Below are positions 1 to 64,000 of a stretch of DNA of 64,000 bases, piece by piece. The DNA is from Polaribacter porphyrae (GTDB lineage: Bacteria; Bacteroidota; Bacteroidia; Flavobacteriales; Flavobacteriaceae). The notes below the pieces were generated by a model. It was not told the DNA's origin and ran no database searches. It saw only the letters and a list, made by a program, of their open reading frames with translations. The stretch is taken from positions 897,600-961,599 of the forward strand of contig NZ_MSCN01000001.1 in the NCBI RefSeq assembly GCF_002954685.1. The letters are read 5' to 3'. The translations under genes were made by a program, and so were the position numbers. Position 1 is the stretch's first letter. Each line of letters opens with the position of its first letter.

Positions 1-990
1 ATTGATCCAAAGAAAATAATTTTTACTCCAAATGGGGTTTCTCTTCAAGAAATTGAAGAAGTGGCAAAATTAGGTGTTCAAATTAATATTGATAACTTAT
101 CAATTTTAGAACAATTTGGACAAAAATATCCAGACATTCCTGTATGTATTAGAATAAATCCACATATTATGGCTGGAGGAAACTCTAAAATCTCTGTGGG
201 CCATATTGATTCTAAATTTGGGATTTCCATTCATCAAGTTCCTCACATAAAACGTGTGGTTGAAAATACGGGTATGAATATCAATGGAATTCATATGCAC
301 ACAGGTTCAGATATTTTAGATATCGATACTTTTTTACGTGCCACAGAAATTCTTTTTGATGTTGCTAAACAATTTGATAATATCGATTTTATAGACTTTG
401 GTAGCGGATTTAAAGTACCTTACAAAGAAGGAGATATCTCTACAGACATAGAGCAATTAGGATTGCAGTTGTCTGAAAGATTCAATCAATTTTGCGAAGA
501 ATATGGCAAAGACTTAACCTTAATGTTTGAGCCTGGTAAATTTTTAGTTTCTGAAGCTGGTGTTTTTTTAGCCAAAGTAAATGTTGTAAAGCAAACCACT
601 TCTACTGTTTTTGCACATGTAGATTCTGGCTTTAACCATTTGGTTAGACCTATGATGTACAATTCTTACCATAACATAACCAATATTTCTAATCCAAAAG
701 GTAGAGACAGATATTATTCTGTTGTTGGTTATATTTGCGAAACAGATACTTTTGGTTCAAATAGAAGAATTTCAGAAATTTCTGAAGAAGATGTATTGTG
801 TTTTCATAATGCAGGAGCATATTGTTTTTCAATGGCTTCTAATTATAATTCTCGTTATTTACCTGCAGAAGTAATGTTGGTTAATGGACAAGATTATTTA
901 ATTAGAAAAAGACAAACCATTCAAGATATTTTACACAATCAAGAAGAGGTAGAATTGCCTAAAAATCTAAGTGAAGAAGTAACTGTATAA
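1..990 (+). CDS. lysA: Diaminopimelate decarboxylase, 5' partial
   Basis: PLP enzyme that decarboxylates meso-diaminopimelate to lysine, the last step of lysine synthesis. The reading frame is open from base 1, so the true start and the PLP-binding lysine lie upstream of the window. Visible family motifs are HMHTGSD (substrate/PLP barrel), the glycine loop GSGFKVPY, EPGKFLV, a CETDTFG segment at the usual catalytic cysteine position, and the C-terminal GAYCFSMASNYNSR signature. The alanine-racemase-like barrel and the C-terminal sheet domain are both present in part. The related carboxynorspermidine decarboxylase is an alternative, but the GAYCFSMASNYNSR block fits LysA. A hairpin terminator follows the stop directly. 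Confidence 0.88.
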   Translation: MDPKKIIFTPNGVSLQEIEEVAKLGVQINIDNLSILEQFGQKYPDIPVCIRINPHIMAGGNSKISVGHIDSKFGISIHQVPHIKRVVENTGMNINGIHMHTGSDILDIDTFLRATEILFDVAKQFDNIDFIDFGSGFKVPYKEGDISTDIEQLGLQLSERFNQFCEEYGKDLTLMFEPGKFLVSEAGVFLAKVNVVKQTTSTVFAHVDSGFNHLVRPMMYNSYHNITNISNPKGRDRYYSVVGYICETDTFGSNRRISEISEEDVLCFHNAGAYCFSMASNYNSRYLPAEVMLVNGQDYLIRKRQTIQDILHNQEEVELPKNLSEEVTV

Positions 991-1008
991 ATAATAGCTT
1001 TAAATTAT

Positions 1009-1054
1009 AGCCACAAAATCACGAATTTTTATATTTGTGTTTTTGTGGCTTTTT
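1009..1054 (+). terminator. Intrinsic terminator after lysA
   Basis: A 10-bp perfect inverted repeat, AGCCACAAAA (1009-1018) and TTTTGTGGCT (1041-1050), is followed by a T run, 19 bases past the lysA stop. An in-frame ATG at 1037 for the next gene lies inside the hairpin, which argues that the next gene starts at 1067. Confidence 0.75.
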
Positions 1055-1066
1055 AATTTATATAAA

Positions 1067-1579
1067 ATGAAAATTAGACTTTCTACTTCAAATGATGTTC
1101 CCAGAATTATGGAGATTATTGATGATGCAAAAGCGTTATTAAAATCTCTAAATATAGATCAATGGCAAAATGGATATCCTAATGAAGCTCAAATTGAAAA
1201 TGATATTGCAAATGAAGAAAGCTATGTTGTTATAAATGCTGATGAACAAATTATGGCAACCACAATGTTTACTACTAGACCAGAACCCACTTATAAAAAG
1301 GTAATTGATGGCAATTGGAAAACAGATGAAAATTTGCCTTATGGTGTAATTCACAGGTTGGCAATGAGTAAAGATTTCAGAGGACAAGGCATTGCAAAAT
1401 TCATTTTTGACTATTTTCATCAAAAATTAAAAAAACAAAATATTAAAAGTTTAAAGATTGATACGCATCAAGAAAATTTAGGCATGCAATCTTTAATCAA
1501 AAAAATAGGGTATCAATATTGTGGCATTATTTATACCAATTATGGTGCAAAACGACTGGCTTTTGAAAAAGTGATTTAA
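1067..1579 (+). CDS. GNAT family N-acetyltransferase
   Basis: Predicted acetyl-CoA-dependent N-acetyltransferase of about 170 residues; the substrate is unknown. The acetyl-CoA binding motif A is visible as LAMSKDFRGQGIAKFIFDYF, preceded by the central strand GVIHRLAMS. The sequence after it (KIDTHQENLGMQSLIKKIGY) is typical of small-molecule GNAT enzymes. I chose ATG 1067 over ATG 1037 because the earlier codon falls in the terminator hairpin of lysA and adds only a non-homologous leader. It stands alone between lysA and yebC, with no operon partner. Confidence 0.8.
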   Translation: MKIRLSTSNDVPRIMEIIDDAKALLKSLNIDQWQNGYPNEAQIENDIANEESYVVINADEQIMATTMFTTRPEPTYKKVIDGNWKTDENLPYGVIHRLAMSKDFRGQGIAKFIFDYFHQKLKKQNIKSLKIDTHQENLGMQSLIKKIGYQYCGIIYTNYGAKRLAFEKVI

Positions 1580-1798
1580 TAAATTAGAAAACCTATGAAT
1601 TTAAAACAAACATCTAGATATAATATTCTTTAGAAAATAATTTCACTAGAAGTTGTAAAAGTAAACTAATTCGTAGATAGTATTGGTTAAATTTATTTGA
1701 AGTGATTCCACTCAAACTTTGATTTGATTTTTTTCTGATTATAATAATAAAGTAATATTTTTTAACTTATGTTATTACTTTATCATTTAAATAAATAA

Positions 1799-1829
1799 TT
1801 GTAAAAGACCATTCTGTTTTTTACATTTG
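1799..1829 (+). promoter_or_regulatory. Bacteroidota-type promoter for yebC
   Basis: TTG at 1799-1801 and TACATTTG at 1822-1829 are separated by 20 bases. This matches the housekeeping promoter of Bacteroidota (TTTG, then TAnnTTTG) and lies 25 bases before the yebC start codon. Confidence 0.65.
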
Positions 1830-1854
1830 TTAGCATTAAAAAAAATCAACAGAA

Positions 1855-2568
1855 ATGGGTAGAGCATTTGAGTTCAGGAAAGCACGAAAAATGAAACGTT
1901 GGTCAGCTATGGCAAAAACTTTTACTAGAATTGGTAAAGATATTGTAATGGCTGTAAAAGAAGGTGGTCCAAACCCTGAATCTAATTCTCGTTTAAGAGC
2001 AGTTATGCAGAATGCTAAAGCTGCTAATATGCCTAAAGATAATGTAGCAAGAGCTATAAAAAAGGCAACTGATAAAGATACAGCCAATTATAAAGAAGTA
2101 CTTTTTGAAGGTTATGCACCTCATGGAGTTGCCATTCTTTTAGAAACTGCAACTGACAATAATAACAGAACTGTTGCCAATGTTAGAGCTGCTTTTAATA
2201 AATGTGATGGAAATTTAAGCACTTCTGGTTCTGTAGCTTTTATGTTTGATCATACATGTAACTTTACTTTAAATAAGGAGAATATTTCTGATTTAGAAGA
2301 ACTAGAATTAGAAGTAATTGACTTTGAAGTAGAGGAAGTTTTTGACGATGAAGAAGGAGTGATAATTTATGCACCTTTTGAGCAATTTGGTTCTTTGCAA
2401 TCTTATTTTGAGGAAAATAATATAGAAATTTTATCTTCTGGGTTTGAGAGAATACCTACAACAACTGTAAAGTTAAATGATGATCAAAAAGCTGATGTAG
2501 AAAAATTATTAGAAAAACTAGAAGAAGATGACGATGTAAATTCTGTATATCATTCTATGGAAGAATAA
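1855..2568 (+). CDS. yebC: YebC/PmpR family regulator or translation factor
   Basis: Full-length (237 aa) YebC/PmpR protein. The N-terminal helical domain carries the family signature (MGRAFEFRKARKMKRW, then SNSRLRAVMQNAKAANMPKDN). The middle has the ATDNNNRTVANVRAAFNKCDG block, followed by GNLSTSGSVAF and an acidic C-terminal domain. Members are described as DNA-binding transcriptional regulators, and more recently some as ribosome-associated factors that help with proline-rich peptides; the sequence does not tell which applies here. A Bacteroidota promoter lies directly upstream. It converges on the permease gene with only two bases between the stops. Confidence 0.9.
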   Translation: MGRAFEFRKARKMKRWSAMAKTFTRIGKDIVMAVKEGGPNPESNSRLRAVMQNAKAANMPKDNVARAIKKATDKDTANYKEVLFEGYAPHGVAILLETATDNNNRTVANVRAAFNKCDGNLSTSGSVAFMFDHTCNFTLNKENISDLEELELEVIDFEVEEVFDDEEGVIIYAPFEQFGSLQSYFEENNIEILSSGFERIPTTTVKLNDDQKADVEKLLEKLEEDDDVNSVYHSMEE

Positions 2569-2570
2569 TA

Positions 2571-3602
2571 TTACATCACATTTTTATCTTCAATTTTAGC
2601 TCCAAATTCTCTTTTATAAATTTTTACAACAACTAAAAAGAGGCTAATTAGTAATGGCCCAAAAATTAAACCTATAAATCCAAAAAGAGGTACACCCACA
2701 ATTACACCTATTAAAGTGATTAAAGGATGGACATCATCTATTTTTTTGAGAATAAATAACCTAATGATATTATCTGTTGAACCCACTATTATAAGTCCGT
2801 ATAAAAAAATTCCCCAAGCAGCAAAAGTATTACCACTAGAAAAAGTTAAAATAAAAACTGGAAGAATACCAATTAAAGTTCCTACAAAAGGTATCATAGA
2901 ACCTACAGTAACTATAGTAAACCAAAAGAATGGGTTTTCGATTCCAAAAATAAAGAATCCTATTAAAGCTATTAGCCCTTGAGCAATTGCTACTAAAGGA
3001 ATACCAATTGCGTTAGAACGAACCATAGCTTGTACTTCATCTCCAATAATTTTTAAATTCTTTTGGCTAATAGGGATATATTCATAAAGTGAATTTCTCA
3101 ACTCTCTTCTATTAGTAAGCATATAATAGAGCAAAAAATACATTAAACTAATAGCAATAAAAATATTAAAAGTACTGCCCGCAAAATTTTCCAAGTTTTC
3201 TGAAATCCAAGAAGACACTTCTGAAGTATTAATTCGAGTACTAAGATCAAAGTTGAACTTCTCTTCGAACTTATCAATTTGTATTTTTGCTAATTTGGCA
3301 ATTTGTTCAGAGTTTTCTACAGCTTCTCCAACTTTATTACCTAGCATAAATACAATTCCAGAAACAGGTAGAAGAATCCCAATAAAAGAAAGTATCATTA
3401 AAAAAACAGCAGCTATATCTGGATTCCAGTTTTTTGTTACTAAAAAAACCATCCATTTTCTTAATAAAACATAAATAGTAATTGCTCCAAGAATTCCTGT
3501 TAAATAAGGAATTAGCTCTCCAAAAATTAGAAATCCGAAAAGTAAAATAAGTAACAAAACAAAAACTTGTCTTATTATTTTGGGTGAAATTACATTACTC
3601 AT
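2571..3602 (-). CDS. AI-2E family transporter (PerM-like permease)
   Basis: Polytopic inner-membrane protein of 343 residues, the usual family length. Hydrophobic segments near residues 10-45 and 55-85 precede a soluble region with amphipathic helices (about 90-145). A second membrane block follows at 145-320, including the conserved GSMIPFVGTLIGILPV and VGVPLFGFIGLIFGPLL segments. The family takes its name from autoinducer-2 export, but members also act in Na+/H+ exchange, so the substrate is open. No partner gene lies beside it. Confidence 0.85.
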   Translation of the reverse strand: MSNVISPKIIRQVFVLLLILLFGFLIFGELIPYLTGILGAITIYVLLRKWMVFLVTKNWNPDIAAVFLMILSFIGILLPVSGIVFMLGNKVGEAVENSEQIAKLAKIQIDKFEEKFNFDLSTRINTSEVSSWISENLENFAGSTFNIFIAISLMYFLLYYMLTNRRELRNSLYEYIPISQKNLKIIGDEVQAMVRSNAIGIPLVAIAQGLIALIGFFIFGIENPFFWFTIVTVGSMIPFVGTLIGILPVFILTFSSGNTFAAWGIFLYGLIIVGSTDNIIRLFILKKIDDVHPLITLIGVIVGVPLFGFIGLIFGPLLISLFLVVVKIYKREFGAKIEDKNVM

Positions 3603-3670
3603 TAATTATTTTTGATGCAATTTACCCAACATAGCCAGTTTTTACAAATGATATCAGGTTTTTTATTAAC

Positions 3671-4240
3671 TCATATACTATTAGTACACTCAATTTTCCA
3701 AAAAGGAAAAGCTACTTTTTCAGATTTATCAACCCACTCTCCTATCCATTTGTAACCTTTGTTAGAAATATCATAAAAAGTTAATCTAGAAAAACCATCT
3801 GTTCCATTTGGTGCTTTTTGATCCTTGTATAAGATAATTTTACCATCCTTTTTATTTCCATGCCAAGTAGATAGTGTTTTAGAAATGGTAGCTGACGAAT
3901 AGTAATGAACATTCCATTGTAGGCTATCTTTATCATATTGACGAATGCTTCCTGAATGTTTGCCATCTGCTTTTAGTGTTTCATCTTGTACAGCAGTTCC
4001 ATTCATAATATATTTCCAACGCCAAAGCATTTTTATGGGTTTTGACCAAGAACCATCTGGTTTTCTTGATGTTGATGTACAATTACATTCGCCAATTAAA
4101 TTTTTATAATCTTGTAGCTGTTTAGGAGCTTTAGGATTGTATTTACCAAAAGGGTTTTCTTTTGAGGGTTCAAAATTGTACTGTGAATAACTAGAAAAAA
4201 TTGTAAAAAGAAATACAGAAATAATAATAGAAGTTTTCAT
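3671..4240 (-). CDS. Secreted hypothetical protein, DUF1579-like
   Basis: A 189-residue protein with a clear signal peptide (MKTSIIISVFLFTIFSSYSQ, cleaved near residue 19), so probably periplasmic. The mature part resembles the DUF1579/lipocalin-like group: IGECNCTSTSRKPDGSW, then MLWRWKYIMNGTAVQDE, and regularly spaced tryptophans (WNVHYYS, TWHGNK, KWIGEWVD). These suggest a small beta-barrel. No catalytic motif was seen and the assignment is by general pattern only. It is the last gene before the LytTR/cupin pair, but the 99-base gap suggests separate transcription. Confidence 0.65.
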   Translation of the reverse strand: MKTSIIISVFLFTIFSSYSQYNFEPSKENPFGKYNPKAPKQLQDYKNLIGECNCTSTSRKPDGSWSKPIKMLWRWKYIMNGTAVQDETLKADGKHSGSIRQYDKDSLQWNVHYYSSATISKTLSTWHGNKKDGKIILYKDQKAPNGTDGFSRLTFYDISNKGYKWIGEWVDKSEKVAFPFWKIECTNSI

Positions 4241-4339
4241 GTGTTGAGTATTTTCAACAAATAAACTAAAAATTTGATTTCAAAATTTAAGATTGCAGTA
4301 AACGGAATATTTTATGCAGTAAGTTTAGTTAACAAAACG

Positions 4340-5212
4340 TTATTGCTTGTCCATATAGCTTTTAACAACTCTAATATTACTTTTCGAAACTAGTATCTCT
4401 TCATTATTGGAAAGCAATAGGTAAGGTTTAGCAACTAATTTTAATTCTTTTGCCATTTTCATATTCACAATAGATTTTCTATGTACTCTTAAAAAGTCAT
4501 CACTTAACTTTAGCTCCAAAGATTTTAGAGAAGCTCTCATAGAATAAGAGGGGTTTTCTTTTGTATGCACATTTGCACAATAATCGTCTGCTTCTATCCA
4601 AATAATTGTATCAACAGGAATAATCTTTATTTTGTTTCCTACTTTTATACTTAATACCTTGGCTTTGTTTGCATTCGTTAAACTCAATTTGTTATAAAGC
4701 TCTTGATTTATTCTTTTTATATCTGCTAAATCTTGCACTTCGATTTCTAACAATTCTTTTTGAAAATTTAAAAACAAAATGATGGTAACAGCAATATAAC
4801 CTAATGTACAAATTGGAACTTTTTGAAAAGTGAAGAATAGAAAATATTCTGAATAAAATTTATGAAAAGAGAATGAATCAGAATTAGATAACATAGAAAT
4901 ACTAGCAATTAATAAGATATTTACAAACACCGATAAAAAAATAATTGCACAATATTTTATTATTCTTGTATTTTCTGTTTCTTTATGAACATCTTTGTAA
5001 ATAAAAAAAAGTAATGGAATTCCTGAAAAAGACCACATAATCCATCTATAAAATTGATTTTTGAATAACTCAAAAAAAGTTACAGAATCATTTAAGTTGA
5101 ATCTTTTGATATAAAATAATTGCTGAAATGTTTCAAAAACCATTGCTATGATTAACACAACAGATATAAGTAGTAATTTTTTTCTGTTGAAGAGTTTATA
5201 TAGCAATTTCAT
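4340..5212 (-). CDS. Membrane-bound LytTR DNA-binding regulator
   Basis: 290 residues with four predicted membrane helices in the first half (about 13-32, 50-70, 85-110, 130-150), a short coiled linker (LEIEVQDLADIKRINQEL), and a C-terminal LytTR DNA-binding domain (about 190-290). The LytTR core is visible as IIWIEADDYCANVHT, SMRASLKSLELKL and FLRVHRKSIVNM. There is no receiver domain, so it is a one-component membrane regulator rather than a response regulator. The upstream cupin gene ends six bases before its start, so the two are probably co-transcribed; the cupin may supply or sense the signal (inference). Confidence 0.85.
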   Translation of the reverse strand: MKLLYKLFNRKKLLLISVVLIIAMVFETFQQLFYIKRFNLNDSVTFFELFKNQFYRWIMWSFSGIPLLFFIYKDVHKETENTRIIKYCAIIFLSVFVNILLIASISMLSNSDSFSFHKFYSEYFLFFTFQKVPICTLGYIAVTIILFLNFQKELLEIEVQDLADIKRINQELYNKLSLTNANKAKVLSIKVGNKIKIIPVDTIIWIEADDYCANVHTKENPSYSMRASLKSLELKLSDDFLRVHRKSIVNMKMAKELKLVAKPYLLLSNNEEILVSKSNIRVVKSYMDKQ

Positions 5213-5218
5213 AGAAGG

Positions 5219-5587
5219 TTAATTTTCTTCTCTATTCACCAAATCTATAGAAAAAGCGGGTAAACAAATGGCTATATAATCACAAGCTTCTTCAAAAGGA
5301 TTTGAATATTGTACTCTAGTATTTTTTTCAATTTTGATTGATTGTCCAGCCTCTAGTATTATAGTTTCATCTTCTATAATGAATTGTTTTTTTCCTCTAA
5401 TAATGTAAGTATATTCATCAAATTCTGGGGTTTGAAAAGGCTCTTTCCATTTTGGTGGAGCAACCATGTGTGCAATACTTACTTGATTATTTTTATCAGT
5501 TGCATTACCAAAATGCTCTTCAATTAATTTACCATCTGTGGTTGGTACTACAAATGGTGATTTTTGAATAGTGTATTTTTTTTTCAT
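5219..5587 (-). CDS. Small cupin-domain protein
   Basis: 122 residues forming a single cupin beta-barrel. The first conserved cupin stretch appears as FDEYTYIIRGKKQFIIED and the second as AGQSIKIEKNTRVQYSNPFEEACDYIAICLPAFS. The usual metal-binding HxH is not evident (the first motif has DEYTYII), so it may bind a ligand rather than catalyse. It is followed six bases later by the membrane LytTR regulator. Upstream lies a partial copy of a structured flavobacterial repeat that would be in its 5' leader. Confidence 0.75.
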   Translation of the reverse strand: MKKKYTIQKSPFVVPTTDGKLIEEHFGNATDKNNQVSIAHMVAPPKWKEPFQTPEFDEYTYIIRGKKQFIIEDETIILEAGQSIKIEKNTRVQYSNPFEEACDYIAICLPAFSIDLVNREEN

Positions 5588-5602
5588 AAAGTTAGGTTTT
5601 GC

Positions 5603-5672
5603 ACAAGCGATTGAAATGGCATCCTTTTTTGAGGTACGAAAAAAAGATATAATGTAAAACGCGGTTTTATAC
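5603..5672 (-). ncRNA. Partial structured flavobacterial element in cupin leader
   Basis: On the minus strand this reads CGCGTTTTACATTATATC, a T run, a short loop CGTACCTC, an A run, then GGATGCCATTTCAATCGC. It shares its order of blocks with the element at 49131-49321 (ACACTATATC, T run, loop, A run, GGATGTCGTTTCAATC). The T and A runs can pair. It may be a degenerate member of the Flavo-1 RNA motif described in Flavobacteria; that name is from memory and not verified. It lies just 5' of the cupin start at 5587. Confidence 0.4.
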
Positions 5673-5700
5673 TTTTAATAAAAAAAGTGTAAAATTTGCC

Positions 5701-6261
5701 CTAATTAAACCATATCACAAAAGATTTCATCCTTGCCAAATCTGGTATCTGTTCTAAAGATACTTTTTGAGCACTAAAATTTCTTAATCCTAATTCTTCT
5801 TTATCTATGGCTATTGTTGCATTTAACTCATCTACAAAAAGTGTAACAGATTTTAAAGTTGATTCTGGTCTTAAATTATTAGTTGCGTTAATTTCTGAAA
5901 ATGTAGAAAGAATATTAATACCTGTTTCTGTTTTAAAACGTGCATCATGAATTTCTATACTTTTTATAGTTGATGTTGAGTCTAGCTGCTCTTTTGGCAC
6001 TATTGTTAACAGATGCTTCCCTCCTTTTTCGTAAATTAAATGTTCATCATCATCTTGAAAATAATTATCTCCCAAAGCACCTTCGCTTAAGTTAGAAACT
6101 ATGGAATCGTTTTCAAAAATGGTATGTAGATCTTTTATGGTAGTTTTTGTAGTTATTAGACCTACTTTTCCTTTTTGAATTTTAAATTTATTATTATCAC
6201 TACAAGATATTACAGATACTAATAAAATAAATAGTATTGGTAGATTTATTTTTTTGGTCAT
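5701..6261 (-). CDS. Hypothetical lipoprotein
   Basis: 186 residues starting with a lipoprotein signal (ILFILLVSVISCSDNN; lipobox VISC, cysteine at residue 20). The mature part begins with a charged segment and KGKVGLITTKTTIKDLHTIF, a pattern seen in small Bacteroidota lipoproteins that track a threshold-like domain, but I do not recognise a named family. It ends with IPDLARMKSFVIWFN. It lies 39 bases downstream of the window's HerA-like gene on the same strand, so read-through from that gene is possible. Confidence 0.6.
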   Translation of the reverse strand: MTKKINLPILFILLVSVISCSDNNKFKIQKGKVGLITTKTTIKDLHTIFENDSIVSNLSEGALGDNYFQDDDEHLIYEKGGKHLLTIVPKEQLDSTSTIKSIEIHDARFKTETGINILSTFSEINATNNLRPESTLKSVTLFVDELNATIAIDKEELGLRNFSAQKVSLEQIPDLARMKSFVIWFN

Positions 6262-6307
6262 TCTTTTGTTGATTTATAACTATACTAACGTAGCTTTTTT
6301 TGTTTTG

Positions 6308-7867
6308 TTATTTAATTACCTTTTTTAATATACCAAATACAGCTCTAATAAATGTTGCACTTGTTAATACTTTTACTAATGGGTCTTGCCTAGTGCTTCT
6401 TCTAGAAGATGATCTGCTTTGTTTCGCTTTTTGTTTAGCTCTTTCTTTGGCTAATCTTTCCTTTTCTTTTTGTTTTTCTGCATCTTCTATCGCTTTTTGT
6501 TCGGCTTTGTTTATGGCATCTATTTTTTTGTTTAGTAATTCGTAAGCACTATCTCTGTCTAATTGTTCATTGTATTTATAATACAATCTAGAATTATTAA
6601 TAACTTGTTTTAATTCTTTATCTGTAAGCACATCCATTCTACTCATTGGTGCACGTAACATGGTTCTTGCTAAAGGTGTTGGAATCCCTTTTTCGTTTAA
6701 AACGGATACAAATGCTTCTCCAATTCCTAATTGTGTTAATACATCTTTAGTATCATAATATTCGGAATCTGGATAGTTTTCTGCTGCTAATTTAATCGCT
6801 TTTCTGTCTTTTGCAGTAAATGCTCTTAAAGCATGCTGAATTTTTAAACCCAATTGTGCTAAAATATCTTCTGGCACATCTTTGGGGTTTTGTGTAACAA
6901 AATACAAGCCAATACCTTTAGAACGAATTAATTTTACAATACTCTCAATCTGATTTAGCAATGCTTTAGAAGCTTCTTCAAAAACCAAATGTGCTTCATC
7001 TATAAAAATGATGAGTTCTGGTCTACCTGAATCTCCTTGCTCTGGAAAGGTTTCATAAACCTCTGCCAATAGCTGCAACATAAAGGTTGAAAATAGTTTG
7101 GGTTTATCTTGAATGTCAGTTAAACGCAACACAGAAATAATACCTCTGCCATTTTCATCTATTCTTGTTAAATCTTCAACATCGAAAGATTTTTCTCCGA
7201 AAAACAAATCTCCTCCTTGTTGTTCTATCTCTACAATTTTACGCAAGATAGTTCCTGTACTTGCTGTTGAGATACGTCCATATTCAGCAGAAATTTCTGC
7301 TTTGCCCTCATTAGTAACAAACTGCAATACTTTTTTAAAGTCTTTAATATCTAATAATGGAAGTTTATTATCATCACAATATTTAAAAATAATCGCTACA
7401 ATACCAGCTTGAGTTTCAGACAAATCTAAAATTCTTGATAATAGCACTGGGCCAAATTCAGAAATAGTTGCTCTTAAACGAGTACCATCTTGCTCTGATA
7501 ATGTTAATACCTCAATAGGAAACTTTTTAGCCTCAAAAGGAAAACCAATTTTTTGATGACGTTCATCTATTTTTGGATGCCCAGGACTTGGCTGTGCTAA
7601 CCCAGATAAATCTCCTTTAATATCCATCAACAAAACAGGCACTCCTTTTTCTGATAGGTTTTCTGCCAATACTTGTAATGTTTTGGTTTTACCTGTACCT
7701 GTTGCACCAGCAATTAGACCATGCCTATTTAAGGTTTTTAAAGGTACTTTTACCAAAGCATTTGTAATGGTTTCTTCACCTAACATTGCTGCACCTAGGG
7801 CTAAAAAATCGCCTTTGGTTTTGTAACCATCATTTATATAATTAAAGAATTCTTGTTGTTGACTCAT
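6308..7867 (-). CDS. HerA-like ATPase, DUF853 family
   Basis: 519-residue P-loop ATPase of the HerA/FtsK superfamily. Walker A is GATGTGKTKT at about residues 54-63, Walker B is LIIFIDEAHLVFEE near 285-298, and a sensor/arginine region follows (GLYFVTQNPKDVPEDILAQLG). The C-terminus is a long charged, probably coiled-coil stretch (KAEQKAIEDAEKQKEKERLA). DUF853 proteins are widespread, with an uncertain role, probably in DNA or protein-complex remodelling. Unlike the HerA-SIR2 and HerA-NurA systems there is no effector gene directly adjoining in the same operon, although the next gene upstream is a GHKL ATPase with a nuclease-like end. Confidence 0.85.
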   Translation of the reverse strand: MSQQQEFFNYINDGYKTKGDFLALGAAMLGEETITNALVKVPLKTLNRHGLIAGATGTGKTKTLQVLAENLSEKGVPVLLMDIKGDLSGLAQPSPGHPKIDERHQKIGFPFEAKKFPIEVLTLSEQDGTRLRATISEFGPVLLSRILDLSETQAGIVAIIFKYCDDNKLPLLDIKDFKKVLQFVTNEGKAEISAEYGRISTASTGTILRKIVEIEQQGGDLFFGEKSFDVEDLTRIDENGRGIISVLRLTDIQDKPKLFSTFMLQLLAEVYETFPEQGDSGRPELIIFIDEAHLVFEEASKALLNQIESIVKLIRSKGIGLYFVTQNPKDVPEDILAQLGLKIQHALRAFTAKDRKAIKLAAENYPDSEYYDTKDVLTQLGIGEAFVSVLNEKGIPTPLARTMLRAPMSRMDVLTDKELKQVINNSRLYYKYNEQLDRDSAYELLNKKIDAINKAEQKAIEDAEKQKEKERLAKERAKQKAKQSRSSSRRSTRQDPLVKVLTSATFIRAVFGILKKVIK

Positions 7868-7984
7868 TTAAGATAAAATTTAAAGAAAATCTGAAACAAG
7901 TTCAGATTAAAAATCATAAAAATAAGTAAAGTTTGAGAAGTGAGGAATTATTTACAGTTTTTTGTTAGTCTGCTTTTGGGTGAT

Positions 7985-8182
7985 TTCGTTAACGTGTTTG
8001 TATATGGCTCGTAGCGTGTAAATAAGCTGTTTCCATTCGGTTGAGCACAAGCCAGATTTTTAAATTTTACTATTTATCTTTTTTGTTAGAAATCGTCAAA
8101 TTTAAAAATTTGGCGACTTCCCAGATATACCTTAACTCTGAATAAGTAACCAACTAGATATGAGCTATATACGATGTTGTAA
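7985..8182. repeat. Large imperfect palindrome left of GHKL gene
   Basis: This 324-base gap carries no gene. Its core is an inverted repeat with GCCAGATTTTTAAATTT (8051-8067) against AAATTTAAAAATTTGGC (8098-8114), 17 bp with one mismatch. An outer pair, TATATGGCTC (8000-8009) and GAGCTATATA (8163-8172), is also inverted, and the outer ends are CGTTAACG (7987-7994) and GTTGTAAGC (8174-8182). The right side of the GHKL gene carries GCTTACAAC and CGTTAACG in mirrored order. The gene therefore sits between two related end structures, as expected for an inserted cassette. Confidence 0.6.
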
Positions 8183-8191
8183 GCAGGCGTT

Positions 8192-10225
8192 TCACACAGC
8201 TACTTTCGTTAACCTCGAACTTATTTTTCCGAAATCAATATCCTCAAAATCGCGTTCAGCCTTTTCTTGAACATCAATATCTTTAGTCTTTAAAATTGCA
8301 GACATATAATTTAGTTTTCTCTTAACGTTTTCTATTAATTCGCTCCATTTCATAATCCAAACCTCGATTTTATTGTCTTCACTTCTAAAATACAGATATG
8401 GATTATCTTCACTTTTTTTATTAACAGCAATTAAAAACTCTGCATCTTTATTAATCTCTGAACAAACCAATAAAATTTTGAAATTGACCTTATCGCTTAC
8501 AGAACTTAATTGACCAATTTGGCGAGCATATTTCATTGCTTGTTCGATTTCTTTTGGACTAATTTTAACTTTCGGTGCTTTTAATTCCACAACCAAAACT
8601 TCTCGTTTTTTGTAGTCAAGAATTCTTTCTTGATACATAAATAAATCAGTAATCGACTTTATTGGCTTTGAAATTTCTGTATTGACATTATCTTTGGTTT
8701 TAGTCGGTTTGAATTTCATACAATCTTCTCTTAATTGATTAAGATTGTTTTTTAAACTTTTATCCGAAAGCAATTTTGTAGTATTATTAAATTCCTCGCC
8801 GAAGACCCAAAGCATTTTTTCTAAAAATTTATGTAATTCTTTTCGTTCCTTTACATTTTTCGAGATTTCACTATAAACGAGTTTATCTAAAAATTCGATG
8901 TCCTCGATTTTTGACGCAACTTTATCCGAAAATTCTATAATGCTTTCCAAATCTGTTTTCTCAAGCAAATCTGAAAATTTGGTCGTCATTTTTTTATTTA
9001 ATTTAATTATACTGCCTAAAATCTTATCTAATTCGCCATTTGAAATAGTACGGTCAATAAGTGGATAAATAATTTCTCTTAATTTATTTTCTTCATTTAA
9101 TAAGTGATATTTGTCCTCTACTAAATAGGCGAGTTTATCAAATAATATAATTTTTGATTTTGAACTTGCTTTTTCTCTATATGGATAAAAGTCATCATTC
9201 TTTAATTTTTCTTGAAAATTATCAAATTCAGCGTTCCGAGCTTTAAAGAAATTATTTAGTTCATCTTTTATTAATGACCTATACTTCTTCCAATCATCGT
9301 CAAGGTCATCTAAATCAATATTTCTATAAAGGTCAGCCGATATTGTTGGTGAAGTAACATAAATAAACCAGCCTCCAATTTTAGGGCTTAACCAGCTTGC
9401 ATCAAATTCAAAACCTTTGGAAATTGTCTGTAAACCAGCATTTGTAGTAGTTAAAAAAACTTTTATTTTCTCAAATTTTTTAATCTGCATAAAATTGAGA
9501 TTAACCTTATGGTCTGCGCCTTTTGTATCAGTCAAAGTAGAAATCACTTTTATTGGTTTATCAACAACGAAATCACTTGGATTGATTTTTTCGCCATTAA
9601 TGTGAAAGTTAATTTCTTCATTAAAAATTTTTAATGGATAACGCTCGAAGATTGCATCAGCGATATTTTCTTCGAGAAATTTATCTATAATTTTCTTCTT
9701 TGGCTCATTTTCTGTAACATTACTATCATATAAGTTAGAGATATTAACCTTATAATATGGCTTGTGATTTTTGCCACTCAAAATTTCTTCTTTGGTTGGT
9801 ATTTCTACCTCCGAAACATTTATGTTTTTACCAAAGCTGTCAAACGATAGTGGAATTTCAATTTTTGAGAAATTCTTTTCGGTTGATGAATAAGCCACAG
9901 TTTCAATATCCACCTTTTGTCCGATTTGAAAAGACGCAAATCGACCAATACCTTTACCACCACCTTTGTTGGCAGTTCCTATATCCAATAATTTTTTATC
10001 TATATTTTCTACGTGAACACCTACACCATCATCTTTAATTGAGATTTTCTTTATAATTAGTGGGTGAACTTCACTTTCATCTGTGTAATCAATTTCTATC
10101 CAAATATTCTTACATTTAGCTTGAATTGAATTGTTTATAAGCTCGCAAAAAGCAGTAAACGTACTGATGTAACTGGCGAACAATTCATTTACAAGTCTTG
10201 AGTTGGTTGTGAGCTTTCTTTTCAT
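8192..10225 (-). CDS. GHKL ATPase with C-terminal PD-(D/E)xK-like domain
   Basis: 677 residues. The N-terminal Hsp90/MutL-like (GHKL) fold is clear: N box ELINNSIQA (28-36), DDGVGV (65-70) and the glycine-rich lid GGGKGIGRFA (88-98). Long helical, partly coiled-coil segments fill about 330-510. The C-terminus has ILDYKKREVLVVELKAP with D537, E547 and K549, then EIEQAMKYARQ, an arrangement like a PD-(D/E)xK restriction-type nuclease. ATPases of this kind fused to nuclease domains are known from prokaryotic relatives of MORC proteins in restriction and conflict systems. It is a lone gene between two palindromic ends. Antiphage function is inference. Confidence 0.75.
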   Translation of the reverse strand: MKRKLTTNSRLVNELFASYISTFTAFCELINNSIQAKCKNIWIEIDYTDESEVHPLIIKKISIKDDGVGVHVENIDKKLLDIGTANKGGGKGIGRFASFQIGQKVDIETVAYSSTEKNFSKIEIPLSFDSFGKNINVSEVEIPTKEEILSGKNHKPYYKVNISNLYDSNVTENEPKKKIIDKFLEENIADAIFERYPLKIFNEEINFHINGEKINPSDFVVDKPIKVISTLTDTKGADHKVNLNFMQIKKFEKIKVFLTTTNAGLQTISKGFEFDASWLSPKIGGWFIYVTSPTISADLYRNIDLDDLDDDWKKYRSLIKDELNNFFKARNAEFDNFQEKLKNDDFYPYREKASSKSKIILFDKLAYLVEDKYHLLNEENKLREIIYPLIDRTISNGELDKILGSIIKLNKKMTTKFSDLLEKTDLESIIEFSDKVASKIEDIEFLDKLVYSEISKNVKERKELHKFLEKMLWVFGEEFNNTTKLLSDKSLKNNLNQLREDCMKFKPTKTKDNVNTEISKPIKSITDLFMYQERILDYKKREVLVVELKAPKVKISPKEIEQAMKYARQIGQLSSVSDKVNFKILLVCSEINKDAEFLIAVNKKSEDNPYLYFRSEDNKIEVWIMKWSELIENVKRKLNYMSAILKTKDIDVQEKAERDFEDIDFGKISSRLTKVAV

Positions 10226-10272
10226 TCAATAAAAGTACAGAATTTTAAATTTGTTACGGATTTTTTTTTGCT

Positions 10273-10330
10273 TGCTTACAACTTTAGACGAATATGACGT
10301 CGTTTTAATGACTTATATTCGGCGTTAACG
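10273..10330. repeat. Imperfect palindrome right of GHKL gene
   Basis: CGAATAT (10289-10295) and ATATTCG (10315-10321) form a stem with an inner GACGTC/GAC region; the outer segments are GCTTACAAC (10274-10282) and CGTTAACG (10323-10330). The outer words mirror those left of the GHKL gene (CGTTAACG outside, GTTGTAAGC inside). The rest of the 240-base gap up to 10465 holds no gene. Confidence 0.55.
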
Positions 10331-10465
10331 AAGTTCGGAGATTTTTCATTACAAAACAAACTAAATTGGAAAACTAATTACATTAGTCAACCATTTTTTT
10401 TAATTTTCTAACTCTTTCTTTGTTTGTAATAATCTCTTTTGCTTGAATTTAACTTTATAACTATC

Positions 10466-11221
10466 CTAATCTATCCAATTTTTAAAATCTTTAACACGTT
10501 CTCTACTGACAATAATTTCTTGTTCTTTGTAGAAATTCAGTATTAATTTTAAACGAGAATTTGTATAGGCAATAATATCTTTTATTGCATTAATATGCAC
10601 TACAAAAGTTCTGTTTACTCTAAAAAATTGTTCAGGGTTTAGTTGCTCTTGCCAATATTCTAAAGAATTATCTAATAAGTATCTTCTGTTATCTGTAGTA
10701 TGAATGTATGTGGATTTATTTTCACTGTAAAAACACTCAACCTCATCAATAGGAATGATTTTTATATGCTGCCCAACTTTTATAGACAATCTTTTTTTGA
10801 ATTTACGATCTACAGGGTTGATTAATAGTTTTCTAATATCATCTAAATTTACTTGAACATCAGATTGTGTAGGTTGTTTTTGCTTAAATTGATTAACAGC
10901 AGCCTCAAGTTCATCACTATCTAATGGTTTTAGTAGATAATCTATACTATTTAGTTTAAATGCTTTTAAAGCATATTCATCATAAGCAGTAGTAAAAATA
11001 ATGGCAGATTTGACTTCTATTTCTTCAAAAATCTCAAAAGACAACCCATCAGACAATTGAATGTCTAAAAAAATTAAGTCTGGATGTTCATTATTTTGAA
11101 GCCAATTCAACGATTCTTCTACAGAATGCAACATTTGCTGAACATCTATATTTAATTCTGCTAACATTCTGTTTAGCCTTCTTGCAGCTGGTTTTTCATC
11201 TTCAATAATTAGTACATTCAT
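10466..11221 (-). CDS. LytTR response regulator
   Basis: 251 residues. Receiver domain at 1-120 with acidic pocket IIEDEK, phosphoacceptor D53 in IFLDIQLSDG, the conserved threonine in IIFTTAYDEYALKAF and lysine in YLLKPLD. The LytTR DNA-binding domain spans about 145-250 (VECFYSENKSTYIHT, YWQEQLNPEQFFRVNRTFVVHINAI). It is the last gene of a minus-strand operon that begins with the LytS-type kinase at 14366 and is its most likely phosphorylation partner. The start lies one base after the upstream DUF2306 gene's stop region. Confidence 0.93.
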   Translation of the reverse strand: MNVLIIEDEKPAARRLNRMLAELNIDVQQMLHSVEESLNWLQNNEHPDLIFLDIQLSDGLSFEIFEEIEVKSAIIFTTAYDEYALKAFKLNSIDYLLKPLDSDELEAAVNQFKQKQPTQSDVQVNLDDIRKLLINPVDRKFKKRLSIKVGQHIKIIPIDEVECFYSENKSTYIHTTDNRRYLLDNSLEYWQEQLNPEQFFRVNRTFVVHINAIKDIIAYTNSRLKLILNFYKEQEIIVSRERVKDFKNWID

Positions 11222-11222
11222 A

Positions 11223-11678
11223 TTATTTGCTTATTAATCTTTTTGCATTTTTATTTATAATTCTTGCTCCAATAAAAGCGGTTAAAAACGTTGCAATAGC
11301 AACTGCCCACCAAAAATCTTGCATATTTTTAACAAAACGTGTCCCAACTTCTGACCAAAAAGCACAATACAAACCAACTACAGACCAAGCCATAAAATAG
11401 TAATGTTTGTGTAACCAGTTTTTTGTCTTTTTTAAAACAGGATACATACCTGCTAAAATAGTAACTAAACTTACTATAGCAAAAAAATGAAAGATACTAA
11501 ACCCATTAAAGTTTGTTATAAAAAATGACGAAATATTTAGTAACAACATATTTACAACATACGTGTAACCAACACTTTTATGAAACGAAGTACCTTTAGT
11601 GTTAAAAACAACAATTAAACCTGTTGTCATTGAAACGATAGCAAAAAATAAATGTATATATCCTATTGTAGAAAACAT
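11223..11678 (-). CDS. DUF2306-like membrane protein
   Basis: 151 residues with four predicted membrane helices (about 5-25, 37-55, 62-82, 92-112), plus one near 120-140. The early GYIHLFFAIVSMTTGLIVVFN and KGTSFHKSVGYTYVVNM, with histidines inside or beside the helices, match the DUF2306/cytochrome b561-like pattern, and HKHYYFMAWSVVGLYCAFWSEVGTR supports it. The function is not known. It is embedded in the histidine kinase/2TM/LytTR operon, so it may take part in the signal that operon handles (inference). Confidence 0.75.
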   Translation of the reverse strand: MFSTIGYIHLFFAIVSMTTGLIVVFNTKGTSFHKSVGYTYVVNMLLLNISSFFITNFNGFSIFHFFAIVSLVTILAGMYPVLKKTKNWLHKHYYFMAWSVVGLYCAFWSEVGTRFVKNMQDFWWAVAIATFLTAFIGARIINKNAKRLISK

Positions 11679-11731
11679 GATTAAAGTTGATAGCTGATTG
11701 GTTCTTTTTTATAAAAAGTGAATATTTACTT

Positions 11732-12046
11732 TTATTGATTCATAAACTCTTTAATTTTTCTTTCTTCCCAATTTTTACCAAATCCAAGAATATTAAAACT
11801 AAAAGTATTAAAAGCATCTAGGGCTAAAAATATTCCCCAAATAAACCAAATAGGAATATGAGAAAAACCATCATTATCAAAATGATTACTTATAACAAAA
11901 TCATCAAAAATTTTAAATGAAAACTTCCATACAAAAGTTATGAATAAATTTACTAAAACGTAAGTAACCAAATGTTTGTAAAATTCTTTAATTTTTTCAA
12001 CCTTTAGTTTAGCTATTTCTAATTTTTTATCTTCAAATTTTTCCAT
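11732..12046 (-). CDS. 2TM-domain protein, copy 1
   Basis: 104 residues made almost entirely of one 2TM domain: a basic amphipathic N-terminal helix (KLKVEKIKEFYKHL), two membrane helices (VTYVLVNLFITFVWKF and IPIWFIWGIFLALDAF), and the conserved tail GKNWEERKIKEFMNQ. It is the most downstream of four tandem 2TM genes. The function of the domain is unknown; it is common in Bacteroidota, often beside LytTR systems. The gene starts three bases after the preceding copy's stop, which indicates co-transcription. Confidence 0.85.
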   Translation of the reverse strand: MEKFEDKKLEIAKLKVEKIKEFYKHLVTYVLVNLFITFVWKFSFKIFDDFVISNHFDNDGFSHIPIWFIWGIFLALDAFNTFSFNILGFGKNWEERKIKEFMNQ

Positions 12047-12049
12047 TCT

Positions 12050-12385
12050 TTAAAAATTTTTAGTTCGATTTTTATCTTTCTCCATCATTTCCTTTATTTT
12101 TCTCTCTTCCCATTCACTCCCAAAGCCAATTGATTTGAATCCAAAAACACCCAACCAATGAAAGAACATTCCAATTCCCCAAAAAACCCAAGTAGAATAG
12201 ACACCAAAGTTAGATAGTGCATCAGAAAAAGAATCATCACTTTGCATTAATCCAAAAATAATTACACCACTTATAAATATGTTTACTATTATGTATACAA
12301 TTAAGTGAACATAAAAGCCTTTAATATCTTTTACTCTTTTTTTAGCTCTTATATAGTTTTGTTCTTGCTTATAATCTTGTTGCAT
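12050..12385 (-). CDS. 2TM-domain protein, copy 2
   Basis: 111 residues. The pattern is the same as its neighbours: YIRAKKRVKDIKGFYVHL, helix LIVYIIVNIFISGVIIFG, a polar loop (QSDDSFSDALSNFG), helix WVFWGIGMFFHWLGVFGF, and the tail GSEWEERKIKEMMEKDK. The FHWLGVFGF segment is shared almost exactly with copy 3, so these two are the closest relatives. It lies four bases downstream of copy 3, in the kinase operon. Confidence 0.85.
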   Translation of the reverse strand: MQQDYKQEQNYIRAKKRVKDIKGFYVHLIVYIIVNIFISGVIIFGLMQSDDSFSDALSNFGVYSTWVFWGIGMFFHWLGVFGFKSIGFGSEWEERKIKEMMEKDKNRTKNF

Positions 12386-12389
12386 TTTA

Positions 12390-12677
12390 TTAATTTTTCT
12401 CGTTCATAAACTCTTTTATTTTTCTTTCTTCCCAGTTTTTCCCAAATCCTAATAAATTAAAACCGAAAACTCCTAACCAGTGAAAAAATAAACCAAAGCC
12501 CCAACCAAGTACTGAAAACCAAAACCAATGAAAATGAGGCACATATTTTAAATTTATAAATATAATTATTGGTATTATTAAGCAATAGATAGTTAAATGA
12601 GTATAAAAACCCTTTATTTCTTTTACTTTTTTTTGAGCTTTATAATAACGTTGTTCTGTTAAAAAATCAGTTTCCAT
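12390..12677 (-). CDS. 2TM-domain protein, copy 3
   Basis: About 95 residues. I prefer the start at 12677, giving METDFLTEQRYYKAQKKV, because it aligns with the other copies (MEQKFTEEQKY) and lies one base past the upstream stop; the ATG at 12701 would overlap copy 4 by 23 bases. Two helices (HLTIYCLIIPIIIFINL, FWFSVLGWGFGLFFHWLGVFGF) and the tail GKNWEERKIKEFMNEKN complete the domain. The YCLIIPIIIFINLKY segment closely resembles the C-terminal 2TM domain of the histidine kinase in this operon. Confidence 0.82.
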   Translation of the reverse strand: METDFLTEQRYYKAQKKVKEIKGFYTHLTIYCLIIPIIIFINLKYVPHFHWFWFSVLGWGFGLFFHWLGVFGFNLLGFGKNWEERKIKEFMNEKN

Positions 12678-12678
12678 T

Positions 12679-13002
12679 CTATCTTCTATATTTGTCTTCA
12701 TTCATATACTCTCTTAATTTTCTTTCTTCCCAATCTTTACTTAAAATAAAGTTTAATCCAAAAGTATTTAACGCCTGAAAAGCAATTCCTATACCCCAAA
12801 ATAACCAGATTTTATAATTATGATAGTCAAAAAAAGCTTCATTAAAAGTATCTCCATCATTCATATCTCCCACTATAAAAATTGCACTTAAAAAAATATT
12901 TACAATAATATAAATAGCAAAATGTTTGTAAAACTTGCTTATTCTTTCTACTCTTTTACGAGCTAGAACATATTTCTGTTCTTCTGTAAATTTCTGTTCC
13001 AT
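12679..13002 (-). CDS. 2TM-domain protein, copy 4
   Basis: 107 residues with EEQKYVLARKRVERISKFYKH, helix IYIIVNIFLSAIFIVG, loop DMNDGDTFNEAFFDYH, helix WLFWGIGIAFQALNTFG, and tail SKDWEERKLREYMNED. Its start codon overlaps the stop of the kinase gene by one base (TAATG), which points to translational coupling. It is therefore the first separate 2TM protein made after the kinase that carries the same domain. Confidence 0.85.
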   Translation of the reverse strand: MEQKFTEEQKYVLARKRVERISKFYKHFAIYIIVNIFLSAIFIVGDMNDGDTFNEAFFDYHNYKIWLFWGIGIAFQALNTFGLNFILSKDWEERKLREYMNEDKYRR

Positions 13003-14366
13003 TATCGTAACCTTTTTTGTTTATTCTCTTTATTCATCAACTCTTTTATCTTTCTATCTTCCCAGTTTTTTCCTAAAAACACATTATAATTATTCACTTC
13101 TAAAAAGTGAAAAACTAAACCTATTCCCCATCCAAAAATTGGAAACCAAAACCAATAAAATTGTGGCGAAAATCTTAAATTAATAAATATCAAAAAAGGA
13201 ATTACTAGGCAGTAAGATGCTAAATTTTGATAAAATTCTTTCAGTTTTTCAACTCTTTCTACGGCTTTTACATAGTTGCTGTTTTCTAAATCTTCTGTGT
13301 ACATGATATTGTTCATTTTATATAAGAGAGGCAAGCTCACCTTAAAAGTTGTGTTGTTATTTTCTATTTTTACAGATCTATCTGTTATTAAACCATACCT
13401 GTCTGCAATATTTTGCAAACCTACTTTAGTGCTTTTACCTATTGCTTCTTTTGGGTTAATGTTATTTTCTATAATCAAATGATTATTCTCTTCGTAAATT
13501 GATACTACTAATGGTTTAGAGGATGAAACCACGTTATGTTTTACTGCGTTTTCTAATAATAATTGCAAGGATAAAGGCACTATTTTTAATTCTTGATTAC
13601 TTACTGCATCTGGTATGTTAAATTTAATAGCGTCTTCAAAACGCATCCCTAACAATTGCATATATGTTCTTGCAAATTTTAATTCTTCTTGAATTGGCAC
13701 TAAATCTTTATTTCTTTGCTCTAAAACATATCGATATACTTTAGAGAGTTTAGTAGTAAATTTTTCTGCTTGGTTTGGGTTTTCTCCAATTAAACTGGTC
13801 AACACATTTAAGCTATTAAACAAAAAATGTGGATCTAATTGATTTTTTAATGATTCAAACTTTGCTGTTTCTGTTTTTGCAACTATTTCTTGTTTTGTAG
13901 TTTCTTGTTTTGCAGATTTTTTCCACTCTATCATAAACTCACGTGCATGTAAAAAAGAGGAAACTGTAAAAGAGAATAATATCCAAAAAAGATGAGTCCA
14001 GATAAATTGCTGTTCAAAAAAACGTTCTTCTGGTAAACCATCAACTTTAACAAATAAAATGTAATGGATAAATATAATTGCTGGTACAGTATAGAGAACT
14101 GTAGATATTATTCCTGCCCAAACTCTTTTATTAGTCTGTGTTACCCAATCCCATTTTGCTGTAATAAAATTGTTTAATACACCTTGACCAAATGCTAAAA
14201 CAAAGGTATAAAGAGCTGTTCTTAATAACGTTTCAAAAAAACCTGAAATAGTATAATCTCTTACTAGAATAAAAAGTACAAACGATATTATTAATATTAT
14301 TCTTATAGATAAGAAAAACTCTTTTTTTATTTGTCCAGACGTTTGTACTCTATTTATACTATTCAT
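13002..14366 (-). CDS. LytS-type histidine kinase fused to a 2TM domain
   Basis: 454 residues. Four N-terminal membrane helices (about 20-37, 48-68, 84-105, 122-140) are followed by a coiled linker, the His_kinase domain with H180 in LKNQLDPHFLFNSLNVL, and an HATPase-like region with LLLENAVKHN (N box) and VGLQNIADRYG. The C-terminal 2TM domain (about 365-450; YCLVIPFLIFINLRF, GKNWEDRKIKELMNKENK) is like that of the four genes that follow. LytS-type kinases usually signal to LytTR regulators, and one ends this operon. The C-terminal membrane domain on a kinase is unusual and would anchor both ends of the catalytic core. Confidence 0.9.
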   Translation of the reverse strand: MNSINRVQTSGQIKKEFFLSIRIILIISFVLFILVRDYTISGFFETLLRTALYTFVLAFGQGVLNNFITAKWDWVTQTNKRVWAGIISTVLYTVPAIIFIHYILFVKVDGLPEERFFEQQFIWTHLFWILFSFTVSSFLHAREFMIEWKKSAKQETTKQEIVAKTETAKFESLKNQLDPHFLFNSLNVLTSLIGENPNQAEKFTTKLSKVYRYVLEQRNKDLVPIQEELKFARTYMQLLGMRFEDAIKFNIPDAVSNQELKIVPLSLQLLLENAVKHNVVSSSKPLVVSIYEENNHLIIENNINPKEAIGKSTKVGLQNIADRYGLITDRSVKIENNNTTFKVSLPLLYKMNNIMYTEDLENSNYVKAVERVEKLKEFYQNLASYCLVIPFLIFINLRFSPQFYWFWFPIFGWGIGLVFHFLEVNNYNVFLGKNWEDRKIKELMNKENKQKRLR

Positions 14367-14402
14367 GAGTTACTGTTTGTTTTAAACGTTAAATCTTTAT
14401 TT

Positions 14403-14819
14403 CTAAAATTTAATATCTAAAGATACATTTTTATCAGAAACTACAAATTTTGCATTTTCATAACTTGGTGGTGCAAAAGCCATATAATTGTTAGAAGCTC
14501 CAAAATCTTCTAAAGGCATTCTTTGTGGTGAGAAATCCATTTTATCATTATCATTCTTGTCATGATAACAAATGATTGCATATTCTCCAGGAACTACATC
14601 TTTAAAAATAACTGTACTTTTACCGTCAACTATTTTTGCATTTGCTCCTTGAACTGGTATTTTCATAAAGTTCTTTTTATTATATAAAGCAAAACCTACT
14701 TTACCTTTATCTGATGTTACATTTACTACAGTAGCTGTAATAGTTACTTTTTCTTGTGCATTGATTGTACTTGAAATAAATAATGCTGTTACTACTAAAA
14801 TTGATACTAAAAATTTCAT
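14403..14819 (-). CDS. DUF2141 secreted protein
   Basis: 138 residues with a signal peptide (MKFLVSILVVTALFISSTINA, cleavage near residue 21). The DUF2141 pattern is visible: VNVTSDKGKVGFALYNKKNFM, then FKDVVPGEYAIICYHDKNDNDKMDF, with the acidic DKNDNDKMD loop resembling a metal-binding turn, and GASNNYMAFAPPSYENAKF. The role is unknown; the family is common in Bacteroidota. It lies 36 bases upstream of the kinase gene on the same strand and could lead that operon or be independent. Confidence 0.85.
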   Translation of the reverse strand: MKFLVSILVVTALFISSTINAQEKVTITATVVNVTSDKGKVGFALYNKKNFMKIPVQGANAKIVDGKSTVIFKDVVPGEYAIICYHDKNDNDKMDFSPQRMPLEDFGASNNYMAFAPPSYENAKFVVSDKNVSLDIKF

Positions 14820-15440
14820 AATATTTGTTTTTAATGATTAATTACACTACAAATCTGCAACGGAATTAAAGTTTTTAAAAGTAAAAGCTACTGAACTGTA
14901 TTTTTTTACAGACGAATTGTAAAAAAGGAAGTATTTTGTACTAAAATAGTTTCAAAAAACAAGAACTTACATTAGAGAAGTGTATAATGATTTTTAATAA
15001 AAAAGCAATATATTACTAGTATTCTGATAAAATTTCAATGTAAATATCAAATTTGCTTTAATTTGATAAAAATTAGAAAAAAGTACTTCAATATTAATAA
15101 TAGGAGCAAAAAAATATATACTTTTATCGCATGATTATATCAATAAGAAATATAAACCGTAATTATTTAATTCCCAGTTTACGCTGTCGCTAATACTAGT
15201 GCTTGCAGTTTAACAAAATTAATCGATTACAATACTTTTTATTTTTTATTATGACATTCTTTTCAAAAGCATATTTCAACTTTTTACATTCTCTATTTAA
15301 CCAAAGTTATAATTTTGTACGTAATTCTTTTTTTCGCCCTTTTGGGGTATTTGCATAATTTAAGAATTAAGGTGAGTCCTATTCTACATCATAAAAAAAG
15401 AGTACATTTCAAAAACATAAATTAGAAAAAATCAATTACA
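14820..15440. other. Long gene-free spacer before the arginine operon
   Basis: 621 bases, very AT-rich, with no convincing reading frame. TAATTTTG at 15310-15317 matches the -7 box of Bacteroidota promoters, but no clear TTTG sits 19-23 bases before it. If used, it would give a leader of more than 100 bases before the first gene, with a CGCCCTTTTGGGG segment in it (15336-15348). No tRNA or known riboswitch pattern was recognised. Confidence 0.5.
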
Positions 15441-16058
15441 ATGAGAATTGTTATTGCTGATAAATCACACATAAAATACGCACAAATTATTTGCGATACT
15501 ATAGCAGAAGCTGCTAAAGTAAGAGGTACAGGTATCGCAAAAAGAAAGCCTGAATACATTGCAACCAAAATGGAAAATGGTAATGCTGTTATAGCTTTAG
15601 ATGAAGATAAATTTGCTGGTTTTTGTTACATAGAAAAATGGGGTCATGGAAAATTTGTTGCTAATTCAGGGCTAATTGTTCATCCAGATTATAGAGGATT
15701 AGGTTTAGCGAAAAAAATAAAAAAAGTAATATTTCACCATTCAAGAACAAAGTTTCCAGATGCTAAAGTGTTTAGCATAACAACAGGTTTAGCAGTAATG
15801 AAGTTGAATAGTGATTTAGGATACAAACCTGTTACTTTTTCAGAATTAACAGACGATCAAACTTTTTGGAATGGTTGTCAAACTTGTATAAATTATGATG
15901 TTTTAACAAGAACTGAAAGGAAAATGTGTTTGTGTACTGGTATGTTATACGATCCTAAAAATCAAGAAAAGAAAGCTTCAAAAAAAATAAAAGAAGGTAC
16001 TTTTAAAAGATTAAAAAATATAAAACAGAACTTGTTTTTAAAAAAAGATAAAAAATGA
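15441..16058 (+). CDS. GNAT acetyltransferase heading the arginine operon
   Basis: 205 residues. The GNAT core is visible at about 40-125: AGFCYIEKWGHGKFVANSG, then VHPDYRGLGLAKKIKKVIF (acetyl-CoA loop), and SITTGLAVMKLNSDLGY. The C-terminus has a cysteine-rich block, WNGCQTCINYD followed by KMCLCTGMLYDP, and a basic tail. As the first gene of the operon, overlapping argG by four bases (ATGA), it probably makes the N-acyl-glutamate that starts arginine synthesis, in place of classical ArgA. This role and the acyl group (acetyl or succinyl) are inference from context; the four cysteines may bind a metal. Confidence 0.8.
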   Translation: MRIVIADKSHIKYAQIICDTIAEAAKVRGTGIAKRKPEYIATKMENGNAVIALDEDKFAGFCYIEKWGHGKFVANSGLIVHPDYRGLGLAKKIKKVIFHHSRTKFPDAKVFSITTGLAVMKLNSDLGYKPVTFSELTDDQTFWNGCQTCINYDVLTRTERKMCLCTGMLYDPKNQEKKASKKIKEGTFKRLKNIKQNLFLKKDKK

Positions 16059-17233
16059 AAAAATTAGTAATTGCGTATAGTGGTGGTTTAGATACTTCTT
16101 ATTGTGCTGTTAGTTTATCAAAAGAATATCAAGTACATGCAGTAAGTGTTAATACAGGTGGTTTTACAGAAAGTGAAATTAATACCATTAAAAAGAATGC
16201 TTACAAAATGGGGGTTTCTACTTATAAAAATATTGATGCAATTAGCACTTTTTATCAAAAAGTAATTAAATATTTGGTATTTGGTAATGTTTTAAAAAAT
16301 AATACCTACCCACTTTCTGTAAGTGCAGAAAGAATTATACAAGCCATAGAAATTATTGAATATGCAAAAAAAATTGGTGCTAGCTATATTGCTCATGGAA
16401 GTACAGGTGCAGGAAATGACCAAGTTCGTTTTGATATGATTTTTCAGACTTTAGCTCCAAATATTAAAATAATTACACCAATTAGAGATCAAAAATTAAC
16501 AAGACAAGAAGAAATTGATTATTTAAAATCTGAAGGAATTCATATGTCTTGGGAGAAAGCTCAATACTCGATTAATAAAGGTTTATGGGGTACAAGTGTT
16601 GGTGGCTCTGAAACATTGACTTCTACTATGCCACTTCCTGAAGATGCTTATCCATCTCAAATAGAAAAAGAGGGAATTCAAAAATTAGTACTTACTTTTA
16701 ATAAAGGCGAATTAGTTGCTGTAAATGGCAAATTAGATACTCCTGAAAAGTGTATAGAAAACCTAAATAATATTGCTTCTAAATATGGAATTGGTAGAGA
16801 TATTCATGTGGGTGATACCATTATAGGTATAAAAGGTAGAGTTGGTTTTGAAGCTGCTGCTGCTTTAATTACCATTAAAGCACATCATTTACTAGAAAAG
16901 CACACCCTTACCAAATGGCAAATGCAACACAAAGAATATTTAGCTAGTTTTTATGGCATGCATTTGCATGAAGGACAATATTTAGACCCTGTAATGAGAA
17001 ATATTGAGGCTTTTTTAGAAAGCAGTCAGCAAAAAGTAACTGGTAGTGTTTTTGCAACATTAAGACCTTACACTTTTGCTTTAGATGGTATTTCTTCTTC
17101 AAACGATTTAATGAGTGCCAAATTTGGAAGTTATGGTGAAGAAAATAAAGGCTGGACAGCTGAAGAAGCTAAAGGGTTTATCAAAATTTTAGGAAATCAA
17201 AATAAAATTTACCAACAAGTAAATAATAAATGA
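16055..17233 (+). CDS. argG: Argininosuccinate synthase
   Basis: 392 residues, normal for the family. It joins citrulline and aspartate using ATP. The nucleotide-binding PP-loop is IAYSGGLDTSYC (5-16); also present are SVSAERIIQAIEI, HGSTGAGNDQVRFD (citrulline/aspartate site) and ETLTSTMPLPEDA. The start overlaps the GNAT stop, so the two are translationally coupled. ArgG needs ArgH to finish arginine synthesis, and argH is not found in this window. Confidence 0.97.
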   Translation: MKKLVIAYSGGLDTSYCAVSLSKEYQVHAVSVNTGGFTESEINTIKKNAYKMGVSTYKNIDAISTFYQKVIKYLVFGNVLKNNTYPLSVSAERIIQAIEIIEYAKKIGASYIAHGSTGAGNDQVRFDMIFQTLAPNIKIITPIRDQKLTRQEEIDYLKSEGIHMSWEKAQYSINKGLWGTSVGGSETLTSTMPLPEDAYPSQIEKEGIQKLVLTFNKGELVAVNGKLDTPEKCIENLNNIASKYGIGRDIHVGDTIIGIKGRVGFEAAAALITIKAHHLLEKHTLTKWQMQHKEYLASFYGMHLHEGQYLDPVMRNIEAFLESSQQKVTGSVFATLRPYTFALDGISSSNDLMSAKFGSYGEENKGWTAEEAKGFIKILGNQNKIYQQVNNK

Positions 17234-17317
17234 TGTTAAACTGTTTAATTGTTCAACTGTATAATAGAAGCATTGCATACAGACTTTTAAACAATTAAAC
17301 ACTTACACAATTTAACA

Positions 17318-18298
17318 ATGAAATTACAAGTAGGAATTATAGGTGGAGCAGGTTACACAGCTGGAGAATTGATTAGACTATTATTGAATCATCCAAAAAC
17401 AAATATCAATTTTGTGTATAGTACTTCTAATGCTGGAAACAAGTTATACAAAGTTCACCAAGATTTAATTGGAGATACAGAAATCGAATTTACTCAAGAA
17501 ATCAATGCAAATGTTGATGTATTATTCTTGTGTTTGGGCCATGGAAATTCAACTGCATTTTTAAAAGCAAATCATTTTTCTAACAACACAAAAATCATTG
17601 ATTTAAGTAATGATTTCAGGTTGATAAAAGACAAAATTATTGATGACAAAGAATTTGTGTATGGTTTACCAGAATTGCAAAAAGAAGCCATAAAATCAGC
17701 ACAATACATTGCAAATCCTGGTTGTTTTGCAACAGCTTTACAATTGGCAATTTTACCTTTAGCTGCTAAAGGTTTGTTGAAGAATGATGTTCATATTAAT
17801 GCAATTACAGGTGCAACTGGTGCAGGTACATCATTATCTAAAACCACACATTTTACATGGAGAGATAATAATTTTTCTCATTATAAAGCTTTTAACCACC
17901 AACATTTAGGAGAAATCAATCAAACTGTAAATCAATTACAATCTAATTTCAATTCAGCTATTAACTTTATGCCAAATAGAGGAAATTTCTCAAGAGGAAT
18001 TTTTGCAACAACCTATACAAAGTTTGAAGGTTCTTTAGAAGATGCAAAAAGTATCTATGAAGTATATTATAAAGATGCTGCATTTACTTTTGTTTCTGAT
18101 GAAAGTATCCATATGAAACAAGTGGTAAATACAAATAAGTGTTTAGTTCAATTAGAAAAACATGGAGATAAATTACTAATAACAAGTACAATTGATAATT
18201 TATTAAAAGGTGCTTCTGGGCAAGCAATACAAAATATGAATTTAATGTATGGCTTTGAAGAAACTCAAGGACTAAATTTAAAAGCGAATTATTTTTAA
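17318..18298 (+). CDS. argC: N-acyl-gamma-glutamyl-phosphate reductase
   Basis: 326 residues. It reduces the acylglutamyl phosphate to the semialdehyde using NADPH. The N-terminal nucleotide-binding motif GIIGGAGYTAGELIRLL (6-22), the nucleophilic cysteine in ANPGCFATALQLA, ITGATGAGTSLSK and the histidine region HQHLGEINQ are all visible. It fits third place in the flavobacterial arginine operon, 84 bases after argG. Confidence 0.96.
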   Translation: MKLQVGIIGGAGYTAGELIRLLLNHPKTNINFVYSTSNAGNKLYKVHQDLIGDTEIEFTQEINANVDVLFLCLGHGNSTAFLKANHFSNNTKIIDLSNDFRLIKDKIIDDKEFVYGLPELQKEAIKSAQYIANPGCFATALQLAILPLAAKGLLKNDVHINAITGATGAGTSLSKTTHFTWRDNNFSHYKAFNHQHLGEINQTVNQLQSNFNSAINFMPNRGNFSRGIFATTYTKFEGSLEDAKSIYEVYYKDAAFTFVSDESIHMKQVVNTNKCLVQLEKHGDKLLITSTIDNLLKGASGQAIQNMNLMYGFEETQGLNLKANYF

Positions 18299-18399
18299 GC
18301 CATTTGAAAGGCTTTAAATACTAAAGTTATTTCAGTATCTAATTATAAACAGTTTTAATTTTTGAAACATTCAAATTTTAAAACTTTAAAACAAAAAAA

Positions 18400-19194
18400 A
18401 TGAAAGTAGCAATTATAGGTGCAGGGAGTTTAGGGCAATCTATTGCAAAAGGATTACTATCTAAAAAAGTAGTTAACTCACTTTATTTAACCAAAAGAAA
18501 TACAGCTTCTTTAAATAATTTTAAAAAATACAAAGAAGTAACATTAACAGCTGATAATATCTTTGCAGTTGACAATGTTGATATCATCATTTTTGCAGTT
18601 CAACCAAAACATTTAAGTAAAATTTTAGAAAGTGTTAGATATTTACTTCGAAAAGATCAATTAATTATTTCTGTTGCTACAGGATATTCTATTGCAAAAA
18701 TTGAAAACATTATAGGAGCTAAACATGCAATTATAAGGGCAATGCCAAATACAGCAGCATCTGTTCGTCAATCTATGACTTGTATTTCTTCTAACGAAAA
18801 AGGAAAAGAGCAAATAGAATTGGCAAAAACTGTATTTGATAGTTTAGGGATTTCTATGGAAATTCCTGAAGAGCAATTACAAGCTGCAACTGTAATTTGT
18901 GCGAGTGGTATCGCTTTTTGGATGCGATTAATTAGAGCTACAACTCAAGGCGCAATTCAGTTGGGTTTCGAAGCTGCTGAAGCTCATGAATTGGCAATGC
19001 AAACTTGTTTTGGTGCTGCTACCTTATTGAAAAAATCTGGAAATCATCCAGAAGAAGAAATTGATAGAGTAACTACACCAAGTGGTTGTACTATAGAAGG
19101 TTTAAACGAAATGGAACATCAAGGTTTAAGCTCTTCATTAATAAAAGGGATTAACGCATCCTTTGAAAAAATAAATCAAATTAAAACAAAATAA
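18400..19194 (+). CDS. proC: Pyrroline-5-carboxylate reductase
   Basis: 264 residues. It reduces pyrroline-5-carboxylate to proline. The Rossmann motif AIIGAGSLGQSIAKGLL lies at 4-20, the middle has IIRAMPNTAASVRQSMT, and the C-terminal signature GNHPEEEIDRVTTPSGCTIEGL matches the ProC pattern. It lies within the arginine operon, as in other Flavobacteriia, where glutamate semialdehyde feeds both proline and (in acyl form) ornithine. Confidence 0.96.
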   Translation: MKVAIIGAGSLGQSIAKGLLSKKVVNSLYLTKRNTASLNNFKKYKEVTLTADNIFAVDNVDIIIFAVQPKHLSKILESVRYLLRKDQLIISVATGYSIAKIENIIGAKHAIIRAMPNTAASVRQSMTCISSNEKGKEQIELAKTVFDSLGISMEIPEEQLQAATVICASGIAFWMRLIRATTQGAIQLGFEAAEAHELAMQTCFGAATLLKKSGNHPEEEIDRVTTPSGCTIEGLNEMEHQGLSSSLIKGINASFEKINQIKTK

Positions 19195-19204
19195 ACCTTT
19201 AACC

Positions 19205-20356
19205 ATGCCACTTTTTAATGTTTATCCTTTATACGATGTAACACCTGTAAAAGCTAAAGGAGTTTATGTATATGATGAAAATGATACAGAATATTTAGAT
19301 TTATACGGAGGTCATGCTGTAATTTCTATAGGGCATGCACACCCAAAATATATTGAAGCCATTACCAATCAAGTAAATAATTTAGGGTTTTATTCAAATG
19401 CAATCCAAAACCCTTTGCAGGTAAAATTGGCAGATAAAATTGAAGAACTTTCTGGATGTAAAGATTATGAATTGTTTTTATGCAATTCTGGTGCTGAAGC
19501 CAATGAAAATGCTTTAAAATTAGCATCATTTCAAACAAATAAATCGAGAGTAATTTCATTTAAAAATGGTTTTCACGGACGTACATCAGCGGCTGTTGCT
19601 GCAACCGATAATGCAACTATAATTGCGCCTATTAATGCACAACAAAAAGTTACTATTCTCGATTTAAATGATATAGAATCTGCAAAAATAGAAATCGAAA
19701 AAGGAGATGTTTGTGCTGTTATTGTTGAATTTATACAAGGTGTAGGTGGTTTAGATGAGGCAACTGCAAACTTTTTTGAACAAGTAGATATACTTTGTAA
19801 AACAAATAATACGCTATTTATTGCAGATGAAGTACAATCTGGATATGGACGTTCTGGAAAATTCTTCGCATTTCAACATTACGAAGTTACTCCAGATATC
19901 ATTTCTATTGCAAAAGGAATGGGAAATGGCTTCCCTATTGGTGGAATTTTAATACATCCAAATATTGAAGCAAAATTCGGAATGCTAGGTACTACTTTTG
20001 GTGGAAATCACTTGGCTTGTGCTGCTGGTTTATCCGTTTTAAATGTAATTGAAGATGAAGAATTAATCGATAATGTAAATACAATTTCTAAACACTTTGT
20101 AAAAATAGCCAAAACAATTCCACAAATAAAAAATATTAAAGGAAGAGGATTGATGCTAGGTTTAGAATTCGATTTTGAAGTTAGTGATTTACGCAAAAAA
20201 TTAATTTACGATTATCATGTTTTTACTGGTGGTGCAAAAAACAAATATGTTTTAAGAATACTACCCCCTTTAAATGTTAAAAAAGAACATATCAATCTGT
20301 TTTTTGAAGCTTTGGTTAATGCTTTAGAAGAATTGATAAAAATACAAAAACGATAA
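19205..20356 (+). CDS. argD: Acyl-ornithine aminotransferase
   Basis: 383 residues, class III PLP aminotransferase, converting the N-acyl-glutamate semialdehyde to N-acyl-ornithine. Conserved features are YDENDTEYLDLYGGHAVISIGHAHP, NSGAEANENALKLA (phosphate-binding region), FHGRTSAAVAATDN, the cofactor aspartate in LFIADEVQSGYGRSGKFFA and the PLP lysine in ISIAKGMGNGFPIGG. It starts 10 bases after proC. Whether the acyl group is acetyl or succinyl cannot be read from the sequence. Confidence 0.94.
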   Translation: MPLFNVYPLYDVTPVKAKGVYVYDENDTEYLDLYGGHAVISIGHAHPKYIEAITNQVNNLGFYSNAIQNPLQVKLADKIEELSGCKDYELFLCNSGAEANENALKLASFQTNKSRVISFKNGFHGRTSAAVAATDNATIIAPINAQQKVTILDLNDIESAKIEIEKGDVCAVIVEFIQGVGGLDEATANFFEQVDILCKTNNTLFIADEVQSGYGRSGKFFAFQHYEVTPDIISIAKGMGNGFPIGGILIHPNIEAKFGMLGTTFGGNHLACAAGLSVLNVIEDEELIDNVNTISKHFVKIAKTIPQIKNIKGRGLMLGLEFDFEVSDLRKKLIYDYHVFTGGAKNKYVLRILPPLNVKKEHINLFFEALVNALEELIKIQKR

Positions 20357-20432
20357 ATATTTTCGTAAAGAGCGCAAATATTTTTATCAAACTGTTACTG
20401 AAAACTGCAACTGAATACTGAGAACTGTAAAA

Positions 20433-21602
20433 ATGAACACAATACTATCCATAGAAAAAAGAAATAATGTTTTGCTAACAATGGCTAGGCTTTTAGAGGA
20501 AAATAGAGCAGAAATCATCAACATTAACAAACAAGATTTAGAAAATTATAAAGGTGATGATATTTCTATGTTTGATCGATTAAAAGTAAACGATACAAAG
20601 GTTGATGAAATGATTACTGCTGCAACGCATTTGGCTTCGCAAGATGATCCTATTGGAGTTGAACGTTTTAGTTTTAAGCACGATAATGGAATGCAGGTTT
20701 ACAATAAAACTGCTTCTTTTGGAACTGTTCTTATTATTTACGAATCAAGACCAGATGTAACTGTTGAAGCTACAGGAATTGCTTTTAAATCAGGAAACAA
20801 AATACTTTTAAAAGGCGGAAAAGAGTCTATAAGTTCCAATTTAAAAATTATTGAGTTATGGCATAAAGCTTTGCAACAAAACAATGCATCTACAGATTGG
20901 ATTGAGTATTTGCAATTCAACAGAATAGAAACACAAGTTTTTTTAGAAAAACCTACTCAAAAAGTCGATTTAATTGTTCCTAGAGGAGGAGAAAGATTAA
21001 TTGCTTTTGTAAAAGAACACGCAACCTGCCCTGTAATTATTAGTGGACGAGGAAACAATTTTGTATATGTTCATAAAGATGCTGATACAGATGTAGCTCT
21101 CGATATTATCATCAACGGAAAATCTAAAATATCTGCTTGTAATGCTGTTGATAAAGTTTTGATTGATGAAAATTTACCAAATAGAATAGATTTTGTAAAT
21201 CAATTAATGTCAAAATTAAAAGTTTTAAATATTGAGGTTTTAAAAGCGAAAAATTTCTCTTCTGATGAAATTTGGTACGAAGAGTTTCTAGATTATAAAA
21301 TTTTGATTGGAAAAACGGCTTCTAATAAAGATGCAATTGCAAAAATCAATAAATATTCTGGTGGACATTCATCTGCAGTTATTACAAAGAATGATGAAGT
21401 GGCAAAAGTGTTTATGGAAAGTGTAGATACAGCAGCTGTATACCACAATGCTTCAACACGTTTTACAGATGGTGGGCAATTAGGTTTAGGTGGTGAGTTA
21501 GCAATAAGTACAGACAAATTACATCAACGTGGACCAATTGGTTTACAACATTTGGTGACTAATAAATGGTATGTTCACGGAAATGGGCAGATTAGAAGTT
21601 AG
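20433..21602 (+). CDS. proA: Glutamate-5-semialdehyde dehydrogenase
   Basis: 389 residues. It reduces gamma-glutamyl phosphate to the semialdehyde with NADPH. Visible are IIYESRPDVTVEATGIAFKSGN, LKGGKESISSN, LIVPRGGERLIAFVKEHA, the catalytic cysteine in SKISACNAVDKVLID and the C-terminal ASTRFTDGGQLGLGGE block. Between its stop and proB lies a 99-bp palindromic repeat, so the two proline genes are not overlapping as they often are. Confidence 0.96.
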   Translation: MNTILSIEKRNNVLLTMARLLEENRAEIININKQDLENYKGDDISMFDRLKVNDTKVDEMITAATHLASQDDPIGVERFSFKHDNGMQVYNKTASFGTVLIIYESRPDVTVEATGIAFKSGNKILLKGGKESISSNLKIIELWHKALQQNNASTDWIEYLQFNRIETQVFLEKPTQKVDLIVPRGGERLIAFVKEHATCPVIISGRGNNFVYVHKDADTDVALDIIINGKSKISACNAVDKVLIDENLPNRIDFVNQLMSKLKVLNIEVLKAKNFSSDEIWYEEFLDYKILIGKTASNKDAIAKINKYSGGHSSAVITKNDEVAKVFMESVDTAAVYHNASTRFTDGGQLGLGGELAISTDKLHQRGPIGLQHLVTNKWYVHGNGQIRS

Positions 21603-21624
21603 AAGTAAAAAATATAGAAGTAGT

Positions 21625-21723
21625 GTCATTTTGAGCTTGTCGAAGAATCTCTATAAGTTAGATTTCTCGATACAATTTTTAATATTTTGCTTAAACTCAA
21701 TATTAAAAATCACTCGAAATGAC
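21625..21723. repeat. Palindromic repeat between proA and proB
   Basis: The ends GTCATTTTGAG (21625) and CTCGAAATGAC (21713-21723) form an imperfect inverted repeat, with GAAGAATCTC and AGATTTCTCGA inside. The GTCATT...AATGAC ends relate it to the repeats at 26957, 27500, 27848, 36476 and 49178. Confidence 0.75.
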
Positions 21724-21763
21724 AGAGTAGATAAATCACACATACAAAAATCATCATTGATAA

Positions 21764-22528
21764 TTGAATAAAAAGAAACGCATATTACTAAAAATTGGTT
21801 CAAATACATTAACAAAAGAAACCAATAATATCTCAAGAGGGAAAATTGAAGATATTGCAAATCAAATTGCAAAACTTAAAGATACTTGTGAGTTTATTAT
21901 TGTAAGTTCTGGAGCAATTGCTGTTGCAAAACAATTTGTAAAATTAGAAAGTAAACAAAAAGAAGTATTTGTAAAACAGGCATTAGCTTCTATTGGTCAG
22001 CCTCATTTAATCAGAATTTATCAAGAAATTTTTAGAGAATATGGCTTGTTAAGTTCACAGTGCCTTCTCTCCTATTCTGATTTTGAAAAAGAAGAAAGTA
22101 AAACCAACATTACAAATACGATTAAAGTATTGGTAAACAACAATTATATACCAATTATTAATGAAAACGATACTGTTGCTACAGATGAAATTAAATTTGG
22201 TGATAATGATAAATTAGCAGCATTAACTGCGTCTTTATTAGAAGTAGATTTGTTAATAATTGCTACAAACACTAATGGAATATATACCAAAGAGTCTATA
22301 AAGAATAAAAGACCTGAAACAATTGCAGAAGTATCTAATTTTGAAGATTTAAAAAATGAAATTGTAAATTCTAAATCTACACATGGTAGTGGAGGAATGC
22401 AATCGAAAATTGAAGCTGCTGAAGTAGCAAAAAAAGCAAATATAGAAACATGGATTGTAAACGGTTTAGAAGACGATTTTATCTATAATGCATTTGAAAA
22501 CAAAGTTCCGTTTACAAAAATAAAGTAA
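21764..22528 (+). CDS. proB: Glutamate 5-kinase
   Basis: 254 residues, the short form without a PUA domain. It phosphorylates glutamate to start proline synthesis. The amino-acid kinase fold shows KIGSNTLTK, EFIIVSSGAIAVAKQF, NNNYIPIINENDTVATDEIKFGDNDKLAALTASLL and GSGGMQSKIEAAEVAKKANIETWIVNG. The start is TTG at 21764; there is no nearby in-frame ATG that keeps the first strand. Absence of the PUA domain may alter feedback control by proline (known for some short forms; inferred here). Confidence 0.94.
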   Translation: MNKKKRILLKIGSNTLTKETNNISRGKIEDIANQIAKLKDTCEFIIVSSGAIAVAKQFVKLESKQKEVFVKQALASIGQPHLIRIYQEIFREYGLLSSQCLLSYSDFEKEESKTNITNTIKVLVNNNYIPIINENDTVATDEIKFGDNDKLAALTASLLEVDLLIIATNTNGIYTKESIKNKRPETIAEVSNFEDLKNEIVNSKSTHGSGGMQSKIEAAEVAKKANIETWIVNGLEDDFIYNAFENKVPFTKIK

Positions 22529-22532
22529 AACT

Positions 22533-22601
22533 CCTGCAAGGTTTCTAAAACTTGTAGGTAAAAAAACAAGAATACCTACAAGGTCTCCAAGACCTTGCAG
22601 G
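22533..22601. repeat. Palindromic repeat between proB and argF'
   Basis: CCTGCAAGGT (22533-22542) is inverted as ACCTTGCAGG (22592-22601), with ACTTGTAGGTA and TACCTACAAGGT paired inside; the whole 69 bp folds back on itself. It is a different family from the GTCATT repeats. It explains the spurious upstream ATG at 22595. Confidence 0.75.
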
Positions 22602-22615
22602 AAAATAAAATAAGA

Positions 22616-23554
22616 ATGAAAAATTATACATCCATAAACGACATAGACAATATCAATTCTTGGATTGAAGAAGCAAAAAAAATTAAAGCAAATCCGCTTG
22701 CAAATAAAGGATTAGGAAAAGATAAAACATTAGGATTATTATTTTTCAATTCAAGTTTACGTACACGTTTAAGCACACAAAAAGCAGCCTTAAATTTAGG
22801 GATGAATCCAATAGTGATGAATGTTTCTGGTGATGCTTGGGGAATAGAGTTTGGAGATGGCACTGTTATGAATGGCAATACTGCAGAGCATATTAAAGAA
22901 GCTGCAGCTGTGGTTTCTCAATATTGTGATATAATTGCAGTAAGAGCTTTCCCAAGTTTAACAGATAAAGAAAAAGACGAATCTGAACACGTTTTAAAAT
23001 CATTTGTAAAATTTGCTTCTGTTCCCATTGTAAGTATGGAAAGTGCAACTGGTCATCCCTTACAAGGTTTAACAGATGCTATTACAATCTCTGAAAACAC
23101 CACAAAAAAGAAACCAAGAGTGGTGTTAAGTTGGGCTCCACATATAAAAACTTTACCTCATGCAGTTGGGAATAGTTTTGTAGAAGCCATGCAAAAAATG
23201 GATGTTGATTTTGTAATTACTAATCCTGAAGGTTATAATTTATCACCAGAAATTACGAAAAACACGCCTATTTTTCACAATCAGTCAGCAGCTTTCAGGA
23301 ATGCTGATTTTGTGTATACCAAAAACTGGAGTTCTTATGATGATTATGGAAAAATTCTTAAAGTTGATAAAGATTGGATGATTACTAAAGACAAAATAGG
23401 TGATGCAAAATTTATGCACTGTTTGCCAGTTAGAAGAAATGTTGTTGTAGAAGATGCTGTTTTAAATTCTGATAGTTCTCTAGTAATTGAACAGGCTAAC
23501 AACAGAACTTTTGCAGCCCAATTGGTTTTGAAAAAGATATTGGAAAGTCTATAA
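22616..23554 (+). CDS. argF': N-acyl-ornithine carbamoyltransferase (SOTCase/AOTCase type)
   Basis: 312 residues from ATG 22616; an ATG seven codons earlier starts inside the repeat and is rejected. It transfers a carbamoyl group to N-succinyl- or N-acetyl-ornithine, the Bacteroidota route to citrulline. The carbamoyl-phosphate loop FFNSSLRTRLSTQKAAL, VRAFPSLTDKEKDESE, SATGHPLQGLTDAITI and HCLPVRRNVVVEDAV are visible. The specificity position that is proline in the Bacteroides enzyme and glutamate in Xanthomonas appears to be alanine here (GNTAEHIKEA, aligned by eye), so the acyl group is unsettled. The expected next genes argB, argE and argH do not follow. Confidence 0.92.
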   Translation: MKNYTSINDIDNINSWIEEAKKIKANPLANKGLGKDKTLGLLFFNSSLRTRLSTQKAALNLGMNPIVMNVSGDAWGIEFGDGTVMNGNTAEHIKEAAAVVSQYCDIIAVRAFPSLTDKEKDESEHVLKSFVKFASVPIVSMESATGHPLQGLTDAITISENTTKKKPRVVLSWAPHIKTLPHAVGNSFVEAMQKMDVDFVITNPEGYNLSPEITKNTPIFHNQSAAFRNADFVYTKNWSSYDDYGKILKVDKDWMITKDKIGDAKFMHCLPVRRNVVVEDAVLNSDSSLVIEQANNRTFAAQLVLKKILESL

Positions 23555-23565
23555 ATCCAAATGCT

Positions 23566-23843
23566 GTCATTTTGAGCATTACTGAAATTAAAATATATTT
23601 TGATTGAAAGTTACTTACGAAGCAAAAATGGAGTCGAAAATATCACTTTTAATATTTCTCTATAAAGTTAAAGCTATAAAGAATTTCCTATGATATTTGT
23701 TAACGTAAGTTCGATATATTTTTTTATTTATAAATGTTATTATATTGAAAATTAATTGATTGTAATTTCGAACATTGCTGAAATCAAAATATACTTTGAT
23801 TGAAAGTATCTTATGAAGTAAAAGTGTAATCGAAAAATCTCAC
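23566..23843. repeat. Diverged direct repeat pair after argF'
   Basis: Copy A (23566-about 23645) and copy B (about 23761-23843) share GAGCATTACTGAAAT/GAACATTGCTGAAAT, AAAATATA, TTTGATTGAAAGT, GAAGcAAAA and TCGAAAA in the same order. Copy A begins GTCATTTTGAG like the proA-proB element. They lie between argF' and the IS982 remnant and mark the break point of the arginine operon. Confidence 0.65.
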
Positions 23844-23855
23844 ATCTATATTAAT

Positions 23856-24848
23856 GTGAGTTCTACATAAAGAGTTGATTTTTTTTTTGATAGAAAAAAG
23901 CAGTAAATTAAAGTACTGAATTCCAATATGCTAAAATTATCTCGCTTATGATTTCTGACACTAGAATTATTGAATTTTTTTAATCTAGACAATTTTTAAA
24001 AGAATTTGATGTTATTTTAACAAAACATAGCATTTTAGATACTTTTAAACCCAAAAAACGCAACCTAAAATCTAAAATGAGTAAAAGTGAAATAATGACT
24101 ATTATGGTTATCTTTCAGCTAAAATCATATCATATTTTAAAAACATTTCTACCTCTATTATATCTACAAACATATGGATGATTTTTTTTCCTGATACAGT
24201 GTCTTTTAATCGATTTGTAGAATGACAAAAACAAGTAATACAACCTTTAGCAGTCTATTTAAACTCTTGAGTTTGGGAAAATGTTTAGGAATTTCTTTTA
24301 TAGATTTTAACGTAATTAAAGTGCCTCATTACAAAAGAGAAAAACAGCATAAAGTATTCAAAAGCATTGCAGAAAAGACCTATGTAACATTAGGTTGGTT
24401 TTATGGGGTTAAATTACATTTATTTTACAATGACAAAGGTCAAATTGTTGATTTTTTAATTAGAAAAGCTAATGTAGATGACAGAAGTCCATTAAAAATA
24501 AAACCTTTCGCAACAAAATATTTGGAAATAAAGGTTATCCAGGTAAAGATTTATTTGATAAATTATTTGTAAATGGAATTCATTTAGTCACAAAATCAAG
24601 AAAGAATATGAAAAAGAAAGTACTCGAATTTATAGATAAAGTTTACTTAAGAAAAAAAGCTATTATAGAGTCTATAAATAACCTGTTAAAAACACTTACC
24701 AAATAAAATATTCAAGACATCGTTCTTTTGATAACTTCATTGGAAATTTGATAGCTGGGTTAACTGCATATTGTTTTCTTGATGCTCAACCTAGCATTAA
24801 AACAATAAGATTTTCACCTAATATCGGTGTTTCTTAAATCGAACTCAC
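23856..24848 (+). mobile_element. Decayed IS982-family insertion sequence
   Basis: Short terminal inverted repeats GTGAGTTC (23856-23863) and GAACTCAC (24841-24848) bound 993 bp, about the normal length for IS982 elements. Inside is a broken transposase of that family. No clear target-site duplication was seen. The element is fixed in place and inactive, judging by its stops and frameshifts. Confidence 0.82.
23949..24837 (+). pseudogene. IS982-family transposase, broken
   Basis: Frame-by-frame translation recovers the whole family pattern in pieces. The N-terminus reads ISDTRIIEFF, a stop (TAA near 23982), then LKEFDVILTKHSIL, KPKKRNLKSKMSKSEIMTI. The middle, open at 24222-24572, has HYKREKQHKVFKSIAE, GWFYGVKLHLFYNDKGQIVDF and RKANVDDRSPL. 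The C-terminus, in shifted frames, has AIIESINNLLK, then YSRHRSFDNFIGNLIAGL and FLDAQPSIKTIRF. At least one in-frame stop, a collapsed stretch near 24180-24220 and one or more frameshifts after 24530 make it non-functional. Confidence 0.87.
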
Positions 24849-25669
24849 GTTTGTTATATTTACAGATTTTTAGACAAATAATAGAAGTTAAGTTTCTAAA
24901 TTTACTATTTTATTTGCTTTTAATGTTCCTTCCAGATTTAGGTATTGTATAAATATAAAAATATGATTTTAAGTATTTAAAACTCATTAAATTCACCTTT
25001 AACAACTATTAAAATAATGCTATTTTAAGTCCAGTTTTAGATTTACTTCTTAATAAAGTAAGTTATTTTTGTTTTAATAAATATGAAAACTTTTGTACAA
25101 TTCCTTGTAATTATTTATCCAAATGCTTTAATTTTCCACTTAAGGAATGATAAACGCACTATAATTAATTCTCTTAATACTTCATTCTCTCAATAGATTT
25201 TATTTTTGTTAGCTATACATTTCTTTAGCAAATTATCCATCCGCTCATTTGGTTTATCTGTATTTACTTTGGTTAGTATTATTTGAATGAAATGCTTGAT
25301 AGATAAGTGATTTACAATTAAAAAACAAAGTCTTGATATTATAAAATTGTGCGAACTTCTAGTTTTAATAATTTGTAGCTTGCATAGCTACTAAACTATC
25401 TTTTGATAGTAATTTTTATAATGAAGTAAATACTTCTCAAAAAGGGAAATACATTTAAAAAGAAAAAATTAGATGAAGGCAAAAGATATTCTTATAAATA
25501 TGTTTTAAAAGAACTATCTTAATACAAATTTACTTCTATAAATTAGCTAAATTTAAAGTGAATAAATTATCTAATAGAAAAATTGATTTTACAGGTTAAA
25601 AAGTTAAAAAAGGATTTATAAAACTTCTCAATTATTTCCTTATTTTCGACCTCATAAAACTACCCAATA
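24849..25669. other. Gene-free, degenerate-looking stretch
   Basis: About 820 AT-rich bases between the IS982 remnant and topB, with no reading frame that I can support on either strand. Short fragments such as KRKKLDEGKRYSYKYVLKELS (around 25460-25520) look like broken coding sequence but match no family I recognise. This may be residue of the lost arginine genes or of another element. Confidence 0.5.
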
Positions 25670-28102
25670 TTGAAAGTCTGTATAGCCGAAAAACCAAGTG
25701 TTGCAAGAGAAATTGCTAACATTCTAGGAGCCAAAACAAAACGTGATGGTTTCTATGAAGGCAATGGCTATGCTGTAACCTACACTTTTGGGCATTTATG
25801 CACACTTTTAGAACCTAAAGATTACAAACCGCATTGGAAAAGTTGGGACTTGAACAATTTACCTATGTTACCAGAACGTTTTGACACGAAAGTTACAGGA
25901 GATTCAGGTATCAAAAAGCAGTTTAATATTGTGAAATCTTTATTTGAAAAAGCAGATGTGGTTATCAATTGTGGGGATGCAGGAACAGAAGGAGAATTGA
26001 TTCAAAGATGGGTCATCAACCAATGTAATTATAAAGGCGAAGTGCAACGTTTATGGATTTCCTCTTTAACAGAAGAAGCCATAAAAGACGGATTTAAGAA
26101 TTTAGAATCGTCACAAAAATATGATAATCTCTATTATGCTGGTTATTCTAGAGCCATTGGAGATTGGCTATTGGGTTTAAACGCAACTCGTTTATATACG
26201 GTTAAATTTGGTGGTTACAAACAAGTATTGTCTGTTGGAAGAGTGCAAACTCCTACTCTAGCAATGTTGGTAAATCGATATTTTGAAATCCAAAATTTTA
26301 AGCCTCAACCTTATTGGGAATTGCAAACCACCTACAGAAATACGCTATTTAATTATGAAGATGGTCGTTTTCTAAAAAAAGAAGATGGACAAGTTTTAGC
26401 AGATAAAGTTGCGCAATCTGAATTCGAAATTGTTTCTGTTATTAAAAAGAAAGGAAAAGAATACGCTCCAAAATTGTTTGATTTAACAGGATTACAAGTG
26501 TATTGCAACAATAAATTCGGGTTTTCTGCGGATGAAACTTTAAAAATGGTGCAGAAATTGTATGAAATGAAAGTAGTTACCTATCCAAGAGTGGATACTA
26601 CTTTTTTACCCAATGATTTGTATCCTAAAGTCCACGGAATTTTATCAAAACTAACTATTTATTCAGAATTAACACAACCTCTTTTAGGAAAGAAGATAAA
26701 GAAAACAAAACGTGTTTTTGATGATAAAAAAGTAACGGATCACCATGCAATAATTCCGACAGGAATTGAAGGAAATTTACAATACAATCAACAAAAGGTT
26801 TATGATATTATTACCAAACGTTTCATTGCCGTTTTTTATCCAGATTCTGATGTATCTAACACCTCTGTTATAGGTAAAGCTGCTGAAGTTCCTTTTAAAA
26901 CAACAGGAAAAGAAATCATTAATAAAGGCTGGAGAGTTGTGTTTGAAGATAAAAATGTCATTGCGAATGAAATGAAGCAATCTGAAAATAATAAAGAGAT
27001 TACTTCGTCGAAAACTCCTCGTAATGACAAGAATGTTTTACCAACTTTTGTAAAAGGTGAAAAAGGAAAACATGAACCCTCTTTTTTAGAAAAGGAAACA
27101 AAACCACCACGAAATTATACAGAAGCTTCTTTATTGAGAGCAATGGAAACTGCTGGCAAACAAGTAGATGATGATGAAATGCGTGAGTTGATGAAAGAAA
27201 ACGGAATTGGAAGACCATCAACCAGAGCAAGTATTATTGAAACTTTATTTCGAAGAAAATATATTGAGCGTAAAAAGAAACTCGTTTTACCTACACAAAC
27301 AGGAATTGATCTAATCAACATTATTGATAACGAATTATTAAAATCAGCTGAATTAACAGGTAGATGGGAAAAGCGTTTGAAAGAAATTGAAAGAGGGGAA
27401 TTCAATGCTGGAACTTTCATCAAAAACATGAAAAAAATGGTTGATGAATTGGTGTATGAAGTACGTTCTAATTCCTCTAAAAAAAGAATATCTTCAAATG
27501 TCATTGCGAATGAAATGAAACAATCTACAAATAATAAAAAGATTACTTCGTCCTCAAGTCCTCGTAAAGACAAAAAACAAGTTTCAGGAAAAACCTGTCC
27601 AAAATGTAAAAAAGGACAATTATTAAAAGGTTCTTCTGCTTTTGGCTGTTCTGAATATAAAAACAATTGTAAGTTTAAAATTCCTTTTCAATTTTTAGAG
27701 AAGAAAATTTCAGAAAATCAAATTATTAGGTTGATTGACAAAGGTTGTACTACCAATTTAAAGGGTTTTAAAATTGATGGAAAATCCACTGAAGGTTTAG
27801 TTCGTTTTGATGACAATTTTACTTTGAAATTTGAGCCGAAGCAAAATGTCATTGCGAATGAAATGAAGCAATCTAAAAGTAACAAAGAGATTACTTCGTC
27901 GCAAACTCCTCGTAAAGACAGCATAGAAAAAATTCCTTGTCCAAAATGTAAAAAAGGAACTATTCTAAAAGGAAAAACAGCTTACGGTTGTTCTGATTAT
28001 AAAAATGGATGTGATTTTATTTTCACTTTTGAAAACATCAAAAAAACAGCTAATGGTAAGCCTTTAACTAAAGAATTGGTTTTGGAGATAATATCAATGT
28101 AA
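25670..28102 (+). CDS. topB: DNA topoisomerase III with three repeat-derived inserts
   Basis: 810 residues, type IA topoisomerase that relaxes and decatenates DNA. The start is TTG at 25670 (KVCIAEKPSVAREIA matches the family N-terminus). The Toprim acidic site is NCGDAGTEGE, and the active tyrosine is Y305 in VTYPRVDTT. GIGRPSTRASIIETLFRRKYI lies in the core. Two C-terminal zinc fingers follow (CPKCKKGQLLKGSSAFGCSEYKNNC-type). Residues 430-453, 611-634 and 727-750 are each encoded by a 72-bp palindromic repeat (peptide VIANEMKQS...ITSS...PRND/KD). All three lie in linkers: before the LPTFVKGE strand, before finger 1 and before finger 2. The catalytic parts are intact, so it is probably functional. 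Confidence 0.95.
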   Translation: MKVCIAEKPSVAREIANILGAKTKRDGFYEGNGYAVTYTFGHLCTLLEPKDYKPHWKSWDLNNLPMLPERFDTKVTGDSGIKKQFNIVKSLFEKADVVINCGDAGTEGELIQRWVINQCNYKGEVQRLWISSLTEEAIKDGFKNLESSQKYDNLYYAGYSRAIGDWLLGLNATRLYTVKFGGYKQVLSVGRVQTPTLAMLVNRYFEIQNFKPQPYWELQTTYRNTLFNYEDGRFLKKEDGQVLADKVAQSEFEIVSVIKKKGKEYAPKLFDLTGLQVYCNNKFGFSADETLKMVQKLYEMKVVTYPRVDTTFLPNDLYPKVHGILSKLTIYSELTQPLLGKKIKKTKRVFDDKKVTDHHAIIPTGIEGNLQYNQQKVYDIITKRFIAVFYPDSDVSNTSVIGKAAEVPFKTTGKEIINKGWRVVFEDKNVIANEMKQSENNKEITSSKTPRNDKNVLPTFVKGEKGKHEPSFLEKETKPPRNYTEASLLRAMETAGKQVDDDEMRELMKENGIGRPSTRASIIETLFRRKYIERKKKLVLPTQTGIDLINIIDNELLKSAELTGRWEKRLKEIERGEFNAGTFIKNMKKMVDELVYEVRSNSSKKRISSNVIANEMKQSTNNKKITSSSSPRKDKKQVSGKTCPKCKKGQLLKGSSAFGCSEYKNNCKFKIPFQFLEKKISENQIIRLIDKGCTTNLKGFKIDGKSTEGLVRFDDNFTLKFEPKQNVIANEMKQSKSNKEITSSQTPRKDSIEKIPCPKCKKGTILKGKTAYGCSDYKNGCDFIFTFENIKKTANGKPLTKELVLEIISM
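26957..27028. repeat. In-frame palindromic repeat 1 in topB
   Basis: 72 bp from GTCATTGCGAATG to CTCGTAATGAC, with inverted ends (GTCATT/AATGAC) and inner AGCAATCT/AGATTACT. It adds 24 codons, residues 430-453. The first 27 bases are identical to those of the intergenic copy at 49178. Confidence 0.92.
27500..27571. repeat. In-frame palindromic repeat 2 in topB
   Basis: 72 bp of the same family, GTCATTGCGAATG to CTCGTAAAGAC, residues 611-634, just before the first C-terminal zinc finger. The final AAAGAC differs by one base from the pairing AATGAC and is shared with copy 3. Confidence 0.92.
27848..27919. repeat. In-frame palindromic repeat 3 in topB
   Basis: 72 bp of the same family, residues 727-750, between the two zinc fingers. 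It has the same phase as the others (starts 543 and 348 bases apart, both multiples of three) and shares the AAAGAC end with copy 2. Confidence 0.92.
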
Positions 28103-28104
28103 AA

Positions 28105-28437
28105 ATGAACTATTTATTACTTATTTTACTATTTATAATTGGGGTTTATGTTGAAAAACTAATTAAGAGAGTTAGAGATGATAAACTTGGTTGGAAAGTT
28201 CAGAAATTTAATAGAGACAAGATAATTTATTCGGAAAAAATAAATAACAAATGGGAAAGTATTGATATAAGAGCTGGATTTGACATAGGAACTTTTGTTG
28301 TTCATTTTGAGAATAAAACTGATTGGAAAGAATACCCTGAATGGGCTCAAGATAGAAATTTAGTTATTGAAAGAGTTCTTTTAAGATTCCCTAAAAAAAA
28401 GAACAATGAAATTGATGAAATTGGAAAAATTAAATAA
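28105..28437 (+). CDS. Small membrane-anchored hypothetical protein
   Basis: 110 residues: one N-terminal membrane helix (MNYLLLILLFIIGVYV) and a soluble domain with regular beta-type pattern (KIIYSEKINNKWESIDIRAGFDIG, VVHFENKTDWKEYPEWAQDRNLVIERVLLRF). I do not recognise the family. It starts two bases after the topB stop, so it is probably co-transcribed with topB. Composition and the open frame to a lysine-rich end make it a likely real gene. Confidence 0.6.
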   Translation: MNYLLLILLFIIGVYVEKLIKRVRDDKLGWKVQKFNRDKIIYSEKINNKWESIDIRAGFDIGTFVVHFENKTDWKEYPEWAQDRNLVIERVLLRFPKKKNNEIDEIGKIK

Positions 28438-28492
28438 TTTTAAAAAAAAAGAGAAAACGAGCTATAGAATAATACTGAATTATTTTCAAAAA

Positions 28493-28714
28493 CTAATCAA
28501 TCATATTTTTTAAGTAAAATTTTTCTACTTTTTCTCTAGCCCAAGGTGTAGTTCTCAAAAATTTTAATGAAGATTTATACGTTGTATTATTCTTAAAGGC
28601 ATTAATATTTAAAGAATACCCTAATTCTTCCCAACCATATTCTAAATACAATTCTTCTAAAATTGTGGCTAATTTAATGCCATGTAGTGAATTATTAGGT
28701 TGTTCTTTGCTCAT
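28493..28714 (-). CDS. VF530-like (DUF2132) small DNA-binding protein
   Basis: 73 residues from ATG 28714 ([19 protein letters not shown]). The upstream in-frame extension to 28789 overlaps the peptidase gene and has no homology pattern. The [31 protein letters not shown] and [21 protein letters not shown] segments match the VF530/DUF2132 family, small helical proteins with a structure suggesting DNA binding. It lies 34 bases downstream of the M1 peptidase gene on the same strand. Confidence 0.8.
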
Positions 28715-28748
28715 TCGTAATTTAATTTTTAAGTATGATATTTGACAA

Positions 28749-30392
28749 TTATTCAATTTTTTTCGCTGTAGCAAAATAATTAATGTCAATTTTTAAATAA
28801 TTGTTTGTAGTTTTTAGCTTTTTTGTTTTCCAACTCGTTGTTGGTTTTAAATTTACAGCTTTATCATTTATATGAATCTTTACAGACATATTAAATCCAT
28901 CAACTACATTATTCCATTTGTATTTTAATGTATTATTTTCAATATGATACATTAATTCTGGAATGCGAATGTCTCTTAAATATTGATCAAAAACTTTAGA
29001 CAAATCTATTTTAGATTTTTTAGATAAATATTTTTCAATCTGTTGTGTTGTAACTGTTTTATGCCAGAATGTTTTATTTAGTCCTTGTAATATTTTTCTC
29101 CATTTTCTATCATTATTTATTAAATGACGAATGGTATGCAACATATTAGCACCTTTATAATACATATCTCCAGAACCCGAATTATTTACTCCATAATTAC
29201 CAATAATTGGCTTGTCATTTTTAATGTTTCTTCTAGTTCCAATAACGTATTCTGAAGCAGCTTTTTTACCATAATAATAGTTTAAATATAAGTTTTCTGA
29301 ATATGCTGTAAAACTCTCGTGAATCCACATGTCTGCAGCATCTTTATAAGTAATATTATTGGCAAACCATTCGTGACCAGATTCGTGAATGATAATAAAG
29401 TCAAACTTTAAACCCCAACCTGTACCCGATAAATCTCTACCTAAATAACCGTTTTTAAATTTATTCCCATAAGTTACTGAACTTTGATGTTCCATGCCTA
29501 AATAAGGAACCTCTACTAATTTAAATCCATCCTCATAAAAAGGATATTTTCCAAACCAATGCTCAAAAGCTTTCATCATTTTTGGGGCTTGTTTAAATTG
29601 TTTTTTTGCTTTATCCAGATTGTACGAAATTACATAATAGTCCATATCTAATAACCCTCCTTTACCTTTATATTTCTCTGAAAAATGCACAAAATCTCCA
29701 ATATTCAAATTTACTCCATAGTTATTAATAGGATTTTTAACAGCCCAATGATACGTAGTTGTATTGTCTTTGTGCTTTTCAGTTTCAACTAAATTACCAT
29801 TAGAAATGTTCATTAAATGAGATGGAACTCGAACACTAATATCCATACTTTCAACTTCATCATACATATGGTCTTTATTAGGCCACCAAACACTAGCTCC
29901 TAAACCTTGGCAAGAAGTTGCTATAAAATCGTTTCCGTTTTTATCTTTTTTCCAAGAAAAACCTCCATCCCAAGGTGCATTTTTGGCTTCTTTTGGATTT
30001 CCTTCATAATAAACAACAACTGAATTAACAGAACCTACTTTTTGCTCATCAATTAAATTTACAAAATGTGCATTTCCTTCTGAAATTACTTTTAATTCTT
30101 TGTTATTTTGTTTGATATTGGTAATTTTTAATGGTGATTGCAAGTCAATTTGCAAGACATTATGAGGCTTTAAAACTTTATATTTTATGGTGTTTTTACC
30201 TTTAATAAATTTTGTTTTTGGAAAAATCTGTATATCTAAATGATAATATTTTAAATCCCACCAAATTCTTTCTTTTGTAATAGAACCACGAAGTGTATCT
30301 TGTCTTGTAAAATTCTGATTTTGTGCTTTTAATGAGAAATTATTAAAAGAAATCAGAAAAAACAAAAGATATAAGATTTTATAAATTTTCAT
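28749..30392 (-). CDS. M1 family zinc metallopeptidase, secreted
   Basis: 547 residues with a signal peptide (residues 1-23). The N-terminal beta saddle domain spans about 40-235. The exopeptidase-type motif LGMEHQSS (298-305) and the zinc site HESGHEWF (H336, E337, H340) with distal E359 in [11 protein letters not shown] define gluzincin aminopeptidase activity. A short helical region ends the protein; the large C-terminal domain of bigger M1 enzymes is absent, as in many Bacteroidota members. It probably trims peptides in the periplasm or outside. It has its own Bacteroidota-type promoter. Confidence 0.93.
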
Positions 30393-30417
30393 AGAAAAGG
30401 TTTATGGGTTATAATTT

Positions 30418-30450
30418 CAAATGTAATATTATTTCTTTTCTGATATCAAA
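30418..30450 (-). promoter_or_regulatory. Promoter for M1 peptidase
   Basis: On the minus strand TTTG (30450-30447) and TACATTTG (30425-30418) are separated by 21 bases, a good Bacteroidota promoter. The -7 box ends 25 bases before the start codon. Confidence 0.7.
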
Positions 30451-30524
30451 ATATTAACAGAATATTCATGCCTATTAATTCCTGATTTTTCAATAATTTA
30501 GCAGAAAATTAAAGAATTCTATAA

Positions 30525-31613
30525 ATGAAAAATATAGCATTGCATACAACTCATGTAAATTTAGGAGCAAAAATGGTGCCTTTTGCAGGTTATAATATGC
30601 CTGTATCCTATAAAGGTGTTACAACTGAACATTTAACTGTTAGAAATGGAGTTGGTGTTTTTGATGTAAGTCATATGGGTGAATTTTTAATTTCTGGTAA
30701 AAATGCATTAGCATTAATTCAGAAAGTAACTTCTAATGATGCTTCTAAATTAGAAATTGGTGATGCACAGTATAGCTGTTTCCCTAATGAAGACAATGGA
30801 ATTGTAGATGATTTAATCTGCTACAGAATCAAAGAGAATACATATTTATTAGTGGTAAATGCTTCTAATATCGAAAAAGACTGGAATTGGATCTTTAAAT
30901 ACAACGAAAAGTTTGGAGCTGATTTAAGAGATTTATCAGAAGATTATTCTTTATTAGCCATCCAAGGACCAAAAGCTGTAGAAGCAATGCAACCTCTATC
31001 TTCTTTAGATTTGGCAGGCATTCCTTTTTACAAGTTTAAAATCGGCGATTTTGCAGGTATTGAAAACGTAATTATTTCTGCAACTGGTTATACTGGTTCT
31101 GGTGGATTCGAAATTTATTGTAAAAATTCTGAAGTTGAACAAATATGGAATAAAGTTTTTGAGGCAGGTTCTAGTTTTGGCATAAAACCAATAGGATTAG
31201 CTGCAAGAGATACATTGCGTTTAGAAATGGGATATTGCTTGTATGGAAACGATATTGATGATACAACATCACCTATCGAAGCTGGTTTAGGTTGGATTAC
31301 AAAATTTACTAAAGATTTTGTAAACGCTGATGCTTTAGCCAAACAGAAAGAACAAAAACCAGAAAGGCGTTTGGTGGCTTTTGAACTGAATGATAGAGGA
31401 ATTCCTAGACAAGGTTATGATATAGTTGATGGTAATGGAAACATTATTGGTAATGTAACTTCTGGTACAATGAGTCCAAGTTTGGGTAAAGGAATTGGTT
31501 TGGGTTATGTACCAAGAGTATTTGCAAAATCTGGAACTCAAATTCATATTCAGGTTCGTAAAAAGGCAATTCCTGCGACTGTTGTTAAACTTCCCTTTTA
31601 TAAAAATTTATAA
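30525..31613 (+). CDS. gcvT: Glycine cleavage system aminomethyltransferase
   Basis: 362 residues, T protein of the glycine cleavage system, passing the aminomethyl carbon from the H protein to tetrahydrofolate. Visible are [34 protein letters not shown], the folate-binding aspartate region in [43 protein letters not shown] and [11 protein letters not shown]. It is not beside gcvH or gcvP here. A strong terminator follows directly. Confidence 0.97.
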
Positions 31614-31634
31614 AATATTGTAACATTATAAAAT

Positions 31635-31662
31635 AAAAAAGCAGCCTTATAGCTGCTTTTTT
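31635..31662. terminator. Bidirectional terminator after gcvT
   Basis: AAAAAAGCAGC (31635-31645) and GCTGCTTTTTT (31652-31662) form a strong stem with runs of A and T on either side. It can serve gcvT on the plus strand and the small gene at 31699 on the minus strand. Confidence 0.88.
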
Positions 31663-31698
31663 AAAACAAATATTACTGTATCTAACTATTTCTATTTC

Positions 31699-31890
31699 TT
31701 AACTTATTATGGTACTTCCTTTAATAAATGTTAATTCATTTTCTTGAGATTTTACTTCTACTCTTGGTTTACCAAAAAATTCATTGATTAGCATAAAAAG
31801 TAAAAAGAAAGCTATTGTAAGCACTGTGTAATCTATAAATTCTGATGCAAAAGCTTTTAAAAAAGTAATTTTATAAAATGATAGTAACAT
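31699..31890 (-). CDS. Small membrane protein
   Basis: 63 residues with one long hydrophobic segment (EFIDYTVLTIAFFLLFMLINEFFG) and a polar tail. There is no recognised family. Support for a real gene is positional: a TAATTTTG -7 box lies 20 bases before the start, and the bidirectional hairpin at 31635-31662 lies after the stop. It resembles the other small membrane protein at 32247 in size and layout. Confidence 0.55.
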   Translation of the reverse strand: MLLSFYKITFLKAFASEFIDYTVLTIAFFLLFMLINEFFGKPRVEVKSQENELTFIKGSTIIS

Positions 31891-31910
31891 AATTTAGATT
31901 TTTCGTTAGT

Positions 31911-31918
31911 CAAAATTA
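31911..31918 (-). promoter_or_regulatory. -7 box for small membrane gene
   Basis: The minus strand reads TAATTTTG, an exact TAnnTTTG match, 20 bases upstream of the ATG at 31890. A good TTTG partner is not evident. The gap up to 32246 otherwise contains only the terminator at 32204. Confidence 0.5.
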
Positions 31919-32203
31919 ATAATTAATAACCTTTAACTCTTAATTATTATACGAATGGAAAAATTGTATAGGTGAAATGTTTTTTTTTATAGATAAGAAA
32001 AAATAAATAATGATTTTTATTTTAGAATTTTACAAGTTTAGATTTCATTTGATTATTTAAATAACAATAATTTATTATTACTTTTTAATAAAGTTTATTG
32101 GTTATATTGAGATGATGTCTTTTTAATCAAAAAATATATGAAGAAGTAGTTTTGGTAAACTTCTAGAACTAATTTAATTCTTATTTAATTTAAATCATAA
32201 AAA

Positions 32204-32227
32204 AATATCCACTGAACAGTGGATATT
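32204..32227 (-). terminator. Terminator of small membrane gene 32247
   Basis: AATATCCACTG (32204-32214) and CAGTGGATATT (32217-32227) form an 11-bp perfect stem, 19 bases beyond the stop codon of the minus-strand gene, followed on that strand by TTTTTATG. Confidence 0.78.
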
Positions 32228-32246
32228 ACATAAGATGTGAGGAATT

Positions 32247-32429
32247 TTATATTGAATTATAAATTTTATCATAAAATATTTTATCTTCTTTTTCTTTGAT
32301 TTTTCTAATTCTACTTGATATAAATGCTAAAGCCAAGATAAAAATTAAAGAATATAATACCACATAATAAAAAGATGAGTTTAATAAAAGAGCTTTGTAT
32401 AATATGATTTCAGAATAGGGATATAACAT
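32247..32429 (-). CDS. Small membrane protein
   Basis: 60 residues: one hydrophobic helix (FYYVVLYSLIFILALAFI) and a charged tail SSRIRKIKEKEDKIFYDKIY. The family is unknown. It is framed by its own near-consensus promoter (32452-32485) and a perfect hairpin terminator (32204-32227), which makes it more convincing than its size alone would. The layout suits a small regulatory membrane protein, but no function can be assigned. Confidence 0.6.
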   Translation of the reverse strand: MLYPYSEIILYKALLLNSSFYYVVLYSLIFILALAFISSRIRKIKEKEDKIFYDKIYNSI

Positions 32430-32451
32430 AATAATTGATTTTAGGGATGAG

Positions 32452-32485
32452 TAAAAATAACAATTATTTATTATTTATTCTCAAA
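32452..32485 (-). promoter_or_regulatory. Promoter for small membrane gene 32247
   Basis: On the minus strand TTTG (32485-32482), 22 bases, then TATTTTTA (32459-32452), one base from the TAnnTTTG consensus. It lies 22 bases before the ATG. Confidence 0.5.
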
Positions 32486-32702
32486 AAAAATGTTAAATAG
32501 ATGTCTTATTTAGATCAAAAAGCATTTTTTATTAGATGAATAGTATTTTGATATTCCAAAATTCAGCTTATATACTTAATTTTATTAATATTGCTGTTCT
32601 TTTAATTAAATTTTAGAAAAAAGTTTTAATTGAGTTAATTTTTCTAGGAAAAGAGATAATTGAAAATACATATATATAGTTTCTTTGTACAAAATAGAAA
32701 TT

Positions 32703-33530
32703 ATGAGAAAAACAGCATTAACACTTATTTTATTCTTTATCTTTTCACAACCGATATGTACTCAACAAAACACCTCTCCTTATGAGTGGAAATGGAAAAG
32801 AGATGGTATTTGGTTAGGTTCTGGAATCGCAGGTACTGCTTTGGGTTTATCTATTATAAAAAATAAAGAACCTTTTACAGATGCAGAAATTAATAGATTT
32901 ATTATTCAACAAGATAATATTAATTTTTTAGACAGATGGGTGGCTGGTAAGTATTCTGAAACTGCAAGTAAAAATAGTGATATCCCTTTTACAATGTCAT
33001 TTGCAGCACCTCTTGTATTACTTTTAGATGATGATGTAAATAACCATACAGGTCAGTTTATGGGGATGTATTTACAAGCCTTAACTACAACATCTACTTT
33101 ATTTACTATATCTGCAGGAATTACTAGAAGAGCTAGGCCTTATGTGTACAATACCACTACCAAAACTTTAGAAAGTAAAAAAAGAATTACGGCTACAAGA
33201 TCTTTTTTCTCTGGGCATGTGGCTGCAACTGCTACTGCTAGTTTTTTTGCAGCAAAAGTATATCAAGATTATAACCCAGACTCACCAGCTATACCTTATA
33301 TTTATGCAGGTGCAGCAATTTTACCAGCAACAGTTGGTTATTTTAGAATGCGAGCAGGTCAGCATTTTTTAACTGATGTATTGGTAGGTTATGGTATAGG
33401 AGCCTTGGTTGGATATTACACACCAGTGCTACATCAAAAGAAAAATGAGTCTATCTCATTATCTCCAGTTATGGATCAAAATTTCTTCGGAGAAAATTAT
33501 CAAGCTATAAGTTTAAAATATGATTTTTAA
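32703..33530 (+). CDS. PAP2-family phosphatase, secreted
   Basis: 275 residues from ATG 32703, which begins a signal peptide (MRKTALTLILFFIFSQPICT); a TTG 18 bases upstream is less likely. The phosphatidic acid phosphatase motifs are RRARPYVY (C1), RSFFSGHVAATAT (C2) and RMRAGQHFLTDVLVG (C3), with the catalytic histidines in SGH and AGQHFLTD. It probably dephosphorylates lipid phosphates such as undecaprenyl or lipid A phosphates at the membrane. Monocistronic by its surroundings. Confidence 0.88.
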   Translation: MRKTALTLILFFIFSQPICTQQNTSPYEWKWKRDGIWLGSGIAGTALGLSIIKNKEPFTDAEINRFIIQQDNINFLDRWVAGKYSETASKNSDIPFTMSFAAPLVLLLDDDVNNHTGQFMGMYLQALTTTSTLFTISAGITRRARPYVYNTTTKTLESKKRITATRSFFSGHVAATATASFFAAKVYQDYNPDSPAIPYIYAGAAILPATVGYFRMRAGQHFLTDVLVGYGIGALVGYYTPVLHQKKNESISLSPVMDQNFFGENYQAISLKYDF

Positions 33531-33751
33531 GTTTTAAAACAAGCTCTCTAAAAAGTATTTTACAGTTCATTATGAGCCCTTCAATTAGCTTCACAAAGTA
33601 TTCTTATCAATTCTCAACTAAATATACTAAAAATAAAAAATCTAATTTAGTTACATTCAAATGAATTCAAATTTCTACATTACAGCTAAAACGACAGCAA
33701 AATTTACTTTTTAGACAGCCTTTAATTTCATGAAAGATTTGGGTAATAGAT

Positions 33752-34843
33752 TTATACATTAAATCTAAAATGCATCACATCTCCATCTTTTACAATATAG
33801 TCTTTACCTTCAACTCTCATCTTACCAGCTTCTTTAACTTTGGCTTCCGATCCATAAGTAACATAGTCTTCATAAGAAATGGTTTCTGCTCTAATAAATC
33901 CTTTTTCAAAATCAGTGTGAATTACACCTGCAGCTTGTGGTGCAGTTGAACCAATAGGAATTGTCCAAGCTCTAACTTCTTTTACACCTGCTGTAAAATA
34001 AGTTTGTAAGTTTAATAATTTATAGGCAGAACGAATTAAACGTGAAACACCAGCTTCTTCTAAACCAATATCTTCTAAAAACATTTGACGCTCTTCATAA
34101 TCTTCTAACTCTGTAATATCTGCTTCTGTACCCACAGCCAAAACAATAACTTCTGCATCTTCGTCTTTTACAGCTTCTTTTACTTTTTCTACATATTCGT
34201 TACCAGATACTGCTGAATTTTCATCAACATTACAAACATATAAAACTGGTTTTGAAGTAATAAACTGTAAAGATTGCACAAACTCTATTTCTTTTTCTGA
34301 AAACTCTAAAGCCCTTACAGAAACTCCTTGTAATAAAGTTTCTTCTACTTTTAGTAAAACAACCAACTCTGCTTGTGCTTCTTTATTTCCTGTTTTTGCA
34401 GTTCTTTTAACACGCTCTAATCGTTTTTGAACAGTTTCTAAATCCTTTAATTGTAACTCAATATCAATCGTTTCTTTATCTCTTACAGGATTAATAGAAT
34501 TATCAACATGAATAATATTATCATTATCAAAACAACGTAAAACGTGTAAAATAGCATCCGTTTCACGAATATTTGCCAAAAACTGATTTCCTAAACCTTC
34601 TCCTTTGCTAGCACCTTTTACCAAACCAGCAATATCTACAATCTCAACTGTAGCAGGAATTACTTTTTCTGGATTTACCAATTCTTCAAGTTTTTCTAAT
34701 CGTTCATCAGGAACATTTACAACACCTAAATTAGGTTCAATTGTACAAAAAGGAAAATTTGCACTTTGTGCTTTTGCGTTTGATAAACAGTTAAATAAAG
34801 TTGATTTTCCTACATTTGGTAATCCTACAATTCCTGCTTTCAT
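33752..34843 (-). CDS. ychF: YchF/OLA1-type ATPase
   Basis: 363 residues, normal for the family. P-loop [12 protein letters not shown] (7-18), switch region [22 protein letters not shown] and a coiled-coil insertion near 130-200. The NxxE-type specificity motif reads YVCNVDEN, and the C-terminal TGS domain has [37 protein letters not shown]. The protein binds ribosomes and is involved in stress responses. It is separated from the ferredoxin gene by a terminator and has its own -7 box (CAAAATTA on the plus strand at 34876-34883). Confidence 0.97.
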
Positions 34844-34920
34844 TTTCTTTGTATTTAAGATAAAATATGCAAAACCAAAATTAGATTTTTGCGGTGCAAA
34901 TATAAATGTTTTAAAAATAA

Positions 34921-34947
34921 AAAATTCCGAATTTAATTCGGAATTTT
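34921..34947 (-). terminator. Terminator after ferredoxin gene
   Basis: AAAATTCCGAAT (34921-34932) and ATTCGGAATTTT (34936-34947) form a 12-bp stem with a 3-base loop, 35 bases past the ferredoxin stop, followed on the minus strand by TTATTTTT. Confidence 0.75.
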
Positions 34948-34982
34948 AAGCTATTTTTTTTCATCTAAAAGATTAAATCTAG

Positions 34983-35333
34983 TTACTCATTATGCATAAA
35001 AGCTTGTTTTCCTAACAATTCTTCTTCAGTTTCTACAATATCTTCATCAGGTACACAACAATCTACAGGGCAAACTGCAGCACATTGTGGCTCTTCATGA
35101 AAGCCCATACATTCTGTACACTTATCAGGAGCTATATAATAAATTTCATCAGAAATAGGTTCTTGGTCTTCATCAGCATTAACTTCTTTTCCGTTTGGTA
35201 AAACAACATTTCCACTTAAATCTGTACCATCTGCATATTTCCAATCATCTGCACCTTCGTAAATTGCAGTATTTGGGCATTCAGGTTCGCAAGCCCCACA
35301 ATTTATACATTCATCTGTTATTATAATTGCCAT
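34983..35333 (-). CDS. 2[4Fe-4S] ferredoxin
   Basis: 116 residues. Cluster 1 ligands are in [15 protein letters not shown] (CxxCxxCxxxC), cluster 2 in [21 protein letters not shown], with the longer spacing between second and third cysteines typical of the proteobacterial/Bacteroidota type. An acidic insertion lies between the clusters. It is a soluble electron carrier; the partner is unknown. It is transcribed divergently from the acyl-CoA reductase gene and shares a compact promoter region with it. Confidence 0.95.
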
Positions 35334-35353
35334 AATTTTCTTTTCTGTTTTTG

Positions 35354-35399
35354 TACATTTGCAAGTGCAAAAATAACCCCAAAAATAGTTACAACCAAA
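35354..35399. promoter_or_regulatory. Divergent promoters, ferredoxin and acyl-CoA reductase
   Basis: Minus strand: TTTG (35399-35396), 20 bases, TATTTTTG (35375-35368), an exact match driving ferredoxin. Plus strand: TACATTTG (35354-35361) drives the reductase, with TTG at 35327 as a rather distant -33 partner. The two -7 boxes are only seven bases apart, so the genes may be co-regulated. Confidence 0.65.
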
Positions 35400-35403
35400 A
35401 TAA

Positions 35404-36465
35404 ATGAACAGTATTCAAAATAGAATTGAGGCTTTCGTAAAATTAGGCACTTTTTTAAGTCAATTTTCTAATAATAAGATTGATAAAAAAGAAAATATTG
35501 AACATAATGATTTATTTTTTGATGGATTTATACATCAAATTAAATTGGCACAAGAAAATAATTCTTGGTTTACAAAAGATAATATTCTATTTGCTCTAGA
35601 AAGTTGGTCAAAAACTTTGACAGAATCCGACTTAAATGGCTTTGTAAATACAATCGATTTTGATAAACAATCAGATAAAAAAGTTGCTATAATTATGGCA
35701 GGAAATATTCCTCTGGTTGGTTTCCACGATTTTTTATCAGTATTAATTTCAGGTCATTCAGTTTTGGTAAAACAATCCTCAAGTGACAGGCACTTATTAC
35801 CCTTTTTAGCAAAATATTTGGAGTATGTAGAAAAAAATTTTAAAGGAAAAATAACATTTACAGAAAAAAAATTAACCGATTTCGATGCCATAATTGCAAC
35901 AGGAAGCAATAATACAGCTCGTTATTTTGAGTATTATTTTAAAGACAAACCCAGTATTATCAGAAAAAGTAGAAATTCTGTAGCTGTAATTACAGGTAAA
36001 GAAACTGAAGAAGATTTTATCAATTTAGCTGATGATGTTTTTCAATATTTTGGATTAGGTTGTAGATCTGTTTCTAAATTATATGTCCCAAAAGATTTTA
36101 ATTTTGACTTATTTTTTACAGGAATGTATACTAAAAAAGATATCATCAACAATGCAAAGTATGCCAATAATTACGATTATAACAAAGCAGTATATTTGAT
36201 GAGTGAATTCGATTTGTTAGAAAATGGTTTTTTAATGATTAAGGAAGATGAAAGCTACTCCTCTCCTATTGCCACTATTTTTTATGAATATTATGACAAT
36301 GAAATCGATTTAAAAATAAAATTACATCAAGATAAAGAAAAGATTCAATGTATTGTTGCCAAAGACTTTATAGAAAATGAAGTTGCTTTTGGGCAAACAC
36401 AACATCCACAATTAACAGATTATGCTGATGGGGTAAATACGCTTGAATTTTTATCAAAAATATAA
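35404..36465 (+). CDS. Acyl-CoA reductase (LuxC-like)
   Basis: 353 residues of the aldehyde dehydrogenase fold. Visible are [72 protein letters not shown] and the cysteine in [15 protein letters not shown], the probable nucleophile. LuxC-type enzymes reduce acyl-CoA or acyl groups to aldehydes with NADPH; the substrate here is unknown. It is divergent from ferredoxin and precedes serC-serA, an order found in other Flavobacteriia. Confidence 0.85.
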
Positions 36466-36475
36466 AATTAATCCT

Positions 36476-36555
36476 GTCATTGCGAAGTAAAATGGAATTT
36501 TACTGTGGCAATCTCCTTTTCTGTAAAGAGATTACTTCATTCCATTCGTAATGAC
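36476..36555. repeat. Palindromic repeat before serC
   Basis: 80 bp, GTCATTGCGAAG to TTCGTAATGAC, with inner GGCAATCTC and AGAGATTACTTC. Same family as the repeats inside topB and at 49178. It occupies most of the gap between the reductase and serC. Confidence 0.88.
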
Positions 36556-36569
36556 TAACCAAAACAAAA

Positions 36570-37634
36570 ATGAAAAAACATAATTTTAGTGCAGGACCTT
36601 GTATTCTGCCCCAAGAAGTATTACAAAAAGCATCAGAAGCAATCATAAATTTTAATAATGATGATTTATCATTGATAGAAATATCACACAGAAGTAAACC
36701 TTTTGTTGCTGTGATGGAAAAAGCAAGAAGTTTAGCTTTAGAATTACTAGGTTTAGAAGGCAAAGGCTACAAAGCGTTGTTTTTACAAGGTGGTGCAAGT
36801 ATGGAGTTTTTAATGGTTGCTTACAACTTATTAAACAAGAAAGCAGCCTATTTAAATACAGGAACTTGGTCTGACAAAGCCATAAAAGAGGCAAAAGCAT
36901 TTGGAAAATTGATAGAAGTAGCTTCTTCTAAAGATAAAGGTTATTCGTATATTCCAAAAGTATATTCAATACCAGAGGATTCTGATTATTTTCACTGTAC
37001 AAGCAATAATACAGTTGCAGGAACTCAAATTAAAGAATTCCCAGAAACCAATGTCCCTTTGATTTGTGATATGAGTTCAGATATTTTTTCACGTCAATTA
37101 GATTTTGAAAAGTTTGACTTGATTTATGCTGGAGCACAAAAAAATATGGGGCCAGCAGGAACAACTTTAGTCATTATTAAAGAAGAAATTTTAGGAAAAG
37201 TTGAAAGACACATCCCATCAATGTTAAATTATCAAATTCATATTGATAAAGATAGTATGTTTAATACGCCTTCAGTTTTTGCAGTGTACGTTTCTATGCT
37301 CACTTTACAATGGTTAAAAGATTTAGGAGGAATCTCATTTATTGAAGAAGTTAACAATAAAAAAGCTGCTCTTTTATATAATGAAATAGACAGAAACCCA
37401 TTATTCAAAGGAATTGTAGCCAAAGAGGATAGATCTACAATGAATGCAACATTTGTTTTAACTGATGATTCTTTAAAAGAAAAGTTCGATAAAATGTGGC
37501 AAGAAGCTGGCATAAATGGTTTAAATGGTCATAGAAGTGTTGGAGGCTACAGAGCAAGTATGTACAATGCTTTGCCTTTATATAGTGTACAAGCTTTGGT
37601 AGATGTGATGCAAGAATTAGAAAGAAAAAATTAA
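36570..37634 (+). CDS. serC: Phosphoserine aminotransferase
   Basis: 354 residues, PLP enzyme converting 3-phosphohydroxypyruvate to phosphoserine. MKKHNFSAGPCILPQEVL, ISHRSKPF, LFLQGGASMEFLMVAYNLL, CDMSSDIFSR and the PLP lysine in YAGAQKNMGPAGTTLVII are all present, as is GHRSVGGYRASMYNALP at the C-terminus. It is followed by serA 70 bases later. Confidence 0.97.
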   Translation: MKKHNFSAGPCILPQEVLQKASEAIINFNNDDLSLIEISHRSKPFVAVMEKARSLALELLGLEGKGYKALFLQGGASMEFLMVAYNLLNKKAAYLNTGTWSDKAIKEAKAFGKLIEVASSKDKGYSYIPKVYSIPEDSDYFHCTSNNTVAGTQIKEFPETNVPLICDMSSDIFSRQLDFEKFDLIYAGAQKNMGPAGTTLVIIKEEILGKVERHIPSMLNYQIHIDKDSMFNTPSVFAVYVSMLTLQWLKDLGGISFIEEVNNKKAALLYNEIDRNPLFKGIVAKEDRSTMNATFVLTDDSLKEKFDKMWQEAGINGLNGHRSVGGYRASMYNALPLYSVQALVDVMQELERKN

Positions 37635-37704
37635 TGTAACAATTTGAAAATTTGAAGATGTAACAATTTTTAAATATTTCAATTTTTGAATATTTGAATA
37701 AAAG

Positions 37705-38655
37705 ATGAAAATATTAGCAAACGATGGAGTTTCTCAAAGCGGAATTGACGCTTTAGAAAAAGAAGGATTTGAAGTAATCACAGTTAAAGTTGCTCAAAAT
37801 CAATTGGAAAACTATATCAATAAAAATAATATTGATGCAATTTTGGTACGAAGTGCAACACAAGTTCAACAAGAATTGATTGATGCTTGCCCTTCTTTAA
37901 AATTGATTGGAAGAGGTGGTGTTGGTATGGATAATATAGATGTAGAATATGCCATAGATCAAGGATTGCATGTAATTAATACACCTGCAGCTTCTTCAAG
38001 TTCTGTTGCTGAATTGGTTTTTGCTCATCTTTTTGGAATGGTACGTTTTTTACATTCTTCCAACAGAGAAATGCCTTTAGAAGGTGATTCTAGGTTTAAA
38101 GCACTAAAAAAAGCATACTCACAAGGAACTGAATTACGAGGAAAAATTATTGGTATTATTGGTTTTGGGAGAATTGGTCAAGAGGTTGCAAAAATTGCGA
38201 TAGGTCTTGGTATGAAAGTTTTAGCCACTGATAATTTTATTGATTCAGCAGACATAACTTTAGACTTTTTTAATGGTCAAAAATCAACATTCACAATTGA
38301 TACTATTAGCTTTGACGAGGTTTTAAATGAAGCAGATTTTATTACATTACATGTACCTGCTCAAGAAAATTATATCATATCTGCATCTGAATTTGAAAAA
38401 ATGAAGGATGGTATTGGCATTATCAACGCAGCTAGAGGAGGTGTTTTAAATGAAGTAGATTTAGTAAGTGCTTTAAAAAGTGGAAAAGTACAATATGCTG
38501 GTTTAGATGTTTTTGAGACTGAACCTACACCTGCTGTTCAATTATTAATGAATTCCGAAATTTCGTTAACACCTCATATTGGAGCTGCAACAAAAGAGGC
38601 TCAAAATAGAATTGGGTTAGAATTAGCCGAACAAATTATCAAATTATTAGGATAA
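37705..38655 (+). CDS. serA: D-3-phosphoglycerate dehydrogenase, short type
   Basis: 316 residues, NAD-dependent oxidation of 3-phosphoglycerate, the first step of serine synthesis. The Rossmann motif is IIGIIGFGRIGQEVAKIA; catalytic arginine in NAARGGVLNE, glutamate in LDVFETEPTP and histidine in LTPHIGAATKEA. The C-terminal ACT regulatory domain of long SerA is absent, so serine feedback on this enzyme is not expected. With serC it forms the serine pathway up to phosphoserine. Confidence 0.93.
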   Translation: MKILANDGVSQSGIDALEKEGFEVITVKVAQNQLENYINKNNIDAILVRSATQVQQELIDACPSLKLIGRGGVGMDNIDVEYAIDQGLHVINTPAASSSSVAELVFAHLFGMVRFLHSSNREMPLEGDSRFKALKKAYSQGTELRGKIIGIIGFGRIGQEVAKIAIGLGMKVLATDNFIDSADITLDFFNGQKSTFTIDTISFDEVLNEADFITLHVPAQENYIISASEFEKMKDGIGIINAARGGVLNEVDLVSALKSGKVQYAGLDVFETEPTPAVQLLMNSEISLTPHIGAATKEAQNRIGLELAEQIIKLLG

Positions 38656-38690
38656 AAAATCGCTTAAAGCACAATACCTAAAAACTAAAA

Positions 38691-39926
38691 ATGGCAACAG
38701 TAAAGCCTTTTAAAGCAGTTAGACCAAGCAGAGATAAAGTGGCTCTGGTGTCTTCAAAGTCTTATGAAGCATACACTCCTGCTGAATTAGGTGCTAAGCT
38801 AGATTTTAATCCGTTTACATTTTTACATGTAATTAATCCTGGTTATAAATACCATCAAGAAGTTTCTGGTTCACAACGTTTTAAACTAGTTCATAATCGA
38901 TATTTAGAGTTTAAAGAAAATAAAATTTTTATTCAAGATGAAGCTCCAGCTTTTTACATTTACGAAAGAATAGACATAAGCCATTCTTATTGTGGTATTA
39001 TAGCTGCCACCAGTGTTCAAGATTATTTAGAGAATGTTATAAAAAAACATGAGGATACAATTAGTAAAAGAGAACAACTTTTTCAAAATTATTTAAAAAT
39101 TACTGGGTTTAATGCAGAACCAGTATTATTAACCTTTAAGGATGATGAAACAATATCACAAATCATTCAAAATGAAAAAGAAAAAAGACCTGAATATGAA
39201 TTTTCTACAACCGATAGAAGATTACACAAATTATGGTTAATTACTGATAAGAAAACTATTTCTCAAATTACAAGAGCATTTAAAAAAATTGATGCCTTAT
39301 ATATTGCAGATGGTCATCATAGAACTGCCTCTTCTGCCCTACTTTCAAAAAACTTAAAAGAAGAAAATCTAAAACATACAGGTAATGAGGCTTATAATTA
39401 TTTTATGAGTTACTTAATACCAGAATCTAATTTAAATATTTCTGAATTCAATAGATTTATTACAGATTTAAATGGGCTTTCAGCTGATGAGTTTTTAATG
39501 CAATTAGATGAAACATTTCGCATAGAAAATAGAGGTCAACAATTGTATAAACCCTCAAAAAAACATCATTTTAGCATGTATTTAAATGGTGAGTTTTATT
39601 CGTTGTATTTAAGAAAAAACAACTACCTGTTTACTGATGCATTAAGTAGATTGGATGCAGAAATTTTATACAGAACTATTTTAAACCCTATTTTAGGAAT
39701 TAAAGACCTGACAAATAATGATAGAATTTACTACGCTCAAAACAAGGTAGATTCTATCTCATTAAAAACCAAAGTAGATAGTGGCTTGTTTAAAGTTGGT
39801 TTTGGGTTAATACCTGTTACTGTTAATGAAATGAAAGAAATTGCAGATAATAATTTAAAAATGCCACCTAAAACTACTTATATACAACCAAAGTTAAGAA
39901 GTGGTTTAACAATGTATGAATTTTGA
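38691..39926 (+). CDS. DUF1015 protein, possible serine kinase
   Basis: 411 residues spanning one DUF1015 domain: MATVKPFKAVRPSRDKV, PEYEFSTTDRRLHKLWLI, and the signature YIADGHHRTASSALL near residues 203-217. The DGHHR motif resembles the active-site motif of ParB/Srx-fold free-serine kinases. With the position directly after serC and serA, this suggests a role in serine or phosphoserine metabolism (inference only). It starts 36 bases after serA. A hairpin overlaps its stop codon. Confidence 0.85.
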   Translation: MATVKPFKAVRPSRDKVALVSSKSYEAYTPAELGAKLDFNPFTFLHVINPGYKYHQEVSGSQRFKLVHNRYLEFKENKIFIQDEAPAFYIYERIDISHSYCGIIAATSVQDYLENVIKKHEDTISKREQLFQNYLKITGFNAEPVLLTFKDDETISQIIQNEKEKRPEYEFSTTDRRLHKLWLITDKKTISQITRAFKKIDALYIADGHHRTASSALLSKNLKEENLKHTGNEAYNYFMSYLIPESNLNISEFNRFITDLNGLSADEFLMQLDETFRIENRGQQLYKPSKKHHFSMYLNGEFYSLYLRKNNYLFTDALSRLDAEILYRTILNPILGIKDLTNNDRIYYAQNKVDSISLKTKVDSGLFKVGFGLIPVTVNEMKEIADNNLKMPPKTTYIQPKLRSGLTMYEF

Positions 39927-39952
39927 TGCTGAACCAGTTTTAGCATCTTTTT
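39925..39952 (+). terminator. Terminator after DUF1015 gene
   Basis: GATGCTGAA (39925-39933) and TTTTAGCATC (39938-39947) form a stem followed by TTTTT. It includes the last bases of the DUF1015 stop codon and lies just before the YggS gene. Confidence 0.65.
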
Positions 39953-39963
39953 AATTTAAAAAG

Positions 39964-40635
39964 ATGAGCGTAAAAGAAAATTTAGAAAATATAAAATCTA
40001 ATTTACCAAAAAATGTAATTCTTGTTGCAGTATCTAAAACCAAACCTGTTGAAGACTTGCAAGAAGCCTATAATGCTGGGCAGCGGATTTTTGGTGAAAA
40101 TCGAATACAAGAAATGGCAGAAAAATACGAGCAACTGCCAAAAGATATTCAATGGCACATGATTGGTCATTTACAAAGTAACAAAATAAAATATATGGCT
40201 CATTTTGTAGACTTGATTCATGGTGTAGATAAATTAAAGACATTAAAGGAAATTAATAAACAAGCCAAAAAAAATAATAGAATTATCAATTGTTTATTGC
40301 AAGCAAAAATTGCTGAAGAAGATTCTAAATTCGGTTTAACTTTTGATGAAATTACTAATATTTTAACATCAGAAAAATTATCAGAACTTGAAAATATTAC
40401 AATTGTAGGTCTAATGGGTATGTCTACTTTTACTGATAATAAAACTCAAATTGATAAAGAATTTGCATCCTTAAAAAATTACTTTCAGAATACAAAAAAG
40501 CATCAAACAACAAACTGCAATTTACATACGTTATCTATGGGAATGAGTGGAGATTATGATATAGCTATTAAAAACGGAAGTAATATGATTAGAGTTGGTA
40601 GCTCTATATTTGGTAAACGAGATTATAATCAGTAA
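39964..40635 (+). CDS. YggS-family PLP homeostasis protein
   Basis: 223 residues, single-domain PLP-binding barrel. The PLP lysine is K25 in LVAVSKTKPVEDL; FGENRIQEMAEKYE, WHMIGHLQSNKIKYM and LSMGMSGDYDIAIKNGSNMIRVGSSIFGKR follow the family closely. It binds and buffers PLP rather than catalysing a known reaction. It precedes the nuclease gene by 25 bases and may be co-transcribed with it. Confidence 0.95.
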   Translation: MSVKENLENIKSNLPKNVILVAVSKTKPVEDLQEAYNAGQRIFGENRIQEMAEKYEQLPKDIQWHMIGHLQSNKIKYMAHFVDLIHGVDKLKTLKEINKQAKKNNRIINCLLQAKIAEEDSKFGLTFDEITNILTSEKLSELENITIVGLMGMSTFTDNKTQIDKEFASLKNYFQNTKKHQTTNCNLHTLSMGMSGDYDIAIKNGSNMIRVGSSIFGKRDYNQ

Positions 40636-40660
40636 ATTTCGCCTCAAAAAGGAAAAGAAA

Positions 40661-41740
40661 TTGTACGCTATTTTAGATATTGAAACAACTGGGGGTAAAT
40701 TTAATGAAGAAGGTATTACTGAAATAGCCATCTATAAGTTTGACGGTTATGAAATTACTGATCAATTCATTTCTTTAGTAAACCCTGAAAAAACAATTCA
40801 AGATTTTGTTGTAAAACTAACTGGTATTAATAACAAAATGTTACGAAATGCTCCTAAATTTTTTGAAGTTGCAAAACGTATTGTTAAAATAACAAAAAAC
40901 TGTATTATTGTTGCTCATAATTCTGCTTTTGATTATCGAATTTTAAGAACAGAGTTCCAACGTTTAGGATTCGATTTTGAAAGAAACACCCTGTGTACTG
41001 TTGAGTTAAGTCAAAAATTAATAGAAAATCAGCCTTCGTACAGTTTAGGAAAACTCACGAGAGCTTTAGGTATACCAATAACAGATAGGCATAGAGCAAA
41101 TGGTGATGCTTTAGCTACTGTAAAATTATTCAAATTATTATTAGAAAAAGATACTGAAAAATCTATTATCCAGAATTCTATAAAATATTTTGATAAACGT
41201 TTAGAAAAAGAAAGACTCAAAAATTTAATTGATAAATTACCAGCTACTAATGGTGTTTTTTACATTCATGATTCTAATGGTAAAGTGATTTATATTGGTA
41301 GAGGTAAAAACATCAAAAATGAAATAAATAAACTTTTTTTAAAAAATACTAGAAGAGCTGTAAAAATTCAGGAAAGAGCAATATCTGTGTCTTTTGATAA
41401 AACTGGTAGCGAACTTTTTACACGATTAAAGTACTATTTAGAGTTAGAAAAAATCAAACCAAAATTTAATTTTAAAAGAAAATTTAAAATTACTGAAGAT
41501 AATTTTAATAATGATGATTTTTTAATTATAGAAAAAGGTCGTGAAGTAGAAGAAAAAGCAATTATCTATATCAAAGAAAATAGTGCTAATAGCTATGGAT
41601 ATACCAATCTAGCTTTTCAAGAAAATAATATTGACATTCTAAAATCAGTTTTAACTACTATAGAAGAAAAAGAAATTGCTAAAACTATTATCAAAAACTA
41701 TTTAAATAGAAACAAAGTTCAAAAAATTATTAGATTATAA
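40661..41740 (+). CDS. DnaQ-like exonuclease with GIY-YIG domain
   Basis: 359 residues from TTG 40661, preceded by AAGGAAAAG as a fair ribosome site; an ATG at 40595 would overlap YggS by 41 bases. N-terminal DEDDh exonuclease: D and E in ILDIETTGG, D in HNSAFDYRIL, H and D in HRANGDALA. A GIY-YIG-type domain follows at about 190-270 (GVFYIHDSNGKVIYIGRGKNIKNEI) like that of UvrC/Cho. Such fusions are known in bacteria and are thought to act in DNA repair or processing. A hairpin terminator closes the unit. Confidence 0.88.
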   Translation: MYAILDIETTGGKFNEEGITEIAIYKFDGYEITDQFISLVNPEKTIQDFVVKLTGINNKMLRNAPKFFEVAKRIVKITKNCIIVAHNSAFDYRILRTEFQRLGFDFERNTLCTVELSQKLIENQPSYSLGKLTRALGIPITDRHRANGDALATVKLFKLLLEKDTEKSIIQNSIKYFDKRLEKERLKNLIDKLPATNGVFYIHDSNGKVIYIGRGKNIKNEINKLFLKNTRRAVKIQERAISVSFDKTGSELFTRLKYYLELEKIKPKFNFKRKFKITEDNFNNDDFLIIEKGREVEEKAIIYIKENSANSYGYTNLAFQENNIDILKSVLTTIEEKEIAKTIIKNYLNRNKVQKIIRL

Positions 41741-41771
41741 TCTAGTAAAAAAACTCAACTATCAATTATAA

Positions 41772-41799
41772 AAATACGTCAAATGACGTATTTTTTTTT
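41772..41799 (+). terminator. Terminator after DnaQ/GIY-YIG gene
   Basis: AAATACGTC (41772-41780) and GACGTATTT (41785-41793) with a 4-base loop, followed by a T run. Confidence 0.85.
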
Positions 41800-41845
41800 A
41801 TATATTTAGTCACCAACTTTGTTTTGTGTCATTAAAATATAAAAA

Positions 41846-43324
41846 ATGAAAAAATCCGGATTATTTTGTGTTGCAATTTTATTCTCATTTTTACTAAATG
41901 CTCAAGATGAAGAATATGCTACTGGTTTAGATTTTAGCCAAGAAAAGTATGAATCTGTACCTTTATCTGCACCAATTTTAACAAGAAGTTTTACTAGACT
42001 TCCAAAAAGTTATAGCCTAAAACCTTATGCTCCTACTCCAGGAAACCAAGGTAATCAGCCATCTTGTGTTGGTTGGGCAAGTGGTTATGGAGCTAAAACA
42101 ATTGCTTATGCAATAAAAAACAATTGGAAATATAACAAAACTAAAATCAACCAAAATACGTTTTCACCTTCATTTATTTATAATCAAATAAAAGCTTATG
42201 GAGATAATAATTGTAAAAGAGGTTCTTTTATAGCAGATGCAATGAAATTGATGAATAATTCTGGTATTTTAAAAAAAAATGAGTTTGGGTATAATCCTAA
42301 TAACTGTACAACTAAACCAAATAGTTATGCTTTGCAAAAAGCAAGAAATAATAAAATAGCAACTTTTGAAAGATTGGCAAGATGGGATAATCCATATAAT
42401 TTGGTAAGTAAAGTAAAAAAAGCCATATCAAGTAAAAACCCGGTTGTAATTGGTATGTTTAAATATGGGAGATTAAGTGGTCCAGGTGATTTATGGACGG
42501 CTCCAACTGTAGCATCTAAAGGAGGTCATGCAATGGTTGTTGTAGGATATGATGATAACAAATATGGTGGTGCTTTTGAAATTATGAATTCTTGGGGAAC
42601 TCGTTTTAGAAATGGTGGTTTTTTCTGGGTAAGATATAATGATTTCAAAAACTATGTAAAAACCGCTTATGTGTTGGTAGATAACACTGGTTCCATTCCC
42701 AATAAAGTAATTAATAATAATACAACAACTACAAAAAAGTATAATACAATTTCTGGAGAAATTACATTAAAATTGAGCAATGGTAGAAGTATGCCTTCTA
42801 CATTAAGTAGCGAAGCAAAAAGAAATTTTAATATTGTTAAAGCTACTAAAAACAAAAAATTAAAGACAACTTACGCAATTAATAAATCTTATAGTTCTGG
42901 TACACAGTTTAGAATCTATTTAAAAAGTAAACAAAGAGGTTATGTTTATTTAATAGGTTATGGAGGTTCAGATAAGTCTGTAAACAAGTTGTATCCTTTC
43001 GAAAACTTTAGCCCATTTTTTAATTACACTAATAGTGAAATTGCAATACCTAATGAAGATTATTATATAGAGTTTGATAATAAACCTGGGCAAGATATAC
43101 TTTGTGTTTTATACAGTAAAGAACGTTTAGATATTAATAGCATCATTAGTAAAGCAAAATATGGCCCTAGTGATTTTGTTGCTAACATAAAAAAAGCATT
43201 GCAATACAAAACATTTAAAGGCAATGAAGTTGATTTTAATACTAATAAAATTGCTTTTAACGCATCTTCATCATCTTACACTTCGAAAGTAGTGCCTATA
43301 TTTATTTCTGTTAATCATCAATAA
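41846..43324 (+). CDS. Papain-like (C1) protease, secreted
   Basis: 492 residues with a signal peptide (FCVAILFSFLLNA, cleaved about residue 20). The C1 catalytic set is visible: glutamine in GNQGNQPSC, C74 in PSCVGWASG, H228 in GGHAMVVVGYDD and N248 in MNSWGTRF. An N-terminal SYSLKPYAPTPGNQ stretch replaces a normal propeptide. The C-terminal part (about 350-470) resembles DUF4384 (FRIYLKSKQRGYVYLIGYGGSDKSVNKLYPF). It starts the operon that continues six bases later with the caspase-like protein, so the two proteases are made together outside the cytoplasm. Confidence 0.88.
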   Translation: MKKSGLFCVAILFSFLLNAQDEEYATGLDFSQEKYESVPLSAPILTRSFTRLPKSYSLKPYAPTPGNQGNQPSCVGWASGYGAKTIAYAIKNNWKYNKTKINQNTFSPSFIYNQIKAYGDNNCKRGSFIADAMKLMNNSGILKKNEFGYNPNNCTTKPNSYALQKARNNKIATFERLARWDNPYNLVSKVKKAISSKNPVVIGMFKYGRLSGPGDLWTAPTVASKGGHAMVVVGYDDNKYGGAFEIMNSWGTRFRNGGFFWVRYNDFKNYVKTAYVLVDNTGSIPNKVINNNTTTTKKYNTISGEITLKLSNGRSMPSTLSSEAKRNFNIVKATKNKKLKTTYAINKSYSSGTQFRIYLKSKQRGYVYLIGYGGSDKSVNKLYPFENFSPFFNYTNSEIAIPNEDYYIEFDNKPGQDILCVLYSKERLDINSIISKAKYGPSDFVANIKKALQYKTFKGNEVDFNTNKIAFNASSSSYTSKVVPIFISVNHQ

Positions 43325-43330
43325 AAAAAT

Positions 43331-46300
43331 ATGAAACTTAAACTATTTATTCTTTTTCTTCTTTTCGCTTCAAGTTTCACGCTAGTAAGTCAAAATAATT
43401 ATGTGTATCAAGAAGAATTTTATAATCAAGGAACTTGGACAAAAGGGAATGATGATATTAGAGAACTTAAAGTTAATAATGGTAAATACTATTTTCAACA
43501 TAAAAAAAATGAAGGTAGTAGGCATATAACTACAAGGTCTTTTACGATTGATTTTAATCGTAATTTCGAGATTGAAACATCAATTTTAAAAGTTTCTGGA
43601 GTACAAGATTATGGAATGTCTTTCTTATTCGATTATAAAGATTCAAATAATTATACAGAATTTGGAATTACATCTACAGGTTATTATAGGGTAGCAGAAA
43701 CTAATAGTGGTACATATAGAAACATAAAAAGTTGGACCAGTTCTTCTAGTGTTAAAAAAGGAAATTACGCTACAAATAAATTAACAATTAAAAAGATTGG
43801 CAATAGAATTACTTTCTATGTGAATAATGCATACATGTATGGTATGGATTTTAAATCTTTTAAAGGTAATAAATTGGGTTTTCTTTTATATAAAAATCAA
43901 AAAGTTGCTATAGATTATTTTAGAGTAAAATATACAGATGTTGCTACAACTAACACTGTTACAAAAAATACTAATTCTAAAACCATTCTTTTTGAGGGTT
44001 TTAATAATAATGATAATCAATGGTCTATATCTAACACAGAAAATGTTAGACTAGCAATAGAAAATGGCAATTATAATATTAATCATAAAAGAGAAACTGG
44101 AGGCTGGGCAACTACTATAAAAAAATATATAAATACTTCTCGAGATTATAGAATTACGGCTCAAATAAAAAAATCATCAGGTATCCAAAATAATGGTTAT
44201 GGAATTACTTTTGGAAAAAAAGACAATAATAACCTAAATAATTTTTTAGTTTCTGGTGATGGTTCTTTTAAAGTTGTAAAATTTGATAATGGTACTAAAA
44301 CTACAGTTAAAAACTGGACAAAATCTAGCAAAATAAAAACAGGAAATGGAGTTTATAACTACTTAAAAATAGAGAAACAAGGCACTGCATATAAGTTTTT
44401 TATAAATAGTAATCTAGTACATACAAGTTACAGTATAAAATCTTATGGTGATAGTATGGGGTTTATTCTTTATGATAGGCAAGCAATTTCTGTTGGTTAT
44501 GTTAACCTTGCTTATATTGATAGTAAAGGTTCTACTACAATTAAAAAAAGCACCAATTCTCATGTTTCTAAAGAGACCATTATTTTTGATGGTTTTACAG
44601 ACAATAAGAACAATTGGTCTACTACTAAAAATCAAAATATAGAGTTAGACGTAAAAAATGGAAACTACTATATAAACCATAAGCGAGAAAAAGGTGGTTG
44701 GTCTTCCACATCAAAAAAATACATAAACACTTCAAGAGATTTTAAAATTCTTGCAGATATAAAAAAAGAAAGCGGAATTTTAAACAATGGTTATGGAATT
44801 GTTTTTGGAAGAAAAGATTCTGATAACCAAAATTTATTTTTTATAAATGGTAATGGTTCTTATTCTATTAACAAATTAAAAAATGGTAAGAATAACTATT
44901 TAAAAAATTGGGTTGCCTCAAATTCTATAAGAAAAGGAAATGGTGGTTATAATGTTTTAAAAGTTGTAAAAGTAGGTTCAAAATTAGAGTATTACATCAA
45001 TAATGTAAAGGTATACACAGATTATAATCCAGAGTTTTTTGGTGATAGACTTGGTTTTATTGTCTATGACAGACAAAAAATTTCTGTTGCTTATTTAAGC
45101 GTTGGCTATTTAGACAAGAAATCAACCGTAAATTACAACAAAACTAACATTGATAATATCGAAAACTACTCTTATAACAATAATGGTTTTCAATTTAGTG
45201 AACAATTTATAAACACTAACAACCCTTGGTTTATAGGAAGTGATGAAAAGAAAGATTTTAAAATAAAAGATGGTAAATATTACCTAAATCATAAAAGAGA
45301 TGAAAAAGGGTGGGCAACATATCTTAATAATGACATAGATACAAGTAAAGATTTTGAAATTGAAACCAAAATTGATAAAATTAGTGGTAAAACTAACTAT
45401 GGATATGGTTTAATTTTTGGTAAAAAAGGTAGTAGTGATTTTCGATTTTATATTTCGTCTAATGGCTATTATAAAGTATCAAGAATGATTGATAATAACG
45501 AAGAAGTTATTCAAAAATGGGTAACAAGTAGTTATGTAAATACTGGTAATCTAAAATCGAATACATTAAAGGTAAAAAAAGAAAATGGCTATTATAAATT
45601 TTACATTAATGGTAGTTATGTATATCAAATGGAGTTTGAAAATTTCTTTGGTAACGATCTTGGTTATGTAGTTTATAATAATCAAGAAATTGCTGTTGAT
45701 TATGTAAGAGTTAAATATTTAAATCAAAATAAAACTGTAGTAAGAAATAATAAAATACTTAACTTACCATTAAAAGAGAATTTTTTAAGTAATAATAATG
45801 GGTGGGCTACTGATAATGTAGAGAATTACTCTTCAAAAGTGAATAATGGAAAACTAACCATCCATAGAAAAAAAGAAGGTGGCATTTTTATAAGTAAAGA
45901 TGTAAACATAAATACCAATAAAGACTTTATCATAGAAACTTCTATAAGTAGAGAAAAATCTGGAGCTACAGGTTTGTATGGGTTAACGTTTGGAAGAAAA
46001 AACTCAAGCAATGAATATACATTCTTAATCAGTACAAATGGCAGTTATATGTTTAGAAAGTTTGATAACAATAATTACGTTAAAATCATTCCATTTACTC
46101 CAAATAAGGCAGTAAAAACTGGTATTTCACAAAAAAATAAACTAAAGATTGTAAAATCTGGTAAACTCTTACGTTTTTATATCAACGATAAATATTTAAA
46201 TGAAGCTACTTTTCAAGAATTTTATGGAAATAAAATAGGATTTACTGCATATCATGAACAAAAAATTGCTGTTGATTATTTAAATATTAAATACCAAACA

Positions 46301-47368
46301 GATAGTTATAACAACCCACCACTTGTAGTAATTTCAGAACCAGATGTAGATGTAAAAAGAGGATTCAAAATTGTAAAAACAAAGAAAATTAAAGTTAGAG
46401 GAAAAGCAACAGATAAAGATGGTATTTATGAGGTTCTAATTAACGGTATAGATGCACAAGTTTTTGAAGACGGTTCTTTTGTAGCGAATGTACCTTTAAA
46501 AATAGGTAGTAATGATCTTGTGGTTAAAGCCACTGATATTAAACAAGCATCATCAACCAAAACATTTAGAATAAAAAGAAAATCACCACAGGTAGATATT
46601 GTAAACCCGAATATAAATCCAAATGTAAATCCTGTTGCTAAACTAGATATTGGTTTTGGTAAATACTATGCTCTTTTAATTGGGGTTAGCGATTATAATG
46701 ATGCCAGTAATGTACCAGATTTAGAAGGTTTACCTACTAAAGATGCACAAGACTTAAAAAATGTATTGGTAAATAAATACAATTTTGAAAATGAGAATGT
46801 TATAATGCTCAACAATAGTCCAACAGAAAATCAAATATTGAGAGAGTTTGTAAAACTGAAGAAAAAGATAACTAATAAAGACAATGTTTTAATCTTTTAT
46901 GCAGGGCATGGTATTTACGATGAAGCCACAGAAACTGGTAGTTGGTTACCTTCTGATGCAGATCCTGAATATGGACTAAATATGATTAGTAATTCAACTA
47001 TAAAAGATTATATTAAAGGAATAAACTCCAAACATACACTACTAATCTCTGATGCCTGTTTTAGTGGATCAATCTTTAAAACAAGATCCTACAAAAATGC
47101 ACCTAAATCTATTACTAGAAAATTTGAATTGCCAAGTAGAAAGGCAATTACAAGCGGTACTTTAAAAACAGTACCAAATAAAAGTGTATTCTTAAAATAT
47201 TTAATAGATCGATTAAATAAAAATACATCACCGTATTTAACAGCTCGTAAAATATTTGATAATATAGAAGAGCCAGTAATGAATAATAGTAAGAATGTAC
47301 CTCAATATGGAACCATTCAAGAAGTAGGTGATGAAGGTGGAGATTTTATTTTTATCAGAAGAAACTAA
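43331..47368 (+). CDS. Secreted caspase-like protease with five LamG-like repeats
   Basis: 1345 residues with a signal peptide (LKLFILFLLFASSFTLVS). Five repeats of about 180 residues fill 25-205, 218-400, 418-597, 620-799 and 814-993. Each has the order W..., NGKYY..HKR..GG.., a long middle with YG..FG.K.., GSY.V, then FYIN, GD.LGF..Y..Q.I.VDY. They look like concanavalin-type (LamG/DUF1080-like) lectin domains. An Ig-like module follows at about 1000-1090. The caspase p20-like domain (1110-1345) has H1193 in FYAGHGIYDE and C1243 in ISDACFSGSIF. It probably binds surface glycans and cleaves proteins; the target is unknown. It is followed by an ECF sigma/anti-sigma pair. Confidence 0.88.
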   Translation: MKLKLFILFLLFASSFTLVSQNNYVYQEEFYNQGTWTKGNDDIRELKVNNGKYYFQHKKNEGSRHITTRSFTIDFNRNFEIETSILKVSGVQDYGMSFLFDYKDSNNYTEFGITSTGYYRVAETNSGTYRNIKSWTSSSSVKKGNYATNKLTIKKIGNRITFYVNNAYMYGMDFKSFKGNKLGFLLYKNQKVAIDYFRVKYTDVATTNTVTKNTNSKTILFEGFNNNDNQWSISNTENVRLAIENGNYNINHKRETGGWATTIKKYINTSRDYRITAQIKKSSGIQNNGYGITFGKKDNNNLNNFLVSGDGSFKVVKFDNGTKTTVKNWTKSSKIKTGNGVYNYLKIEKQGTAYKFFINSNLVHTSYSIKSYGDSMGFILYDRQAISVGYVNLAYIDSKGSTTIKKSTNSHVSKETIIFDGFTDNKNNWSTTKNQNIELDVKNGNYYINHKREKGGWSSTSKKYINTSRDFKILADIKKESGILNNGYGIVFGRKDSDNQNLFFINGNGSYSINKLKNGKNNYLKNWVASNSIRKGNGGYNVLKVVKVGSKLEYYINNVKVYTDYNPEFFGDRLGFIVYDRQKISVAYLSVGYLDKKSTVNYNKTNIDNIENYSYNNNGFQFSEQFINTNNPWFIGSDEKKDFKIKDGKYYLNHKRDEKGWATYLNNDIDTSKDFEIETKIDKISGKTNYGYGLIFGKKGSSDFRFYISSNGYYKVSRMIDNNEEVIQKWVTSSYVNTGNLKSNTLKVKKENGYYKFYINGSYVYQMEFENFFGNDLGYVVYNNQEIAVDYVRVKYLNQNKTVVRNNKILNLPLKENFLSNNNGWATDNVENYSSKVNNGKLTIHRKKEGGIFISKDVNINTNKDFIIETSISREKSGATGLYGLTFGRKNSSNEYTFLISTNGSYMFRKFDNNNYVKIIPFTPNKAVKTGISQKNKLKIVKSGKLLRFYINDKYLNEATFQEFYGNKIGFTAYHEQKIAVDYLNIKYQTDSYNNPPLVVISEPDVDVKRGFKIVKTKKIKVRGKATDKDGIYEVLINGIDAQVFEDGSFVANVPLKIGSNDLVVKATDIKQASSTKTFRIKRKSPQVDIVNPNINPNVNPVAKLDIGFGKYYALLIGVSDYNDASNVPDLEGLPTKDAQDLKNVLVNKYNFENENVIMLNNSPTENQILREFVKLKKKITNKDNVLIFYAGHGIYDEATETGSWLPSDADPEYGLNMISNSTIKDYIKGINSKHTLLISDACFSGSIFKTRSYKNAPKSITRKFELPSRKAITSGTLKTVPNKSVFLKYLIDRLNKNTSPYLTARKIFDNIEEPVMNNSKNVPQYGTIQEVGDEGGDFIFIRRN

Positions 47369-47396
47369 TCAAACTTCCAATTAAATTTAATACTTT

Positions 47397-47426
47397 AGCT
47401 CTTGAATCAATTATGAATCAAGAGCT
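47397..47426 (+). promoter_or_regulatory. Stem-loop enclosing the sigma factor start codon
   Basis: AGCTCTTGA (47397-47405) and TCAAGAGCT (47418-47426) form a 9-bp perfect stem; the ATG of the sigma gene (47413-47415) lies in the 12-base loop, and TTTTAATTTT follows. It could act as a terminator for the caspase transcript or hide the sigma start. Confidence 0.6.
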
Positions 47427-47943
47427 TTTAATTTTACAGTTTCAAAAAAAGGATGTTAAGGCCTACGAAAAACTATATAACATGTATTGTGATAGTATTT
47501 CTGGTGTTATCAATAACATTGTTAAAAATGATGCTGTAACCCAAGAAATTACTCAAGATGTATTCATAAAAGCTTGGAATAAGGCAGATACTTACTCTTC
47601 TAAAAAAGGTCGTTTTTTCACTTGGTTGCTTAATATAGCTAGGAATGCTGCTATAGATTATACTCGATCTAAAAAATTTAAACAAAAAAAGCAAAACCTT
47701 AATGCAGATTTTTTCGTAGATATATTAGAGAGCACTAAAAGTTTAGATAGTGAAACAAATACAATTGGCTTAAAAGAGTTTGTTACCAAACTAGGCGATA
47801 CTTGTAAATCTGTAATTGAACTATTATACTTTAAAGGATTTACTCAAAAGGAAACATCAGAAGAATTAGACATGCCTTTAGGCACAGTAAAAACAAGAAA
47901 TAGAACTTGTATAGGCGAATTAAGAACTATGCTTGGCGTTTAA
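47413..47943 (+). CDS. ECF-type RNA polymerase sigma factor
   Basis: 176 residues. Region 2 is seen as FQKKDVKAYEKLYNMYCDSISGVINNIV, AVTQEITQDVFIKAWNKADTY and GRFFTWLLNIARNAAIDYTR; region 4 as VIELLYFKGFTQKETSEELDMPLGTVKTRNRTCIGEL. Region 1.1 and region 3 are absent, as in group 4 sigma factors. It lies 44 bases after the caspase-like gene and is followed three bases later by the anti-sigma gene. Its regulon probably includes this operon (inference). Confidence 0.94.
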   Translation: MNQELLILQFQKKDVKAYEKLYNMYCDSISGVINNIVKNDAVTQEITQDVFIKAWNKADTYSSKKGRFFTWLLNIARNAAIDYTRSKKFKQKKQNLNADFFVDILESTKSLDSETNTIGLKEFVTKLGDTCKSVIELLYFKGFTQKETSEELDMPLGTVKTRNRTCIGELRTMLGV

Positions 47944-47946
47944 AAA

Positions 47947-48729
47947 ATGGATAGTAAAAATTACATAGCATCTGGAATACTGGAACTTTATGTTGCAGGT
48001 GTACTTTCTGAAAAAGAAAATCAGGAAGTATATGAAGCTATGCAAAAATATCCTGAAGTAAAAGCAGAAGTTATATCCATTGAAAATGCAATTGTACAAT
48101 TAACTAAAGCTTCAAAAACTGATAGCCCCTACTCTTTTGCGGATGTGCAAAATCAGTTAAAAACTGATGAACCAAAAGTAATACCAATTGCGAAACCAAA
48201 AACGAATTGGATACAATACTCTGGTTGGGCAGCTTCTTTATTAATCGGTTCTATCTTAATTTGGACACTTTCTCAAAACAACCAATTAAAAGAGCAAGTT
48301 GCTACAGAAAGACAACAATTAGAAGCACAAATAGATAGTGCTTCAACCAATTTAGCTGCAGCAGAAAAACTAATTGAAGTTTTTAGAGATAAAGACATAA
48401 TCTCTGTGCCATTAGCAGGTCAGAAAGTATCACCAACATCGTACGCAAAAGTATATTGGGACAAAAAAACAAATTCTATATATCTAGATGCTAAAGGTCT
48501 ACCAGAGCCACCAAAAGGAAAAGTATATCAGGTTTGGTCTTTAAAATTAAGTCCATTAACACCAACAAGTTTAGGTATTTTAGACACTTTTACAGCAGAT
48601 GCTAATAAAATTTTTACCATCACAAATGCTAACGAATCTGAAGCATTTGGTATTACTCTAGAACCAGCAGGTGGTAGCAAATCACCAACTCTAGAGCAAT
48701 TATATACTTTAGGTACTGTATCTTCTTAA
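47947..48729 (+). CDS. RskA-like anti-sigma factor
   Basis: 260 residues with an N-terminal cytoplasmic anti-sigma region (IASGILELYVAGVLSEKENQEVYEAMQ, a zinc-free helical pattern), one membrane helix (YSGWAASLLIGSILIWTL, about 92-109), a coiled-coil segment (QLKEQVATERQQLEAQIDSA) and a periplasmic RskA domain (about 145-260; YAKVYWDKKTNSIYLDAKGLPEPPKGKVYQVWSL). It should hold the preceding sigma factor at the membrane and release it on an envelope signal, probably by proteolysis. Confidence 0.92.
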   Translation: MDSKNYIASGILELYVAGVLSEKENQEVYEAMQKYPEVKAEVISIENAIVQLTKASKTDSPYSFADVQNQLKTDEPKVIPIAKPKTNWIQYSGWAASLLIGSILIWTLSQNNQLKEQVATERQQLEAQIDSASTNLAAAEKLIEVFRDKDIISVPLAGQKVSPTSYAKVYWDKKTNSIYLDAKGLPEPPKGKVYQVWSLKLSPLTPTSLGILDTFTADANKIFTITNANESEAFGITLEPAGGSKSPTLEQLYTLGTVSS

Positions 48730-48849
48730 AAATATTTTTAACTTTATTCCAATAGTACAAATGACTTATTTGAAATGATAAGTATTTATTTTTAATATAA
48801 ACCTATCTAAATTAAAAAATTTATACCTAACTCAAATTTATTACAATAA

Positions 48850-48879
48850 AAAAGCATCAATATTTATATTGATGCTTTT
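48850..48879. terminator. Bidirectional terminator between anti-sigma and SPFH fragment
   Basis: AAAAGCATCAATA (48850-48862) and TATTGATGCTTTT (48867-48879), a 13-bp perfect stem with a 4-base loop. It serves the sigma operon on the plus strand and lies three bases after the minus-strand stop of the SPFH fragment. Confidence 0.88.
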
Positions 48880-48881
48880 CC

Positions 48882-49124
48882 TTACTTATTCACAGCAAAA
48901 ATTTCTTTTAACTGCTTTACCATGTTACCATTACCAGAAATAGTAATCTCGCCAATTTTATCAGCGATTTTTTCTACATACTCCATTTCTTTTAACTTGA
49001 ACAACATTTCATTGTCTTCCATTAATTTGGCAGTATTTAACAAACTTCTAGTAGAAGCTGTTTCCTCTCTTCTAGTAATTACATTGGCTTGTGCTTGCTT
49101 CTGCGCAATTAAAACTTGATTCAT
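48882..49124 (-). pseudogene. C-terminal fragment of an SPFH/slipin-type protein
   Basis: 80 residues, NQVLIAQKQAQANVITRREETASTRSLLNTAKLMEDNEMLFKLKEMEYVEKIADKIGEI... This matches the end of SPFH/band-7 (slipin-like) proteins, whose N-terminal membrane segment and SPFH domain (roughly 200 residues) should come first. Upstream on its strand there is only the structured element and rtcB, so the N-terminal part is missing. It has an ATG and a terminator and might be expressed as a small helical protein, but truncation is the simpler view. Confidence 0.65.
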
Positions 49125-49130
49125 AATGTT

Positions 49131-49321
49131 GCGTTAGGGATTGAAACGACATCCTTTTTTATTGCTTTTAAATTAGCGTCATTGCGAATGAAATGAAGCA
49201 ATCTTTTTCTAAATAGAGATTGCCACAGTTTACTTGAGGTAAACTTCGCAATGACACCAAAAAAAGATATAGTGTAAAGCCCGACTTTGGTCCTGAATGC
49301 CTTCAGGATAAAGGAACGCCC
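49131..49321 (-). ncRNA. Structured flavobacterial intergenic element
   Basis: Read on the minus strand: GGGCGTTCC, hairpin TCCTGAA-GGCA-TTCAGGA (49307-49291 region), GTCGGGCTTTACACTATATC, a T run, an insert, an A run, GGATGTCGTTTCAATCCC and TAACGC at the 3' end. The T and A runs can pair, as can the outer GCGTT and AACGC. This order of blocks recurs between genes in many Flavobacteriia and may be the Flavo-1 RNA motif (from memory, not verified). It starts 6 bases after the rtcB stop and ends just before the SPFH fragment. The insert is the palindrome at 49178-49255. Confidence 0.5.
49178..49255. repeat. Palindromic repeat nested in structured element
   Basis: 78 bp, GTCATTGCGAATG to TTCGCAATGAC, with AGCAATCT/AGATTGC and GTTTAC/GTAAAC pairs; the most perfect copy of the family in this window. 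It lies exactly between the T-run and A-run arms of the structured element. Confidence 0.9.
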
Positions 49322-49326
49322 AAATA

Positions 49327-50718
49327 TTACTTATCCATTCTTACAATTTTTGGTGTAAATGTGCCTAACACCTCTACCAGTTCTTGCTGATTTGCCATCA
49401 CTTTTTTAATGTCTTTATACGCCATTGGTGCTTCATCAATTCCACCTCCAATTAGTGTAACATCGTTCATTTTTAACTGATGTTTGATATCACTTTTTGT
49501 AAACTTTTCTTTACACTTTCTGCGAGAATGTTTTCTACCTGCTCCATGTGAAGCCGATTGCAAACTCGCTGAATTTCCCAAACCACGAACGATAAAACCT
49601 GGTGCTGTCATAGAGCCTGGAATGATACCCAACTCCTTCTTTTTTGCTGGTGTTGCTCCTTTTCTATGCACAATGCATTCTTTACCATTTACGTTTTCTT
49701 TCCAAGCAAAATTGTGATGATTCTCAATTTTTGCTACAGGTTTTGAACCTATTAATTTTGCAATTCTTGAGTGAATATCATCGTGACAAGCTTTGGCATA
49801 ATCGCCTGCTAAATTCATTGCTTGCCAATATTCTTGACCATCGTGCGTATTTAAATCTAACCAAGCCAAATGCTGCACATTTTTTGGTAAATGGCATTGT
49901 TTTGTTGCCAAATACGTGTAATGTTTTGCAATATTTGCGCCCAAACCTCGTGAACCACTGTGTGATAAAACCCCTATATATTCGCCAGTTTGCAATCCGA
50001 ATTCATTGTTGTTTTCTGTGATAGCAACTGTACCAAATTCTACAAAATGATTTCCACTACCTGAAGTTCCTAATTGTTTATACGCTTTGTCTTTTAAGCG
50101 TTTTATCAACGGAATTTCTGTAAACTCATCTCTATAAAATATTTCGTTATCGTGCTTTTTGGAGTGTGTTTCATACATTCCAAATTTGGTATGATCTTTT
50201 AAAATATTTTCAAATTGATGTTGTTTTCCTTTCAAAAATGAAACCGGAATTGGATAAACCGTCAAACACATTCTACAACCAATATCTACACCTACTCCAT
50301 AAGGAATTACTGCATTATCTGTGGCTAAAACTCCGCCAATTGGCAAACCATAACCATAATGTGCGTCTGGCATTAAAGCACCTTGCACAGCAATGGGTAA
50401 TTTTAAAACATCATACAATTGATACTTTGCTTGTTCGTCAATTTCATTTTCGCCATAAATAGAAAATGGAACTCTAGTGTTTTTTAATTGATGCATTTTT
50501 ACTTCAACTGGTTTTACCAAACCTTCTGCAACTTTTCCCCAAATGGCATTTCCTTGAAACTTTTCTGGAGCTAATAAAACTTCTTTGGCTTCTTCTAAAA
50601 TGCGCTCTTTCGCTTCTCTTTTTCTGTATCTATTAATTTGCCCTAAAGCAATATTGATACTATTATTCTTTGGAAAGCCTAATTTTATTAGGTCTTTTCC
50701 TTTTAATTTATTTCCCAT
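49327..50718 (-). CDS. rtcB: RtcB family RNA ligase
   Basis: 463 residues. It joins RNA 3'-phosphate or cyclic phosphate ends to 5'-OH using GTP and Mn. The metal and nucleotide-binding motifs are present: MPDAHYGYGLPIGGVLA, GVDIGCRMC, GTSGSGNHFVEFG, SHSGSRGLGANIAKHY, and the guanylylated histidine region SHGAGRKHSRRK. In bacteria it acts in RNA repair. The archease partner is not beside it. It lies alone between the structured element and a long spacer. Confidence 0.95.
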   Translation of the reverse strand: MGNKLKGKDLIKLGFPKNNSINIALGQINRYRKREAKERILEEAKEVLLAPEKFQGNAIWGKVAEGLVKPVEVKMHQLKNTRVPFSIYGENEIDEQAKYQLYDVLKLPIAVQGALMPDAHYGYGLPIGGVLATDNAVIPYGVGVDIGCRMCLTVYPIPVSFLKGKQHQFENILKDHTKFGMYETHSKKHDNEIFYRDEFTEIPLIKRLKDKAYKQLGTSGSGNHFVEFGTVAITENNNEFGLQTGEYIGVLSHSGSRGLGANIAKHYTYLATKQCHLPKNVQHLAWLDLNTHDGQEYWQAMNLAGDYAKACHDDIHSRIAKLIGSKPVAKIENHHNFAWKENVNGKECIVHRKGATPAKKKELGIIPGSMTAPGFIVRGLGNSASLQSASHGAGRKHSRRKCKEKFTKSDIKHQLKMNDVTLIGGGIDEAPMAYKDIKKVMANQQELVEVLGTFTPKIVRMDK

Positions 50719-51222
50719 GATTTTAAATTGAGATGTACAATTCTATAGAACTCAACTTTTGATTGATTCTATAACTCTTAATTTTTAATTCGGAAAATCT
50801 TTAGGAAATGACCATAAAAAAATCCGAAATTTTACAACTTCGGACTTTTCATATATAATAGAATAATGCTATTTGTATTTGTGAAAGTCGCGAAGTAAAC
50901 AAGAAACAAAACCTAGTTCTGTTTGTATGCTTTTGTTTAATAGATATTTGAACATTTTACTTCGTTTTTTTAGGCTGAACTTGTTTCAGCATCTGTTATT
51001 ATTTGTTGCTTAATTGCGATGCAAACCTAAAACGTATTTTTGAATTACACAAATAAAATTTTAATTTATTTTTCTGATAATCAATGTTTTAAATAAAAAA
51101 TAGACAATAAATTTCCTATCTGCTTTTTAGCAGAGTATGAATTTTGAGGTAACCCTTTGATTTTGTGATATGTTTTTAAAAACTACACTTTGTATTGGCA
51201 TCTAAATTATTTTCAAAAAAAA

Positions 51223-51248
51223 CGTCCAAAAAAATGAATTTTTGGACG
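51223..51248 (-). terminator. Orphan hairpin, minus-strand terminator shape
   Basis: CGTCCAAAAA (51223-51232) and TTTTTGGACG (51239-51248) form a 10-bp perfect stem with a 6-base loop. The minus strand then has a run of eight T. No minus-strand gene precedes it within 240 bases. Confidence 0.55.
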
Positions 51249-51449
51249 CTCTTGCTACTTTTTATAATTTCTAATCTAGAATATACACTGAAACAGTCGC
51301 AAAATGCGTCCTTTTTTATGTTCTTTATATATATTCATAGATTTAATTTTATATTCTTTGTTAATAGTACATTGCAAATATGCATGATTTTATAGCTATT
51401 ATCCAAACTTCATCAGAAAAAAACTATATTTCTTTCTAAAAAGATTTAA

Positions 51450-51457
51450 TACATTTG
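51450..51457 (+). promoter_or_regulatory. -7 box for PG-binding protein gene
   Basis: TACATTTG, an exact TAnnTTTG match, 31 bases before the start at 51489. The -33 partner is weak (TTTC around 51429). Confidence 0.5.
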
Positions 51458-51488
51458 CTTTAACTGTTTAATTACAATCCCAACTATA

Positions 51489-52139
51489 ATGAAACAACTT
51501 ATCATATTTTTACTTTTAGTTATCATTTTTATAATCGGTTATGGAAAATATAGTAACTACAAAAGGTATAATTCACCTGAAGTTGATTATAAAGCAAAAA
51601 AAGCTATTGACGTAAACTATCACAATAAAGAAATATTATTTAATTATTATGAATCAATTGAAGATTTAAACAGTTACATAATGTTGAAATGGACTGTAAA
51701 TGGCATTGATGTGAGAACTCCTGAAGATGATGATACAGCTACAGAAAATGCTGTTAAAAATTATTCTAAAAAGCTAGGCAAGATACAGTTTTACGAAACT
51801 CTATTAAACAAATCTTTACAGCTAAAAGAGCAAGGTTTAACTAATAAAGAAATTAAGTTTTTGGAAGATAATGGAATAGAATTAGCTACTTACAAAAAAA
51901 ACCAAAGAGTTGAAAAGATAAAAAAGTTATTCAACTCTAACGTAAAGTTATATAATGGCTCTAAAAACGCTATTATTTATGAAGTCCAAAAAGAGTTAAA
52001 TAAAAAAGGTCAAGAAATTACTATTGATGGTGTTTATAGAATTGAAACTTTTAATGCTATTAAGAAATTTGAAACTGATAATAATCTACTTGCTGACGGA
52101 TATTTAGATGACTTAACACTTGAATTGTTGTTTCAGTAA
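51489..52139 (+). CDS. Membrane-anchored peptidoglycan-binding protein
   Basis: 216 residues: an N-terminal membrane helix (LIIFLLLVIIFIIGYGKY), a mostly helical middle with no known family (about 25-145) and a C-terminal PG_binding_1-type three-helix domain (about 150-216; NAIIYEVQKELNKKGQEITIDGVYRIETFNAIKKFETDNNLLADGYLDDLTLELL). It probably contacts the cell wall from the inner membrane. It converges on menE, 62 bases away. Confidence 0.8.
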   Translation: MKQLIIFLLLVIIFIIGYGKYSNYKRYNSPEVDYKAKKAIDVNYHNKEILFNYYESIEDLNSYIMLKWTVNGIDVRTPEDDDTATENAVKNYSKKLGKIQFYETLLNKSLQLKEQGLTNKEIKFLEDNGIELATYKKNQRVEKIKKLFNSNVKLYNGSKNAIIYEVQKELNKKGQEITIDGVYRIETFNAIKKFETDNNLLADGYLDDLTLELLFQ

Positions 52140-52200
52140 ACTTATTAACTAAAAATAATAATTTATTGAACACTCTATTTTTAAAAGTGAAAACACCTTT

Positions 52201-53316
52201 TTATTTAGCGAATATTTTTTGAAGTGTTTTGATTCTTTGAATTTTGCCAGTTTTAGTTTCTATGAAATGCTTTGCGAAATAGATTTCTTTAGGTTTTTCG
52301 AATTTTGATAGTGAATTTAAATTTCTAATTTTGTTTAAAAGAGATTTCTCTTCTATGCTTGAAATGACATCTTCCAAAATTAAAACCAATTTCTCACCTA
52401 ATTTTTCGTCTTTAATTCCTACCACAAAAAATCGATTTTTAATTATTTTTATTAGCTTTTCTTCAATTAATTCTGGATGTAGCTTTACACCCCCAGAATT
52501 AATTACATTATCAAAACGTCCTAGCCATTTGAAATGCGTATCTGACACGAGTTCTATAACGTCGTTGGTAAACAAAACTTGTTCTGCTACTTTTGGTGCA
52601 TCAATAACCAAACAATTTCTTTGATCTTTGTAGATTTTTACATTTGGTAATGTTTGATAAAATGAGACTAAATCAACTTTATTTTTTTCAGATTTCTCTA
52701 TTTTAGATGATGTAAAAACTTTGTTGTTATTAAGTTGTTTAGCTGCAATGTGAGTAATAGTTTCTGTCATACCATAGGTAGCAAAAATAGCACAACCACT
52801 ATTTTGAATTTTTGCTTGTAATTCTTTAGAAACTACTCCTCCACCTACAATCAATTTTTTGATAAAATGTAATTTGTCTATTGAATTTTCTAATTGTAAT
52901 GGCACCATCGCAGAAAAATCATATTCCTTTTTAATATTCTCTAAAGGACTAGAATTCGCATCAATAATATCTAAATGCCAACCTAAAGTCAAAGCTCTTA
53001 TTAGCATCATTTTACCTGCTATATATTCTATTGGTAAACACAATAAGGCTTTTGTATGCTGTTGAACATCAAAGTACTTTCCTGTTGCTAGAGCAGAGTT
53101 TATCATCTGTTTTTTTTGCAATACTATCGATTTTGGTGTGCCAGTAGAACCTGATGTTTTTACTAAAATACTATCTTTATCAGAAAACCAATTTTCTAAA
53201 AAATGATGAATATCAGTAGCAAAATTGAGAGTATAAGTCAGAATTTGATCAACTGACAAAAAGGAACGCCCATTTAATTGAAAACTTTTATGAAATTTAT
53301 TATGCTCCAATTTCAT
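52201..53316 (-). CDS. menE: o-Succinylbenzoate-CoA ligase
   Basis: 371 residues, AMP-binding acyl-CoA synthetase of the short MenE type. The P-loop-like motif is SILVKTSGSTGTPKSIVLQKK, followed by FATYGMTETITHIA, FKWLGRFDNVINSGGVKLHPELIEE and the catalytic lysine in FIETKTGKIQRIKTL. It activates o-succinylbenzoate in menaquinone synthesis. It is the last gene of the minus-strand run with menA and menC, and its start overlaps the CPBP stop by 17 bases, so the three men genes are probably co-expressed. Confidence 0.92.
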   Translation of the reverse strand: MKLEHNKFHKSFQLNGRSFLSVDQILTYTLNFATDIHHFLENWFSDKDSILVKTSGSTGTPKSIVLQKKQMINSALATGKYFDVQQHTKALLCLPIEYIAGKMMLIRALTLGWHLDIIDANSSPLENIKKEYDFSAMVPLQLENSIDKLHFIKKLIVGGGVVSKELQAKIQNSGCAIFATYGMTETITHIAAKQLNNNKVFTSSKIEKSEKNKVDLVSFYQTLPNVKIYKDQRNCLVIDAPKVAEQVLFTNDVIELVSDTHFKWLGRFDNVINSGGVKLHPELIEEKLIKIIKNRFFVVGIKDEKLGEKLVLILEDVISSIEEKSLLNKIRNLNSLSKFEKPKEIYFAKHFIETKTGKIQRIKTLQKIFAK

Positions 53317-54259
53317 CTAAAACTCTGTAGTTTTCCTTCATATTAATAGGTCTTTCTATGCTGCCTGTTAACTTTTCTTTCCAGTCATTCCATTTGTATT
53401 TTTTTGCAAAAATGAAGATTAAAATAGGGAAAATAACAAATACAGGCACATAAACATCAACTCCTAAAGCAGGTTCTGATAAATCAATTAAAATTGAATC
53501 TGTTTGAAAAACGGTATAATCTGCAGTAACTAGTAGTGCTGTAATTAAGTTGTTTGCTGCATGAAAGCCAATCGCGAGTTCCAAACCTTCGTCCATTAAA
53601 GTTATGATGCCTAAAAATAGACCTGTACCAATATAATACACTAAAAGTTCATAGCCCATTTTAGCAACTTCTGGGTTTGCTATATGCAATAATCCAAAAA
53701 CAACAGATGTGAAAATTAAAGGGAATAATCTATTTTTAGTAGCAATACCTAGACCTTGCATTAAATATCCTCTAAAAAAATATTCTTCGAAACTAGTTTG
53801 CAATGGTATTAAAATAACACCAATTAAAGCTAATATTAAAAACTTATCAAGGTTAAAATTCCATTGGTAATTTTCAGGTGATATTGTATAATCTATCACT
53901 AAAAAAAGAACTGTAATCGTTCCCCAAAGCAAAAAAGCAACAAATATACGTTTCCAATCTGTTTTTTTTCTTGATGTAGTTAATGATGTTAATGTTTGTT
54001 TATGTACAACTTTTACCCAAAAAAACAATGCAGCTAAACCAACTGCAAAGTAAGCTAGGCTTTCTGCTAAAAACCAATTTGCTCCTTTTTCAGCTATTTG
54101 ATTTTTCATAAATTCATCCATATTAAAATCTGGATCTAAATTTTCTAGTACAATTAATCCTATAAAATTTAATGCCATAAATCCAAAAAACAAACCTGCA
54201 AAAATTACATATTTCCACATTCCTAATTCTCCTTTAAATCCTTGCTGTATATAATTCAT
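53300..54259 (-). CDS. CPBP-family intramembrane protease
   Basis: 319 residues with about eight membrane helices. The ABI/CPBP motifs are present: EE and R in TSFEEYFFRGYLMQGLG, FxxxH-like GLLHIANPE, and HAAN in IGFHAANNLITALL. Members include Rce1-type proteases and bacteriocin-immunity proteins; the substrate here is unknown. It lies between menC and menE in the same run and is a common neighbour there in Flavobacteriia. Confidence 0.88.
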   Translation of the reverse strand: MNYIQQGFKGELGMWKYVIFAGLFFGFMALNFIGLIVLENLDPDFNMDEFMKNQIAEKGANWFLAESLAYFAVGLAALFFWVKVVHKQTLTSLTTSRKKTDWKRIFVAFLLWGTITVLFLVIDYTISPENYQWNFNLDKFLILALIGVILIPLQTSFEEYFFRGYLMQGLGIATKNRLFPLIFTSVVFGLLHIANPEVAKMGYELLVYYIGTGLFLGIITLMDEGLELAIGFHAANNLITALLVTADYTVFQTDSILIDLSEPALGVDVYVPVFVIFPILIFIFAKKYKWNDWKEKLTGSIERPINMKENYRVLDEIGA

Positions 54260-54283
54260 TTTTGTTTTTTATCATTTAGTGTA

Positions 54284-55324
54284 TTATTGAATATCGAGGT
54301 TCCAACTTAAACTGGTATTGTAATGTAATGCCCCATTTTTTACTTCTAATGGACTGACTACATTATTAGTAAACAGACTACCTGTACCCAAACCTTGTGG
54401 TAATTTACTTTGCAACGAATGTGTAAATTGAGCTATTGCATTCAACCCAATATTACTTTCTAAAGCAGAAGTAATCCACCAATCAATAGCATTATTCTCT
54501 GCAAATTTAATCCATTCTTTACTACCTGCAAAACCACCTACTAAACTCGGTTTTAAAATAATATATTGTGGCTTAATCTCTTTGATTATTTTCTCTTTAT
54601 CTTCGGATGAAAATACTCCAATTAATTCCTCATCAAGTGCAATTGGCAAAGGGGTTTTACTACACAATAGTGCCATTTCTTGAAGCTGCCCTTGCTTGAT
54701 TGGTTGTTCTATAGAATGTAAATCTAAAGCTGCTAACCTCTTTAATTTTTCTAAAGCATTATTTGGAGTAAAAGCTCCATTTGCATCAACTCTTAACTCA
54801 ATTTCTTTGGCTGAAAATTCTTTTCTTATCGATTTTAGCAATTCAATTTCTGCATCAAAATCTATAGCACCAATCTTCATTTTTATGCACGTAAAACCAG
54901 TTTTTAATTTTTCTTTTATCTGGTTTTTCATGAATTGTTTTTCTCCCATCCAAATTAATCCATTTATAGATATAGATTCATTTCCTTTTGTAAATTCTGA
55001 TGGAAACAATTCAAATTTATGAGTACTTTTTAATGATAAAAAAGCCTGCTCTAAACCAAATTGAATTGAAGGAAAATTGATTGTTTGAGCCAACAACTTG
55101 TTTAAACCTTGATTGATGTTTTTACAAACCCAGCTTAATTTTTCTTCATAATTAGGTACATCATCTGCACTTAATCCTCTAAACAAACCTGTTTCTCCAA
55201 TTCCTGTTTTACTATCTTTCTTTAAAATAATAAACCAAGTTTCCTTGGTTCTTAAAACCCCACGTGAAGTGCCACTTGGGTTTTTAAAATTAAGGATGTA
55301 TTTTTTGTATTCGGCTTTTATCAA
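54284..55324 (-). CDS. menC: o-Succinylbenzoate synthase
   Basis: 346 residues, enolase superfamily. Catalytic residues are visible: lysine pair in CIKMKIGA, metal ligands D in LRVDANGAF, E in HSIEQPIKQG, D in IALDEELIG, and the second lysine in YIILKPSLVGG. It dehydrates SHCHC to o-succinylbenzoate. A dipeptide epimerase is the main alternative in this superfamily, but the location with menA and menE settles it. Confidence 0.92.
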   Translation of the reverse strand: MIKAEYKKYILNFKNPSGTSRGVLRTKETWFIILKKDSKTGIGETGLFRGLSADDVPNYEEKLSWVCKNINQGLNKLLAQTINFPSIQFGLEQAFLSLKSTHKFELFPSEFTKGNESISINGLIWMGEKQFMKNQIKEKLKTGFTCIKMKIGAIDFDAEIELLKSIRKEFSAKEIELRVDANGAFTPNNALEKLKRLAALDLHSIEQPIKQGQLQEMALLCSKTPLPIALDEELIGVFSSEDKEKIIKEIKPQYIILKPSLVGGFAGSKEWIKFAENNAIDWWITSALESNIGLNAIAQFTHSLQSKLPQGLGTGSLFTNNVVSPLEVKNGALHYNTSLSWNLDIQ

Positions 55325-55333
55325 AAGTATTAA

Positions 55334-55849
55334 TTATTGCTGTTCTACAAATTCTTTAAAATTAGTTAAATATTGTGTGTCTTGCGTTTTAAATGTTCCT
55401 TTAAAATAAGGAAAAAGACAAGACATAATATATGAATGACTTCTACAAGTGGCATTTAAAATAATTTTGGTTTTTCCGTTTTCTTCTGAAAAAAGGTAAT
55501 CATTTGTTTTTAGCATATTTTCTGCATCATAAAACAATGTAACTTTTTCATTAGGTACATAAGCCATAACTTTTTCTGTCATGGTAATTTTTTCACCTTT
55601 ATTCTCCAAAATGATTTTATACTCACTTCCTGTAATACCAATATTCTTATTAATGGTTTCTATCTTTTCAATTTCTGGAATCCATTTTTTTGCATTCTCT
55701 TGATTATTAAACTCTTGAAATACTTTATTTAAAGATTTATTTACAACTACTTCTGTAGTGTAATTGGTTTCTTTTACAAATAAACCTGTAGCAAAAAAAA
55801 CAATGGATAATGCTGTTATAATGCCTAGTATAATTTTTATTTTTCTCAT
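55334..55849 (-). CDS. SRPBCC-family protein with membrane anchor
   Basis: 171 residues from ATG 55849 (MRKIKIILGIITALSIVFFATGLFVKET, an N-terminal membrane helix); an in-frame start at 55882 would overlap menA. The rest is a START/polyketide-cyclase-like fold: VVVNKSLNKVFQEFNNQENAKKWIPEIEKIETI, ITMTEKVMAYVPNEKVTLFYDAEN, TKIILNATCRS. It probably binds a hydrophobic ligand; being between menA and menC suggests a quinone-related one, but this is inference. Confidence 0.78.
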   Translation of the reverse strand: MRKIKIILGIITALSIVFFATGLFVKETNYTTEVVVNKSLNKVFQEFNNQENAKKWIPEIEKIETINKNIGITGSEYKIILENKGEKITMTEKVMAYVPNEKVTLFYDAENMLKTNDYLFSEENGKTKIILNATCRSHSYIMSCLFPYFKGTFKTQDTQYLTNFKEFVEQQ

Positions 55850-55856
55850 TTTATAT

Positions 55857-56783
55857 TTAAAATATAGTGTTTCCAACTGCAAAAAGAATAGCGAATAAAA
55901 AAGTACTCAAAGCTACTTTCTTTAATTCTTTGTCTAATTTTGCGGATATTTTATTATTTGCTACTGTTTTTACATTCAACATTAAAGGGACAAATGCAAC
56001 TAAAAATAAGATTTGCAAGGGAGAATTATAATCTGATAAAACAAAAATCAATGCTGAAATTAACGCTCCAAAAATTAAAAAATAATGATATTTTTTTGCT
56101 TTTTCTGTACCTAATTTTACAACCAAGGTATTTTTATTGTTTTTTTTATCTTCTTCTCTATCTCTTAAATTATTTAAATTTAATACTGCTGTACTCAACA
56201 AACCGATAGAAATTGCAGGTAAAAATATTTTGAAATTGATTTGTTTGGTGTATAGAAAATAACTACCAACAACACTCAATAAGCCAAAGAATAGAAATAC
56301 AAAAACATCACCAAAACCAGAATATCCATAAGCAGAATTACCTACAGTATATTTTATTGCTGCTGCTATTGAAGCTATTCCCAAGAAAAAGAATAAAATA
56401 GAATACCCAAAATTATTTTTACCAAAAGCAACATATATCAATGTCAAAGCTATAATTAATGTAATTATTGTTGTAACAAACATTGCTGTTTTCATTTGTT
56501 TTGGAGTAATTGCACCAGATGAAACCATGCGTGCTTCTCCTGTTCTATTTTTATCAGATCCTTTTATTCCATCACCATAATCATTAGCAAAATTTGATAA
56601 AATTTGAAAACCAATTGTGGTTAAAATTGCTAGCCAAAAAATTGAAGTAAGCCAAGGGATTCTTATTATTGATTCTTCAGTTAAAACATCATTCAGACCT
56701 AAATAAGATCCAACAATAATACCAGAAACAGATAAAGGTAATGTACGTAAACGTGCTGCTTTTATAAAACTTTTTACATCCAT
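55857..56783 (-). CDS. menA: 1,4-Dihydroxy-2-naphthoate prenyltransferase
   Basis: 308 residues, UbiA-family integral membrane enzyme attaching the prenyl tail in menaquinone synthesis. The first aspartate motif is NFANDYGDGIKGSDKNRTG and the second is LNNLRDREEDKKNNKNTLVVKLG; nine or so helices follow the family layout. The N-terminus (FIKAARLRTLPLSVSGIIVG) is typical of MenA. Its start overlaps the end of the PH-domain gene by 10 bases. Confidence 0.95.
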   Translation of the reverse strand: MDVKSFIKAARLRTLPLSVSGIIVGSYLGLNDVLTEESIIRIPWLTSIFWLAILTTIGFQILSNFANDYGDGIKGSDKNRTGEARMVSSGAITPKQMKTAMFVTTIITLIIALTLIYVAFGKNNFGYSILFFFLGIASIAAAIKYTVGNSAYGYSGFGDVFVFLFFGLLSVVGSYFLYTKQINFKIFLPAISIGLLSTAVLNLNNLRDREEDKKNNKNTLVVKLGTEKAKKYHYFLIFGALISALIFVLSDYNSPLQILFLVAFVPLMLNVKTVANNKISAKLDKELKKVALSTFLFAILFAVGNTIF

Positions 56784-58273
56784 GATTTTTTGCTTATTTC
56801 CACTTTATACAAAGCATGATTGTAAATTTTTATAGCTTCATTGTACTGCAAACAGGGTATAGTAATTTTACCAGATGCTGTTTGCAAAATAATATCAGCA
56901 ACATTGCTCTTTTTCTGAAAAAAAGTTTGTTTTAATTTTATATTCTGTACTTTAAAAACTTCTAAATAAGTAGCATGTGTTTCTAGTAAACCTCTACCAA
57001 CTAATAATAAAGAATCCGTAATTTTATAAAATCTCTTCTTTAACTTTTTTCTAATTAAAAAAACAAATAAAGGAACTGTAATTATTGTTGAATAGAAAAT
57101 TTCTAAATGAGGATGAAGAAAATAAACACCTATGTATAGAGCGATTAAAAAGAGAAAAGAAAAAATATAAACTCTTTTTTTATAATAAGAATCTGGGTAT
57201 TGTTTATTTTGAAATTCTACTTCTTCAAAATCAAATAAACTAGATTTTATTGTAGCAACTTGATCTTTTTTACAACCAACAATTTTAATTAATTTATTTT
57301 TCTTTTTATTCAATTTACCACTTACAGCTTGTTTAAAAGTTATAAATGAGATTCCTATAATACGTTTTATAGGGTTTGTAGAAACTGTAATATTTTGTAC
57401 TTTTTGCTTTTTTAATACTATTGATTTTTTTGTAAATAAACCCTGATTTATTTCAAAAGAATCATCATTTAAATAAGCCACCAAATTAAAGTGAATTAAA
57501 AATATTCTAACAAAAGAACTTATTAAGGCTGTAATTGTAAGTATAATAATTAAGATAAAAACAACAAAAAAACTTGTTGATACTGCATCTGTACTTTCTG
57601 ATATAAAACCATCTAAAGATTCTGTTCTGCCTAAACTATCTGCAATTTGTTGTATCTGTTGAAAAAAACCTAATACCAATGCCAAAAATAAAAAGAGGTT
57701 TTGAAGGTGATTTTCAGTTAAACTTACTTTAAATAATTCTTTCACAGAAATTTTAACTAATGGTTTTCTATCAAGTTCAGTAAATGTTTTAGTATCTAAA
57801 CTACTACTATTTGATATAATTTCTTTTAATGCCTTTGCCTTATCATAAGATAATGCTTTGATAGATATTTCTGATTTTGTAGAGCCAGCTGTTTCTATAC
57901 TTACTTCAAAAACATTAATAATTTGTTGAATTATATTTTGTTTAAAGTTGATATTTTGAATTCGATAAAAAGGAACAGATGTGTTCGTTTTTTTTAAAAT
58001 TCCTTGTTTTAAGATAAATTCTTCTCCATCGATTTTGAACTGAAAATTTTTATAAATTAAATAAGCTCTTACTAAAAGAAATATAAGAACACTAACTAAA
58101 CCTAGATAAAAGTAATTAGCACCTACATTAGAAATCTTTGAAAAATCTTTTAAGATAATGAATAAGAATATCCAAGTAAGCTTTATAACTCTATATATTA
58201 AATTGATATAGATTACTAAAATCCCTTTTGGAGATTGCCTAGAAAATTCTGAAAAGTTAAAAGAATTATTCAT
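56774..58273 (-). CDS. Large PH-domain membrane protein (YdbT-like)
   Basis: 499 residues with three bacterial PH-like (bPH2) modules, each after a pair of membrane helices. Module signatures are FKIDGEEFILKQGILKKTNTSVPFYRIQNINF, LNDDSFEINQGLFTKKSIVLKKQKVQNI and a third at SLLLVGRGLLETHATYLEVFKVQNIKL. It overlaps the smaller PH gene by eight bases, so the two likely form one complex. In Bacillus related pairs (YdbS/YdbT) relate to envelope stress and bacteriocin resistance; the role here is unknown. Confidence 0.85.
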   Translation of the reverse strand: MNNSFNFSEFSRQSPKGILVIYINLIYRVIKLTWIFLFIILKDFSKISNVGANYFYLGLVSVLIFLLVRAYLIYKNFQFKIDGEEFILKQGILKKTNTSVPFYRIQNINFKQNIIQQIINVFEVSIETAGSTKSEISIKALSYDKAKALKEIISNSSSLDTKTFTELDRKPLVKISVKELFKVSLTENHLQNLFLFLALVLGFFQQIQQIADSLGRTESLDGFISESTDAVSTSFFVVFILIIILTITALISSFVRIFLIHFNLVAYLNDDSFEINQGLFTKKSIVLKKQKVQNITVSTNPIKRIIGISFITFKQAVSGKLNKKKNKLIKIVGCKKDQVATIKSSLFDFEEVEFQNKQYPDSYYKKRVYIFSFLFLIALYIGVYFLHPHLEIFYSTIITVPLFVFLIRKKLKKRFYKITDSLLLVGRGLLETHATYLEVFKVQNIKLKQTFFQKKSNVADIILQTASGKITIPCLQYNEAIKIYNHALYKVEISKKSWM

Positions 58274-58775
58274 TAATTTTTGTACTAATGAATTCTTTAA
58301 TTTGTTGTGCCGTTTCTTTTTTTATTCCTTTTATTTCCAAATCATCACTAGAATCTCCTGCTGTGTATACACTTAAAGCAGCCAAGTCAAAAAGTCTTGA
58401 TACTGGTTTTTCGTCAATTTCTACATGTTGAATTCTAGAAAATGGTACTGTTGTCATTTTTTTTATAAACAAGCCAGAGGTATACGAAATATCTTTTTCT
58501 CTAACAGCATATTTTCTTTTAGGGAATCCTAAAAATAAGTGCAAAAAAATATATTCAAAGAAAAGAAAAAAAGCGATATATATAAAAGTGGTTTTACCAA
58601 GAAATTCTTCTGAAATAACAAAATGATGAAGAACTATTAATACGACTAGTAAAGGAATAAAAAACAGTAAAAAATTTATGCAGATTACTTTAAAGTAATT
58701 TTTATCAACTTTTGTAAATGCAATTTCAGTTATGTTTGGTAACTCTAAAACTACATCATTTTTAAAATTTTCCAT
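58266..58775 (-). CDS. Small PH-domain membrane protein (YdbS-like)
   Basis: 169 residues: two membrane helices (about 31-50, 63-80) and one bPH2 domain (about 90-165; KRKYAVREKDISYTSGLFIKKMTTVPFSRIQHVEIDEKPVSRLFDLAALSVYTAG). It lies six bases after the SPOR lipoprotein gene and overlaps the larger PH gene, matching the two-gene ydbS-ydbT arrangement. Confidence 0.87.
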   Translation of the reverse strand: MENFKNDVVLELPNITEIAFTKVDKNYFKVICINFLLFFIPLLVVLIVLHHFVISEEFLGKTTFIYIAFFLFFEYIFLHLFLGFPKRKYAVREKDISYTSGLFIKKMTTVPFSRIQHVEIDEKPVSRLFDLAALSVYTAGDSSDDLEIKGIKKETAQQIKEFISTKINE

Positions 58776-58781
58776 AATAAA

Positions 58782-59174
58782 TTACTGTTGTAATGCTTCT
58801 GTAATTGGTATTGGATAATCGTCTTTTAGAGCTTGTACAAATGCGTCTTTATAAATGTTTCTTATTTGTAATTTATAAGCTTTGGCTTCTCTGTAAGTGC
58901 TAAAATTGCCTAATCTATACTTTGTAAGTGAGTTTTCTTGATATATATTTACTCCTTCTAAACTAGCAAGCTCACTATTATCATTCTTTAAAGCAGCTAT
59001 TTGTACTGTAAACACAAGAGTTTGTGTATTTTCTTTTTCAGCAACTTTATCAACCTTAACTATAGTATCTTTTACAACAGGTTCTTTGACTTCTTGTACT
59101 GGCTTTTCTTCTTTCTTTTTACTACAAGAAAAAACTATTAATGTGAGTAATACTAAAATTGATTTTAGTTTCAT
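58782..59174 (-). CDS. SPOR-domain lipoprotein
   Basis: 130 residues with a lipoprotein signal (SILVLLTLIVFSCSKKK; lipobox VFSC). A lysine/valine-rich linker leads to a SPOR-type domain (about 50-125; FTVQIAALKNDNSELASL, YRLGNFSTYREAKAYKLQIRNIYKDAFVQAL). SPOR domains bind denuded glycan strands at division sites. Its start overlaps the stop of the Fe-S protein gene (TAATG), so translation is coupled. Confidence 0.87.
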   Translation of the reverse strand: MKLKSILVLLTLIVFSCSKKKEEKPVQEVKEPVVKDTIVKVDKVAEKENTQTLVFTVQIAALKNDNSELASLEGVNIYQENSLTKYRLGNFSTYREAKAYKLQIRNIYKDAFVQALKDDYPIPITEALQQ

Positions 59175-59956
59175 TATAATAAATTATTTGCTTCAGCTAT
59201 TAATTCTGCAATATCTTTTACAATAATTTCATCTTCTTTCTCTTTAAACTTAATTCCATCTGTCATCATTGTGTTGCAGTATGGGCAACCTGTTGCAATA
59301 ATTTGAGGATTTGTATCTAATGCATCTTCAGTTCTTAAAACATTTACTTCTTTGTTTCCTGGCTCTGCATCTTTAAACATTTGTGCACCACCTGCACCAC
59401 AACATAAAGCCGTAGATTTATGGCGTTTCATTTCTGTAAGATTAACTCCTAATCTTCTAATTAAATCTCTTGGAGATTCATAAACTTCATTAGCTCTGCC
59501 CAAATAACATGGGTCGTGAAAGGTTACTCTTTTTCCTTTTAAATTGGCATCATCAATTTTTAAACGTCCTTTGTCTATCAAATTTTGTATGAATTGAGTG
59601 TGATGATAAACTTCATATTTGCCACCCAAAGAAGGATATTCATTTTTGATTGTATTAAATGAATGTGGATCACAAGTCACTATTTTTTTTACTTCATAAC
59701 CATTTAAAATTTCAATATTCATCATGGCTTGCATTTGAAACAAAAACTCATTTCCAGCTCTTTTAGCAGCATCTCCTGTTGAGGATTCTTCTGTACCTAA
59801 AACAGCAAAAGCAACATTAGCTTGATTTAAAATTTTTACAAATGCTTTGGTAATTTTTTTTGCTCTATCATCATAACTTCCTGCAGAACCCACCCAAAAT
59901 AATACTTCTGGTTGTTTTCCTTCTGCAAAGTATTCTGCCATTGTTTTTACGTTCAT
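59174..59956 (-). CDS. HdrB-like Fe-S protein (CCG domains)
   Basis: 260 residues. Two cysteine-rich CCG-type motifs: ATGCPYCNTMM near the end and HDPCYLGRANEVYESPRD with ALCCGAGGAQMF, plus KIVTCDPHSFNTIKNEYP. These are like heterodisulfide reductase subunit B or glycolate oxidase iron-sulfur subunits. With the next gene upstream (an HdrC-like membrane Fe-S protein) it probably forms a quinone-linked electron transfer unit. The physiological substrate is unknown. Confidence 0.9.
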   Translation of the reverse strand: MNVKTMAEYFAEGKQPEVLFWVGSAGSYDDRAKKITKAFVKILNQANVAFAVLGTEESSTGDAAKRAGNEFLFQMQAMMNIEILNGYEVKKIVTCDPHSFNTIKNEYPSLGGKYEVYHHTQFIQNLIDKGRLKIDDANLKGKRVTFHDPCYLGRANEVYESPRDLIRRLGVNLTEMKRHKSTALCCGAGGAQMFKDAEPGNKEVNVLRTEDALDTNPQIIATGCPYCNTMMTDGIKFKEKEDEIIVKDIAELIAEANNLL

Positions 59957-59996
59957 TCCGAAATTGTTTAACTGTTGAAACGTTTAGTTATTAAAA

Positions 59997-60044
59997 CTTC
60001 TCGATATAAATTTATTCGTTCCTCATAAATTCACTCGAAGTGAC
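59997..60044. repeat. Short repeat between the two Fe-S protein genes
   Basis: Minus-strand GTCACTTCGAGTG...ATCGAGAAG resembles the GTCATTTTGAG/TCTCGA repeat family between proA and proB, though pairing is weak. It fills part of a 129-base gap with no gene. Confidence 0.45.
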
Positions 60045-60085
60045 ATTTACTAAAAACTGCCACTGATAAACTGTAAACTAATTTA

Positions 60086-61402
60086 TTAATCTTCTTTTGC
60101 CCAGTTTAATCTATCTTGTTGGCTATATTGCCACATTGCACCATTGTTTTCTACATTGGTCATCATCATATTTAACTCTTGTGGTGCTGCACTTTCTTCC
60201 ATTACTAAATATCTACGCATATCCATAATAATAGAAAGTGGATCTATATTTACAGGGCATTCTTCTACACAAGCATTACAACTTGTACAAGCCCAAAGTT
60301 CTTCTGTAGAAATATAATCGTTTAACAATTGTTTGCCATCATCTTTAAATTCTCCATTATTGGTATCAATATTTCTACCTACTTCTTCTAGTCTATCTCT
60401 TGTATCCATCATAATCTTACGAGGAGATAATTTTTTGCCTGTTAAGTTTGCAGGGCATGCTGAAGTACATCTACCACATTCTGTACACGTATATGCATTT
60501 AGTAATTGAACCCAATTTAAATCTTGTACATCACTTGCTCCAAATTTTTCTGGGACAGTTTCTTCTGCTCCTTCTTCTGGCATTGCATAAGGGTCTGCAC
60601 TTGGATCCATCATCAATTTTACTTCATTAGTAACAGATTCTAGATTTGTAAATTGACCCTTAGGTTTTAGGTTGGCGAAATATGTATTTGGAAATGCTAA
60701 TAAAATATGTAAATGTTTTGAATAGTATAAATAATTTAAAAAAACTAAAATGCCTAAAATATGAATCCACCAAGCAACTCTTTCTATTGTATGTAAGCTT
60801 TCAGTAGAAAAACCATCAAAAAGTGGTGCTATAAATTGACTAATTACATTCCCTACTCCTGCTTCTTGAAAAGGAGTGTCTGTAGCATTCATTGTTAAAA
60901 ACAGAGACATTAAAATAACTTCAAAATAAAGGATATAGTTACCATCGTTTTTTGGCCAGCCTTTCATTTCAGAGCTCAAAAATCTTTTGATATTTGCTAC
61001 ATTTCTTCTAAACCAAAATATAATTACAGCTACTAAAACTAACACTGCTAAAACTTCAAAAGTTCCTATTAAAAATCCATAAAATGCTTCTCCTAAAAAG
61101 TCTTGAAAAACTCTATGTGTACCTAATAAACCATCTACAACGATTTCGAGAACTTCTATATTAATAATAATAAAACCTACGTAAACAATAATATGCAAAA
61201 AACCCGATAAAGGTCTTTTAACCATTTTAGATTGCCCAAGAGCAATCATTGCCATGTTTTTCCAACGCTCTTTTTTATTATTAAACCTTTCTACATCTTT
61301 GCCTAGTTTAATGTTTCTTGATAGTTTACGTATATTTCTTACAAAAAAACCAACTCCAGCAAATAAGGCTAAAGCAAAAAGGATGTTTGGTAGGTATTGC
61401 AT
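60086..61402 (-). CDS. Membrane-bound HdrC/HdrE-like Fe-S reductase subunit
   Basis: 438 residues. Five membrane helices (about 3-22, 66-86, 107-130, 152-175, 205-225) with several histidines that may bind haem b, then a soluble part with two [4Fe-4S] sites: CTECGRCTSACPAN and CTSCNACVEECPVN. It looks like an HdrE-HdrC fusion and would receive or give electrons to menaquinone. It is followed by the HdrB-like gene and lies in the same run as the menaquinone synthesis genes. Confidence 0.9.
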   Translation of the reverse strand: MQYLPNILFALALFAGVGFFVRNIRKLSRNIKLGKDVERFNNKKERWKNMAMIALGQSKMVKRPLSGFLHIIVYVGFIIINIEVLEIVVDGLLGTHRVFQDFLGEAFYGFLIGTFEVLAVLVLVAVIIFWFRRNVANIKRFLSSEMKGWPKNDGNYILYFEVILMSLFLTMNATDTPFQEAGVGNVISQFIAPLFDGFSTESLHTIERVAWWIHILGILVFLNYLYYSKHLHILLAFPNTYFANLKPKGQFTNLESVTNEVKLMMDPSADPYAMPEEGAEETVPEKFGASDVQDLNWVQLLNAYTCTECGRCTSACPANLTGKKLSPRKIMMDTRDRLEEVGRNIDTNNGEFKDDGKQLLNDYISTEELWACTSCNACVEECPVNIDPLSIIMDMRRYLVMEESAAPQELNMMMTNVENNGAMWQYSQQDRLNWAKED

Positions 61403-61425
61403 GCTATAGGTGTTTAATTAATCTG

Positions 61426-62394
61426 TTAATCTTTTATAATAGCTAAACTATCTGGTAATGAAGGTTTATAAGGTTTTGGTTTTTTACCAAATAATGAAAA
61501 ATGAACATACCTTTTAGGATTTAATTTTAAATCTCTCATTAACTGTTCTAATTCTTTGGTAGCAGCTTCGATATTATTGTAAAGTTTATCATCATTTAAA
61601 AGTTTACCTATTGAACCATCATTAGAGTTTAATTTTTTTGATAGTTCATTAAAATTATCTACTGCGTTTTCAGCTTTTTTTACAATTGAATTTACGTTAA
61701 CCATGGTTAAACTATCAGAAATTTTACTTAAATTTTCTGAAATATTTTTTGTGTTTAGCAGAGTAGTTTTTAGATTTTCTTGATTTTGATCAATAATATT
61801 ATTTGTTAATTTAACAGTTTGTTTTAGGTCTCTAATAATTTCTCCAATATTAGATACAGAGCTATTAATATTATTTACAGTTTCATTATTCAATATTTTA
61901 TTAATACCACTAAATAGTGTATCTGCTTTTACAATTACTTGTTCTATTTTTGTTTGTAAAGGGTCTAACCTTTCACCTATTGAAGTAAATAGACTCTCTT
62001 CCATCTCACCTTTAAGCATATCTCCAGAAACTGCCAAATCACCCTCGTAATCTGGTATTATAGCCAAGTTAGAACCTGCTAACGGATTTGGAGAATATAT
62101 TCTTACAATACTATTTTTTGAGAATTGAAAGTCATTTTCAACAGCAAAAGTAACTATTAAATGACCTCTTGTTTCTTCTCGTTCATCAAATACAATCTCT
62201 TTAACTTGGCCAACTTTTAAACCATTTAAAGTTACAGTACTAGCTCTATTTAAACCTCCAATTTTCTTATATTCGACTTTAAATTCCCTTGCTTTTCCAT
62301 CAAGTAAATCATGGCCTTTAAGAAAATTAAAACCCCAAATAAAAGCAGTAATGATTAAAATAACAATAATACCTGTTTTTAATTCTTTTGACAT
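61426..62394 (-). CDS. MlaD/MCE-family protein
   Basis: 322 residues with an N-terminal membrane helix (TGIIVILIITAFIWGFNFL) and one MCE domain (about 38-115; FKVEYKKIGGLNRASTVTLNGLKVGQVKEIVFD, IYSPNPLAGSNLAIIPDYEGD). The rest is helical, probably forming a channel or coiled-coil assembly. MCE proteins carry lipids between the membranes. It is downstream of the amidase by 54 bases and near lptD, grouping envelope lipid functions. Confidence 0.92.
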   Translation of the reverse strand: MSKELKTGIIVILIITAFIWGFNFLKGHDLLDGKAREFKVEYKKIGGLNRASTVTLNGLKVGQVKEIVFDEREETRGHLIVTFAVENDFQFSKNSIVRIYSPNPLAGSNLAIIPDYEGDLAVSGDMLKGEMEESLFTSIGERLDPLQTKIEQVIVKADTLFSGINKILNNETVNNINSSVSNIGEIIRDLKQTVKLTNNIIDQNQENLKTTLLNTKNISENLSKISDSLTMVNVNSIVKKAENAVDNFNELSKKLNSNDGSIGKLLNDDKLYNNIEAATKELEQLMRDLKLNPKRYVHFSLFGKKPKPYKPSLPDSLAIIKD

Positions 62395-62448
62395 GAGTAG
62401 TAATTTAATAACAATATTACTAATAATTTTTGTGAGATGCTATCAAAA

Positions 62449-63540
62449 TTAAGTCATTTTTTTACTTCTTTTAATGATACTTTTTTTACCATTTTTAAAA
62501 GCTACCATAAAAGCTGATTTGTAGCCTTTATGTTTGGCTTCTTTTAAAGATTTTTTAGCAGATTTATATTTAGAAGTAACACCATAATAATATTTGTAAT
62601 AACTTCCAATTTTTACTCTCTTAACGTTTTTTAAACCTTTAAAATTATATGACTTTAAAGGTATTTTGTTTTTGCCTGAAGCTATCTGAATTTTGAATTC
62701 AACTGTATCAGAAACTACATCTTCAACCTTATCATCAACAGTATTTAACTTTTGATTATTAACATATTTTTTTATAGCATCTGCAATAGCTTTTGCCATT
62801 TGTTTTTGCCCTTTTTTTGAGTTTAGATATTTACCCTCTCTTTTATTTGTTAAAAAGCCTAATTCTACCAAAACACTTGGCATTATTGTTTCTCTTAATA
62901 CTTGAAAATTATCTTGTTTTACCTTTCTATTATGTCTTTTTAGTTTTGTAGTAAAATTATTTTGAATTAAACTTGCTATTTCTAAACTCTTATCTAAATT
63001 CTCTTCTTGTAAAAGTGATAAACCAATTACAGATTCTGCAGAATTTGAATCAAATCCTTTATACCTTTTTTCATAATTATCTTCTAACAGAATAGAAGCA
63101 TTTTCTCTTTTTGCAATTTCTAAATTTTTTTTATTACCTCTTAAACCTAAAACGAAAGTTCCTGCTCCATATGCATTTGACGTATGAGAATCGCAATGAA
63201 TAGATACAAATAAGTCTGCTTTTGCATTATTGGCTATTTCTCCTCTTTTCCATAACTCTGGATAAACGTCTGTCTCTCTAGTAAAAATAACTTTTATATC
63301 TTTTCGTGTTTTTAATTCTTTACCTACAAGAAGTGCTACTTTTAGAGCGATATTTTTTTCTTTAAATCCATTACCTAAATTACCAGGATCTTTACCTCCA
63401 TGACCTGCATCTAAAACTATTGTATATTTTTTTTGGGCTATAATTTTTGATGAATAAAATGTAAGTCCTAATAAAAAGCCTAGAAAAATTAAGCTTTTTA
63501 ATTTGGTATTAAATTTGTTGTTTTCTACGATAATCATCAA
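62449..63540 (-). CDS. N-acetylmuramoyl-L-alanine amidase with SPOR-like tail
   Basis: 363 residues. A signal or membrane segment (about 14-35) precedes an Amidase_3 domain: zinc ligands H in LDAGHGGKDPGN, E in GFKEKNIALKVA, H in FVSIHCDSHTS, and the catalytic glutamate in VLVELGFLTNKREG. The C-terminus (about 280-350) has a SPOR-like pattern (FKIQIASGKNKIPLKSYNFKG, YKYYYGVTSKYKSAKKSL). It splits peptide stems from glycan in the periplasm. It diverges from lptD across 89 bases. Confidence 0.93.
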   Translation of the reverse strand: MMIIVENNKFNTKLKSLIFLGFLLGLTFYSSKIIAQKKYTIVLDAGHGGKDPGNLGNGFKEKNIALKVALLVGKELKTRKDIKVIFTRETDVYPELWKRGEIANNAKADLFVSIHCDSHTSNAYGAGTFVLGLRGNKKNLEIAKRENASILLEDNYEKRYKGFDSNSAESVIGLSLLQEENLDKSLEIASLIQNNFTTKLKRHNRKVKQDNFQVLRETIMPSVLVELGFLTNKREGKYLNSKKGQKQMAKAIADAIKKYVNNQKLNTVDDKVEDVVSDTVEFKIQIASGKNKIPLKSYNFKGLKNVKRVKIGSYYKYYYGVTSKYKSAKKSLKEAKHKGYKSAFMVAFKNGKKSIIKRSKKMT

Positions 63541-63629
63541 TAAAATTTAACTAATTTTGGCAACATAAATTTGTTGTTTCAAATATTGAGCCATACATTT
63601 ACTTACATACAAAAATAGTGTTTATAGCA

Positions 63630-64000
63630 TTGCAATCAAATCAATCATACATTCTTTTATTTTGCTGTTTCTTTTTTATAAAGTTAGGTTTTGGGCAAGA
63701 CATAAAGTCTAATAAAAAAATTATTATTCCTAAAATAAAAAAAGATACACTATATCCAAAAAAAACAGATAGTTTAAAGTTTATAAAAAAGGATAGTGTA
63801 CTTCTAAAAACAAAAGATACAATAGTAAATGACAGCATTAAACCTAAAGAAGTTATAGATGATATTATTACGCATGTTGCCAAAGACTACACTATACAAG
63901 ATGCAAAAAACAAAACTGTAACTTTATATAATGAAGCCAATATTGTCTATACTGATATTGATTTAAAAGCGGGTATCATTATTATTGATTATAAGAAAAA
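63630..64000 (+). CDS. lptD: LPS-assembly protein LptD, 3' partial
   Basis: Open frame from TTG 63630 to the window end (123 codons). It begins with a signal peptide (LLFCCFFFIKLGFGQD), a threonine/lysine-rich spacer and then an OstA/LptA-like N-domain (YTIQDAKNKTVTLYNEANIVYTDIDLKAGIIIIDY), which matches the start of Bacteroidota LptD. The beta-barrel lies outside the window. LptD inserts lipopolysaccharide into the outer membrane. The pairing with a divergent amidase gene is common in Flavobacteriia. The TTG start is inferred, since no in-frame ATG precedes the signal peptide. Confidence 0.75.
   Translation, partial: MQSNQSYILLFCCFFFIKLGFGQDIKSNKKIIIPKIKKDTLYPKKTDSLKFIKKDSVLLKTKDTIVNDSIKPKEVIDDIITHVAKDYTIQDAKNKTVTLYNEANIVYTDIDLKAGIIIIDYKK

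Follow-up and report, generated by a model that had tools for sequence, protein, structure and literature searches.

Rickettsia palindromic elements (RPEs) are dispersed palindromes of several families which, in the accessible parts of two reports, occur both between genes and in frame within unrelated conserved genes (PMC2229807, PMC10969869). The first of these, as far as its available text goes, also describes 107-bp Correia and 127-bp ERIC elements fused in frame with genes and cites Wolbachia palindromic repeats as likewise in-frame, non-autonomous repeats (PMC2229807). RPE-6 and RPE-4 have been equated with CGTC-1 and CGTC-4 of the CGTC-tagged REPs, a group for which the excerpted text names five phyla, Bacteroidetes among them (PMC3733652).

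Here we consider a palindromic repeat of Polaribacter porphyrae. The genome searched measures 3.90 Mb in two contigs, and the window, which is the whole stretch of DNA analyzed, covers 64,000 nucleotides of it (C1:897600-961599). Three copies of the repeat lie within one gene of the window:

25670..28102, forward strand: topB, DNA topoisomerase III, 810 aa, TTG start as listed; NF005829 and TIGR01056 both over cut-off.
26957..27028, forward strand: palindrome copy 1, VIANEMKQSENNKEITSSKTPRND, 72 bp, in the topB frame; partly gapped in comparison with E. coli topoisomerase III.
27500..27571, forward strand: palindrome copy 2, VIANEMKQSTNNKKITSSSSPRKD, 72 bp, in the topB frame; a low-confidence stretch of the structural model.
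27848..27919, forward strand: palindrome copy 3, VIANEMKQSKSNKEITSSQTPRKD, 72 bp, in the topB frame; likewise a low-confidence stretch of the model.

A first-pass annotation had proposed three 72-bp palindromes inserted into topB in one common frame, and the coordinates, a repeat finder and the 25670-28102 frame all bear this out; copies 2 and 3 are 87% and 94% like copy 1 (repeat finder, in a 78-nt register). Its description of the element as GTCATT...AATGAC fits copy 1 exactly and not copies 2 and 3, which both end in AAAGAC and have thus lost one outer-stem pair. All three copies fold as hairpins (z -2.95 to -4.68). An Rfam scan of 25500-28500 gave no match, and a known RNA family was rejected for these copies on that ground. 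Copy 2 is also covered by an antisense frame of 190 aa. Elsewhere in the window, a 79-nt segment recurs five times at intervals of about 300-340 nt and, together with a 173-nt pair, gives the impression of an array of related small genes (11726-13268), and a 76-nt repeat beginning TGTCATTTTGAG or TGTAATTTCGAA, its copies 83% alike, is perhaps another palindrome family (23565-23836).

In the 3.90-Mb genome there are 41 occurrences of the pattern GTCATTGCGA, compared to 3 when it is read backwards as a control, and BLAST with the 72-mer gives 42 matches at E up to 10; the copy number is beyond chance. Merging the two sets by hand yielded 48 sites, full or half copies, including one at 3082777 that begins GTCATTCTGA and may be a member of a sister family. 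Left out were four weak matches that on inspection had no element-like start (708404, 819715, 2509595 and 2878330) and five short, uninspected matches with E over 0.4. The palindrome is built from two unequal half units placed face to face, GTCATTGCGA...GCAATCT (about 25-40 nt) and AGATTACTTCG...CGTAATGAC; the first half unit measures 26, 27, 28, 33 or 39 nt here and ranges over 25-40 nt among the genomes of the genus sample. We call a copy genic when it lies within a long stop-free frame and non-genic when it does not, using no annotation. Counted in this way, by pattern and by BLAST, the repeat is multicopy and mostly outside long frames, which supports the first-pass interpretation. At G000:C1:356904-357776, four palindrome copies lie within 900 bp outside long frames, some of them with similar flanks. 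Two further copies are in the window:

36476..36555, forward strand: non-genic family copy, 80 nt, its first half of the longer ...TGTGGCAATCT form.
49178..49255, forward strand: non-genic family copy, 78 nt, with stop codons in the coding register.

Both had been described as the same repeat as in topB; they do belong to its family, without being 72 bp long. The first 27 nt at 49178 are identical to those of topB copies 1 and 3, as claimed.

Thirty sites meet a full-element rule, 6 of them genic and 24 non-genic. Every one of the six full genic copies is 72 nt long and open in the coding register. The full non-genic copies, as cut by script, span 63-80 nt (2025870 was cut short, and the end of 1182686 is doubtful); the length is divisible by three in 10 of the 24, and 4 of the 24 are open in the coding register, 1 of these with a length divisible by three. 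Thus, a design that tolerates translation, one of the options first suggested, is not a general property of the family.

Of the 48 sites, 10 are contained entirely in a stop-free frame of at least 100 aa, in the coding register, and three more overlap the end of a frame. Nor is topB the only gene concerned; inserts are present in seven others in this genome. Full copies (72 bp) are found in topB (three), hisA, purL and leuS, and half units (27 bp) in genes for an FAD/Fe-S oxidoreductase and a lipoyl E2 acyltransferase and in waaA and gltX. The names topB, hisA, purL, leuS and gltX pass the curated NCBIfam cut-off; the oxidoreductase, the E2 and waaA fall below it and are named by similarity.

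The likeness to RPEs to which the first-pass annotation had pointed holds for behavior: the Polaribacter repeat is dispersed, multicopy and palindromic, lies between genes and inside them, and is in frame in unrelated conserved genes (10/48 sites here and 8/116 listed in ten other genomes of the genus; see below). It departs from RPEs in length (72 bp when full, with 27-bp halves in genes, as against 105-146 bp in what was available of the RPE literature), in its host, which is of the Bacteroidota and not Rickettsia, and in the reuse of loops by different families. Like CGTC-tagged REPs, within the limits of the partial text (PMC3733652), it has a CGTC/TGTC-like start, paired small hairpins, genic copies and no dedicated transposase; in 43/48 sites GTC is preceded by T or C, so the repeat has this tag feature. 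In the same incomplete source, however, CGTC-tagged REPs have stems of 8-9 bp, loops of 4-5 nt and a CCA-like tail, whereas the Polaribacter half units pair ATTGC with GCAAT (5 bp) and, read by eye, have a loop longer than 5 nt and mostly a CT tail, which does not meet the stem, loop and tail feature. Given that neither the RPE length nor the CGTC stem, loop and tail are matched, we file the repeat as neither. As for GTAG REPs with their RAYT, no copies lie beside a REP-associated tyrosine transposase gene, so that feature is not met; the genome has two Y1_Tnp matches, each about 70 kb or more from all 48 sites, and a RAYT as mobilizer was rejected because neither is near a copy. With Correia, ERIC and Wolbachia repeats, as far as our partial source describes them, the repeat shares its non-autonomous nature and its in-frame presence in genes, with different hosts and architecture. 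It works like an RPE but has not been shown to be one, and a sequence relation is not established. What is new is the Bacteroidota host, the essential targets and the reuse of loops by different families; we found no description of in-frame palindromes in flavobacteria in the literature searched, mostly at the level of titles and abstracts and with subscription journals poorly covered.

We favor, with a probability of roughly 0.75, the explanation that these are selfish palindromes of the REP/RPE kind, which persist within a gene if one of their frames is hydrophilic and the site is a permissive loop. The reading register is central here. All 10 genic sites of P. porphyrae use one sense-strand register (...KQS...ITSS..PRND). 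A genus pattern, GTCATTGCGAN{6,24}GCAATCT, matches in 20/30 genomes, P. porphyrae included, and at least 116 sites were classified outside it, in ten of the 19 other genomes with a match. Deep inside long frames lie 8 of the 116 listed, and all 8 are in sense orientation and in the register seen in P. porphyrae: two in type I restriction methylase-like genes, one in hemW, one each in menD of two genomes, one at topB site 2, one in a ComEA-like gene and one in an unnamed 278-aa frame (the second menD and topB were named by likeness, without a profile scan). The menD loci (L251 and L279) differ in that one species has a full unit where the other, at nearly the same position, has only a half unit.

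Pooled, 18/18 genic copies, at about 16 distinct positions, are in one register, for which a free choice among three open frames gives a chance of about 2e-8; this value is rough, as openness varies between copies and related species share history. Three of the 18 are 25-nt half units reading SLRGTKQS, and the 27-nt units read V/I-I-x-x-x-x-KQS. That half units of different start phase nevertheless keep a constant KQS register points to selection on the peptide, and we read the register as the outcome of such selection after insertion. When four full coding copies were translated in six frames, the frame used was more hydrophilic than any other open frame (GRAVY -0.74 to -1.51, compared to -0.47 to +1.43 for the others); in the half units tested it was not, which counts against selection of the hydrophilic frame. 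The 11 copies near frame ends also tell against a single register: they give 13 rows, of which 8 are antisense, 3 are sense but in a different register and 2 follow the usual one. Ten of the 13 are at the N-terminal side, and all were excluded from the register count because the true start may lie downstream. Same-register tallies of 24/24 and 8/8 include loci from protein searches and are not unbiased. The genic shares, 10/48 and 8/116, are far below those expected from random landing if about 85% of the genome is coding, a fraction that we assume.

One can also envision that the genic copies act as hairpins in mRNA or DNA, affecting stability, pausing or supercoiling, with translation incidental. 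The six full coding copies do still fold (z -2.78 to -7.54), but such a role would not predict a fixed reading register, half copies persist in four genes without a second arm, and the topB region lacks an Rfam match, as noted above. We consider this very improbable.

Survival of the palindromes in permissive loops also leads one to ask where the inserts sit in the proteins. All the topB inserts had been placed in linkers; this is supported by the structural model for copies 2 and 3 and, for copy 1, by a partly gapped alignment and not by the model. The AlphaFold model of TopB is poor overall (mean pLDDT 48.8, pTM 0.28) and usable only for parts of the C-terminal region, where residues 587-635 and 726-752, containing copies 2 and 3, have pLDDT under 50 beside better-modeled stretches. 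Insert 1 lies between GWR and LP motifs, in a region partly gapped in the alignment with E. coli topoisomerase III; inserts 2 and 3 are outside that alignment and adjoin better-modeled C-terminal domains, which we read, from their CxxC motifs alone, as putatively zinc-finger-like. The LeuS insert occupies an unaligned stretch (300-326) directly before the editing domain. For TopB copy 1, HisA, LeuS and GltX, homologues of solved structure have all or most of the insert missing. Alignment blocks are consistent with 9 added residues in GltX and 24 in HisA, and solved homologues are shorter by about as much; the waaA half unit displaces some native residues and is not a clean addition.

In topB homologues, a rough motif count found the KQS/ITSS type at sites 1, 2 and 3 in 3, 13 and 18 of 64 relatives, the EKS type in 5, 19 and 9, and neither in 56, 32 and 37. 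The count used 64/80 homologues; one, L149, has an internal stop, and some motif hits are false positives (among them L168 and L183 for site 3 and L188 for site 2). The inserts are thus absent from many homologues, and neither finding that would have refuted the original proposal, segments shared by all homologues or a single-copy repeat, was made. These distributions bear on whether the inserts are adaptive, that is, kept because flexible hydrophilic linkers improve the host proteins. Their location in loops or linkers would suit this, as would the presence of topB copy 1 in the near relative L191 as well, but many homologues do without them, and the inserts vary from one related species to another. 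We give the idea hardly any credence.

The same loops were also compared across 11 relatives (L191, the nearest, is not among them). Relatives are mostly empty or differently filled at the hisA, purL, waaA, leuS, gltX and oxidoreductase sites; for gltX, the anchored loop comparison omits 5/11 relatives and the P. porphyrae sequence, and other alignments were used. The hisA loop is empty in 6/11 relatives, and the other 5 hold inserts of five kinds (VISTEAEKS, VISSAVEKS, CHSEQSEES, CHVEPVETS or RAQSR type). A single ancestral insert that diverged is not favored, since the hisA-loop inserts resemble different repeat types, although it is not formally excluded. The purL, oxidoreductase, waaA and leuS loops each hold more than one family; in waaA, the KQS-family half unit found in P. 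porphyrae recurs in L142, a VISSAVEKS unit is present in L145, and L140 has a related sequence in another register.

The EKS family, GTCATTTCGA, was counted 53 times, each in its own context, among the loci examined, compared to 5 times for the reversed control, with 22/53 copies in long frames; the loci were chosen around genes, so these proportions mean little. Among the 45 of 53 listed, the half unit ending GAGAAATCT, where it is in a long frame, is mostly translated forward as VISSAVEKS and its partner in reverse as ISPQGRND, a layout like that of VIANEMKQS...ITSSxxPRND. Exceptions are RDFSTVLEMT in L134, VISNLSTSL in L149 and, in L181, a second open frame reading LSFRPCGEIL. Sister families also use other registers (LSFQAQPRN, LSPRAQSRG and CHSEQSEES), which counts against a one-register rule.

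Reuse of loops by different families, with five kinds at hisA, is more concentrated than one would expect of plain random insertion, although how many loops can tolerate an insert is not known. A directed process would mean that certain loops or existing palindromes are recognized, by the elements themselves or by an enzyme, as places for insertion or exchange, and different families would then return to one loop. The loops with several families, the GTCATT...AATCT ends common to the KQS and EKS families and the presence of DUF559 domains in the leuS insert loop (see below) are in keeping with this. However, no common target sequence was seen (by eye only), and searches for Y1_Tnp and PF04480 (DUF559) found no mobilizing enzyme in P. 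porphyrae, with PF04480 absent and the two Y1_Tnp matches remote from the copies. We regard a directed process as unlikely, without dismissing it.

In 7/11 relatives (L342, L344-L347, L349 and L350), the leuS insert loop contains a DUF559-like domain, which in three relatives lies, by eye, between inverted TCCTATCCC...-type repeats. Across the genus sample, DUF559 is found in 23/30 genomes, and 32/35 matches are in frames over 800 aa. By sequence motifs, 30 such loci (L381-L410) comprise 16 LeuS, 11 RecG and 3 that are neither; scans of one RecG and one LeuS confirmed DUF559 inside, and a scan identified one of the three others as MetH, with DUF559 between B12-binding domains. In 13/60 DUF559 loci, the best flanking inverted repeat beats all 100 shuffles. 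Embedded or free-standing DUF559 flanked by inverted, mostly C/G-rich palindromic repeats was observed at L384, L386, L394, L443, L447, L459 and others. In the family sample, DUF559 occurs in 88/199 genomes, often as a free-standing gene. Since P. porphyrae has no PF04480 match by profile search, such a nuclease cannot now move the repeat there, and DUF559 is ruled out as its present mobilizer. No paper linking DUF559 with an inverted repeat and insertion was found in the literature searched. It is tempting, if speculative and improbable, to imagine a flavobacterial in-frame insertion system in which palindrome families and inverted-repeat-flanked DUF559 (Vsr-like) cassettes invade or exchange at shared permissive loops (leuS, recG, metH, hisA, purL and topB) without splicing, such a nuclease driving movement and the small palindromes being passengers.

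Beyond the genus, a peptide profile (E up to 0.01) has matches in 19/395 genomes of the phylum, in 16/170 genera. Sixteen of these genomes are outside the genus, 4 with a frame over 400 aa (G201, G245, G394 and G418) and 12 with short frames only; G394 and G418 score weakly and were not confirmed on reading. The clear in-gene cases are G201 and G047, genomes of other genera whose purL site is filled by the KQS palindrome family, G051 and the more distant G245. These cases come from peptide searches and say nothing on register.

Returning to selfish palindromes that survive in permissive loops, we observe a multicopy repeat, mostly outside long frames, whose genic units (72-bp full or 27-bp half) are absent from many orthologues; the remaining steps are inferred. 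We imagine that a dispersed REP-like palindrome spreads by an unidentified mechanism, its movement not having been observed, that it inserts roughly at random, and that most genic insertions are purged. The survivors would be those placed in a loop or linker without shifting the frame, in the register giving the hydrophilic VIANExKQS...EITSSxxPRND, and those loops may take up other palindrome families for like reasons. TopB would remain functional with three near-neutral linker extensions, its enzyme function being inferred from conservation only.

In the literature consulted, part of which was available only as excerpts, it is mainly in Rickettsia that palindromes translated in conserved genes are discussed. 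With its many sequenced species, in which one loop may be filled, empty or differently filled, the present genus allows comparative genomics and simple genetics to test random insertion plus selection against a directed process. The inserts also provide natural examples of positions for peptide insertion in HisA, LeuS, GltX, PurL and TopB.
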